A stretch of DNA of 39,387 nt from an uncultured Acidobacteriia bacterium (GTDB lineage Bacteria > Acidobacteriota > Terriglobia > Bryobacterales > Bryobacteraceae), in assembly GCA_903882645.1 (NCBI GenBank), contig CAIRXZ010000296.1, forward strand, positions 1 to 39,387, in the 5' to 3' direction. Below are positions 1-39,387 of this stretch, piece after piece (positions within the stretch are counted from its first letter, which is position 1; every line of letters starts with the position of its first letter). The notes below the pieces were generated by a model. That model had not been told where the DNA came from. It did not search any database and saw only the letters and a program-made list of their open reading frames with translations. Position numbers and translations under genes: made by a program.

Positions 1-610
1 CCCAACCCCCCGATCCCCCGGAGATGCCAAACGAACCCAATCCCATTTCCGGACACTCGCCAGGCACCCCCGCCGCGCCGCCTGCCCCGAGCCCCCAGCC
101 CATGGCCCCCGATCCAACTCCAAGCGCCCTTGCTGCCCGAAAGCCTGCTGATTGCCCTGCTTGGCGGAGGACTTGGAGTTCTGGTGGCCGGAGCCGGCAT
201 GGATTTGTTTTCGCAGATCCGCTTTCCGGCCGACACTCCCGTCGCGCTCAATCTGAAGCTGGACCCGCGCGTACTCCTTTTCACGATATGCGCATCGATG
301 GCGAGCGCGCTTTTGTTCGGGCTCGCGCCCGCCTTGCAGAGCACCACGCTCAACCTTGTGCCCGCGCTGAAATCCGGAAGGGCGGAGGGCGGGCGGGGCC
401 GGCGCCTCCTGGGAAGGAGCGCGCTGGTGGTTGCCCAGGTAGCGGGCGCGCTCGTGCTCCTGGTTCTTACCGCGCAGGCATACCGCGGCGCCTCGATTCT
501 GCTCTCTTCACCCGCCGGTTTCCGTACCGGCCATCTCCTGACGGCAACCTTTAACCCGACGCTGGCGAGGTACACAGCGGACGAGACCCGGGAGTTTTGC
601 CGGCAACTGG
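1..610 (+). pseudogene. 3'-truncated ADOP/MacB-type ABC transporter permease fragment
   Basis: Frame 1 is open from the window edge. From about position 115 it reads like the C-terminal half of a Solibacter-type ADOP (FtsX-like) permease: the stretch LLPESLLIALLGGGLG is the usual ESLLLALLGG membrane segment, followed by a second segment around LLFGLAPALQST and a third around VVAQVAGALVLL, with a basic GRRLLGRSAL turn between them. Homologues continue for several hundred residues after the FNPTLARYT region. Here the homology stops at about 610, where a 29-bp palindromic repeat starts, and the frame then runs out in unrelated sequence by 696. The 5' part lies outside the window, and residues encoded before about 115 look low-complexity. 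I read it as a gene remnant whose 3' end was lost at the repeat. Family assignment is fairly sure; the cause of truncation is inference. Confidence 0.7.
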
Positions 611-639
611 AAGAAGGCAGACCGGGAGGTCCGCCCCAC
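611..639 (-). repeat. REP-like palindrome, family A, copy 1
   Basis: This 29-bp unit reads, on the minus strand, GTGG, then arm GGCGGACC, loop TCCC, arm GGTCTGCC, then TTCTT. The arms pair over 8 bp with one G-T wobble. The same 29-bp unit recurs at 5589, 20982 and 23442, and a variant occurs at 35743. It sits exactly at the break point of the ABC permease remnant and 11 bp before the start codon of the next broken gene. Confidence 0.9.
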
Positions 640-650
640 TGGGGAATACA

Positions 651-1635
651 ATGGAGCGCATGCCGGAAACGTCGAAACTCAGTGAGCGCCGGGTGACCCG
701 GCGCGGTCTCGGAAGAATCGCGCTGGCCTCGGTTGCGGCCATGGACGCGGCCCAAACGCTCGAAGGCCGGCAGAAGTACCCAAGCGCGCTCGACGGCATC
801 GAGGACAAGGTCGATCTGTCCGCGTTCGACCCGATCCTCTACACTCGCAAGTTGCATGATACGGCTCCATTGCGCATGACGTTCCGTGCGAAGACCCGCG
901 CGGAGGCCGAGCGTTGGCGGAAGGACCTGCGCGCCAAGCTGCTGGAACTGATGGGCCGCTTCCCGGAGAAGCGCGCGCCGCTCCAGGCGCGGACGCTTGA
1001 AGTGCGCGAGTTTCCGGGGTACCGGCGCGAGAAGTTCGTGTTCCGGAGCCAGCCAGGCTCGGCGGTTCTGGGCTACCTGCTGACGCCGAAGACCGGAAAG
1101 GCGTCTTACCCGGCGGTGATCGCCATTCCGGGCCACGGGCGCGGAGTGGACGACATCGTCGGAATCGACCCGCAAGGCCGCGACCGCACCGTTAAGGTGG
1201 ACTACGAATACGATTACGCGGTGCAGATCGCCGAGCAGGGCATGGCCGCGGTGGCCATCGAACCCATGGCGTTCGGATGCCGGCGCGCCGCCGCCACGAA
1301 GGCCAAAGGAGCGACCGCGACCGACTGCCAGCCGTCGGCGGGGGCGGCCTTGCTGCTGGGACAGACCATGATCGGCTGGCGATCTTACGACGTGGTGCGC
1401 ACCATCGACTGGATCGAAACGCGCAAGGAGCTGGACCGGGAGCGGGTGGGCTGCATGGGAATCTCGGAAGGACAATATCTTTCCGATCGCGGCCAGCCGC
1501 GCCAGCTTCGAGCGGGTGAAGAAAGTCTACGAGGTCTTCGGGGCCGCCGGCGCTGCCGGGCAGGAAGTCTTCGACGGCCCGCACAGCTTCTGGGGCAAGC
1601 GCGGGCTGCCTTTCCTGGCGAAACACCTCGCGTAG
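651..1635 (+). pseudogene. Alpha/beta hydrolase (acetyl-xylan-esterase/dienelactone-hydrolase type) with internal deletion
   Basis: The ATG at 651 opens a protein with a Tat-like start (TRRGLGR, then a short hydrophobic run), then a typical exported hydrolase body: YPAVIAIPGHGRG carries the oxyanion-hole region and RVGCMGISEG carries the nucleophile elbow (GxSxG) at about 1462. Directly after the elbow the frame changes. In the +1 frame from 1471 the sequence reads DNIFPIAASRASFERVKKVY and ends in FDGPHSFWGKRGLPFLAKHLA with a stop at 1633-1635. That is the C-terminal end of the same family, with the conserved DGPH histidine. The segment that should lie between elbow and C-terminus (normally some 60 to 100 residues, including strands leading to the acid residue) is missing. 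So the gene is an internal deletion plus frameshift, not a working enzyme. An assembly collapse is the alternative. Confidence 0.75.
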
Positions 1636-1690
1636 GAGGCGCCGATACTGGCGCGTGCCTCCCGCCGAAACCGCGGGCTGAAGCCTGCGG
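1635..1690. terminator. Two adjacent hairpins between convergent genes
   Basis: Hairpin one: GGAGGCGCC at 1635-1643 pairs with GGC at 1550-type spacing downstream, that is GGC at 1650-1652 and GCCTCC at 1657-1662, with a 4-nt bulge. Hairpin two: CCGCGGGCT (1671-1679) and AGCCTGCGG (1682-1690), 8 of 9 pairs and a 2-nt loop. No clear T-tract follows on either strand. The position between the convergent hydrolase remnant and the RNase gene suggests a shared bidirectional terminator. Confidence 0.5.
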
Positions 1691-1716
1691 CGGCGCGCTG
1701 AATCGTGCGCCAAGAA

Positions 1717-4227
<2,511 letters not shown>

Positions 4228-4489
4228 TCGACTTCCTCCCCGGGGGCGCGAAGAGGAGATGCCATCGGGACGGTGGACGCCCTGCGTGGGTCGCTTGCGC
4301 CCGCGTCAAGCGGGCCGCGCAAACCGGCTACAAACTCACGCTGGCCGGAGGCGGAGCGGAATTCCTCATACGCCATCCAGCCGGGAACCACTTCCCAGGG
4401 GGAAGCGCCTAAGCGCCGCCCGTCCCGAGGCTCTTCACCGGCCCCCTTGTAATCCATTTCCCCGGCGAGCGTTTCGGCCCGCCGGTCCG
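4228..4489. other. 262-bp gap between rodA and the RNase gene
   Basis: I see no supported gene here. A minus-strand frame of 82 codons (4457-4209) is open but runs into the RNase start and has no recognisable motif. The rng ribosome binding site should lie just above 4227; GGAGGAAG at about 4231-4238 on the minus strand fits. Confidence 0.4.
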
Positions 4490-5584
4490 CTAATTGATAA
4501 ACCTTCTGAGGCGGACGTTATTCACCAGCCCCAAAGCCAGGAAATTCGACCAGATGCTGGAGCCGCCGGCGCTCATGAATGGCAAGGTAATGCCGGTCAC
4601 CGGCATCCTCCCCACCACCATCCCGACGTTAACCAGCACGTGAAACAGCAACAAGCCCGCGACGCCCATACAGATGTACATGCCGGCGCGGTCGGGGGCC
4701 GTCTGCGCATTCTGGACGATGCGCATGATCATGACAAAATACAACGACAACACGATGGCCACGCCAGCGAATCCCCACTCCTCGGCAAAGGCCGAGAAGA
4801 TGAAATCGGTGTGCGGCACGGGCAGAAAGCGAAGCTGAGTCTGGGTTCCCTTGGTGACGCCCTTGCCGAACATCCCGCCGGCGCCGACGGCGATCCGCGA
4901 TTGAATCAACTGGTATCCGGTACCCTGCGGGTCCCGCTCGGGATCCATAAAACTCACCAACCGCGCTTTCTGATAATCCTTCAGGAAATGCAAACCGACG
5001 GGAAGCACGAGCATCGCCAACACGGCTATGACGGCCACGTACTTCCAGCGCAGCCCCGCAAGAAACGCTCCCACCACCAGGACTGCCAGATAGGTGAGCG
5101 ACGTACCAATGTCCGGCTGAGCCAGAACCAGGACTACGGGAATCGCCACCAAGCCCGATAGAATCAACATTTCCCGTATTTCCAACTCGTCCCGTTTCAA
5201 ATCCGTCAAGTACCGGGCTACCAACAATATTATCACCAGCTTGACGAATTCCGATACCTGCACGCGAAGTCCCAGGCCGGGCACGGGTATCCAACGTTTG
5301 GAACCGAACACGGTGTTTCCGATCAGGGCCGTCCCCAGGAGCGCGGTCACGGAGGCGATGTACATGGCGGGAACGTAGTGGGTGAGGGTGTGATAGTCGA
5401 TGCCCAGGGCCAGCCACATCAGAAAGAGGCCGCAAGCGATATAGAGAATCTGCCTCCACCAGGCGCTGTGGTAGCCCGTGTCGATGGTCGCGCTGTAGAT
5501 TTGCAGCACGCCGACGGCGCAAATCATCAGCACGATGAAAAGCAGGGGCCAGTCGATATCGCGGAAGGAAAGGTAGCGGGACAT
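4490..5584 (-). CDS. rodA: Rod shape-determining protein RodA (SEDS peptidoglycan polymerase)
   Basis: 364 residues with about ten hydrophobic segments, the usual RodA size. RodA is the glycosyltransferase that polymerises lipid II in the elongasome, acting with the class B PBP encoded just upstream. Typical SEDS features are visible: GSKRWIPVPGLG after the third segment, VLAQPDIGTSL, the extracellular loop ending in PHTDFIFSAFAEEWG with the conserved Asp, and the closing VGMVVGRMPVTGITLPFMS followed by AGGSS. The ATG at 5582-5584 lies one base after the mrdA stop codon, so translation is probably coupled. The closest Shine-Dalgarno-like string (GGGAGG) lies inside the palindromic repeat at the 3' end of mrdA, 14 bases from the ATG. 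Confidence 0.97.
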   Translation of the reverse strand: MSRYLSFRDIDWPLLFIVLMICAVGVLQIYSATIDTGYHSAWWRQILYIACGLFLMWLALGIDYHTLTHYVPAMYIASVTALLGTALIGNTVFGSKRWIPVPGLGLRVQVSEFVKLVIILLVARYLTDLKRDELEIREMLILSGLVAIPVVLVLAQPDIGTSLTYLAVLVVGAFLAGLRWKYVAVIAVLAMLVLPVGLHFLKDYQKARLVSFMDPERDPQGTGYQLIQSRIAVGAGGMFGKGVTKGTQTQLRFLPVPHTDFIFSAFAEEWGFAGVAIVLSLYFVMIMRIVQNAQTAPDRAGMYICMGVAGLLLFHVLVNVGMVVGRMPVTGITLPFMSAGGSSIWSNFLALGLVNNVRLRRFIN

Positions 5585-5585
5585 A

Positions 5586-7508
5586 TCAGTGGGGCGGACC
5601 TCCCGGTCTGCCTTCTTGGCCGAGCCCCAGACCGCCGATGGACGCCATTTTGGCGGCCATGCCCTGTTTCTGCTGCTCGAGAATGGTCAGCCGGGTCTTC
5701 TTGTCGAAGTAGGCCTTGAGGACGTCGCGCACGATTGGGGCGGCGAATTTGCTTTCCGCCCCGTGTTCGAATAGCGCCACCACGGCGATCTCCGGCGCGC
5801 GGCCAGGCGCGAAACCGACGAACCAGGCGTTGTCTTTGAGATTCTGTTCGCCCCGCTGGCTCTTGACGTAATCCACCGAAGCCACCTGCGCCGTTCCGGT
5901 CTTCCCGCAAACCTCGATGTCCGGCAGGTGCGCCCGCACGCCGGTGGCGCCGGCTTCGTTCACCACGCCGCACATGCCATCGATCACGTCCTTCAGATTG
6001 TCGGGATTCAGCGACCACTCGACGGGCTTGTCCTTCCAATCGGGACCTTGCGCCAAATGCGGCTCGTGCCACACCCCGCCCATCGCAATTCCCCCTAGTG
6101 CGCGTACCAATTGGATCGGCGTCACCGTCAGATAGCCCTGCCCGATCGATAAGGAGATCGTGTCCCCCGCGTACCACTTCTGACGTTGCGTGCGCAGCTT
6201 CCACTTCTCGGAGGGCGCCACGCCTTCCTGTTCGCCCGGGAGGTCGATGCCGGTCTTACGCCCGAAGCCCACGATGTCCTCATAGGAGGAAATCTTGTCG
6301 ATGCCCATCTTGTTCCCGAGAGTGTAAAAGTAGGTGTCGCACGAATCCACGATGCCCTTATGCAGCGCGACCGAGCCGTGTCCGCCTTTCAAATGACAAT
6401 GGTAGAAATGCCCGTAGAAAGTGGCGCCGCCGGAGCAGTGAACGGTCCACTTATCGTCGATGGTTCCGGTCTCCAGAGCGGCCAGGGCCATGATGGGCTT
6501 GAAGGTGGAACCGGGCGCCTGTTGGGCTTGAATGGCGCGGTTCATCAGCGGGTTGTCCGGGTTGCCGGTGATCTCCTTCCAGTCCTTGGTCTTCATGTGC
6601 ACGGCGAACTTGTTGGGATCGAAGGCGGGCCGGCTCACCATGGCGAGCACGTCGCCGGTGCGCGGATCGAGCGCGACCACGGCGCCGTTCTTGCCCTCCA
6701 TGGCCAGCTCGGCGACGGCTTGGAGGTCCAAGTCGAGGGTGAGCTGAAGGTCCTTGCCAGGGACCGCCGGCTTGTTCTTGAGCTCCTGGCGCACCTGGCC
6801 GCGGTTGTCCACCACCACCTGCTTCTGCCCGTCCACGCCCATCAGCGTGCTGTTGTACTGGCGCTCGATTCCGAACTTGCCGATGACCGCGCCAGGTTCG
6901 TACCTGGCGAATTCCGGAGAGTTGAGCTCGTCTTCGCTTATCTCGCCGGTATACCCGATCACGTGCGCCATCATGCCGTCGCGGGGGTACAGCCTGCGCT
7001 GCGCCTGTATGAGAAACATCTCCGGGAAGAAATCGCGGTGCGATTCCACGAACGCCAGATCGGCGGGAGTCAGTTCGTCCTTGATGACGATGGGCACGTA
7101 CTTCGGGCGCGCGCGGAAGCGGCGCACGCGGTCCCTGAGGTCGTCGTAGTCGAGGTCGAGGCCCTGCGCGATGGCGGCGAGGTGTTCCTCTTTGAGCAGC
7201 TCGCGGGCCAGGAGCAGGGTGTGCGAGGTGTGGTTATCGACGATGACGCGGCCGTCGCGGTCCAGAATGCGCCCGCGGGGGGCCAGGATTGGAACCGACT
7301 TGACGCTGTTCTGCAGCGCACGCTCATCGTAAAACTGGGGATTCCGCACCTGGAGATTCCAGAAGCCGGATATCAGGAACACGAAGATCGCCACGGCGGC
7401 GTACTGAACGATGGCGATCTTGCCGGCGGCGAAGCGGGTGTCGTCGCGCAGGGGAGGCTTATCGGACACGCCTTGATCGGAATTCGGGTCGTACGACGGA
7501 AGGATCAC
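5586..7508 (-). CDS. mrdA: Penicillin-binding protein 2 (elongasome transpeptidase)
   Basis: 640 residues. Class B PBP that cross-links the glycan made by RodA in the periplasm. One N-terminal membrane anchor (about 30-50) precedes the PBP dimer domain with APRGRILDRDGRVIVDN (76-92). The transpeptidase motifs are intact: SxxK as STFK (Ser334-Lys337), SxD as SCD (389-391) and KTGT (536-539). Between the first two lies a Cys/His cluster (His357, Cys358, His367, His370, Cys371, His372, His377); E. coli PBP2 binds zinc in the corresponding segment, so metal binding is plausible. The last nine residues, EGRPGGPPH, are encoded by a palindromic repeat rather than by native sequence. It is preceded by mreD with another repeat between them, and rodA follows after 1 bp. 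Confidence 0.96.
   Translation of the reverse strand: MILPSYDPNSDQGVSDKPPLRDDTRFAAGKIAIVQYAAVAIFVFLISGFWNLQVRNPQFYDERALQNSVKSVPILAPRGRILDRDGRVIVDNHTSHTLLLARELLKEEHLAAIAQGLDLDYDDLRDRVRRFRARPKYVPIVIKDELTPADLAFVESHRDFFPEMFLIQAQRRLYPRDGMMAHVIGYTGEISEDELNSPEFARYEPGAVIGKFGIERQYNSTLMGVDGQKQVVVDNRGQVRQELKNKPAVPGKDLQLTLDLDLQAVAELAMEGKNGAVVALDPRTGDVLAMVSRPAFDPNKFAVHMKTKDWKEITGNPDNPLMNRAIQAQQAPGSTFKPIMALAALETGTIDDKWTVHCSGGATFYGHFYHCHLKGGHGSVALHKGIVDSCDTYFYTLGNKMGIDKISSYEDIVGFGRKTGIDLPGEQEGVAPSEKWKLRTQRQKWYAGDTISLSIGQGYLTVTPIQLVRALGGIAMGGVWHEPHLAQGPDWKDKPVEWSLNPDNLKDVIDGMCGVVNEAGATGVRAHLPDIEVCGKTGTAQVASVDYVKSQRGEQNLKDNAWFVGFAPGRAPEIAVVALFEHGAESKFAAPIVRDVLKAYFDKKTRLTILEQQKQGMAAKMASIGGLGLGQEGRPGGPPH
5589..5617 (+). 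repeat. REP-like palindrome, family A, copy 2 (inside mrdA 3' end)
   Basis: Same 29-bp unit as at 611, reading GTGG then GGCGGACC TCCC GGTCTGCC on the plus strand. It lies within the mrdA frame and supplies its last codons. The stop codon TGA at 5588-5586 overlaps its outer G-A edge. Confidence 0.9.
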
Positions 7509-7577
7509 GGAAACGCGCGCGGAGCGCCGCTCAAGTCCATTCTACCGGAAACGCGGGGCGGCCGCGGAAAGCCGGCC

Positions 7578-7624
7578 AAGAGCCGGACCAGGGGGTCCGG
7601 CGCGGGCGAGGGCGCCCGCCCCAC
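7578..7624 (-). repeat. REP-like double hairpin, family B, copy 1
   Basis: 47 bp between mreD and mrdA. On the minus strand it reads GTGG, hairpin GGCGGGCG-CCCT-CGCCCGC, then hairpin GCCGGACC-CCCT-GGTCCGGC, then TCTT. A copy identical over all 47 bp lies at 18783-18829. The GTGG head and the T-C-rich tail match family A although the stems differ. Confidence 0.9.
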
Positions 7625-7629
7625 GAGGC

Positions 7630-8163
7630 TCATGAGGACGCGCGCAGCTTGTCCAGGAAATAGTAGAGCGAGACTCCCACCAGGGCGTTGAGCGCGCCAA
7701 GCACCAGCGTTCTTTGCAGGTCGAAGGCCATTTGTTGGGCGAGCAGCGCGCGCGTGAGCACCCAGTAGAAGAACTGGTGGAAGACGAAGAAGAAGAAGGT
7801 GAGCAGCAGGCGCAGAACGGCGTGGTCGACGTCCAGACGGATGCCGATCGAGGCGGCGAAGTAGCCCACGAGGGTCTTGACGATCCCGAACATGCCGAGG
7901 GGGTGATTCGAAAGCGAATCCTGCGCGAGCCCCACCAGCGCGCCCATCACCAATCCGCCTATTTGGCCGCGCCGCATCACCGCAAAATAAACGACCACAA
8001 GCAGCGGCAGCTCCAGGAAGCCGAGAAACTGAAAGAACAGCGGGACGTAGACTTGAAAGAGAATGGCGGCGAGGGGCACAACCACCAAGGCCCACGGTCG
8101 AAAGCGCGAGATCCGTCCTTCGCGCTGGCTGCTAAGGAGTATCCGATTGCTCGAGTAGCTCAT
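7630..8163 (-). CDS. mreD: Rod shape-determining protein MreD
   Basis: 177 residues, small integral membrane protein with five to six hydrophobic segments, the expected size for MreD. It is an elongasome component that couples MreC to the cytoskeletal MreB. Typical features are the hydrophobic start (RFRPWALVVVPLAAILFQVY), the RGQIGGLVMGALVGLAQDSL segment, which matches the family's conserved G-x2-GxLxGLxxD region, and a short basic C-terminus. Its ATG overlaps the mreC stop by 4 bp (8160-8163), indicating translational coupling. Sequence identity alone is weak for this family; the position between mreC and mrdA makes the call secure. Confidence 0.92.
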   Translation of the reverse strand: MSYSSNRILLSSQREGRISRFRPWALVVVPLAAILFQVYVPLFFQFLGFLELPLLVVVYFAVMRRGQIGGLVMGALVGLAQDSLSNHPLGMFGIVKTLVGYFAASIGIRLDVDHAVLRLLLTFFFFVFHQFFYWVLTRALLAQQMAFDLQRTLVLGALNALVGVSLYYFLDKLRASS

Positions 8164-9362
8164 CGGCCGGGCGGCGCTGCCGCGTTCCCCACGGGGCTCC
8201 GTCCGGCCGGCGGACCCAGCTCCGGCTTGGCTGGAGGGGCCGCGCCCCTGGCGGCGGGACCCGAGCCCGCGGCTCCAGCCGGGGCCGGCAGCCCCAGCCT
8301 GGTGAAGTCCGGGGGTTTCGATCCCACCTGGCCGGCGCCGAAGGTGTGGCCTTGAGCGTCGCCGGCGGCCTTGTACGCGGACTTCAGCTCATCGGCCGGA
8401 GTGAGCGGCCCAGCCACCGGGGCCGGCGGCTGCGCGTCCGGCCCCGCGCCCGCCGGGCCGGCGGCGGGAGGCGCCGCGGGGCCGATATAGACCGGCTGGC
8501 TTCCGGGCGGGGAGTCCGGAATCGCCATGTGGACGCCCCCCATGAGGATCAGCACATCTTCAAAAGATCCCCGCTGCAACCCGCCCGGCTCGACAAAGAT
8601 CTCCTGGTAGGGTTGGACGTCGCGGACCGACTTCACGACGCCCGCCGGGAAGCCGCGCGGGAAGATCCTGTCGTCGCCGGAAGTATAAAGCCACTCGCCG
8701 GGTTCGATCTTCTGACCGTAAGGCACGTAGTCCAACTTGCACAGGGGGGTCCCTTGCCCTTTGAGCGTTCCGCGCGCCTGGTTCTTCTGGGAGACGACGC
8801 CGGCCGCGAAGCCCGGGTCGGTGACGAGCAGCACCTGCGAAGCCACAGGGTAAGCTTCGGTCACTTTGCCGACGATGCCGTCCGGGGTGACCACCGCCAT
8901 GCCGCGTTCGACGCCCGAAACCGAGCCGCGGTCCACGAAAACCACCTTGGAATTCGACCCGGCGCCCGCCATGAACACGGTAGCCGCCAACGTTTTCGAC
9001 GGGACGTGGGATTGAAGCACCTGGAGAGCCTTGGCGCGCTCCGCGGTATTCAGCTCGTTCTTGAGGAAGATATTCTCGACCTTGAGCCTGTCGAGACCGG
9101 CCCGGAGCCGCCGGTTCTCGGCATCGGCGTTGCGCAACAGGATGTAGTTGCGCGCCAGGCCGGCGGCGCCGCCGCGGACCGCCTCAATCGCGCGCGCCAC
9201 CGGCGTGACGGCGGTGACGGTCCAGAGCCGGATCATGCGCACATCCTGGTCGTTCTTCACCTGCACGGCCAGCAAAACCAGTTGCGCAAAGACGACCAGC
9301 AACAGGACGGTGATGCTCCGATACCGGTTGAGAAACGACTCCATGACAGTGAGGCGGGCCAT
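8160..9362 (-). CDS. mreC: Cell shape-determining protein MreC
   Basis: 400 residues. MreC is a bitopic periplasmic scaffold of the elongasome. A single membrane anchor (SITVLLLVVFAQLVLLAVQV) is followed by a coiled coil (about 80-110, ENRRLRAGLDRLKVENIFLK) and the beta-barrel domain with VDRGSVSGVERGMAVVTPDG, VTDPGFAAGVV and SGDDRIFPRGFPAGVV. From about residue 285 a tail of more than 100 residues rich in Pro, Ala and Gly extends past the usual end of the family, unstructured by composition. A second possible start is Met7. The gene lies 109 bp after mreB, with a palindromic repeat in the gap, and overlaps mreD by 4 bp. Confidence 0.95.
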   Translation of the reverse strand: MARLTVMESFLNRYRSITVLLLVVFAQLVLLAVQVKNDQDVRMIRLWTVTAVTPVARAIEAVRGGAAGLARNYILLRNADAENRRLRAGLDRLKVENIFLKNELNTAERAKALQVLQSHVPSKTLAATVFMAGAGSNSKVVFVDRGSVSGVERGMAVVTPDGIVGKVTEAYPVASQVLLVTDPGFAAGVVSQKNQARGTLKGQGTPLCKLDYVPYGQKIEPGEWLYTSGDDRIFPRGFPAGVVKSVRDVQPYQEIFVEPGGLQRGSFEDVLILMGGVHMAIPDSPPGSQPVYIGPAAPPAAGPAGAGPDAQPPAPVAGPLTPADELKSAYKAAGDAQGHTFGAGQVGSKPPDFTRLGLPAPAGAAGSGPAARGAAPPAKPELGPPAGRSPVGNAAAPPGR

Positions 9363-9427
9363 GGTCTCTTGCGGCCCGCCGGTTCACAAACAATCGCGGA
9401 CGACAAAAGGCGATCGTCCGCGGCGTC

Positions 9428-9464
9428 AGGAAGGCAGACCACGCAAAACGATGGTCCGCCCCAC
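9428..9464 (-). repeat. REP-like palindrome, family A variant with long loop, copy 3
   Basis: Between mreB and mreC. On the minus strand: GTGG, arm GGCGGACCA, a 10-nt loop TCGTTTTGCG, arm TGGTCTGCC, then TTCCT. The arms are those of family A extended by one pair, with a longer loop in place of TCCC. Confidence 0.85.
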
Positions 9465-9471
9465 CAAGACA

Positions 9472-10497
9472 CTAGTCTATCGAAATCCTGCGGAGGAGTT
9501 TGAAATCGCTGAGCATGCGGCCGGTACCGAGCACCACGGAGGCCAGCGGGTCGTCGGCGATCGAGACCGACAGGCCGGTCTCCTCACGAATGCGCTTGTC
9601 GAGGTTCTTGAGCAGCGCGCCGCCGCCGGTGAGCACGATGCCGCGATCGCTGATATCGGCGCTGAGCTCCGGCGGCGTTCGTTCCAGCGCGACGCGTATG
9701 GCGTTCACGATGGTGGCCACGCACTCGCCGAGGGCTTCGCGGATCTCTTCATCGTTCACGGTGATGGTGCGCGGGACGCCTTCGATGAGGTTGCGTCCCT
9801 TGATTTCCATGCTGAGCGGCTTGTCCAGGGGGTACGCCGAACCGATCTCGATTTTGATGGCCTCGGCGGTGCGTTCGCCGATGAGCAGGTTGTACTTGCG
9901 CTTGAGGTGCTGCATCACGGCTTCGTCCATTTCGTTGCCGGCCACGCGCACGGAGCGCGAGTAGACGATGCCGGAGAGCGAGATGACCGCGACGTCCGTG
10001 GTGCCGCCGCCGATATCCACCACCATGTTGCCGTAGGGCTCGGTGATGGGCAGGCCGGCGCCGATGGCCGCCACCATGGCCTGCTCGACCAGGTGCACTT
10101 CGCTGGCCTTGGCGCGGTAAGCGGAGTCCATGACCGCGCGCTTTTCCACCTGCGTGATCTCGCTCGGAACGCCGATCACGATGCGCGGGTGGACCAGCAT
10201 TTTGCGGCCGTGCGCCTTCTGAATAAAGTAATTCAGCATGCGCTCGGTGACTTTGAAGTCGGCGATGACGCCGTCCTTCATGGGCTTGATGGCCACGATG
10301 TTGCCGGGCGTGCGTCCCAGCATTTCCTTGGCTTCCTTGCCGACGGCTTCCACCTCGCCGTTGTTCTTGTTGATGGCGACAATGGATGGTTCGTTGACTA
10401 CGATTCCTTTCCCCTTGGCGAACACAAGGGTATTGGCCGTCCCGAGGTCGATGGCGAGGTCGGAGGAAAACAGGCTGAAAAGAGAGCGAAGATTCAT
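9472..10497 (-). CDS. mreB: Rod shape-determining protein MreB (actin homologue)
   Basis: 341 residues, full family length. MreB forms membrane-bound filaments that orient peptidoglycan synthesis. Actin-fold motifs are clear: phosphate-1 loop DLGTANT near residue 17, GNIVAIKPMKDGVIADF, phosphate-2 loop VVDIGGGTTDVAVIS near 160, and the adenosine motif TGGGALLKNLD near 290. The N-terminal MNLRSLFSLFSSD is an amphipathic membrane-binding helix type of start. It is the first gene of the minus-strand mreBCD-mrdA-rodA cluster. Its promoter should lie in 10498-10754. No strong Shine-Dalgarno is visible directly before the ATG. Confidence 0.98.
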   Translation of the reverse strand: MNLRSLFSLFSSDLAIDLGTANTLVFAKGKGIVVNEPSIVAINKNNGEVEAVGKEAKEMLGRTPGNIVAIKPMKDGVIADFKVTERMLNYFIQKAHGRKMLVHPRIVIGVPSEITQVEKRAVMDSAYRAKASEVHLVEQAMVAAIGAGLPITEPYGNMVVDIGGGTTDVAVISLSGIVYSRSVRVAGNEMDEAVMQHLKRKYNLLIGERTAEAIKIEIGSAYPLDKPLSMEIKGRNLIEGVPRTITVNDEEIREALGECVATIVNAIRVALERTPPELSADISDRGIVLTGGGALLKNLDKRIREETGLSVSIADDPLASVVLGTGRMLSDFKLLRRISID

Positions 10498-10630
10498 TTA
10501 TGTATGATGGTTACCTTCAGGAAAGGACAAGCCGCGCCCTGGCGGGACGCCGTCCTTCTGCATCGTAACACAATGGGAGAGCGGGGCTTGCAGGGCGGAG
10601 GCGTTGTCGACGCGGAGGAAAATCAAAAAA

Positions 10631-10660
10631 TCACCGCCGAGGCGCAGAGGCGCAGAGAAA
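10631..10660. repeat. Short GC-rich intergenic repeat with internal duplication
   Basis: The string GGCGCAGA occurs twice in direct succession inside ACCGCCGAGG... to ...GCAGAGAAA. I know this sequence type (CGGAGGCGCAGAGGCGCAGAG) as a widespread intergenic repeat in many bacterial genomes; function unknown. It lies upstream of mreB in a 257-bp gap that otherwise shows nothing I can name. Confidence 0.5.
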
Positions 10661-10754
10661 ACCGTCCATAAAGACCCTGTCGGCCGACCGCGCATGTGCT
10701 CGTCCCGAGGTTCGGGCGCGGAGGGAGCAGAAGAAAGGAGTTTAGCTGTGACAC

Positions 10755-10982
10755 CTAAGCCGCGGGACGGTACTCGCGGCCGATCCGGAGCGCTTCTTCG
10801 AAGTAGGAACGGTCGAGCATGAACGGGCCGAACATCTCGAGCCATCGCCCGTCGCCCTCGCACGCGTCGAGAGCCGCGGCGTAGAGCCGGCGGAACTGCT
10901 GGAGGTTCCACTTGCCGGCCTCTTCCAGGGCTTCCATCTCATCGCCGATTTCTTCGAGTATGCGGTGAGCGGCTTGCGTCAT
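10755..10982 (-). CDS. Small conserved-looking hypothetical protein
   Basis: 75 residues, start ATG at 10982. It is acidic and helical by composition (RILEEIGDEMEALEEAGKWN, then a segment rich in Arg, Ala and Leu, then LDRSYFEEALRIGREYRPAA). No signal peptide or membrane segment. I do not recognise the family. It overlaps the junk 5' end of the plus-strand mrr remnant only outside the mrr homology. Codon choice matches the surroundings and the aromatic residues are not of the shadow-frame type, so I think it is a real gene. Confidence 0.55.
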   Translation of the reverse strand: MTQAAHRILEEIGDEMEALEEAGKWNLQQFRRLYAAALDACEGDGRWLEMFGPFMLDRSYFEEALRIGREYRPAA

Positions 10983-11018
10983 AAAATGCCGGCCTCTTTA
11001 AGGACGTGCTCTACCATA

Positions 11019-11204
11019 GAGTACACCTTCACCTCGAGCTTCTCGCCGGAGGCAAAGGACTACGTGCAGAAGATCGAGAAGAAGATCGTGCTGGTTGACG
11101 GCAAGCAACTGGCGCAGTTAATGATTGAGCACAACGTCGGCGTCACGGTAACGAAGGTATACGCGCTCAAGAAGCTGGACCAGGATTTCTTCGAGGCCGA
11201 GTGA
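11019..11204 (+). pseudogene. mrr: 3' remnant of an Mrr-type restriction endonuclease gene
   Basis: The frame reads FTSSFSPEAKDYVQKIEKK, then IVLVDGKQLAQLMIEHNVGV, then YALKKLDQDFFEAE and a stop. This is the C-terminal end of the Mrr restriction protein family, whose members end in VLIDGxxLAxLMIxHxVGV...YxxKxxDxDYF. The DNA-binding N-terminal half and the PD-(D/E)xK-like catalytic residues are absent. The homology begins near 11019 with no plausible start codon or ribosome site of its own; upstream bases belong to the opposite-strand gene. It marks a lost restriction system. Confidence 0.75.
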
Positions 11205-11234
11205 GGTGGCAGAATTGGGGTTTCATGACATCGA

Positions 11235-11912
11235 GTGGGGCAGCCAATCCTGGCTGCCGCCGCCCTTTCAGGCGGCGTCGCTTTTTGCGGCGCTGCACCA
11301 TGGAAACGCCTCCGGGTTCGCCGCGAGGCCGGCCTTTACAGGATTCCACTCGATGTACCGCCGTATGCGCTCGAATTCTCCGTCCCAGACCAGATGGTCG
11401 TAGCTCTCGTCTTGCCAGAACCTACTCCCCGCGGTTCCGAGAATGCGGTTTGCTTCGTGGGCCGTGAAGCCCTTGAGCGGGCCCAGCCAGGATGGGGACG
11501 GCACGGAGGGCGTCGCCAGCAAGTGCACGTGATTGGGCATCACTACGTAGGCGTGCAGCCAGTAGCGCTGAAACTCGGCGTCTCCTGCCCGGATAGCAGC
11601 AGCCACCATACGAGCGACTTCCGGGCGGCGCAGCGCGGACGGTCCGGACCTGGCGGTATCGAGAAGCCGGTCCATGGCGGCAAAGGCCTCTCCGTTGGAG
11701 GTCAGGATATCCGGGCGAAAGCTACGTCCGCGAGGGAGACTGCCATGCAGCCGGAAAGTGACGAAAACAGGGACTCCAGTCACCGAGAAGTGAGGCAGGC
11801 GGCGTTCGCAGTACGCCATACAAGTTATGTGGGAATAGGGACCGAGAGTTCTCAAGAACTTGAGCGTTTGCGCCGCCTGAAAGGCGGCGGCAGCCAGGAT
11901 TGGCTGCCCCAC
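11235..11912. mobile_element. RAYT transposase gene enclosed by 42/43-bp inverted repeats
   Basis: The left repeat (11235-11277) and the right repeat (11871-11912) are reverse complements except for one extra C in the left copy. Each reads, from the outside in, GTGG, hairpin GGCAGCCA-ATCC-TGGCTGCC, then a second hairpin GCCGCC-TTTCA-GGCGGC. Between them on the minus strand lies a RAYT gene. The stop codon of that gene falls inside the left repeat. The 678-bp unit has the form of a RAYT gene with flanking REP sequences facing each other. Confidence 0.85.
11268..11819 (-). CDS. REP-associated tyrosine transposase (RAYT, IS200-like Y1 HUH family)
   Basis: 183 residues from the ATG at 11819. RAYTs are single-copy relatives of IS200/IS605 transposases that cut single-stranded REP hairpins through a tyrosine. 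The HUH motif is clear in YVVMPNHVHLLATP (His97 and His99). It is followed by FWQDESYDHLVWDGEFERI and RRYIEWNPVKAGLA, the family's signature C-terminal block; Tyr140 or Tyr155 would be the nucleophile, which I cannot decide by eye. The frame stays open upstream to 11942, but those residues (VGQPILAAAAFQAAQ) are encoded by the flanking repeat, so I prefer the inner start. The gene seems intact, and its C-terminus ends within the opposite repeat. Confidence 0.88.
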   Translation of the reverse strand: MAYCERRLPHFSVTGVPVFVTFRLHGSLPRGRSFRPDILTSNGEAFAAMDRLLDTARSGPSALRRPEVARMVAAAIRAGDAEFQRYWLHAYVVMPNHVHLLATPSVPSPSWLGPLKGFTAHEANRILGTAGSRFWQDESYDHLVWDGEFERIRRYIEWNPVKAGLAANPEAFPWCSAAKSDAA

Positions 11913-11963
11913 AAGCAGCCCCTTCCGCGACTCCCGGCCCACGCGGACCTAAAGTCGGTTCTT

Positions 11964-11983
11964 AGCTGAAAGCTGAAAGCTGA
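11964..11983. repeat. Three direct copies of AGCTGAA
   Basis: AGCTGAA AGCTGAA AGCTGA lies just downstream of the tolC-like stop codon on the minus strand. Repeats of this sequence are common between genes in many bacteria; no function is known to me. Confidence 0.6.
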
Positions 11984-11993
11984 TGGCCGGCAG

Positions 11994-13994
11994 CTATCTT
12001 CCCTTTTCCGCCGCCGCTACCGAGATATGGTTCTCGTCCAGGATGGCGCCGGTGGCGCGGGCCAGGGCGGCGCGGGCCTTGACGTAGGAGCTTGCGGCGG
12101 CCACCTCGGTGGAGCGCGCTTGCGCCAACATGCTCTCGTACTGAATTACGAAGAAGCTGGTCGAGGCGCCGATCTCGAATTTGGATTGCTCGGCCGAGAG
12201 GGATTCCTCCTGCAGCTTGCGCGCCTGCACGGCGGCCTCGTAGGACGAGCGCGCGCGCCGCATGGCGATCAGCGCGTCCTCGACTTCCAGGCGGGCCTGG
12301 TTCTCGAGCTGGCGGAGCCGGATCTGCGATTGCCTGACCTGAAGCTCGTCGCGCGCCAGGTCCGCCTCGGCGATGCGGTTGCGCAGCGGCAGGCTCAACT
12401 GCACGCCCACGCCGTAAGTGGGATTGTTGCGCGCGAAAATCTGGTCCAGCACGCTTCCGTATCCGCCCAGATAAGCCGATCCGGGGGCCACCGTCGAAAG
12501 GGAGTTCGCGGCGCCGGCCAAGCCGTTGTTCTGCATCACGCCCACCAGGTCCACCTCGGGCAGGGTGGCGTTCCTGGACCCTTCCAGCCCGATGCGCAGG
12601 TCCTCGACTTGCAGCCGCCCCTGGCCGAGGTCCGGCCGATTGGCGAGCGCGTCCTGGATCAGGTCCTGCATGGGCCGGACGTCGTCGCGATCCGGAACCG
12701 TCAGCGGATCGGTGGGAATCACGCGCGCGGAGCGGACCTCGGGGTCCTCGTTGCCGGTGCGCGTCAGCACGTTCTTGAGAATGGCTTCCTGCTCTTCGCG
12801 GAGGCCGCGCGCGTTGATGAGGTCCTGGCGCGCGGAGAAAACCTGGGCGTTGGCGCGGGTCAGCTCGACCGGGGCGAGCGTGCCTTCGTCCACCTGAACC
12901 TTGACGTCGGCGTACAGCTTCTGGGCCAGATCGAGGGTCTCCTGCTTCACCTTTTCGTCTTCGCAGAGGGCCGCGAAATCGGTGTAGATCCGGATAACGC
13001 CGTAGACGGTGGCGGTTAGCTGCTGCCGGAAGAGCAGGCTCGAGATCTTCCGTTCATTGCCCGCGATGCGGATGAAGCGGCGGTTGAGGCTCGAGCCGAA
13101 GCCGCGCAGCAAGGGCTGCATGACCGTCAACCCCAGGCTGGAGCCGGTGTACGGGTTGTACTGCGAGGTCAGCGCATTGAGCGACGTGCGGCTGTTGTTG
13201 AAATTGAGACCAACCTGGGCGCCGCTGGCGAAGCTCCGCTGAATACCGGCGTTGGCCAGTGTGGTATTGGTCGTCAGGGCGTTCGCACCGTAGGTCAGGG
13301 AGCTGATTTGCGGCGCGGTCTGGTGCGTCCAATTCAACTGGCCCGAGATGGCGGGGTCGAAAAGCGGGACCGCCGGGCCATTCGACTGCGGGACCGCGCC
13401 GAGCAGCGAAAGGCTGGTCTGCGGCTCGCCCAACACGCCCAACTCGAGCGCGTTGGCGCTCACGGCGCCGCCCAAAGCCGGCCTTCCGGAAGCGGCGGCG
13501 GTCACGACGGGGCTGAGCGGGCCGCCCACGCCCACGGGGACTTCGAGCAGCGTGTAATTCAAGCCCCGCAGCGTGCCGCCGCCCTGCGCGCGCAGCAACT
13601 CGGAGGCGCCGAATTCCAGTGCATAGCGCTGGATCTCGACATCGAGGTTGTTCTCGATGGCGAGCGCCAGCGCGTCCTGAAGCGAAAGATAGAGGTTTCC
13701 GGCGCGCATCAAGTCGTGCACGCGAGCCGAGTTCTTAAACGAGACCGGCGGGCCGCTCTGGCAGAAGCCGGGGATGGCGCAGAGCGCGGCGGCGAGAATC
13801 AAGACGCGCGGAAGCCAAGGGACATTCGGCGTCCGTCGCGCGCTTGTGGAGCGAGCCTCCGGCTTGCCATGCCGCCATTCCCGGCGGCATCCTTTCAATG
13901 GGCGCCAGATGCCCGCAAGAAAGCGGGCATGGCAGGCCGGAGGCCCACTCCACGGAAGCGGGAAAGACCTGGGGGTGGAAACTGAATCAGGCAT
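11994..13994 (-). CDS. TolC-type outer-membrane efflux protein, with in-frame repeat insertion near the N-terminus
   Basis: 666 residues from the ATG at 13994. It is the outer-membrane channel of the RND pump encoded upstream. After the signal peptide (RVLILAAALCAIPGFCQ) comes LYLSLQDALALAIENNLDVEIQ, the standard OEP start, then two helical-hairpin repeats with Ala/Gln/Glu-rich coiled coils (around LAQKLYADVKVQVDEGTLAP and LEVEDALIAMRRARSSYEAA). The ATG lies 2 bp after the stop of the membrane fusion gene, so it is the native, coupled start. Between residues 12 and 49 the gene carries a 108-bp (36-codon) inverted palindromic repeat, read as LPWSGPPACHARF to GKPEARST. This stretches the signal peptide's n-region to about 60 residues. 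No ATG or GTG lies between repeat and signal core; a TTG inside the core is the only alternative start. Confidence 0.88.
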   Translation of the reverse strand: MPDSVSTPRSFPLPWSGPPACHARFLAGIWRPLKGCRREWRHGKPEARSTSARRTPNVPWLPRVLILAAALCAIPGFCQSGPPVSFKNSARVHDLMRAGNLYLSLQDALALAIENNLDVEIQRYALEFGASELLRAQGGGTLRGLNYTLLEVPVGVGGPLSPVVTAAASGRPALGGAVSANALELGVLGEPQTSLSLLGAVPQSNGPAVPLFDPAISGQLNWTHQTAPQISSLTYGANALTTNTTLANAGIQRSFASGAQVGLNFNNSRTSLNALTSQYNPYTGSSLGLTVMQPLLRGFGSSLNRRFIRIAGNERKISSLLFRQQLTATVYGVIRIYTDFAALCEDEKVKQETLDLAQKLYADVKVQVDEGTLAPVELTRANAQVFSARQDLINARGLREEQEAILKNVLTRTGNEDPEVRSARVIPTDPLTVPDRDDVRPMQDLIQDALANRPDLGQGRLQVEDLRIGLEGSRNATLPEVDLVGVMQNNGLAGAANSLSTVAPGSAYLGGYGSVLDQIFARNNPTYGVGVQLSLPLRNRIAEADLARDELQVRQSQIRLRQLENQARLEVEDALIAMRRARSSYEAAVQARKLQEESLSAEQSKFEIGASTSFFVIQYESMLAQARSTEVAAASSYVKARAALARATGAILDENHISVAAAEKGR
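13846..13953. repeat. BIME-like inverted palindrome pair, family C, copy 1 (inside the tolC-like gene)
   Basis: 108 bp bounded by GTGG at the left and CCAC at the right. Left half: GTGGAGCGAGCCTCCGG, then TTGCC, then hairpin ATGCCGCC-ATTCCC-GGCGGCAT. Right half, read on the minus strand: GTGGAGTGGGCCTCCGG, CCTGCC, then hairpin ATGCCCGC-TTTCTT-GCGGGCAT. The two halves are therefore related units in opposite orientation, the layout of a bacterial interspersed mosaic element. A second copy lies at 25526-25630 with the half-units in the other order. Confidence 0.88.
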
Positions 13995-13996
13995 CG

Positions 13997-15340
13997 TTAA
14001 GATTTCTTCCCGGCCGGTTTCTCGTCGAGCATCACCGGGGCGACCTGGGCGCCTTCGCGCACGAAGTCGCTGGGATTGACCACCACTTGCTGGCCTTCCT
14101 CGAGGCCCGAAAGCACCTCGATCCGGTCGCCGTAATCGCGGCCTAGTTGAATGCGGACGTAATGAACCCGTCCGGCGGCATCGACCACGGCCACCTGAGG
14201 CCCGTCGGCGCGCACCACCAGCGTGTCTCCCTTCACGGTCAGGGTGGGCGTGGTTCGCTCCACCGAAAGGTCCACCTGCGCGTACATGCCGGGCAGGAGC
14301 TTGCCATCGGCGTTGGGGACCTGAACTTCGACGAGCAGCGTGCGGGTGGCGGGATCGAGCGCGTTCGATGTGCGCGTGACCGTCCCCATGAACTTGCGGC
14401 CGGGGAGATCGGGAAACATGAGGGCGGCCGGCTGGCCGACGCGGACCGACGCGGCCTCCGACTGCGGCACGTTGACATAGGTCCGCAGACGATCGGTCTG
14501 AGCGATGCGGAACAGGAGCGTGCTGCCGTCGTTGATCAGGGCGCCGGTATCCACGTTCCGCAGCGTAATGGCGCCGGCGAAGGGGGCGCGCACCGTCTGG
14601 TAGCCCTTCAATTCGATGAGCCGGTCCAGATTGGCCTGGACCCCGCCCGCGTTGCCGGCGGCCACCGCGACAGCCTTCTCGAGCGCTTCCACGCTGGCCT
14701 GCTGGGCGGCCCACTGGGCCTGGTACGTGTCGTTCTCCTGGCGCGATACGACGCCCTTGTCGAGCAGGTTCTTCCAGCGCGCGGCGGTCACGCGGGCCAG
14801 ATTCTCGTTGCTCCGTCCCTGCTTGAGGGCGGCCTCGGCCTGTTGCACGGAGCTGCGGGCCTGTTCGAGCGCGGAGCGGGCCTGCTGGATCTGGCGATCG
14901 AGCTCCGGCGCCTCGATTTCGGCCAGGGGCTGCCCTTCGGACACGCGGTCGCCGATATCGACGTACCGGCGGCGGACATAGCCGCTGGCGCGGGCCAGCA
15001 CGGGCGCTTCCGTGACCGCCTGGACGCTGCCCGGCAGGATCAGCTCGCTGCGGGCGTCCGAGCGCCCGACCTTGACTACGGTGACGACGGGCAGGCTCTC
15101 GGCGCCGGCCTTGCTTTCGGCCGCCAACACCGCCTCGCGATGGCGCCGCGGCAGGTAACCCGCGTAGAATCCTCCGGCGATGAGCGCCAGAATCAGCAGG
15201 CCCAGAAAGACCAGCACGCCCGTCGAGGGACGCGAGGGCTTCCGGGGGCCATCCTCCGGCTTGTCCCGTTCCGCCAACTGGCGCTTCAGTTCGCCGATTT
15301 CCGCGCGCAGGCGGTCTTCCGCCGCGTTGATATCCTTCAT
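13997..15340 (-). CDS. RND efflux membrane fusion protein (HlyD/AcrA family)
   Basis: 447 residues. Periplasmic adaptor linking the RND pump to the TolC-like channel. A cytoplasmic start (KDINAAEDRLRAEIGELKRQ) precedes one membrane anchor (TGVLVFLGLLILALIAGGFY). The lipoyl halves are in VLARASGYVRRRYVDIGDRV near 125 and TVRAPFAGAITLRNVDTGAL near 270, with a coiled coil of Ala, Gln and Arg between them. The beta-barrel and MP domains follow (LPGMYAQVDL, near 345; GLEEGQQVVV near the end). The start ATG overlaps the RND gene's stop by 4 bp, and the channel gene follows 2 bp after the stop, so the three genes form one operon. Confidence 0.94.
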   Translation of the reverse strand: MKDINAAEDRLRAEIGELKRQLAERDKPEDGPRKPSRPSTGVLVFLGLLILALIAGGFYAGYLPRRHREAVLAAESKAGAESLPVVTVVKVGRSDARSELILPGSVQAVTEAPVLARASGYVRRRYVDIGDRVSEGQPLAEIEAPELDRQIQQARSALEQARSSVQQAEAALKQGRSNENLARVTAARWKNLLDKGVVSRQENDTYQAQWAAQQASVEALEKAVAVAAGNAGGVQANLDRLIELKGYQTVRAPFAGAITLRNVDTGALINDGSTLLFRIAQTDRLRTYVNVPQSEAASVRVGQPAALMFPDLPGRKFMGTVTRTSNALDPATRTLLVEVQVPNADGKLLPGMYAQVDLSVERTTPTLTVKGDTLVVRADGPQVAVVDAAGRVHYVRIQLGRDYGDRIEVLSGLEEGQQVVVNPSDFVREGAQVAPVMLDEKPAGKKS

Positions 15341-18300
15341 CTCAGATCCTCGCCGGACATATACCGATTTTCTTCCTCGGCTATTCTCAAATCGTAATCC
15401 ACCGGCGGCCTATGCCTGAGCAGGCTGTAGACGATGGGGACGATGAAAAGCGTGGTGATGGTGGCCAGGACCAGCCCGCCGATCACGGCGCGGCCGAGGG
15501 GCGCGTTCTGCTCGCCGCCTTCGCCCATGCCCAAGGCCATCGGCAACCTGCCGATGATCATGGCGGCCGCGGTCATCAGCACCGGGCGGATGCGCGTGTG
15601 GCCGGCGGCCTGCGCCGCCGAACGCGCGTCCATGCCTTCCAGGCGCTGATCGTTGGCGAAGACCACCACCAGAATGCTGTTGGCCGTGGCCACCCCGATG
15701 CACATGATGGAGCCCATCAGGGACGGCACGCTGAAGGTGGTCCCGGTGATGAACAGGATCCAGACGATTCCGGCGACGGCCCCCGGCAAAGCCATCAGGA
15801 TGATGAAGGGATCCAGCCACGATTGGAAATTGACGGCCATCAGAAGGTAGACCAGGACCACCGCGAAGAGAATTCCGAGACCCAGGCGATAGAACGACGT
15901 CTCCATGGTCTTCACCTGGCCGCGCACCTCGATGGAAACGCCGCGGGGCAGACCGGGAGCGGCGTCCGCCACGATCTTCTCGACCTCGCTGCCCACGCCG
16001 CCCAGATCGCGGCGATCCACGTTGGCATAGACGTCGAAGACCGGGGTCACGTTGTAATGGTTGACGATCTCCGGGGCCACGCCTCGCGAGGAGCCGGCCA
16101 GGTTGGAAAGCAGTTGCGGGCCGGCCAGGGCGGCGCCGGGATTGCCATAGGCCGCGGAAGTCTGGCTGGGACCGGCGCCCACGGATGCAACGCCGGCATT
16201 GGCGGTTCCCGAGAGCGATGTGGGCGTGGTGGCGGCCACGTTGGAGAACGGCGCGCCTATGGGAGTCCGCATCAGGGCATCGAGCGAGTTCACCCGGTAC
16301 TGGGGAGTCTGGACGGCAATGGAATAGTTCACGCCAGTGGTCCAATCCATCCACTGGGTGGGGGCCACCTGGCCGCTCGAGCTGAGCGAGATCAGCAGGC
16401 TGCTGGAAACATCGCGCTGCGTCAGACCCATCTGGGCGGCCTTGCTCCGGTCCACATCCACGCGGATTTCGGGCCAATCCACCACCTGGTGGACGTGTAC
16501 GTCCGCGGCGCCGGGGATGCCGGCGATCCGGCCGGCCAGACGTCTCGCGATCTCATAACCGGCCGCCGGGTTGCGCCCCAGCACCTGCACGTCGATGGGA
16601 GCGGGCAGGCCGAAATTGAGAATCTGGTTGGTGATGTTGGCCGCTTCAAAGAAGAACACCACGTCCGGGAACTTCTCGTGCAGACGCTTGCGGAGCCGGT
16701 CCACGTATTCCGCCGTGGAACCGTGCTCGCCCTTCAGGGCGATCAGGATGTCGCCATCGCCGGGACCGATGGTGGTGGCGTCGCCGAACACCAGGTTGGT
16801 ACTCCCGGCGGGAATTCCGATGTTGTCGATGATGGTGTCGATTTCGCCCGGAGGAATCGTCCGCCGGATCTCTTCCTCGATATTGGCGAAGTAAACCTCG
16901 GTCTCTTCCAGCCGCGTACCCGAAGGGGCGCGCGCATGCAGCCGCATCTGGCCCGAATCCACGGTGGGGAAGAAGTCGCGGCCGATCAGGGGGGCGAGCC
17001 ACAACGACCCGGCCACGAAGATGGCGAAGCCCGCCAGGACGGGAACCGGATGATCGAGCCCCCAGTGCAGCAGGGAGCCATGGGATCGCCGCGTTGCCTC
17101 GAAACCGCGATTGAAAGCCTCGTGAATGCGCCGGAACAACCCGGGGGCGCGCGCGGGGCCGGCGTGATGCTTCATGTCCGAGGCGAGCATGTGGTGCGCC
17201 ATGGTGGCGACCAGCGTCCGCGAGAGGAAATACGAGGCGAGCATGGCGAAAACTACCGCCAGCGCCAGAGGCGTGAACAGATACTTGGCGGCTCCGGTGA
17301 GAAGCAGCACCGGAACGAACACGATGCAAATCGAGAGCGTGGAGACGAAGGCCGGCGCGGCGATCTGCTGCGCGCCGTCCAGCACCGCGCGCACCAGGGG
17401 CTTGCGCATGGCCATGTTGCGGTGAATATTCTCGATGGCCACGGTGGCGTCGTCCACCAGGATGCCCACCGCCAGGGCCATGCCGCCGAGCGTCATCACG
17501 TTGATGGTCTGGCCCAGCAGGCTCAGCACCGTCAACGAAGCCAGAATCGAGAGCGGAATGGATATGCAGACGATTACGGTGCTGCGCCAGCTCCCGAGAA
17601 ACAGCAGAATCATGAGGCCCGTGAGGAACGCCGCCATGACGGCTTCGCGAACCACGCCGTTGATCGCGGCGCGCACGAACAGCGACTGGTCGAACATCTG
17701 GCGCACGTTCAGCTCGGAGGTCAGACCCGCCAGGATCTTGGGCATGGCCGCTTTCACGCCATTCACCACGTCCAGAGTGGAGGCTTTTCCATTGCGCATC
17801 ACCGTGAGCAACGCGCCGCGAGTGCCGTTCGTACGGACGATGCAGGTCTGCACGGCGTAGCCGTCGCGCACCTGGCCGATGTCGCGCATGTAGATGGTGG
17901 CCCCGTTCACCACGCGGATGGGCAGGTTGTTCAGGTCCTTCAAGAGAATCGGGCTGCTGTTGAGCTTGATCTGGTAATCCTTGTCGCCCATCTTGGCCGT
18001 GCCGGCGGGATAGATCAGGTTCTGAAGCCCCAAGGCGTTCGAAACGTCGGCGGGAGACAACTGCTTGGCGCTCAGCGAGTCGGGGTTGAGATCCACCATC
18101 ACCTGGCGGAACTTGCCGCCGTAAGGCAGCGGCACGGCGGCCCCTTGGATGGTGGCAAGCTGGGTCCGAATGAAGTTCTGCCCCAGGTCGAAGATCTCCT
18201 GTTCGGCGAGGGTCTTGCTGGAAAGGCCAAGCTGGAGAATCGGGACCGAGGATGCGTCGAATTTCAGGACGTTGGGCGGAAACGTGCCAGGCGGGAAGAT

Positions 18301-18654
18301 GCGCAGCAGGGTCTGCGAGATGGCGGTGATCTGCGACAGCGCGACCTCCACCTTCGCGTTGGGCTGGAAATACACGCGGGTGACCGAGACGCCGCTATAG
18401 GACTGCGACTCGATGTGCTCGATGTCGTTGACCGTGGTGGTCATGGAGCGCTCGAAGGTGGTGACGATGCGCTTCTCCATTTCCTCGGGCGACAGGCCGC
18501 CGTAATTCCAGACAATGCTGACCACCGGGATATCGATATAGGGGAAGATATCCACCGGCATGGTCACGATGGCGGTGACGCCGAGAATCGCAATCAGCAG
18601 CGCGACGACAACGAAGGTATAGGGCCGGCGTATCGCCAGCCGGACAATCCACAT
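15337..18654 (-). CDS. RND efflux pump inner-membrane subunit (AcrB/MdtB-like)
   Basis: 1105 residues. Proton-driven drug/proton antiporter of the HAE-RND group. Segment one (PYTFVVVALLIAILGVTAIV) and FPYIDIPVVSI are the usual start. TM4 carries the paired proton-relay aspartates in VGILVDDATVAIENIH. The second half repeats the fold (RDFFPTVDSGQMRLHARAPS; LPGAVAGIVWILFITG; VLMTAAAMIIGRLPMALGMG). A stretch of about 50 residues rich in Ala, Ser, Gly and Thr (around TPTSLSGTANAGVASVGAGP) is inserted in the second porter domain, beyond the usual AcrB length. It is the first gene of the efflux operon. No regulator gene is adjacent and substrate cannot be told from sequence. Confidence 0.95.
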   Translation of the reverse strand: MWIVRLAIRRPYTFVVVALLIAILGVTAIVTMPVDIFPYIDIPVVSIVWNYGGLSPEEMEKRIVTTFERSMTTTVNDIEHIESQSYSGVSVTRVYFQPNAKVEVALSQITAISQTLLRIFPPGTFPPNVLKFDASSVPILQLGLSSKTLAEQEIFDLGQNFIRTQLATIQGAAVPLPYGGKFRQVMVDLNPDSLSAKQLSPADVSNALGLQNLIYPAGTAKMGDKDYQIKLNSSPILLKDLNNLPIRVVNGATIYMRDIGQVRDGYAVQTCIVRTNGTRGALLTVMRNGKASTLDVVNGVKAAMPKILAGLTSELNVRQMFDQSLFVRAAINGVVREAVMAAFLTGLMILLFLGSWRSTVIVCISIPLSILASLTVLSLLGQTINVMTLGGMALAVGILVDDATVAIENIHRNMAMRKPLVRAVLDGAQQIAAPAFVSTLSICIVFVPVLLLTGAAKYLFTPLALAVVFAMLASYFLSRTLVATMAHHMLASDMKHHAGPARAPGLFRRIHEAFNRGFEATRRSHGSLLHWGLDHPVPVLAGFAIFVAGSLWLAPLIGRDFFPTVDSGQMRLHARAPSGTRLEETEVYFANIEEEIRRTIPPGEIDTIIDNIGIPAGSTNLVFGDATTIGPGDGDILIALKGEHGSTAEYVDRLRKRLHEKFPDVVFFFEAANITNQILNFGLPAPIDVQVLGRNPAAGYEIARRLAGRIAGIPGAADVHVHQVVDWPEIRVDVDRSKAAQMGLTQRDVSSSLLISLSSSGQVAPTQWMDWTTGVNYSIAVQTPQYRVNSLDALMRTPIGAPFSNVAATTPTSLSGTANAGVASVGAGPSQTSAAYGNPGAALAGPQLLSNLAGSSRGVAPEIVNHYNVTPVFDVYANVDRRDLGGVGSEVEKIVADAAPGLPRGVSIEVRGQVKTMETSFYRLGLGILFAVVLVYLLMAVNFQSWLDPFIILMALPGAVAGIVWILFITGTTFSVPSLMGSIMCIGVATANSILVVVFANDQRLEGMDARSAAQAAGHTRIRPVLMTAAAMIIGRLPMALGMGEGGEQNAPLGRAVIGGLVLATITTLFIVPIVYSLLRHRPPVDYDLRIAEEENRYMSGEDLR

Positions 18655-18741
18655 AGTTATGACCGGGAGGGGAAAGGTCTATAAGCTCTATGGTAGCGAA
18701 TTGATCCGAAGGCTGCGAATGGCGCGAGAGGATCGGCCGGA

Positions 18742-18759
18742 ATAGCCCTAAAGGGCTAT
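18742..18759. repeat. Perfect 8-bp hairpin
   Basis: ATAGCCCT-AA-AGGGCTAT, in the 181-bp gap between the RND gene's start and the DUF4139 gene's stop. There is no T-tract. It could end transcription from the DUF4139 gene or simply be another small repeat. Confidence 0.45.
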
Positions 18760-18782
18760 GTGGCGGACCGATTCATTCCGCG

Positions 18783-18829
18783 AAGAGCCGGACCAGGGGG
18801 TCCGGCGCGGGCGAGGGCGCCCGCCCCAC
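18783..18829 (-). repeat. REP-like double hairpin, family B, copy 2
   Basis: Identical over 47 bp to the copy at 7578-7624. It lies 6 bp downstream of the stop codon of the DUF4139 gene, so it may also act as a transcript 3' end. Confidence 0.9.
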
Positions 18830-18835
18830 CCGGGC

Positions 18836-20872
18836 TTAGAAAGACAGCGCTTCAATCAGCTTGTTCAGCTCGGTTTCCAGGGCCGATTTCCTCTTCTGCA
18901 GGTCCGCCTGGCGGTCGCGCAAGGCGGCCAGTTGCTGCTCGTGGACGTCGATCTGGCGGGCGTAGTTCTGGACCTGTTGCTGCTGGCCGCTCACGGCGTT
19001 GAGGCTTTCGATGTTGCGGCGGATGCGTTCCTCCTCGGAAGTCAGGTCGTTGGTTTGGGTGCGCGCGTCGGCCAGGGCACGGTCGTTTTCGGCGATCTGG
19101 GATTTCTGGTCGGCGATGCGTTGGAGTTGCATGCGGCCGGCATCGCTCAGGGCGCGGCCGCCGATGTATCCCACCAGGATGTCCGGCGTGAGGTTTGTCA
19201 CTGCGTACGACTGATCGAAGATGCGTTCCTCGGAGACCGGGAACTCCTGCGTGGCCCCGGCCGCAAGCGGGATCTCGAAGCGGTAGGCAATCGCCGTTTT
19301 CTCGGCCGGTTTCTGGTTGAGCACGGTGTAGCCGGGCCGCAGCGGGTGCTCGAGGATTAGAGTCTTGGGCTTCTGGTCCACATTGCGGATGGTGTAGGTG
19401 CGAGTCTCCTCGGCGGCCAGTTTGGTGGTGAGGACTCCGCGGTTGGCGTGAACCTCGCGCACCACCGCGTTCTGGCTGCCGAAGGCTTCGGTGATGCGCG
19501 TTCCAAGATCCACCGCATAGCTGACCAGGCGCTTGTCGCCGGCCTTGAGGGTCTCCATGAGGGCTTCGCCGCCGTATGCGCCGCCGTCGTAGACCGTGAG
19601 AGGGCCGCCATCGAGCGTCTTGCCGCTGTTATTGGTAAGCTCCGCGGCGTTGGTAGGATGTTGCGAGCTGTGGTCGGAGTAGATCAGCAACTTACGGCCT
19701 TCGATGGGCTGTTGCAGGAACGGAAGCATGGCGGACTCGCTCTTCTTGATGGTGACCGGCTGGGCGATGCGGTACTCGAACAGCTCGCCAAGCTCACCGG
19801 CGGAAGCGCTGGCGACGATGGTGCTAGGCAGAACGGCCCGGCTTTCGGCCTTCGGTTCACCGAGGGCCAAGCCAGACCCTGAGATCTGGAGGTTTTCCAG
19901 GTTACCCCTGAACATCGGCGATGGCGCCGCCATAGCCTGGCCCGCGGCGCCGCCGCGACCCCCGCCGCCCGAGCCGCCAGCCGCGCCGGCGATCGAAAAG
20001 GCTCCTTCATGCACGACCGGCCGCGCGGCCCGGTCGTCGGCCAGTTCCGCGGTGGGCCGCTCCAGGTAGCGCGGCGCGTAAAGTTGGCTGACGAACGAAA
20101 TCGGCCGGCCCGAGACCAGCGAAAGCCGAACATTAGTCCAATCCTCGCCGGTGGTGTTGTCCACGATGGCCCAGCCTTCGAGGGTGGGCTGGGTGGCGGA
20201 GCCGAATATCAGCCGGTAGCTCGATTTCCACACGGGTGAAGGGATGATGTAGCTGGCCGTGATGTCCCGTGCGCGGTCGCCGGTCGAATCGATGTAGACG
20301 CTGCGCTTGTCCTTCGAGCGCGCGGCTACCAGCGCGGCCAGGTATTCCCCGAATTGCCCTTGCAGTTTGGGGTCAACGAAGCGCAGTCCGTTGGCGGCGC
20401 TCAGGTCGAAGGTGCGCAGCTCGCCGGTGTCGAGCAGCAGGGTCAACTGCTCGCGCTCGGGACCCTTGTCGCTCCCCGGGACGACCCGGCCGGTGACAAT
20501 CAGCCCGGCTGCCGTCTCGTTCCCGAATTTCATCTCCAGGCGAGCGCCTTTGAGCTGGTCCAGCATGTCCGCGAGGGGCTGCGAAGCGCCGATTTGGAAG
20601 GGGAACTCGGAAAGCTTGTGGCCCAGCGGGTCCTCGGAATCGTAGCGGAGGCCGGAAATCTTCCCGCCGCCGCGTTCCTCAATGGTGAGCGATTTCAGAA
20701 CGTCGTTCATCTCGGAGGCGTTGAAATCGAGGCGCGCGGATTCGCCCGCCGCCAGACTTCCGGAACGTTCGAAGAACCCCACGCCGTGCTTGTACAGGAC
20801 CACCTGCTTCACGGGCAAATCCGCGGCGGAGGCGGCGGAGAGCAACATGAGGGACACCAAAATGCGTTTCAT
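18836..20872 (-). CDS. Exported DUF4139-domain protein
   Basis: 678 residues. A signal peptide (KRILVSLMLLSAASA, cleavage before ADLPV) leads to KQVVLYKHGVGFFERSGSL, then LDFNASEMNDVLKSLTIEE, the pattern of Acidobacteriota DUF4139 proteins. The DUF4139 core is seen in ITASYIIPSPVWKSSYRLIF, then WAIVDNTTGEDWTNVRLSLV, SGRPISF. A Gly/Ala-rich linker occurs near residues 290-310. The final 100 residues are a coiled coil (ADQKSQIAENDRALADARTQ and on to TELNKLIEALSF). GAGGAG ends 3 bases before the ATG as a good ribosome site. Function is not known; the family is predicted periplasmic or surface-bound. I see no link to the efflux operon other than position. Confidence 0.85.
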   Translation of the reverse strand: MKRILVSLMLLSAASAADLPVKQVVLYKHGVGFFERSGSLAAGESARLDFNASEMNDVLKSLTIEERGGGKISGLRYDSEDPLGHKLSEFPFQIGASQPLADMLDQLKGARLEMKFGNETAAGLIVTGRVVPGSDKGPEREQLTLLLDTGELRTFDLSAANGLRFVDPKLQGQFGEYLAALVAARSKDKRSVYIDSTGDRARDITASYIIPSPVWKSSYRLIFGSATQPTLEGWAIVDNTTGEDWTNVRLSLVSGRPISFVSQLYAPRYLERPTAELADDRAARPVVHEGAFSIAGAAGGSGGGGRGGAAGQAMAAPSPMFRGNLENLQISGSGLALGEPKAESRAVLPSTIVASASAGELGELFEYRIAQPVTIKKSESAMLPFLQQPIEGRKLLIYSDHSSQHPTNAAELTNNSGKTLDGGPLTVYDGGAYGGEALMETLKAGDKRLVSYAVDLGTRITEAFGSQNAVVREVHANRGVLTTKLAAEETRTYTIRNVDQKPKTLILEHPLRPGYTVLNQKPAEKTAIAYRFEIPLAAGATQEFPVSEERIFDQSYAVTNLTPDILVGYIGGRALSDAGRMQLQRIADQKSQIAENDRALADARTQTNDLTSEEERIRRNIESLNAVSGQQQQVQNYARQIDVHEQQLAALRDRQADLQKRKSALETELNKLIEALSF

Positions 20873-20953
20873 AATCTCCTCAGACGCGCCGGCGGATCGA
20901 CGCCTCCGGCGCTGCTACCGTTGGAATGCCCCAAACCGGCATCCCCTTTCAGG

Positions 20954-21032
20954 TTCGTTCACTCATCGCTTCGATGAAAGCAAGAAGGCAGACCGGGAGG
21001 TCCGCCCCACCGACTTCATTCACCCATCGCTT
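20954..21032. repeat. 18-bp direct repeat flanking a family A palindrome
   Basis: TTCGTTCACTCATCGCTT (20954-20971) and TTCATTCACCCATCGCTT (21015-21032) match at 16 of 18 positions and bracket the palindrome at 20982-21010. The right copy is the 3' end of yjbQ, so the left copy is a duplicate of the gene's tail. Confidence 0.75.
20982..21010 (-). repeat. REP-like palindrome, family A, copy 4
   Basis: The same 29 bases as the copies at 611 and 23442. It is 5 bp downstream of the yjbQ stop codon on the minus strand, between yjbQ and the DUF4139 gene. Confidence 0.9.
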
Positions 21033-21429
21033 TAATAATGACGCGTTTGGGGCGGCGGCCGTCGAACTCGGCGTAGTAAATCTGCTGCCAGGGGCCGAAA
21101 TCGAGCTTGCCCCGGGTCACCGGCACGATGACCTGGTGATGGACCAACAGGCTTTTCAGGTGGGAATCGCCGTTGGTTTCGCCGGTGCGGTGATGGCGGT
21201 AGTCCTGGCGGAATGGGGCCAGCTTCCCGAGCCATTCGTCGATGTCGGCCAGAAGCCCATCCTCCGCGTCGTTGACCCACACGCCCGCGGTGATGTGCAT
21301 GGCCGAGACCAGGATCATACCTTCGCGAATGGCGCTTTTCTCCAGCGCGCGCTCGACTTCCGGGGTAATATTGATGTATTCGCGGTGCTTCTCCGTCTTC
21401 AAGGTCAAATACTCGGTGTGGAATCGCAT
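21016..21429 (-). CDS. yjbQ: YjbQ/UPF0047 family protein
   Basis: 137 residues, standard length. The family folds as a small trimeric beta-barrel; some members show a weak thiamine-phosphate-synthase activity and the in vivo role is unsettled. Family blocks are clear: [20 protein letters not shown] near 21, [20 protein letters not shown] near 43, and [20 protein letters not shown] near 90 with the conserved His residues, then [21 protein letters not shown] chose the ATG at 21429 because the open frame further up (to 21753) has no homology and is rich in Arg, as shadow frames are. It runs opposite to the small gene at 21512. Confidence 0.92.
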
Positions 21430-21511
21430 ACCGCGATGATACAACCGGGCCAATGGAAAAGACCCCAACCGTTCGCTCCGGAGATGCTGGCCGCTCTGGT
21501 CGGGAGGCTGC

Positions 21512-21667
21512 TTGCCCCGTAAGAAGAAGGGATTCGACCTCGGCAAGGAAGTGAAGGCCATCGCCCGGGAGCGCGTGGGCCGCGTGCCGGCCGCACGTCT
21601 TATCGAACCGAAGTCCTCCCGGAAGAAGCCCAAGCACAAGAAGCCCCCGGAGGCCGACGGCGAATGA
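21512..21667 (+). CDS. Small very basic protein, 51 residues
   Basis: A TTG start at 21512 with GGGAGG ending 4 bases before it gives [20 protein letters not shown] followed by [14 protein letters not shown] and a tail of Lys/Arg/Pro-rich sequence ending in EADGE. About a third of the residues are Lys or Arg. It is read on the plus strand, divergent from yjbQ. No membrane segment. I do not recognise the family; a nucleic-acid-binding or ribosome-associated role would fit the charge but is a guess. The clean ribosome site, the regular amphipathic [12 protein letters not shown] helix and the acidic end argue for a real gene. Confidence 0.6.
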
Positions 21668-21745
21668 CGCGCGGCGCAGGCCGGCGACGCCTCCCATGTT
21701 CCCATTTCCGGCGCTTTCGGCGATAATGGTCCCCGAGGTGTCACG

Positions 21746-22159
21746 ATGCCCAAGAAACTGCTCTACATAGGAGCCATCCTTCTTTCCGTAGCGCTGGCCG
21801 CGATGGCCGCCGATGCCATTACCGGCAAGTGGAGGATGGAACAAGAGTTTGGCGGTCAAACCCGCGTGTCGATGTTCGATTTCAAGGCCGATGGGGCCAA
21901 GCTGACCGGTTCGCTCACGCAGCCCGGGTTCGGTCCCCCGGGCGACGCTCCGCCCGCTCCGATCACCACGCCGATCAGCAACGGCAAGGTGGATGGCAAC
22001 AACATTTCCTTCGACGTCACCATGGATTTCGGCGGCAACTCGTTCACAATCAAGTACGAAGCCACCGTGACCGGGAACGACATGAAGCTGAAGCTCACGA
22101 TCCCGAACTTCCAGGGCGGCGATCCCATGGTCATCGACGCGGCCGCCAAGAAGCAGTAA
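21746..22159 (+). CDS. Exported small protein, tandem paralogue 1 of 3
   Basis: 137 residues. Signal peptide [19 protein letters not shown], cleaved before ADAITG. The mature part has four blocks shared with the two next genes: [34 protein letters not shown] and [17 protein letters not shown], ending in AAKKQ. The layout suggests a small beta-sandwich or lipocalin-like fold, but I do not recognise a named domain. The variable middle here is short and Pro-rich ([13 protein letters not shown]). CGAGGTGT stands before the ATG at the same place as in gene 2. Tandem copies of this kind are common in Solibacter-like genomes; the function is unknown. Confidence 0.85.
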
Positions 22160-22233
22160 CGGCGTTTGCGGGCCTGAAATATCGCCACGCCTCGAAGTCT
22201 TTGGGTTATCATGATGCCTGAGGTGTGTTCCCT

Positions 22234-22773
22234 ATGACCAAGAAGTTGCTTTCGGTAGGTGTAGTGCTGCTGCTTGTTGGCGTCGTCGTCGCCTTGGCTG
22301 CCGACGCCGTCACTGGCAAGTGGGTATACGATCAACCGGCGTTCGGCCGGGGCGGTGGTGGAGGCGGAGCCGGCGGCCCTGGCGGAGCTGGCGGAGCCGG
22401 CGGCCCTGGCGGAGCTGGCGGCGCCGGCGGAGCGGGTGGCGCCGCGGCGAGGCCTCCGGTGCAGGTGACGCTCGATCTGAAAGCCGATGGCGCCAAACTG
22501 ACCGGTACGATTCTCCAACCGGCGGGGATGGGCAGGCGCGGCGGCGACGGTGGCGGCGGTACTCCGCCCGCTCCGACCCCAGTGCAGATCTCCAACGGCA
22601 AAGTCGACGGCAATAACATTTCGTTCGAAGTGACGCGCGAGACGCAAATGGGAAGCATGACGACGAAGTACGCGGGCGTGATCAGCGGCAGCGATATGAA
22701 GCTGACGATCACTACTCCCGGCTTCAACGGCGGCGATCCTAGAGTTACGGATGTCGCTGCGAAGAAGCAGTAG
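22234..22773 (+). CDS. Exported small protein with Gly/Ala-rich insert, tandem paralogue 2 of 3
   Basis: 179 residues from the ATG at 22234 (TGAGGTGT lies before it; an ATG 9 bases higher is out of reach of that site). Signal peptide KKLLSVGVVLLLVGVVVALA. It shares [37 protein letters not shown] and MTTKYAGVISGSDMKLTIT with its neighbours. Between the first two blocks it holds an insert of about 40 residues made of GGAGGPGGAGGAGG-type repeats (22346-22450). A second Gly-rich run (GRRGGDGGGGTPPAP) replaces the short linker of paralogue 1. The repeat DNA is a run of near-identical GGCGGAGCTGGC units, prone to length change. Confidence 0.85.
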   Translation: MTKKLLSVGVVLLLVGVVVALAADAVTGKWVYDQPAFGRGGGGGGAGGPGGAGGAGGPGGAGGAGGAGGAAARPPVQVTLDLKADGAKLTGTILQPAGMGRRGGDGGGGTPPAPTPVQISNGKVDGNNISFEVTRETQMGSMTTKYAGVISGSDMKLTITTPGFNGGDPRVTDVAAKKQ

Positions 22774-22804
22774 TTAAGCCGGCGCTCGCGCTGGGTTCAA
22801 TTAC

Positions 22805-22847
22805 AGCGGTTTTCCCCCGCCGGAAGGTGAGGGAAGGCCGCTTTTTT
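22805..22847 (+). terminator. Rho-independent terminator after paralogue 2
   Basis: AGCGGTTTTCCC and GGGAAGGCCGCT form a 12-bp stem with two G-T wobbles around a 14-nt loop, followed by TTTTTT. This is a textbook intrinsic terminator 31 bp after the stop codon. Confidence 0.8.
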
Positions 22848-22919
22848 GTCTGCGGCGGACCTCAAACCGCCGGTTTCGCCGGTAACCTCCAGGCTGAAGG
22901 GGACGCCTGAACAGGTACT

Positions 22920-23339
22920 ATGACCAAAAAGCTGCTTTTTGTAGGTATGACTTTGCTCGTCGTGGCTCTCGTCGCACTGGCGGCGGATGCCATCACCGGC
23001 AAGTGGGTTTATGAAACGCCGGGTCGCGGTGGCGGTGCGCCCAGGCAGACAACTCTGGATCTGAAGGCCGATGGCGCCAAGCTGACCGGCACGGTAACCG
23101 GCGGCGGCGGTATGGGCGGCGGCGGCGGCCAGGCTCCGGCGCCTTCGCAAGTCACCAACGGCAAGGTGGACGGCAGCAACATTTCGTTCGAAGTCACGCG
23201 AGAGACGCCGAACGGAAACATGACGACGAAGTACGAAGGCACGGTGTCCGGCAGCGAGTTGAAGCTGAAAGTCACTCGTACCGGCCAGGATGGCACGCCG
23301 ATGACCACCGAATACGTCGCCAAGAAGGCCACGACCTAG
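22920..23339 (+). CDS. Exported small protein, tandem paralogue 3 of 3
   Basis: 139 residues. Signal peptide KKLLFVGMTLLVVALVALA. It keeps [40 protein letters not shown] and MTTKYEGTVSGSELKLKVT, and is closest to paralogue 2 in the second half (FEVTRET, MTTKY). The Gly-rich insert is reduced to GRGGGAPRQ and GGGGMGGGGGQ. It has its own leader because terminators stand before and after it. Function unknown. Confidence 0.85.
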   Translation: MTKKLLFVGMTLLVVALVALAADAITGKWVYETPGRGGGAPRQTTLDLKADGAKLTGTVTGGGGMGGGGGQAPAPSQVTNGKVDGSNISFEVTRETPNGNMTTKYEGTVSGSELKLKVTRTGQDGTPMTTEYVAKKATT

Positions 23340-23381
23340 TCTTCAAGGCAGGCGCCGGCAGCAAGACCGGACGGGAATTGG

Positions 23382-23421
23382 GCGGTCTTCTCCGCGCGGA
23401 GGCGCGGGGGAGGCCGCTTTT
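23382..23421 (+). terminator. Probable terminator after paralogue 3
   Basis: GCGGTCTTCTCC pairs, with one bulge and wobbles, to GGGGAGGCCGC, followed by TTTT. The 3' arm and tail (GAGGCCGCTTTTGTCT) resemble the terminator after paralogue 2, as if both had been duplicated with the genes. Confidence 0.65.
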
Positions 23422-23441
23422 GTCTTTGACGCCCCGGTCCC

Positions 23442-23470
23442 AAGAAGGCAGACCGGGAGGTCCGCCCCAC
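23442..23470 (-). repeat. REP-like palindrome, family A, copy 5
   Basis: The same 29 bases as the copies at 611 and 20982, in the leader of nadA, 51 bp before its start codon. It creates a false N-terminal extension in the nadA frame. Confidence 0.9.
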
Positions 23471-23521
23471 TGGCTATGGATGCGGCGCGGCGGCTTGATA
23501 GAATGGGTTAGACGCCCCTCG

Positions 23522-24451
23522 ATGCTGACCGCAACCACAGTCGCCGACGAGATCCTGGAGTTGAAGCGGCGGCGGAACGCCGTCCTGCTGGCGCACCACT
23601 ACCAGGAACCGGAGATTCAGGAGCTGGCCGACGTGATCGGCGACAGCCTCGAGCTGGCGCGCAAAGCGCGGGAGTTCTCGGGCGAGGTGATCGCGTTCTG
23701 CGGCGTTTGGTTCATGGCCGAGACCGCCAAGGCGCTGAATCCCAAGCGGATCGTCGTGGTTCCCGATCCCAAGGCGACGTGCAGCCTGGTGGAGGGCTGC
23801 CCGGCCGGGCCGGTGCGCGAGTTCCGCCGCCGCAATCCGGACCACGTGATTGTCAGCTACATCAACACTTCCATCGAGGTGAAGGCCGAAAGCGACATTC
23901 TGTGCACCTCGCGCAATGCGGTCGCGGTGGTGAACTCCATCCCAGTGGAAAAGCCGGTGCTTTTCCTGCCGGACGCCAACCTGGGCGCCTGGGTCCGGAA
24001 ACAGACGGGCCGGCGGAATATGCAAATCTGGCAAGGCAGTTGCGTGGTACATGCCACCTATCCCGCGCGGCGCGTGGCGGAGGCCAAGACGGAGCATCCG
24101 CGGGCCAAGATCGTGGCGCACCCGGAGTGCCCGGAATCGGTGCTCGCCATGGCGGATTTCGTGGGCTCGACTACCGAGATCGTCGAATGGTGCGCCTCGA
24201 GCGACGCGCCCGAGTTCATCGTCATGACCGAAAGCGGCGTGGCCTATTCGCTGGAACGGAATTCGCCCGGCAAGCGCTTCTGGTTCGTGGCCAACGAGAA
24301 CTGCAATTGCAGCGATTGCCCGTACATGAAGATGAACACACTGGAGAAGCTGCGCGATTGCCTGCTGAACCTGGAGCCTCGCGTGGAGCCGGCGGCGGAC
24401 CTCATGGCGCGCGCGATGGTTCCGCTCGAGCGCATGCTCGCTCTCAAGTAA
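23522..24451 (+). CDS. nadA: Quinolinate synthase NadA
   Basis: 309 residues from the ATG at 23522. NadA condenses iminoaspartate with dihydroxyacetone phosphate to quinolinate in NAD synthesis, using a [4Fe-4S] cluster. Visible are the substrate-binding LLAHHYQEPEIQ near the start, the three cluster cysteines in FCGVWFMAETAK, QGSCVVHATY and CNCSDCPYMK, and PECPESVLAMADFVGSTTEI. Start choice: the frame is open up to 23378, but that part encodes the palindromic repeat and has no NadA homology. moaA begins directly after the stop codon. No nadB or nadC lies in the window. Confidence 0.96.
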   Translation: MLTATTVADEILELKRRRNAVLLAHHYQEPEIQELADVIGDSLELARKAREFSGEVIAFCGVWFMAETAKALNPKRIVVVPDPKATCSLVEGCPAGPVREFRRRNPDHVIVSYINTSIEVKAESDILCTSRNAVAVVNSIPVEKPVLFLPDANLGAWVRKQTGRRNMQIWQGSCVVHATYPARRVAEAKTEHPRAKIVAHPECPESVLAMADFVGSTTEIVEWCASSDAPEFIVMTESGVAYSLERNSPGKRFWFVANENCNCSDCPYMKMNTLEKLRDCLLNLEPRVEPAADLMARAMVPLERMLALK

Positions 24452-25444
24452 ATGGCGCCGCCGCTGGTCGATTCCTTCGGACGGGTCCACGATAACCTCC
24501 GGGTGAGCGTTACGGACCGGTGCAATGTCCGCTGTTTCTACTGCATGCCGGAAACCGAAGTGCGGTTCGTGAAGCGCGGCGAGATTCTGGATTTCGAGGA
24601 GATCGAGCGCTTCGCGCGCATCGCCGCCGGCCTCGGAATCACGAAGCTGCGGGTGACGGGCGGAGAGCCGCTGCTGCGCCGCGGCCTTCCGTCGCTGATC
24701 CGCGGCCTGGCCTCCATCCCCGGAATCGCCGACCTGGCGCTGACCACCAACGGCGTGTTGCTTTCCGAGCTGGCCGCCCCGCTCTACGACGCGGGCCTGC
24801 GGCGCATCAACGTGCACCTCGATACGCTCGACCGGGAGCGGTTCGTGCGCATTACCCGCCGCGACGAGCTCGGCCGCGTGCTGGCCGGGATCGAGGCCGC
24901 GCGGCGCCTGGGCTACCGCATCAAGCTGAACGCGGTCGCGGTGAAGAACCTGGTGGAGCCGGACATCGCGCCGCTGGCGCGGTATGCGCGCGAGAACGGG
25001 TACGAAGCGCGGTTCATCGAGTTCATGCCGCTTGACGCGCAAAACCTGTGGGACCGTTCCAAGGTGCTGCTGGCGGACGATATCATCGAGACGCTCTCGC
25101 GCGAGATCGCGCCGCTCGATCCCGTGCCCGATCCCGACCCGCGCGCGCCCGCTTCCGAGTACGCCTACGCCGATGGCGGCGGACGGGTGGGCTTTATCGC
25201 CTCGGTGAGCAAACCCTTCTGCCTGAACTGCAACCGGCTCCGTCTCACCGCCGACGGCAAGCTGCGGTACTGCCTGTTCGCCCTTGAGGAAGACGACGTG
25301 AAGACGCCCATGCGCGCCGGAGCCTCCGACGAGGAGATCGCCAATCTGATCCGCCGCAACGCGGCCGGCAAGTGGGAAGGCCATGAAATCAACTCCTCCC
25401 GGTTCGTGGCTCCTCCGCGCCCGATGTACGCCATCGGCGGCTGA
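24452..25444 (+). CDS. moaA: GTP 3',8-cyclase MoaA
   Basis: 330 residues. This radical SAM enzyme carries out the first step of molybdenum cofactor synthesis. The N-terminal cluster site is CNVRCFYC (Cys24, Cys28, Cys31), the SAM-site GGEPLLR follows at about 71, and the second cluster uses Cys257, Cys260 and Cys274 in CLNCNRLRLTADGKLRYC. The C-terminal Gly-Gly (329-330), needed for activity in the family, is present. The ATG abuts the nadA stop with no gap, so the two genes are likely translated together. Both need [4Fe-4S] clusters, which is a possible reason for the pairing, but I know of no functional link. Confidence 0.97.
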   Translation: MAPPLVDSFGRVHDNLRVSVTDRCNVRCFYCMPETEVRFVKRGEILDFEEIERFARIAAGLGITKLRVTGGEPLLRRGLPSLIRGLASIPGIADLALTTNGVLLSELAAPLYDAGLRRINVHLDTLDRERFVRITRRDELGRVLAGIEAARRLGYRIKLNAVAVKNLVEPDIAPLARYARENGYEARFIEFMPLDAQNLWDRSKVLLADDIIETLSREIAPLDPVPDPDPRAPASEYAYADGGGRVGFIASVSKPFCLNCNRLRLTADGKLRYCLFALEEDDVKTPMRAGASDEEIANLIRRNAAGKWEGHEINSSRFVAPPRPMYAIGG

Positions 25445-25525
25445 GTGAGGCTGACCTCCCAGTCTGTTGGGGAGGGCCCGCGGAATTTCACGAGAAACAC
25501 CGACGGCGCGCCCTGGTTCGCTCCC

Positions 25526-25630
25526 GTGGAGTGGGCCTTCGGCCTGCCATGCCCGCTTTCGTGCGGGCATCCGCCAGCCGAGAGGATGCCGCCAGGAATG
25601 GCGGCATGGCAAGCCGGAGGCTCGCTCCAC
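25526..25630. repeat. BIME-like inverted palindrome pair, family C, copy 2
   Basis: 105 bp from GTGG to CCAC. Left half: GTGGAGTGGGCC, TTCGGCCTGCC, hairpin ATGCCCGC-TTTCGT-GCGGGCAT. Right half, on the minus strand: GTGGAGCGAGCCTCCGG, CTTGCC, hairpin ATGCCGCC-ATTCCT-GGCGGCAT. The order of the halves is the reverse of the copy inside tolC. Confidence 0.88.
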
Positions 25631-25662
25631 GAAGGGGCGCCGACGCCTGCGCTGGTTCTTCG

Positions 25663-25679
25663 GCCCGGTCTGCCTTCTT
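25663..25679 (+). repeat. Half copy of family A palindrome
   Basis: CCCGGTCTGCCTTCTT, the 3' half of family A, stands alone here without the GTGGGGCGGACC half. It may be a remnant of a deletion or of recombination with the nearby family C element. Confidence 0.6.
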
Positions 25680-25794
25680 GCCCCAAGCAGGCCGAGAGCC
25701 CGACGCCGGTTTCGCGCCGCGCGGGAATTCAGCCGATTTCGGATCAATCGTTCTGATATGATGTTGCTTCACTTCGAGCGAACCGAGGCTCCCG

Positions 25795-27627
25795 ATGCAA
25801 CTCCACGCCGTCGATATCGCGATTATCGTCGCTTTTCTCCTGACTTCCGTTCTGGTGGGCTACTGGGTCTCGCACCGGGCCTCCCGGGACACGAAAGCCT
25901 ATTTTCTCGGCGGCAACGTCCTGCCATGGTACGTGCTGGGGGTATCGAACGCGTCGGGGATGTTCGATATCGCGGGGACCATGTGGCTGGTCTACCTGCT
26001 GTTCATCTACGGACTCAAGAGCGTCTGGATTCCGTGGCTGTGGCCGGTGTTCAACCAGATCTTCCTGATGGTGTACCTTTCGGCGTGGCTGCGGCGCTCC
26101 AACGTGACGACCGGCGCGGAGTGGATCACGACCCGGTTCGGCACCGGCCGCGGCTCGCGGCTCTCGCACCTGATCGTAGTGGTCTTCGCGCTGGTCAGCG
26201 TGATCGGGTTCCTTACGTATGGGTTCAAGGGCATCGGAAAATTCGCCACGGATTTTCTTCCCTGGCACCTGTCCGCCAATCAGTACGCACTAATCCTGAT
26301 GGCCATCACCACGTTCTACGTGGTGAAAGGCGGCATGTTCAGCGTGGTAATCACGGAAGTGCTGCAATTCTGCCTGCTCTCCATCGCGTCCATCGCCATC
26401 GGCGTGATCGCGATGGCGCGGGTCTCGCCGGAGGCGTTGCGGCGCGCGATTCCCGCCGGGTGGGACCAGATCTTCTTCAGGTGGCATCTCAACCTCGACT
26501 GGTCGGGGCTGATCGCGGCGGTCAACACGAAAATCCAGCAGGATGGGTATTCGATTTTCGGCTTCTTCTTCGTGATGATGCTGTTCAAGGGAATCCTGCT
26601 GAGCATCGCCGGTCCCGCGCCCAACTACGACATGCAGCGGATTCTGTCGACGAAGAACCCGCGGGAAGCGTCGATGATGAGCGCGGTGGTGAACGTGGTC
26701 CTGAACGTGCCGCGCTATTTCATGATCACGGGTCTCACCATTCTGGCCCTGGCGTTCTATAGCGACAAGATACGCGCCATGGGTTCGGGCATGGATTTCG
26801 AAATGGTGCTCCCGGATGCGCTCAGCCATTTCGTTCCCATCGGTCTTCTGGGCGTTCTGGTGGCGGGCCTGCTGGCGGCCTTCATGTCGAACTTCGCGGC
26901 CACGGTGAATTCGGCGCCGCCCTACCTGGTGAACGACATTTACCGGAAATTCATCAATCCGCAAGCCAGCGAAAGGCTCTGCGTCCGGCTGAGCTACGTG
27001 GCCTCCTTCGCGGTTGTGGCGCTGGGTATTTCCATCGGATGGTTCGTGGGATCCATCAATTCCGTAATCCAGTGGATCGTCTCGGCGCTGTGGGGCGGCT
27101 ACACGGCGGCGAACGTGCTCAAGTGGTACTGGTGGCGGTTCAACGGCTACGGGTACTTCTGGGGCATGCTGACCGGCATTGCGGCGTCCATGGTGATCCC
27201 GGTCGTGCTGCCCACGGTGCAACCGCTGAACGCCTTCCCGCTGATCCTGGGGATTTCCACGGTGGGCTGCCTGGTTGGCACGTTCATGACCAAGCCCGAG
27301 GACGATGAGGTGCTGAAGGGCTTCTACCGGCGCGTGCGGCCGTGGGGTTTCTGGGGTCCGATTCTTGCGAAAGTACAGAAGGACGATCCGTCTTTTCAGC
27401 CCAATCCGGATTTCGTGCGCGACATGTTCAACGTGGTGGTGGGGATCGCCTGGCAGACCAGCCTGATCGCATTGCCGATCTACGTCGTCATCCGGCGCTA
27501 CAACATCGCCGAGATCGCCTTGGGGGTGGTCCTGGCGGCGTCCCTGGTCCTGAAGTTCACCTGGTACGACCACCTGAAGAAGATGTACACGGAGACCCCG
27601 GCGCCAAACGCGGCGGCGGCCGGCTAA
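25795..27627 (+). CDS. Sodium:solute symporter (SSS family)
   Basis: 610 residues, about 13 to 14 hydrophobic segments. It would import a small solute with sodium. SSS features: N-terminal AVDIAIIVAFLLTSVLVGYW, the RDTKAYFLGGNVLPWYVLG block, TGAEWITTRFGTGRGSRLSH, and LLAAFMSNFAATVNSAPPYL, then VNDIYRKFI in the TM8 region with the Ser/Thr pair expected at the Na2 site. Substrate cannot be told; members with this N-terminus in Acidobacteriota often lie near sugar-use genes. The C-terminal 130 residues hold an extra soluble loop and two more membrane segments. The next gene starts 47 bp later. Confidence 0.9.
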   Translation: MQLHAVDIAIIVAFLLTSVLVGYWVSHRASRDTKAYFLGGNVLPWYVLGVSNASGMFDIAGTMWLVYLLFIYGLKSVWIPWLWPVFNQIFLMVYLSAWLRRSNVTTGAEWITTRFGTGRGSRLSHLIVVVFALVSVIGFLTYGFKGIGKFATDFLPWHLSANQYALILMAITTFYVVKGGMFSVVITEVLQFCLLSIASIAIGVIAMARVSPEALRRAIPAGWDQIFFRWHLNLDWSGLIAAVNTKIQQDGYSIFGFFFVMMLFKGILLSIAGPAPNYDMQRILSTKNPREASMMSAVVNVVLNVPRYFMITGLTILALAFYSDKIRAMGSGMDFEMVLPDALSHFVPIGLLGVLVAGLLAAFMSNFAATVNSAPPYLVNDIYRKFINPQASERLCVRLSYVASFAVVALGISIGWFVGSINSVIQWIVSALWGGYTAANVLKWYWWRFNGYGYFWGMLTGIAASMVIPVVLPTVQPLNAFPLILGISTVGCLVGTFMTKPEDDEVLKGFYRRVRPWGFWGPILAKVQKDDPSFQPNPDFVRDMFNVVVGIAWQTSLIALPIYVVIRRYNIAEIALGVVLAASLVLKFTWYDHLKKMYTETPAPNAAAAG

Positions 27628-27674
27628 GGGTCCGTTCCGGAACAGCCGCGCCGGCGGCTGGTGTGGAAGGCGCC

Positions 27675-28904
27675 ATGATGGGTGCGCGGGTGGCAGGGGT
27701 GATCGCGGCGGCGGCGGCGCTTGTGGCGCTGGCGGTTGCGGCGGAGTGGTCGTTGCGCGTGGGTTGGGCGGACTACCTGGCTCAGCGGGAGACCCAAGAG
27801 GCAACCGAGAAGGCGCTGCGGTGGACGCCGTCCCAGGCTCTTTATTACTACCGGCTGGGGGTGCTGGCGGCCGAGAAGGACCCGGCGAAATCCATCGCGG
27901 CGCTGGAGCGGGCAGTGGCGCTCGATCCGAGCGATGCGGGCTCATGGATCGAACTCGGGCTTCAGTTGGAAGCGAACGGGAAAGCGGATGCGGCGGAGCG
28001 CTGCCTGCTGCGCGCGGCGGAGGTGGATCGGCAGTATCTTCCGCGGTGGACGCTGGCCAACTTCTATTTCCGGCGGCAGGACACGGAGAAGTTCTGGACG
28101 TGGGCGAGGTCGTCGGCGGAGATGGTCTACAGGGATGCGACGCCGTTGTTCCGGCTTTGCGGATACGTGACCGAGGACGGGCAGTTGATCGAGCGCCTGG
28201 GAATCGTCAAGCCGGACGTGCAAGCCGGTTACCTGGCCTACCTGCTGGACCACAGACGCCTGGAGACAATCATGCCGGCGGTGCGCAAGGTGATGGGGCA
28301 GGGCCGAAAGGCCGATGTCCCGCTGCTCATGGCCGCGTGCGACCGGTTGCTCGACGATAGGCGGATCCTGGGAGCCATAGAGATCTGGAACGGGCTGGCG
28401 CAACGGCGCGATATCCCGTTTGGAACCGTGGACACCGATGCGGGCCCCATGCTCACCAACGGAACATTCGCGAGCGCCCCGAGTTCGCGGGGTTTTGACT
28501 GGCGGTTGCCCGCCACCGAGGGCGTGAGCGCATCGGAAGAGGAGCATCCCGCGGGGTTGCGCTTGACGTTCTCCGGAAGTCAGCCTGAGCAGTGCGAGAT
28601 TCTGGCGCAGTTTCTGCCGGTGCGGGAGGAGACGTCATACGTTTTGAGGTTCACGTATCGGACGTCCGGGATAGAACCCGGCGCGGGTCTGAGGTGGCGG
28701 GTAACGGAGGCGAGCGGCGGCGGGGCGCTGGCGGAAGGAGATAGCCTGTCGTCGGAAGAACAGAAGGAGGATCGGATCTCATTTCGAACGCCGGCGGGTG
28801 GCCGGCTGGCCCGGATCGCGCTGGAATACCGTAGGGCCGCGGGAACGACACGGACCGAGGGCTTCGTCGTGCTGCGCAGGGTTGACGTCAGGCCCGTGGA
28901 CTGA
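27675..28904 (+). CDS. Membrane-anchored TPR protein with C-terminal beta-sandwich-like region
   Basis: 409 residues from ATG 27675 (GGAAGG ends 4 bases before). A signal anchor (VAGVIAAAAALVALAVAA) precedes tetratricopeptide-type repeats: ALYYYRLGVLAAEKDPAKSI, then ALERAVALDPSDAGSWIELG, and LQLEANGKADAAERCLLRAA. The C-terminal part from about residue 265 (NGTFASAPSSRGFDWRLP, then SYVLRFTYRTSGIEPGAGLR) resembles carbohydrate-binding sandwich modules that accompany TPRs in surface polysaccharide clusters. No catalytic motif. Together with the FecR and Wzy genes downstream it suggests assembly or export of a surface glycan; that is inference from context. Confidence 0.7.
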   Translation: MMGARVAGVIAAAAALVALAVAAEWSLRVGWADYLAQRETQEATEKALRWTPSQALYYYRLGVLAAEKDPAKSIAALERAVALDPSDAGSWIELGLQLEANGKADAAERCLLRAAEVDRQYLPRWTLANFYFRRQDTEKFWTWARSSAEMVYRDATPLFRLCGYVTEDGQLIERLGIVKPDVQAGYLAYLLDHRRLETIMPAVRKVMGQGRKADVPLLMAACDRLLDDRRILGAIEIWNGLAQRRDIPFGTVDTDAGPMLTNGTFASAPSSRGFDWRLPATEGVSASEEEHPAGLRLTFSGSQPEQCEILAQFLPVREETSYVLRFTYRTSGIEPGAGLRWRVTEASGGGALAEGDSLSSEEQKEDRISFRTPAGGRLARIALEYRRAAGTTRTEGFVVLRRVDVRPVD

Positions 28905-29224
28905 TGTCAAGGGTTTTCCCGAGATTCCACCGTGCTTGCCGCCAACTCATTTGTATTCAGCGTATTGCTGTTTGCCGGAAGTGGCATCGCGCGATACGGC
29001 TCGATTGGCCCGGAAACCTCATTAACCGAAATTGAAATCGGGGCGGCGCCCACCGGGGGCGCGGGGCCGAATTGTTCACGCTTGTTCATTCTCAATGGCA
29101 TACGCCATGGCAGCGTGCTGCCGGACGGGCGAGAGTCGGGCGCGGCGTCCGCCCCTGTTCCGCGGGCTTGTATGAAAAGACCCGGCGCAGGAAGAAAACG
29201 GGGGATTCGCGACCAAATTATCGT
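28905..29224. other. Gene-free stretch upstream of the FecR gene
   Basis: 320 bp without a supported gene. Base composition falls locally (around 28930-29060), as expected for regulatory DNA. I see no hairpin with T-tract after the TPR gene and no repeat family member. A promoter follows at 29225. Confidence 0.5.
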
Positions 29225-29253
29225 TTGACACTCGCGGGACAAAATGTTATGTT
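29225..29253 (+). promoter_or_regulatory. Sigma-70-type promoter of the FecR gene
   Basis: TTGACA at 29225-29230, a 17-bp spacer and TATGTT at 29248-29253. The predicted transcript start is near 29260, about 13 bases before the ATG at 29273. Confidence 0.65.
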
Positions 29254-29272
29254 TAATGCGGTTAGCGGACAT

Positions 29273-30220
29273 ATGCTGAAACTGACGATTTCTCTTGTTG
29301 CCGTCGCTTGCCTCCTCGTCTTGGCGGCGGCGCCTCCCTCCATCGGTATTGTCAAGTCTACTGGCGAGTTCCGTGTCAATGGCTCCGCCATCTCCGGCAA
29401 CAGCACCCTATTCGACGGCGACGTTGTGGAAACCGCCCGCGCGCGTTCCGTCGTTCAGCTCGCCGACAGTCAGTTGACCCTTATGCCCGCGTCTCGCGCG
29501 CGCATCTTCCGCGGCCGCACGGTCCTTGAGGAAGGTTCCGGGATTCTTTCCGCGGATCAAAGTCAGTTCGTGGAAGCCGCCACTTTGCACATCGTTCCCG
29601 CGGCGCAGAAGTCCGTCGTGCAGGTGGAAATCTCCGCTCCAAACCGTGTTTCCGTCGCCGCGCGCGATGGCGCCGCCGAAGTTCGCAACTCCTCCGGCGT
29701 GCTGGTCGCCAGCTTGCGTCCCGGCATGGCGCTCGCGTTTCAGCCCCAAGCGGCCGCCGCATCCGCCGTCAAGATGACCGGCAACGTGTTTTCCCGTGGT
29801 GGCAGGTTCTTTCTGACCGATTCCAATACCAACGTCACGTTCGAATTGCGGGGACAGGATCTCGTAAAGTTCGTGGGCACGAGAGTCGAGATCACCGGCT
29901 CGGGCATCCCCGGGGCCGCCCCTGCGTTAGGCGCTTCGCAGGTCGTTTCGGTCAGCAGCATTAATGCGGTCGCCGCCGCGGCAGGCGCAGGCGCGGGCGC
30001 GGGTGCCGCTGGCGCCGCGGGCGGAGGCGCAGGAGCCGCTGGCGCCGCAGGAGCCGCTGGCGCCGCTGGCGCGGCAGGAGCCGCTGGCGCGGCTGGAGCC
30101 GGCGTGGGACTCGCTACCGGCACGATCGTCGCGATCGTCGGCGGCGTGGCCGTCGGTGGAACCGTGATCGGCCTCGCAGCCACTGGCGCTCTCAGCGGCA
30201 CGTCTCCCGTCAGCCCGTAG
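29273..30220 (+). CDS. Exported FecR-domain protein with Ala/Gly-rich C-terminal tract
   Basis: 315 residues from ATG 29273; an ATG at 29249 would overlap the -10 box, so I reject it. Signal peptide (KLTISLVAVACLLVLAAA), then a FecR-like domain: IGIVKSTGEFRVNG, STLFDGDVVETARARSVVQL, LADSQLTLMPASRARIF, VSVAARDGAAEVRNSSGVLV. FecR domains occur in sigma-regulator proteins, but in Acidobacteriota they often occur in secreted proteins near glycan export genes. From about residue 235 follow some 45 residues made only of Ala and Gly, mostly AGAAGAAG repeats, then a hydrophobic end (TGTIVAIVGGVAVGGTVIGL) that could be a membrane anchor. Confidence 0.8.
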   Translation: MLKLTISLVAVACLLVLAAAPPSIGIVKSTGEFRVNGSAISGNSTLFDGDVVETARARSVVQLADSQLTLMPASRARIFRGRTVLEEGSGILSADQSQFVEAATLHIVPAAQKSVVQVEISAPNRVSVAARDGAAEVRNSSGVLVASLRPGMALAFQPQAAAASAVKMTGNVFSRGGRFFLTDSNTNVTFELRGQDLVKFVGTRVEITGSGIPGAAPALGASQVVSVSSINAVAAAAGAGAGAGAAGAAGGGAGAAGAAGAAGAAGAAGAAGAAGAGVGLATGTIVAIVGGVAVGGTVIGLAATGALSGTSPVSP

Positions 30221-30281
30221 CAGCGACTCGAGCGGGCGTTCATCCTTTTGGCCAGCAGGCACCGGATGTTACTCTGTCTGC

Positions 30282-31451
30282 GTGCATGTGGCGTTGGCGG
30301 CGCTCCTTTTCTTCGGCATCCTCACGGTTTGGGTTCCCGCCCTTTGGGCCGCTTCGGTCTTTGAAACCGGGATGTTCGCGCTCGCCGCGGCCGCCGTGCT
30401 CCGCGCGCGCCGCAACCCGCCTCGCTTTTCCTTTCCCCTTGTCCCCCTCTCCTTCGCCGTTCTTTGGGGCGTATTTCAATTGCTCTCCGGCCGCACTATC
30501 TACGCCTTCGATACCCGCAACGCCACGGTCCGATGGACCGCCTTTCTCGCCACCTTCTTTCTCGGCCTGTCCCTCTTCCACTCATCCCCGGTCCGCCACT
30601 GGTTCCGTTCCGCGATGCTCTGGTTCGCCTTTCTGGTGTCCGTCCTGGCCACGCTCCAAAGCTTCACCGCCGGCGGCCGCGTTTTCTGGCTTTTCCCCAG
30701 CGGGTACACCGACTACGTGATGGGTCCGATCCTGTCCCGCAATCAGTATGCGGCGTTTATCGAGGTAGCGCTGCCCATCGCTCTGTACCGGGCGTTGCGC
30801 CGCACGCGCGATTCCATGCTCTATTCGGGCATGGCCGCGGCCATGTACGCGTCGGTGATTGCGTCGGCATCCCGCGCCGGGACGGTTCTCGCCACGGCCG
30901 AAATCGTTGCCGTGCCGCTACTCCTCTGGGTGCAGGGCCGCGCGAGCGGGGCGGCGGCGCGATCGGCGTTTCTGCGCATGGCCGTGCTGCTTGCCGTATT
31001 CACCGCCATCGTGGGACCGGAGACCGTGTGGTCGAGGTACTGGGCGCCCGACCCGTTCGAAGGACGCCGCGAATTTGCCGTCTCTTCGCTCCACATGATC
31101 GCAGCTCACCCAGGGACCGGGACCGGCCTGGGCACATGGCCGACGGCTTACCCAGCCTACGCCATCACCGATGTTGGCGGTTTCGCGAACCAGGCCCACA
31201 GCGACTGGCTCCAGTGGGCGGCCGAGGGCGGCCTTCCTTTCGCCGCCGCCATGGCCGCGCTATTCGCATGGTCGCTCCGCCCCGCGTACCGCTCCATCTG
31301 GGGACTCGGGGTGGTGGCCGTGTTTCTGCACGCGGCGGTGGACTATCCGTTCTCCCGCCCGGCGCTGGGTTCGTGGACGGTCGTGATCCTGTCCATGCTG
31401 GCCGCGAGCGCTCCGTCCCGTGAATCCGGCGGGTTATCGAGCCAAGTATGA
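30282..31451 (+). CDS. O-antigen ligase/polymerase-like membrane protein (Wzy/WaaL type)
   Basis: 389 residues, GTG start at 30282, about ten hydrophobic segments. The periplasmic-loop signature of the Wzy_C family is visible: LSRNQYAAFIEVALPIALYR and, near residue 270, IAAHPGTGTGLGTWPTAYPA followed by GFANQAHSDWLQWAAEGGLP (the HxxxLQ... motif with His). Such proteins join or polymerise sugar units at the periplasmic face. Context (TPR, FecR, glycosyltransferase nearby) supports surface polysaccharide synthesis, though no full cluster is in view. The last 109 bases overlap the open frame of the opposing GntR gene. Confidence 0.85.
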   Translation: MHVALAALLFFGILTVWVPALWAASVFETGMFALAAAAVLRARRNPPRFSFPLVPLSFAVLWGVFQLLSGRTIYAFDTRNATVRWTAFLATFFLGLSLFHSSPVRHWFRSAMLWFAFLVSVLATLQSFTAGGRVFWLFPSGYTDYVMGPILSRNQYAAFIEVALPIALYRALRRTRDSMLYSGMAAAMYASVIASASRAGTVLATAEIVAVPLLLWVQGRASGAAARSAFLRMAVLLAVFTAIVGPETVWSRYWAPDPFEGRREFAVSSLHMIAAHPGTGTGLGTWPTAYPAYAITDVGGFANQAHSDWLQWAAEGGLPFAAAMAALFAWSLRPAYRSIWGLGVVAVFLHAAVDYPFSRPALGSWTVVILSMLAASAPSRESGGLSSQV

Positions 31452-31921
31452 GACTGCACACTCTTCGCAATGGAAGGCGGAATTCCCGCATGTGCAGTCC
31501 GCGCGCCTCGAATGCTTGACGAACCGGCGGGGCGGCCCTCGCGGCGATCGAGCCGCTCCCAGTGACCGGCCAAGGCGGCCGTCACCTCGTCCAGGCCCAG
31601 CCCGAGCCGCTTGGCCTCCACGGCAAGCTGTTCCACTTCGCGGTCCAGCAGCCGGGAACGCTCCGCGGGAGACGCTGTGAACGGCTGCGCCACCACCGTG
31701 CCGGTGCCGGGCATGACTTCCAGAAGCCCTTCGTTCAAGAGTTGGGTGATCACTTTGTGAGCCGTGTTGGGATTGATTCTCAGCGCGGTGGAAAGCGTCC
31801 GCACCGAAGGGAAAGCGTCGCCGGGCCGGAGCTGGCCGGATATGAGCGCCTTTTTAGCCGCATACACCACCTGCTCGTAGAGCGAGGCGCCCGGCTGGAA
31901 GACGACCCGGAACGGTATCAC
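31343..31921 (-). CDS. GntR-family (YtrA-like) transcriptional regulator with unusual C-terminal extension
   Basis: 192 residues from the GTG at 31921. The winged helix is standard: YEQVVYAAKKALISGQLRPG, DAFPSVRTLSTALRINPNTA, HKVITQLLNEGLLEVMPGTG. YtrA-type regulators have a short dimer tail and end near residue 125, here about HWERLDRREG. A further 65 residues rich in Ser, Arg and Pro have no family likeness and run antisense into the 3' end of the Wzy gene, so the native 3' end has probably been lost. The ABC transporter genes that usually follow YtrA are absent. The start codon lies about 6 bases after a strong -10 box, which suggests a leaderless transcript. Confidence 0.8.
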   Translation of the reverse strand: MIPFRVVFQPGASLYEQVVYAAKKALISGQLRPGDAFPSVRTLSTALRINPNTAHKVITQLLNEGLLEVMPGTGTVVAQPFTASPAERSRLLDREVEQLAVEAKRLGLGLDEVTAALAGHWERLDRREGRPAGSSSIRGARTAHAGIPPSIAKSVQSHTWLDNPPDSRDGALAASMDRITTVHEPSAGRENG

Positions 31922-31923
31922 GG

Positions 31924-31956
31924 GTGTATTATGACTGATAGTACACAGGCTGTCAA
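31924..31956 (-). promoter_or_regulatory. Promoter with GntR-type operator
   Basis: On the minus strand TTGACA (31956-31951), a 17-bp spacer and CATAAT (31933-31928) form a strong promoter. A 9-bp inverted repeat, GTGTATTAT at 31924-31932 and ATAGTACAC at 31938-31946 (8 of 9 pairs, 5-bp centre), covers the -10 box and most of the spacer. This is the size and base pattern of YtrA-group operators, so autorepression is likely. The operator ends 2 bp before the GTG start. Confidence 0.75.
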
Positions 31957-32495
31957 GAGCGAATTCTCGCCCGCCGCTCTTCCAGACCGTTCGCAAGCGC
32001 CAGGCTCCATTCCGCGAGGAAATGCGTAACAATCGCCGCGAAGAAGGCGGAAGCGGTCAGAGGCAGCAGGAAGGAAACCCCTCCCGCGAACGTCGGCGCG
32101 CCGGAAGCGTACGGGAAGATGGCGCCCAGGCCCTGCAAAAGCCAGAGCGGGTTCCTTCCTCCAAACCAGATGAATACGCAGCCTGCGGCGCCGATCCCAA
32201 TCCCGAGAGCGGCGTAAACCTCGCCCGCGGTCCGCAAAAGGATCGAGACGAGTGCAATCGCCGCGAACGCCGAGTCTCCAAGTTCGCCAACCGCGGCGGC
32301 GCGCGCCCGGAGAATCCGGCCTATGAACAAAATGGCCGCGAGATAAATGGCCGCGAACAGCAGTCCTCCCACGGTCCCGCCGCCTGGCGAATGGAACATA
32401 ACCCACAGCATCCGGATCAGCAGACAAGCCCCGCCAAGCACGGAGAAGACCGCCAGCGCTCGAAGCCCGGCCGCGGCGGTTTTCCGGGTGATCAC
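31953..32495 (-). CDS. Integral membrane protein of unknown function
   Basis: 180 residues from the GTG at 32495, which overlaps the glycosyltransferase stop codon as GTGA. An upstream in-frame TTG (32507) is the alternative. Five to six hydrophobic segments (AVFSVLGGACLLIRMLWVMF; LLFAAIYLAAILFIGRIL; FAAIALVSILLRTAGEVYAA; VSFLLPLTASAFFAAIVTHF), then a charged tail ending EERRARIRS. I do not recognise the family. It is translationally coupled to the glycosyltransferase, so a role in the same pathway is likely. The 3' end touches the -35 box of the GntR gene. Confidence 0.7.
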   Translation of the reverse strand: MITRKTAAAGLRALAVFSVLGGACLLIRMLWVMFHSPGGGTVGGLLFAAIYLAAILFIGRILRARAAAVGELGDSAFAAIALVSILLRTAGEVYAALGIGIGAAGCVFIWFGGRNPLWLLQGLGAIFPYASGAPTFAGGVSFLLPLTASAFFAAIVTHFLAEWSLALANGLEERRARIRS

Positions 32496-34108
32496 AGGCC
32501 GCACCAAACGGGAAAGATCGTGATCGTGTGGAACCGGTCGCCGACAACCGCGTCTGCCCCGGTCCGGCAGCCGCGCTGAATCATCAGCGCCTCGGGCAGC
32601 GTCTTCCCCTGCCAGGACGAAGTGTATCCCACCCAGAAATGCGCCCCCCGCGCCTCATCGATGCTCACATCGCTCTTCACGTCAATCCTGGCCGCCTCCT
32701 TGGAGAGCTTCCGGAGATCCGCCGCGCTGAACGAAACCGCAAACCCGGTCTGCCGGCCGGATTTGAGAGTTTCCAGATAAAACCAGATTGGATAGTGCAG
32801 GTATTTGTCCACGGAAAAGAAAGGAAGCGGACCGGAGTTTCCCTCCTCCCGCGCGAGCATTTGGATTACCAGCGAATCGAAAGGCGTCTTCTTGTCGTCG
32901 CCTCTTACGTGGTGCTGAATCGCCAGGCATGCCCAAGCCGCGCACAGCACGGCTCCCGAAACCCGAACGGCGCGGGAGCGCGCGCGGTAGTAAGCGGATA
33001 CGACCAGCATCAGGAGCGGCGCCACCAGAAAGATCAGGTGCCGATGGCCCCACACCGAACTGGACATGATCCGGGAGGCGCAGAAGGGAACTGCGATGGA
33101 ACACACGGCAAAAAACAAGAGGAACCCCACCGTGCGCGCGTAGCGCCGGCCGTGCAAACGCCGCCGCTCAAGCCATGCCGCCGCCGCCGTGAGAATCGCC
33201 AGCGCCACCATCGCCGCTACCGCGAGCCGGCCTAACCCCGGAAACTCTCCGAAGCCCGCAAAATCCGAGGACAACCAGGTCAGGTCTTCTATCGTGGGCT
33301 TCTGAATCCACGAAAGATTCGACCCCAGTCCGCCTTTCGCGTAGGCATGCGTCGCCGCGAGGTACAGCCAGGGACTGAATGCGGCAAGTGTGATCCCCGC
33401 CGACAAGAACGCGCGCCGCAAATGCTCGCGCTTCCAGAGAATCACGTACCAGACTTCCAACCCCACGACAAGCCAGCCGTAATACTGCGAATAGACCAGA
33501 ACCACGTTCACGAGCGTCAAGGCCGCGTACCTGCCGGCGCCCGAACGAAGGCCGGCCCGGATCGTCCGGTGAAACAGCCACAACGAGGTCAACGCGCAGA
33601 GCATCAACAGCGTGTACATCCGGACATGCTGCGAGTAGAAGATGAGATACGGGTGGACGGCGGCGATTCCCAGCGTGGTGTTGATCTCGACGGGCCGAAG
33701 GCGGAGCTCGCGGCCCAACAGAAGGATGGGCAAAACGGAAGCCACGGAAAACAGCGCCGGCAGCAACCTCACCCAGAGCAGCGAATCGTTGCCAAGGAAC
33801 ATCCAGATCTTCAGCAAGTAATAGAACAGCGGCGGGTGGATCGAGTCCGCCGCGGCGGCCGCGGTCAGCGCGGCCCAGCTTTGGCGCGAAACACCGACGC
33901 TGAAAATCTCGTCTCCGTCCAGGCAGACTGCCGCGAGATGGTACAACCGGGCAGCCAGATATATCGCCGCGAGAGCCAGAAAGACCCACTTCTGAGTCTC
34001 CCAGGACGTCCAGTCTCCCGACCGGAGTGTAGAAGGCCGGAGGTCCGGCTCAACCGAGATCCGCTTCCCCGCCGCCAATCGTGAGCGCCTCCGTTTTCGG
34101 ACGTACAC
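32492..34108 (-). CDS. PMT/ArnT-type membrane glycosyltransferase (GT-C fold)
   Basis: 538 residues if the GTG at 34108 is the start; the frame is open to 34204, but an ATG there would overlap the divergent gene's ribosome site. The first membrane segment (WVFLALAAIYLAARLYHLAA) leads into the loop VCLDGDEIFSVGVSRQSWAA, with the DxDE-type acidic pair expected of GT-C enzymes using a lipid-phosphate sugar, and then DSIHPPLFYYLLKIWMFLGN, the HPPL motif of the PMT superfamily. About ten further membrane segments follow and a soluble C-terminal domain (after about 420). Such enzymes move sugars from polyprenyl carriers to proteins or lipids outside the membrane. Acceptor unknown. Confidence 0.8.
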   Translation of the reverse strand: MYVRKRRRSRLAAGKRISVEPDLRPSTLRSGDWTSWETQKWVFLALAAIYLAARLYHLAAVCLDGDEIFSVGVSRQSWAALTAAAAADSIHPPLFYYLLKIWMFLGNDSLLWVRLLPALFSVASVLPILLLGRELRLRPVEINTTLGIAAVHPYLIFYSQHVRMYTLLMLCALTSLWLFHRTIRAGLRSGAGRYAALTLVNVVLVYSQYYGWLVVGLEVWYVILWKREHLRRAFLSAGITLAAFSPWLYLAATHAYAKGGLGSNLSWIQKPTIEDLTWLSSDFAGFGEFPGLGRLAVAAMVALAILTAAAAWLERRRLHGRRYARTVGFLLFFAVCSIAVPFCASRIMSSSVWGHRHLIFLVAPLLMLVVSAYYRARSRAVRVSGAVLCAAWACLAIQHHVRGDDKKTPFDSLVIQMLAREEGNSGPLPFFSVDKYLHYPIWFYLETLKSGRQTGFAVSFSAADLRKLSKEAARIDVKSDVSIDEARGAHFWVGYTSSWQGKTLPEALMIQRGCRTGADAVVGDRFHTITIFPVWCGL

Positions 34109-34197
34109 ACTATAATAGTCGCTAGCGCGTCCGTGGAAGCCGAATCCGAAGGCGGCGCGCGATTCCCGTGCTTTACGGTCAGTTTCGAGGAGGGCAA

Positions 34198-35742
34198 ATG
34201 ACATCCGATCAGAACCGCCGCAAATTCATCGCCACCGCTGCCGGCGCCGCTGCGTTCACCATCGTTCCCAGGCATGTGCTGGGAGGGCAAGGCTTCGTCG
34301 CTCCCAGCGACAAGATCACCCTGGCGCACATCGGGATGGGTACCGAGGGTTTGCGGGAGATGGTGCAACAACTGCTTCCCATGCCGGAGATCCGGATCGT
34401 CGCGGTATGCGACCCCAGCAAGGACGCGGTCGGGTACCGGGATTGGGATAGCGCCGGACTCTTGAACACCATCCGCAGGGCCATCGGGAAGCCGGACTGG
34501 GGCTTCAGCGGGACCATTCCAGGCGGCCGGGACGCCGGCAAGGACATCGTCGAGTCCTACTACGCCAAGGACCAGACCAGCGGTACGTACAAAGGCTGCG
34601 CCGCCTATGCGGATTTCCGGGAACTGCTCGACAAAGAGAAGGACCTCGACGCGGTCAAGATCATGACGCCGGACCATCTCCACGGACTCATCGCCATCGC
34701 CGCCATGAAGAGGGGAAAGCACGTAATCGTGCATAAGCCCATCGCCAACCGCCTGAAAGAAGCCAAGCTGGCGATCGACACCGCGCGGGCCAAGGGCGTG
34801 GCCACGCACTTCATGCCGTGGGACGCCAACGGGTCGATGGACCAGGTGATGGCCTGGATCAAGGACGGTTCCATCGGCGCGCTGCGCGAGATCCACAACT
34901 GCACGAACCGCCCGGTCTGGCCGCAATACGCCACCCTCCCCAACGATACGCCGCCGGTTCCCCCGAATTTCGATTGGAATCTGTGGTTGGGCCCCGAGGC
35001 GGACCGCCCCTACCACCCGAACTACACCCACATGGTGTTCCGCGGCTGGTACGACTTCGGCGGCGGCTCCATGGCCGACATGGGCCACTACAGTCTGTGG
35101 ACCGTGTTCAATGCGCTCGATCTGCAAGGTCCAACCAGTATCGAGCCGATGCTGAGCCACCAGTGCGAACTCCGGGCGGGCGTCTCCACCACCATCGGCA
35201 ACGATTTCTCCTTTCCCACCGCCAGCGTGACCCGCTTCAAGTACCCGGCGCGCGGAAACCGGCCCGCGGTGGATCTTTTCTGGTACGATGGCGGGTTTCA
35301 GCCGCCGTTGCCGGACGAGTTGGAAGAGGACCACCGGCAAATCCCCGCCGAGGCCATGATGTTCGTCGGCGACAAGGGCAAGATCCTGGCGGGCTTCCAC
35401 GTCGAAAACCCGAGGCTGATTCCGGAGCGCAGAATGCAGGGAATCGCCGCTCCGCCGGCGCCCGCCAGACGGGGCCAGGGCGGACAAGGCGGCCAGGGCG
35501 GGCAGGGAGGATCGCCCGGACTTCGCCAATGGGCCGCGGCCTGCAAAGGCGGCCCGCAATCTCCCGGGAGCTTCCTGAACGCCTTCCCGATTTCCGAGGC
35601 CGTCAACCTGTACGCCGTCGCCTTGCGCGCCGGCCGAAGAATCCTGTACGACCCGGAGAACATGAACATCACAAACGTTCCGGCCGCGAATAAATACCTG
35701 TCGCGCGAATACCGGCCGGGCTTCGACCCGGCGACGGTGTAG
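34198..35742 (+). CDS. Tat-exported Gfo/Idh/MocA-family oxidoreductase
   Basis: 514 residues from ATG 34198, with AGGAGG ending 4 bases before it. A twin-arginine signal (NRRKFIATAAGAAAFTIVP) directs the folded NAD(P)-loaded protein out of the cytoplasm. The Rossmann part begins ITLAHIGMGTEGLREMVQQL; the conserved DAVKIMTPDHLHGLIAIAAM, then KRGKHVIVHKPIANRLKEAK holds the family's EKP-like catalytic Lys block, here HKP. The C-terminal domain shows HMVFRGWYDFGGGSMADMGH. A run of GQGGQGG repeats near residue 425 forms a flexible linker. An isolated TATAAT at 34111 may be its -10 box, without a clear -35. A TIM-barrel isomerase follows, a usual partner in Acidobacteriota and Planctomycetota. Confidence 0.9.
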   Translation: MTSDQNRRKFIATAAGAAAFTIVPRHVLGGQGFVAPSDKITLAHIGMGTEGLREMVQQLLPMPEIRIVAVCDPSKDAVGYRDWDSAGLLNTIRRAIGKPDWGFSGTIPGGRDAGKDIVESYYAKDQTSGTYKGCAAYADFRELLDKEKDLDAVKIMTPDHLHGLIAIAAMKRGKHVIVHKPIANRLKEAKLAIDTARAKGVATHFMPWDANGSMDQVMAWIKDGSIGALREIHNCTNRPVWPQYATLPNDTPPVPPNFDWNLWLGPEADRPYHPNYTHMVFRGWYDFGGGSMADMGHYSLWTVFNALDLQGPTSIEPMLSHQCELRAGVSTTIGNDFSFPTASVTRFKYPARGNRPAVDLFWYDGGFQPPLPDELEEDHRQIPAEAMMFVGDKGKILAGFHVENPRLIPERRMQGIAAPPAPARRGQGGQGGQGGQGGSPGLRQWAAACKGGPQSPGSFLNAFPISEAVNLYAVALRAGRRILYDPENMNITNVPAANKYLSREYRPGFDPATV

Positions 35743-35771
35743 GTGGGGCAGGCCTCCCGGCCTGCCTTCTT
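35743..35771 (+). repeat. REP-like palindrome, family A variant with perfect stem, copy 6
   Basis: GTGG, then GGCAGGCC-TCCC-GGCCTGCC, then TTCTT. The 8-bp stem is perfect and compensates both arms against the other family A copies (GGCGGACC/GGTCTGCC), so pairing rather than sequence is kept. It starts at the base after the stop codon of the oxidoreductase gene. Confidence 0.88.
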
Positions 35772-35787
35772 CTTGGAGGACTAAATC

Positions 35788-36633
35788 ATGCGCACAATTT
35801 CCAGACGGCGGTTGCTCGGCGGCGCGGCAGGCGCCGCCGCGGCGGGGTATCTCTCATCCGGCGCGCTGAGAGCCGACCCGCTCGGGATGCCCATCGGGAC
35901 CCAGACCTGGCCGGTCAGAGACCTGATCGTGAAGGATTTCCCCGGCACGCTCAAGATGCTGGCGGACATCGGATGCTGAACCATCGAAATGTGTTCGCCG
36001 CCCGGATACGGGTGGAACAACCTGGTAAGCATGAAGGCCGCGGATGTGAAGAAGACCATCGAGGCCGCCGGGCTGCGCTGCGTAAGCTGCCATTACCAGT
36101 TCCAGGAGCTCAAGCAGAACCTGGACGACAGGATCGCCTACGCCAAGGAACTGGGCCTCACGCAGATGATCCTTTCGACCTTCGGCCTCCCCAACGCCGC
36201 CACCATGTCCGACTGGGCGAAGGCCGCCGGCGAGCTGAACAAGATCGGCGAGCGGACGCGGAAGGCCGGCATTCAGCTCGGCTTCCACAACCACAACTTC
36301 GAATTCCGGGAAATCGACGGCGTGCTCATCTACGATCGCCTGATGACCGAGTTCGATCCGAAGCTGATCAAGATGCAGTTCCAAGTCGCCGTGATCAGTC
36401 TCGGCTACAAAGCCGCGACCTACCTCAGGGAATATCCCGGGCGGTTCATTTCCCTGCACCTCGCCGACTACGCCCCCGCCGAGAAAAAGCAGGTGGCCGT
36501 CGGAAAAGGCGCCGTCGATTGGAAGGATCTGTTCAAAGCCGCCAAGAAGGGCGGCATCAAGAACTACTTCGTCGAAGTCGATCTGGACGCGCTCAAGCAG
36601 AGCATACCCTACTTGCGCGCTCTGAAGGTTTAG
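35788..36633 (+). CDS. Tat-exported sugar isomerase/epimerase-like TIM-barrel protein with in-frame TGA (candidate selenoprotein or nonsense mutant)
   Basis: One frame of 282 codons, broken only by TGA at 35977-35979 (codon 64), preceded by a Cys codon. GGAGG ends 8 bases before the ATG. Tat signal: SRRRLLGGAAGAAAAGYLSS. Then PIGTQTWPVRDLIVKDFPGT, LKMLADIGC, TGA, TIEMCSPPGYGWNNLVSMKA, HYQFQELKQNLDDRIAYAKE, LGFHNHNFEF (metal-ligand region) and GRFISLHLADYAPAEKKQVA up to IKNYFVEVDLDALKQ. This is the xylose-isomerase-like AP endonuclease-2 family without interruption other than the TGA. Homologues normally have GYKxxEMCSPxGY at this point. The hairpin at 35992-36019 fits a bacterial SECIS by distance. 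The other reading is a nonsense change of an Arg or Lys codon (CGA to TGA is one step). No selenocysteine genes lie in this window. Confidence 0.75.
35992..36019 (+). promoter_or_regulatory. Hairpin after the in-frame TGA (SECIS candidate)
   Basis: TGTT (35992-35995) pairs with AACA (36016-36019), a 2-nt bulge CG follows on the 5' side, then CCGCCCG (35998-36004) pairs with CGGGTGG (36009-36015, one G-T) around the loop GATA. The loop starts 26 bases after the TGA and begins with G; bacterial SECIS elements lie within about 40 bases of the TGA with a G near the loop start. It lacks the bulged U and the GU loop of the E. coli fdhF element. It could be a chance by-product of GC-rich coding. Confidence 0.4.
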
Positions 36634-36644
36634 CGCCGGGCGCG

Positions 36645-36666
36645 CGCGGCTCGAGTCTGAGCCGCG
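36645..36666 (+). terminator. Perfect 8-bp hairpin after the TIM-barrel gene
   Basis: CGCGGCTC-GAGTCT-GAGCCGCG, 12 bp after the stop codon at 36633, with no T-tract. The following GCGACCGTAAGGGAGCGG is a sequence I know as a frequent intergenic repeat in Solibacter-like genomes. Confidence 0.5.
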
Positions 36667-36779
36667 ACCGTAAGGGAGCGGTTTGCCGGTGCGTCAGTGA
36701 ATTCCCGAGGAAGTTCACGTGCTGGCGCATGTGCCCGGCGCCATGTGCCAGGCCAACCAGCGACGTGTTCAATCGCCGG

Positions 36780-36799
36780 CAACCGCATCGGAGCGGTTG
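36780..36799 (-). terminator. Hairpin after mazF
   Basis: CAACCGC-ATCGGA-GCGGTTG, a perfect 7-bp stem, 25 bp past the mazF stop on the minus strand. It has no T-tract. The rest of the 190-bp gap 36634-36823 shows no gene. Confidence 0.4.
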
Positions 36800-36823
36800 T
36801 CAATGCTATCTCACGACGAGCCC

Positions 36824-37165
36824 TTAGTACCCGAGCAGCGGCGCCAGCCTGGCGCGTACCTCGTCGATCACGTCGTCTGGGCAGTGCCCGAGTCTTTCGG
36901 CGCGGCGCGCCTTCCAGTCGACGCTCTTTACGTGGTCGGCCAGGATGACGCCGCTGGCGCCATGGCCGGCGGGAACGGCCACTTCGAACGGGTATCCCTT
37001 GGCCTGATTCGTGATAGGGCATGCCAGCGCCAGGCCGGATTTCGCGTTGTATATTCTCGGACTCAGCACCAGCGCTGGGCGCCGCCCTGCCTGCTCGCGG
37101 CCGGCTTGAGGGTCGAACGTCAACCAAACGAAATCGCCGGCCTCCGGTACAAACGCCGCCCTCAC
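36824..37165 (-). CDS. mazF: MazF/PemK-family endoribonuclease toxin
   Basis: 113 residues from the GTG at 37165. The family cleaves RNA at short single-strand motifs. The fold's signature blocks are clear: PEAGDFVWLTFDPQAGREQA, GRRPALVLSPRIYN with the catalytic-type Arg, GLALACPITNQAKGYPFEV with the Ser/Thr position held by Thr, and ILADHVKSVDWKARRAER. Start choice: GTG overlaps the antitoxin stop as GTGA; the longer open frame above it is the antitoxin gene read in another frame. Toxin and antitoxin are thus coupled. Confidence 0.93.
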   Translation of the reverse strand: MRAAFVPEAGDFVWLTFDPQAGREQAGRRPALVLSPRIYNAKSGLALACPITNQAKGYPFEVAVPAGHGASGVILADHVKSVDWKARRAERLGHCPDDVIDEVRARLAPLLGY

Positions 37166-37410
37166 CAGGACTCCTCGCCTTGCGGCCGTCCCCAGTCTGT
37201 TTCCCGGTGACGATTCCTGGGTGTGATCCGGGCGACGAGTTCCGACAGTTCGTACCTTCGCCGGGTTGGGCGCACGACGATGCCGCCGTCGCCGTCGAGG
37301 GCCAGCGCCACGCAATCTCCCTCACCGAGGCTGGCCTGTCTGGCTATCGCCAGCGGAATCCGGACGGCCAGACTGTTCCCCCATCTCGAAACCCTGGTTT
37401 CATTTCGCAT
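37162..37410 (-). CDS. mazE: MazE/AbrB-type antitoxin
   Basis: 82 residues. The N-terminal swapped-hairpin AbrB domain binds the operator: RVSRWGNSLAVRIPLAIARQ, then ASLGEGDCVALALDGDGGIV. The C-terminal tail (RRYELSELVARITPRNRHRE) would wrap the toxin. It lies directly upstream of mazF with a 4-bp overlap and starts straight after an inverted repeat. There is no clear Shine-Dalgarno before the ATG. Confidence 0.92.
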   Translation of the reverse strand: MRNETRVSRWGNSLAVRIPLAIARQASLGEGDCVALALDGDGGIVVRPTRRRYELSELVARITPRNRHRETDWGRPQGEESW

Positions 37411-37433
37411 ATGTATCTACTTTGAGTATACAT
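37411..37433. promoter_or_regulatory. Probable mazEF operator and -10 region
   Basis: The inverted repeat ATGTAT (37411-37416) and ATACAT (37428-37433) ends at the base before the mazE ATG. On the minus strand it holds TATACT (37430-37425), a good -10 box, so MazE bound here would block its own promoter. The predicted leader is under 10 bases long. Confidence 0.6.
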
Positions 37434-37507
37434 CCGGTTGCCACGCAATCCACGCCCGGCGCGCCCGGCCTCCGGGCTTGGAGTCGGCGGCAAGCCGCCC
37501 CGCCCTC

Positions 37508-38734
37508 CTACCGCCTCCCCGCCTTCGCGTGCAACTCCTCGATCCCCGCGTTCACCTGCGCCATCCGCTTCGTGAGCGTCTCCCATGGAGTGAAATCGAC
37601 CCGCACCACGCCGTAGTTGCTATTCTCGCCGTCCAGCCGCCGTCCTTCCTTGGGTTCGTCGCGGTACTCGAACCAGTGGTAGCCCACGCATCCGGGCAAG
37701 GCGGCCAGGGCTTCCACGTACGTCCGGAAACCCGTGGCGCGGTCTTCCTGCGTGGCCACGGGTTTCGCCGCCCCTTTCGTATTCGGCAGGCCGCTGTCCA
37801 TCGCCTTGAAACTGAACTCGGTGATCATGGTGGGCTTGCCGGTGAGCTTGGTGATCTGCTCCAGGCGGTCGACGGGCGGAGTCGAGTTGTAGCTGTGGAA
37901 GGAGATGACGTCGAAATACTCGCCCACGGCGGCGATCACCGAATCGCCCGGATAGCCCGCGAAACGACAGCCGAGAATCATGTGGTTGGGGTCGTATTTG
38001 CGGATCGCGTCGTGGGTAACCCGGCCATACTCCTTGGCCACCATGCCGAGGAAATCGTTCTGATCGCCGTCGGTCAGGCTGCCGGGCGAATGGCCGCGCG
38101 CGTTGATGAACCCGGACGCCTTCAGGAACCCCGCCGAAGTCTCCGGCATCTTGAGGTAGCCTTCCAACAAGCTCTCCCCCGACCGCCAGTCTTTTCCCCA
38201 GCGAAGCTCGTTGTCCGTGAAGTAGCCGAGCAGCCACGGGTCCTTGGCGCGCGGCGCGCACATTCTCTGGGCCACCCGGTCGGCCGCGTCGCGGAACTCC
38301 TGGCTGAAGTAATCCACCACGCCGCCTTTCAGCCAGACATCGCGCTGGACGCCGGCCGCGACGTTGATCACCGGAGCGTAGGCGATCCCGGTGGTATAGA
38401 GCTGGCTCGCCGACCATGCTCCCGCCGTGTTGAAATTCCACCCGTGCAGTTGGCCCGCGGCCGTGGCTGCCCACGCGGCCAGGTCGTCCGGCGCTTTCGG
38501 CGACGAATCGGCCTCGGGCGCATAGCTCACGTTGTCGACGCCTTTCGAGAAAAAGGCGTTGCCTTCGGGCGTCACCAGCCACCACCGGCCCTCGATCCGC
38601 TGGGCATGGAAGAAGCCCGTCTTTTCGCCCTTCAAATTCCGCCAGCCGCCGTATGCGTCGTATTCGTTCGCATAGGGCGCCGCCAGCGCCGCGAAGAACG
38701 CCAGGGCCAGGAGTGAAACCGTCGTGCGTCGCAT
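37508..38734 (-). CDS. Exported agarase-like glycoside hydrolase (TIM barrel, GH-A clan)
   Basis: 408 residues. Signal peptide RTTVSLLALAFFAALAAP. The start of the domain (TGFFHAQRIEGRWWLVTPEG, then NAFFSKGVDNVSY) is the pattern of beta-agarase-like GH50-related proteins in soil bacteria. Acid/base Glu176 lies in GYFTDNELRWG and the likely nucleophile Glu306 in PTMITEFSFKAMDSG, 130 residues apart as in clan A. WNFNTAGAWS and YFDVISFHSYNSTPPVDRLE support this. It would cut a polysaccharide outside the cell; the substrate need not be agar. No transporter or other hydrolase adjoins it. Confidence 0.85.
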   Translation of the reverse strand: MRRTTVSLLALAFFAALAAPYANEYDAYGGWRNLKGEKTGFFHAQRIEGRWWLVTPEGNAFFSKGVDNVSYAPEADSSPKAPDDLAAWAATAAGQLHGWNFNTAGAWSASQLYTTGIAYAPVINVAAGVQRDVWLKGGVVDYFSQEFRDAADRVAQRMCAPRAKDPWLLGYFTDNELRWGKDWRSGESLLEGYLKMPETSAGFLKASGFINARGHSPGSLTDGDQNDFLGMVAKEYGRVTHDAIRKYDPNHMILGCRFAGYPGDSVIAAVGEYFDVISFHSYNSTPPVDRLEQITKLTGKPTMITEFSFKAMDSGLPNTKGAAKPVATQEDRATGFRTYVEALAALPGCVGYHWFEYRDEPKEGRRLDGENSNYGVVRVDFTPWETLTKRMAQVNAGIEELHAKAGRR

Positions 38735-38908
38735 AAACTATCCTCCTACGCCGTTTCACCGGCGCTGTCAAGCGGGAAAGAACGCCGACCCGAAATGCGG
38801 ATTCATCGGCTTCGGGCGGTCCTCCGGCGGGCGGCTTCCCGATCCCGAGCCGGGAACGCGCGACCCGCGGGACCGATTCTCGCTCGGGTTCCGGCCGCTG
38901 TCGGCCGC

Positions 38909-39202
38909 CTAATAACTCAGCGTTCCGCTTCGCGGCTCTTCTTCGGGATTCGGCAGGTACAACGTCTTGCAACGCTCGCAACGGTAGATTTCGGCGCCGG
39001 CCCCGTACTTGCTCTTCACTTCGTCGCCGAAGAAGTACCAGCGTTTCAAATGGCCCGCGCAGAGCTTGCCCTTCTCGTCTTTTTCGCCGCAGGCGCGCAT
39101 GCGGAGCAGGCGCCGCTTGACCTTTGTGCCGTCACTGAGCGTGGCGGCCAGCTCCGCCACCGGAGCGGGCCTGTCGGACGCCGCGTATTTCGGGTTCGCC
39201 AT
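38909..39202 (-). CDS. Small zinc-ribbon-like protein
   Basis: 97 residues from the ATG at 39202; a longer frame to 39265 adds an Arg-rich head without likeness to a gene start. Two Cys/His clusters, CGEKDEKGKLCAGH (middle) and CERCKTLYLPNPEEE (near the end), suggest one zinc site. The part between, LKRWYFFGDEVKSKYGAGAE, is rich in Lys and aromatic residues. I do not recognise the family. It is separated from the hydrolase gene by 174 bp in which I see nothing. Confidence 0.65.
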   Translation of the reverse strand: MANPKYAASDRPAPVAELAATLSDGTKVKRRLLRMRACGEKDEKGKLCAGHLKRWYFFGDEVKSKYGAGAEIYRCERCKTLYLPNPEEEPRSGTLSY

Positions 39203-39260
39203 ATTGAAACCCCGAGTATACCAGCCCCGTGACACACGGGCGCCCCGCACTCTTGTCTCA

Positions 39261-39387
39261 TGCAAGATGAGCCTGAACCGAGGCCCGGATTCTCACACAA
39301 GATGAGCCTGAAGGGGAAAGATCGGGATGCTGGGTATTGATCATCAGCATGGACGATTCGGAAGCCACCAGCCTGGAGCAGATCCGG
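39261..39387 (+). mobile_element. Left end of an insertion sequence (partial)
   Basis: CAAGATGAGCCTGAA occurs at 39263-39277 and again at 39298-39312, 35 bases apart. Repeated subterminal sites of this kind are typical of IS21-type and related ends, where the transposase binds. The stretch starts with TG, as IS21 termini do, and is followed by the start of an open frame that runs off the window. The other end lies outside. Confidence 0.6.
39349..39387 (+). CDS. Start of a transposase/integrase-like gene (partial)
   Basis: ATG at 39349 gives MDDSEATSLEQIR up to the window edge. I know SLEQIxxFLxAS as the start of integrase-core transposases in Acidobacteriota, but 13 residues cannot prove it. 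An in-frame TTG at 39337 is an alternative start. No strong ribosome site is seen. Confidence 0.45.
   Translation, partial: MDDSEATSLEQIR

Follow-up and report, generated by a model that had tools for sequence, protein, structure and literature searches.

Glycosides can be cleaved through oxidation at C3 and elimination, and AtOGE, an O-glycoside beta-eliminase of Agrobacterium tumefaciens (8bvk), is described as a xylose-isomerase-like TIM barrel in the accessible part of the report on this route (PMC10628242). Loss of selenoproteins and of the whole selenocysteine (Sec) trait among sister genomes has also been described, in the accessible part of Zhang et al. 2006 (PMC1794560). According to the portion available of the deep-Sep paper (PMC12013277), SECIS-based and homology-based predictions of bacterial selenoproteins often yield many false positives, and the count of predicted SECIS-like structures increases with GC content. 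The locus studied here lies in a window of 39,387 nucleotides, positions 1 to 39,387 of the forward strand of contig CAIRXZ010000296.1 from a Bryobacteraceae assembly (GCA_903882645.1). We refer to the genome of the window as G000 and to three genomes of the same genus as G001, G002 and G003. A xylose-isomerase-like TIM-barrel gene of this window is interrupted at codon 64 by a TGA that directly follows a Cys codon and precedes a hairpin resembling a SECIS element (Table 1). Our analyses lead us to conclude with considerable confidence that this TGA is a stop that is not recoded, whether it reflects a nonsense allele of recent origin or an error in the consensus, in an accessory gene.

Table 1. 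Features in and around the interrupted gene, in window coordinates.
Feature	Position	Strand	Evidence
Gfo/Idh/MocA oxidoreductase, related to the glycoside 3-dehydrogenase family, upstream gene	34168..35742	+	Pfam PF01408 and PF19051
Xylose-isomerase-like TIM-barrel gene with twin-arginine-type leader, 281 codons plus stop, broken at codon 64	35788..36633	+	translation, PF01261, profile, fold
Codon 63, Cys (TGC), second oddity adjoining the TGA	35974..35976	+	homologue alignment
In-frame TGA, codon 64, interpreted as a stop due to either a nonsense allele or an error in the consensus	35977..35979	+	homologues, no sel genes found
Possible restart ORF, 214 codons, from ATG codon 68	35989..36633	+	ORF list, model
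SECIS-resembling hairpin, 4+7 bp, GATA loop, most likely incidental	35992..36019	+	folding

An earlier note on this DNA had described the product as a TIM-barrel protein, and three lines of evidence bear this out. Pfam PF01261 matches the read-through sequence with 51 bits and the restart fragment with 45.4 bits (cut-off 31.1), and both an AlphaFold2 model of the read-through sequence (mean pLDDT 89.5) and Foldseek agree. The protein is probably exported by the Tat pathway, judging from a leader, MRTISRRRLLGG, that by eye is of the twin-arginine type. Profile matches are to 8tcs, 8tcd, 8tct and 8bvk, while the best Foldseek match overall is 3obe, an epimerase-like protein for which no reaction is stated. 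By the model, the solved relatives of named function that it most resembles are 3-keto-beta-glucopyranoside-1,2-lyases. The lyases AL1 (8tcd, 8tcr) and BT1 (8tct) share the full-length fold, with TM scores of 0.74-0.76 by query length, 24-28% identity, Foldseek E-values from 1.5e-16 (8tcd) to 9.5e-16 and sequence-profile E-values of 8.6e-30 (8tcd) and 2e-27 (8tct). This likeness is one of sequence and fold, and unlike these lyases the window copy is broken at codon 64. The similarity to AtOGE (E = 7.2e-26 by profile and 2.5e-15 by fold) extends over a shorter overlap, the profile match covering 79-269. Taken from sequence and model, the most likely activity of the enzyme would be that of a 3-keto-glycoside lyase or eliminase. 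The Gfo/Idh/MocA protein encoded upstream, which scores 289.6 bits against the NCBIfam family BT_2158_fam, below its cut-off of 750 bits, is a likely partner, and by analogy such a pair of dehydrogenase and lyase fits glycoside cleavage by C3 oxidation and elimination.

When translated, 35788-36633 yields 281 residues, the TGA being the single internal stop, and the frame, open everywhere else, ends in TAG. This agrees with the earlier note, in which the frame was intact but for codon 64 and the residues flanking the TGA joined without loss; both sides indeed align to homologues. A programmed frameshift was rejected, since the codons before and after the TGA are already in the homologous frame and no change of frame is needed. 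Reassignment of UGA was rejected as well, on the weak evidence that TGA ends eight of the 21 window ORFs. The other 20 ORFs have no internal stop, which is uninformative, as they were picked from a list of open frames. A consensus scan of 35600-36900 found neither promoter nor terminator. Other forms of recoding, in which a suppressor or near-cognate tRNA reads through the TGA or a functional 3' part is made by termination and reinitiation at codon 68, appear highly improbable to us. Codon 68 is an in-frame ATG only nine bases 3' of the TGA, and the part of the gene 3' of the TGA is still constrained. However, a pattern search for tRNAs with anticodon TCA returned 14 places, none of which is a tRNA by ARAGORN (a single pattern was used, which a divergent tRNA could escape), and the use of TGA as a terminator in the window adds weak evidence that it is read as a stop. 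Reinitiation would also cost the protein its leader, strand 1, helix 1 and, by the model, the first residues of strand 2, and no obvious Shine-Dalgarno sequence was seen by eye just upstream of the codon-68 ATG.

The reading of TGA64 as an unrecoded stop is carried in part by the homologues. A set of 55 loci gave 46 distinct coding sequences that cover codon 64, at about 46-74% identity to the window gene. Every one of them has a sense codon at this position, encoding Arg in 25, Lys in 10, Gln in nine, Gly in one and Glu in one, and neither TGA nor Cys occurs there in any of the 46. Thus the statement of the earlier note that homologues have Lys or Arg at codon 64 holds for 35 of the 46 and fails for those with Gln, Gly or Glu, while its proposed alignment comes out on the side of a nonsense change. 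The closest homologue, L037 of the same-genus genome G002 (74% identity), which is truncated by a contig end, is the one with Gly. Among the 46 distinct sequences set beside it, the window gene alone has a stop within the aligned body, at a codon where they have sense codons. No stop was flagged in homologue matches for which no locus was fetched, codon 64 itself lying outside that check. TAA flags in G247 (L099) and G248 (L101) are the normal gene end, and one in G227 (L111) was dismissed because the ORF there is open over 285 residues. Distant paralogues in G012, at about 31-33% identity, do have internal stops.

The same alignment bears on the alternative, raised in the earlier note, that the gene encodes a selenoprotein, in which codon 64 would be Sec, paired with the preceding Cys, and the hairpin would be its SECIS element. 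Sec positions usually have a Cys homologue as their companion; as no homologue has Cys at codon 64, this companion is missing. In the read-through model, residues 62-64 join helix 51-61 to strand 65-69 and so belong to the alpha1-beta2 loop. Helix-to-strand loops of TIM barrels face away from the active site, and a redox-active site at codon 64 would be unlikely by the model. What does favor a Cys-Sec pair is the new Cys63 next to the TGA. Position 63 is Tyr in 35 homologues and Phe in 11, with Cys in the window only. A nonsense change leaves this Cys unexplained, since all 46 homologues are aromatic there, and the paired anomaly of Cys63 and TGA64 is more easily reconciled with one local mutation of several bases, or with a miscall, than with two hits that arose independently.

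The hairpin 3' of the TGA is real, and its 7 plus 4 bp, its GATA loop and its distance from the TGA are as the earlier note had given them. Folding of the bases 3' of the TGA places the loop at 36005-36008 (bases 26-29 after the TGA), on a 7-bp stem (35998-36004/36009-36015) that is separated by a 2-base bulge from a 4-bp lower stem (35992-35995/36016-36019). In a wider context of 61 nt the 7-bp stem is kept and the lower pairing changes; this segment has a z of -1.49, with 18 of 200 dinucleotide shuffles equally stable. A 49-nt segment gives -18.7 kcal/mol and a z of -2.68 by mononucleotide shuffle. When 30 homologue rows (two of them identical) were folded alike, z ranged from +1.31 to -2.32, so that the window has the lowest value, a point against the nonsense reading. 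Three of these rows have z <= -1.9, and their energies (-19.0, -20.1 and -25.6 kcal/mol) are all below that of the window. To judge how common such structures are, we applied a generic rule for bacterial SECIS elements to 17 window ORFs, including the interrupted gene; it asks for a stem of 4 bp or more, a loop 16-37 nt 3' of the UGA and a G among the first two bases of that loop. The hairpin at codon 64 satisfies this rule, as do those after 1707 of 8185 codons (20.9%). The fit in distance, together with a stem of at least 7 bp, which in combination with the rule is found after only 270 of the 8185 codons (3.3%), speaks for a SECIS element, and equal or greater fold stability follows 26% of these codons. 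The hairpin is therefore mildly unusual, common in kind and not discriminating, and its resemblance to a SECIS element is most likely incidental.

A second line of evidence is the selenocysteine machinery. The genome of the window measures 5.27 Mb in 366 contigs, with a reported completeness of 99.31% and a reported contamination of 0.5%. No match to selA was found in it. The selB search gave six matches (L001-L006), which we take to be IF-2, CysN/C, TypA, LepA, EF-G and Era; the best of them scores 101.9 bits, where the cut-off is 242.25. The selD search gave three, none scoring more than 44.7 bits (cut-off 125). For selC, 150 of 1052 candidates were scored, and all eight matches to the tRNA-Sec model are ordinary tRNAs by ARAGORN: four tRNA-Ser and one each for Leu, Tyr, Trp and Gly. 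Two of these candidates, at 48.2 and 47.7 bits, exceed the Rfam cut-off (47 bits) and were rejected because ARAGORN identifies both as tRNA-Ser, one with anticodon TGA and the other with CGA. The search thus came out as the nonsense reading needs, and the Cys-Sec protein of the earlier note finds no support in either the genome or the homologues. A point against the absence of these genes is that single genes can be missing from an assembly of 366 contigs. The selB search in the window genome also lacks a match of about 190 bits that many relatives give and that is presumably EF-Tu. Its absence probably means that the assembly has a gap where this gene is duplicated, and indicates that some genes are missing from the assembly.

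Relatives, examined by the same searches, contrast with the window genome. Matches above cut-off were obtained for selA in 53 and for selB in 52 of 60 relatives, a tRNA-Sec match of 67-81 bits in 33 of 40, and selD above cut-off in 18 of 20. Three selC loci of relatives were identified by ARAGORN as tRNA-SeC with anticodon TCA. Within the genus, all four sel genes are found in G001 and G002, whereas G003 has selB and selD, a selC candidate of 53.8 bits and no selA over the cut-off. Because the sel genes of G001 are spread over four contigs (16, 179, 64 and 118), their joint absence from G000 through one gap is unlikely. The selD genes of G001, G002 and G003 have an in-frame TGA, which in SelD of G001 is followed by ASKLSPKLLDRVL. 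They resemble the window gene in having, by a similar search, an in-frame TGA inside an otherwise open gene. In contrast to it, the TGA of selD recurs (in eight of the 18 relatives with selD) and stands beside other sel genes; the window gene shows neither. That close relatives have Sec genes counts for selenocysteine at codon 64, but the undetected selA, selB, selC and selD of a nearly complete genome, the scatter of these genes in G001 and the homologues together make this reading extremely improbable. Slighter still, indeed close to nil, is the chance that the sel genes are missing from the draft only and that a Cys63-Sec64 pair was newly gained, with a fortuitous SECIS element, in a secreted TIM barrel, at a loop that takes no part in catalysis. 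If this were true, a selenoprotein would have been born without a Cys ancestor at codon 64.

An observation in its own right is that the Sec trait has apparently been lost within the genus, the window genome having no detectable selA, selB, selC or selD while G001 and G002 keep all four. On sequence evidence, the species of the window seems to have lost a Sec system that two genomes of its genus retain. A narrow literature query on the loss of Sec in Acidobacteriota returned no paper. The case resembles the loss among sister genomes in the accessible part of Zhang et al. (PMC1794560) in that the sibling genomes have the genes that we do not detect in G000. It differs from it in that no feature of the window gene points to a selenoprotein past, its homologues having sense codons for other residues.

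If TGA64 is an unrecoded stop, its age can be judged from the rest of the gene. In a leave-one-out comparison of 22 sequences (at least 57% identity), the window gene deviates at one of 59 otherwise invariant columns, and the other 21 sequences show 0 to 5 deviations in 55-63 columns. With L020 as the outgroup, changes at codon positions 1, 2 and 3 number 13, 11 and 39 on the window branch and 25, 26 and 35 on the L037 branch; with L022 the two branches are alike (16, 17 and 36 for the window, 19, 16 and 41 for L037). The pN/pS between the window gene and L037 is 0.29, at a synonymous divergence close to saturation. The GC content of third codon positions amounts to 0.84 on the 5' side of the TGA and to 0.86 on its 3' side, similar to that of neighbor genes. 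Hence no relaxed selection is seen, either as excess change at invariant columns or at codon positions 1 and 2. The lack of decay suggests that the stop is either recent or not real. As for its distribution, the gene has a match at E <= 1e-60 in 72 of 237 genomes of the family, G000 included, and none at E <= 0.001 in the same-genus G001. The gene is thus accessory and otherwise well conserved.

Between a recent mutation and a sequence error, we regard a true nonsense allele as the probable case, and the ranking of a nonsense change somewhat above Sec in the earlier note is upheld, in the sense that nonsense or sequence error is supported and Sec is not. Two adjacent odd changes, from aromatic residue to Cys at 63 and to a stop at 64, in a gene that is not decaying argue against a single random nonsense hit. 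The same two anomalies, with no other lesion in the gene, would be expected if the real gene were intact and codons 63 and 64 were a local miscall or reflected a strain mixture in the draft. This explanation, which also draws on the fragmentation of the assembly and on a second gene of the contig, at 597-1763, that looks broken, deserves some weight but seems rather unlikely, as the reported contamination is low and most consensus bases in such draft assemblies are correct. The second gene (+ strand) matches Abhydrolase_7 over positions 30-235 of 388 only, and a plausible C-terminal sequence for it, DNIFPIAASRASFERVKKVYEVFG (by eye), lies at 1372-1635 in another frame, which suggests that this gene is broken too or that the contig contains an assembly error.

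Several other features of the contig were observed. A REP-like palindrome (35747-35766) lies just 5' of the TIM-barrel gene, and a weak Y1_Tnp-like protein at 11268-11942 on the minus strand (20.2 bits against a cut-off of 23) is presumably of the REP-associated transposase type. Short repeats of families D4 and D8 are scattered in the window, one pair being 98% identical over 50 nt. The stretch 21746-23339 (+) encodes a tandem array of three small paralogues whose leaders look, by eye, like those of secreted proteins, and the two of them that were scanned have no Pfam match at E <= 0.001.

If the TGA is a true nonsense allele, the gene would have been intact until recently and would then have acquired the stop at codon 64. 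Translation would end after 63 residues, comprising the leader, strand 1 and helix 1, so that the window copy would yield no working enzyme. A restart at codon 68 could give a cytoplasmic fragment that lacks strand 1 and some of strand 2 and would probably have no activity. The intact enzyme would probably be secreted and would most likely act with the neighboring glycoside 3-dehydrogenase-like protein.

Our results mean that, in a GC-rich genome, a TGA preceded by a Cys codon and followed by a passable SECIS hairpin is insufficient evidence of selenocysteine, because a hairpin that satisfies the generic rule follows about every fifth codon in the window ORFs. The more useful by-product of this analysis is the apparent loss of all four sel genes in a genus where selD, with its in-frame TGA, is retained. 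The genome of the window could be used to follow the fate of selenoprotein genes once the Sec trait has been lost.
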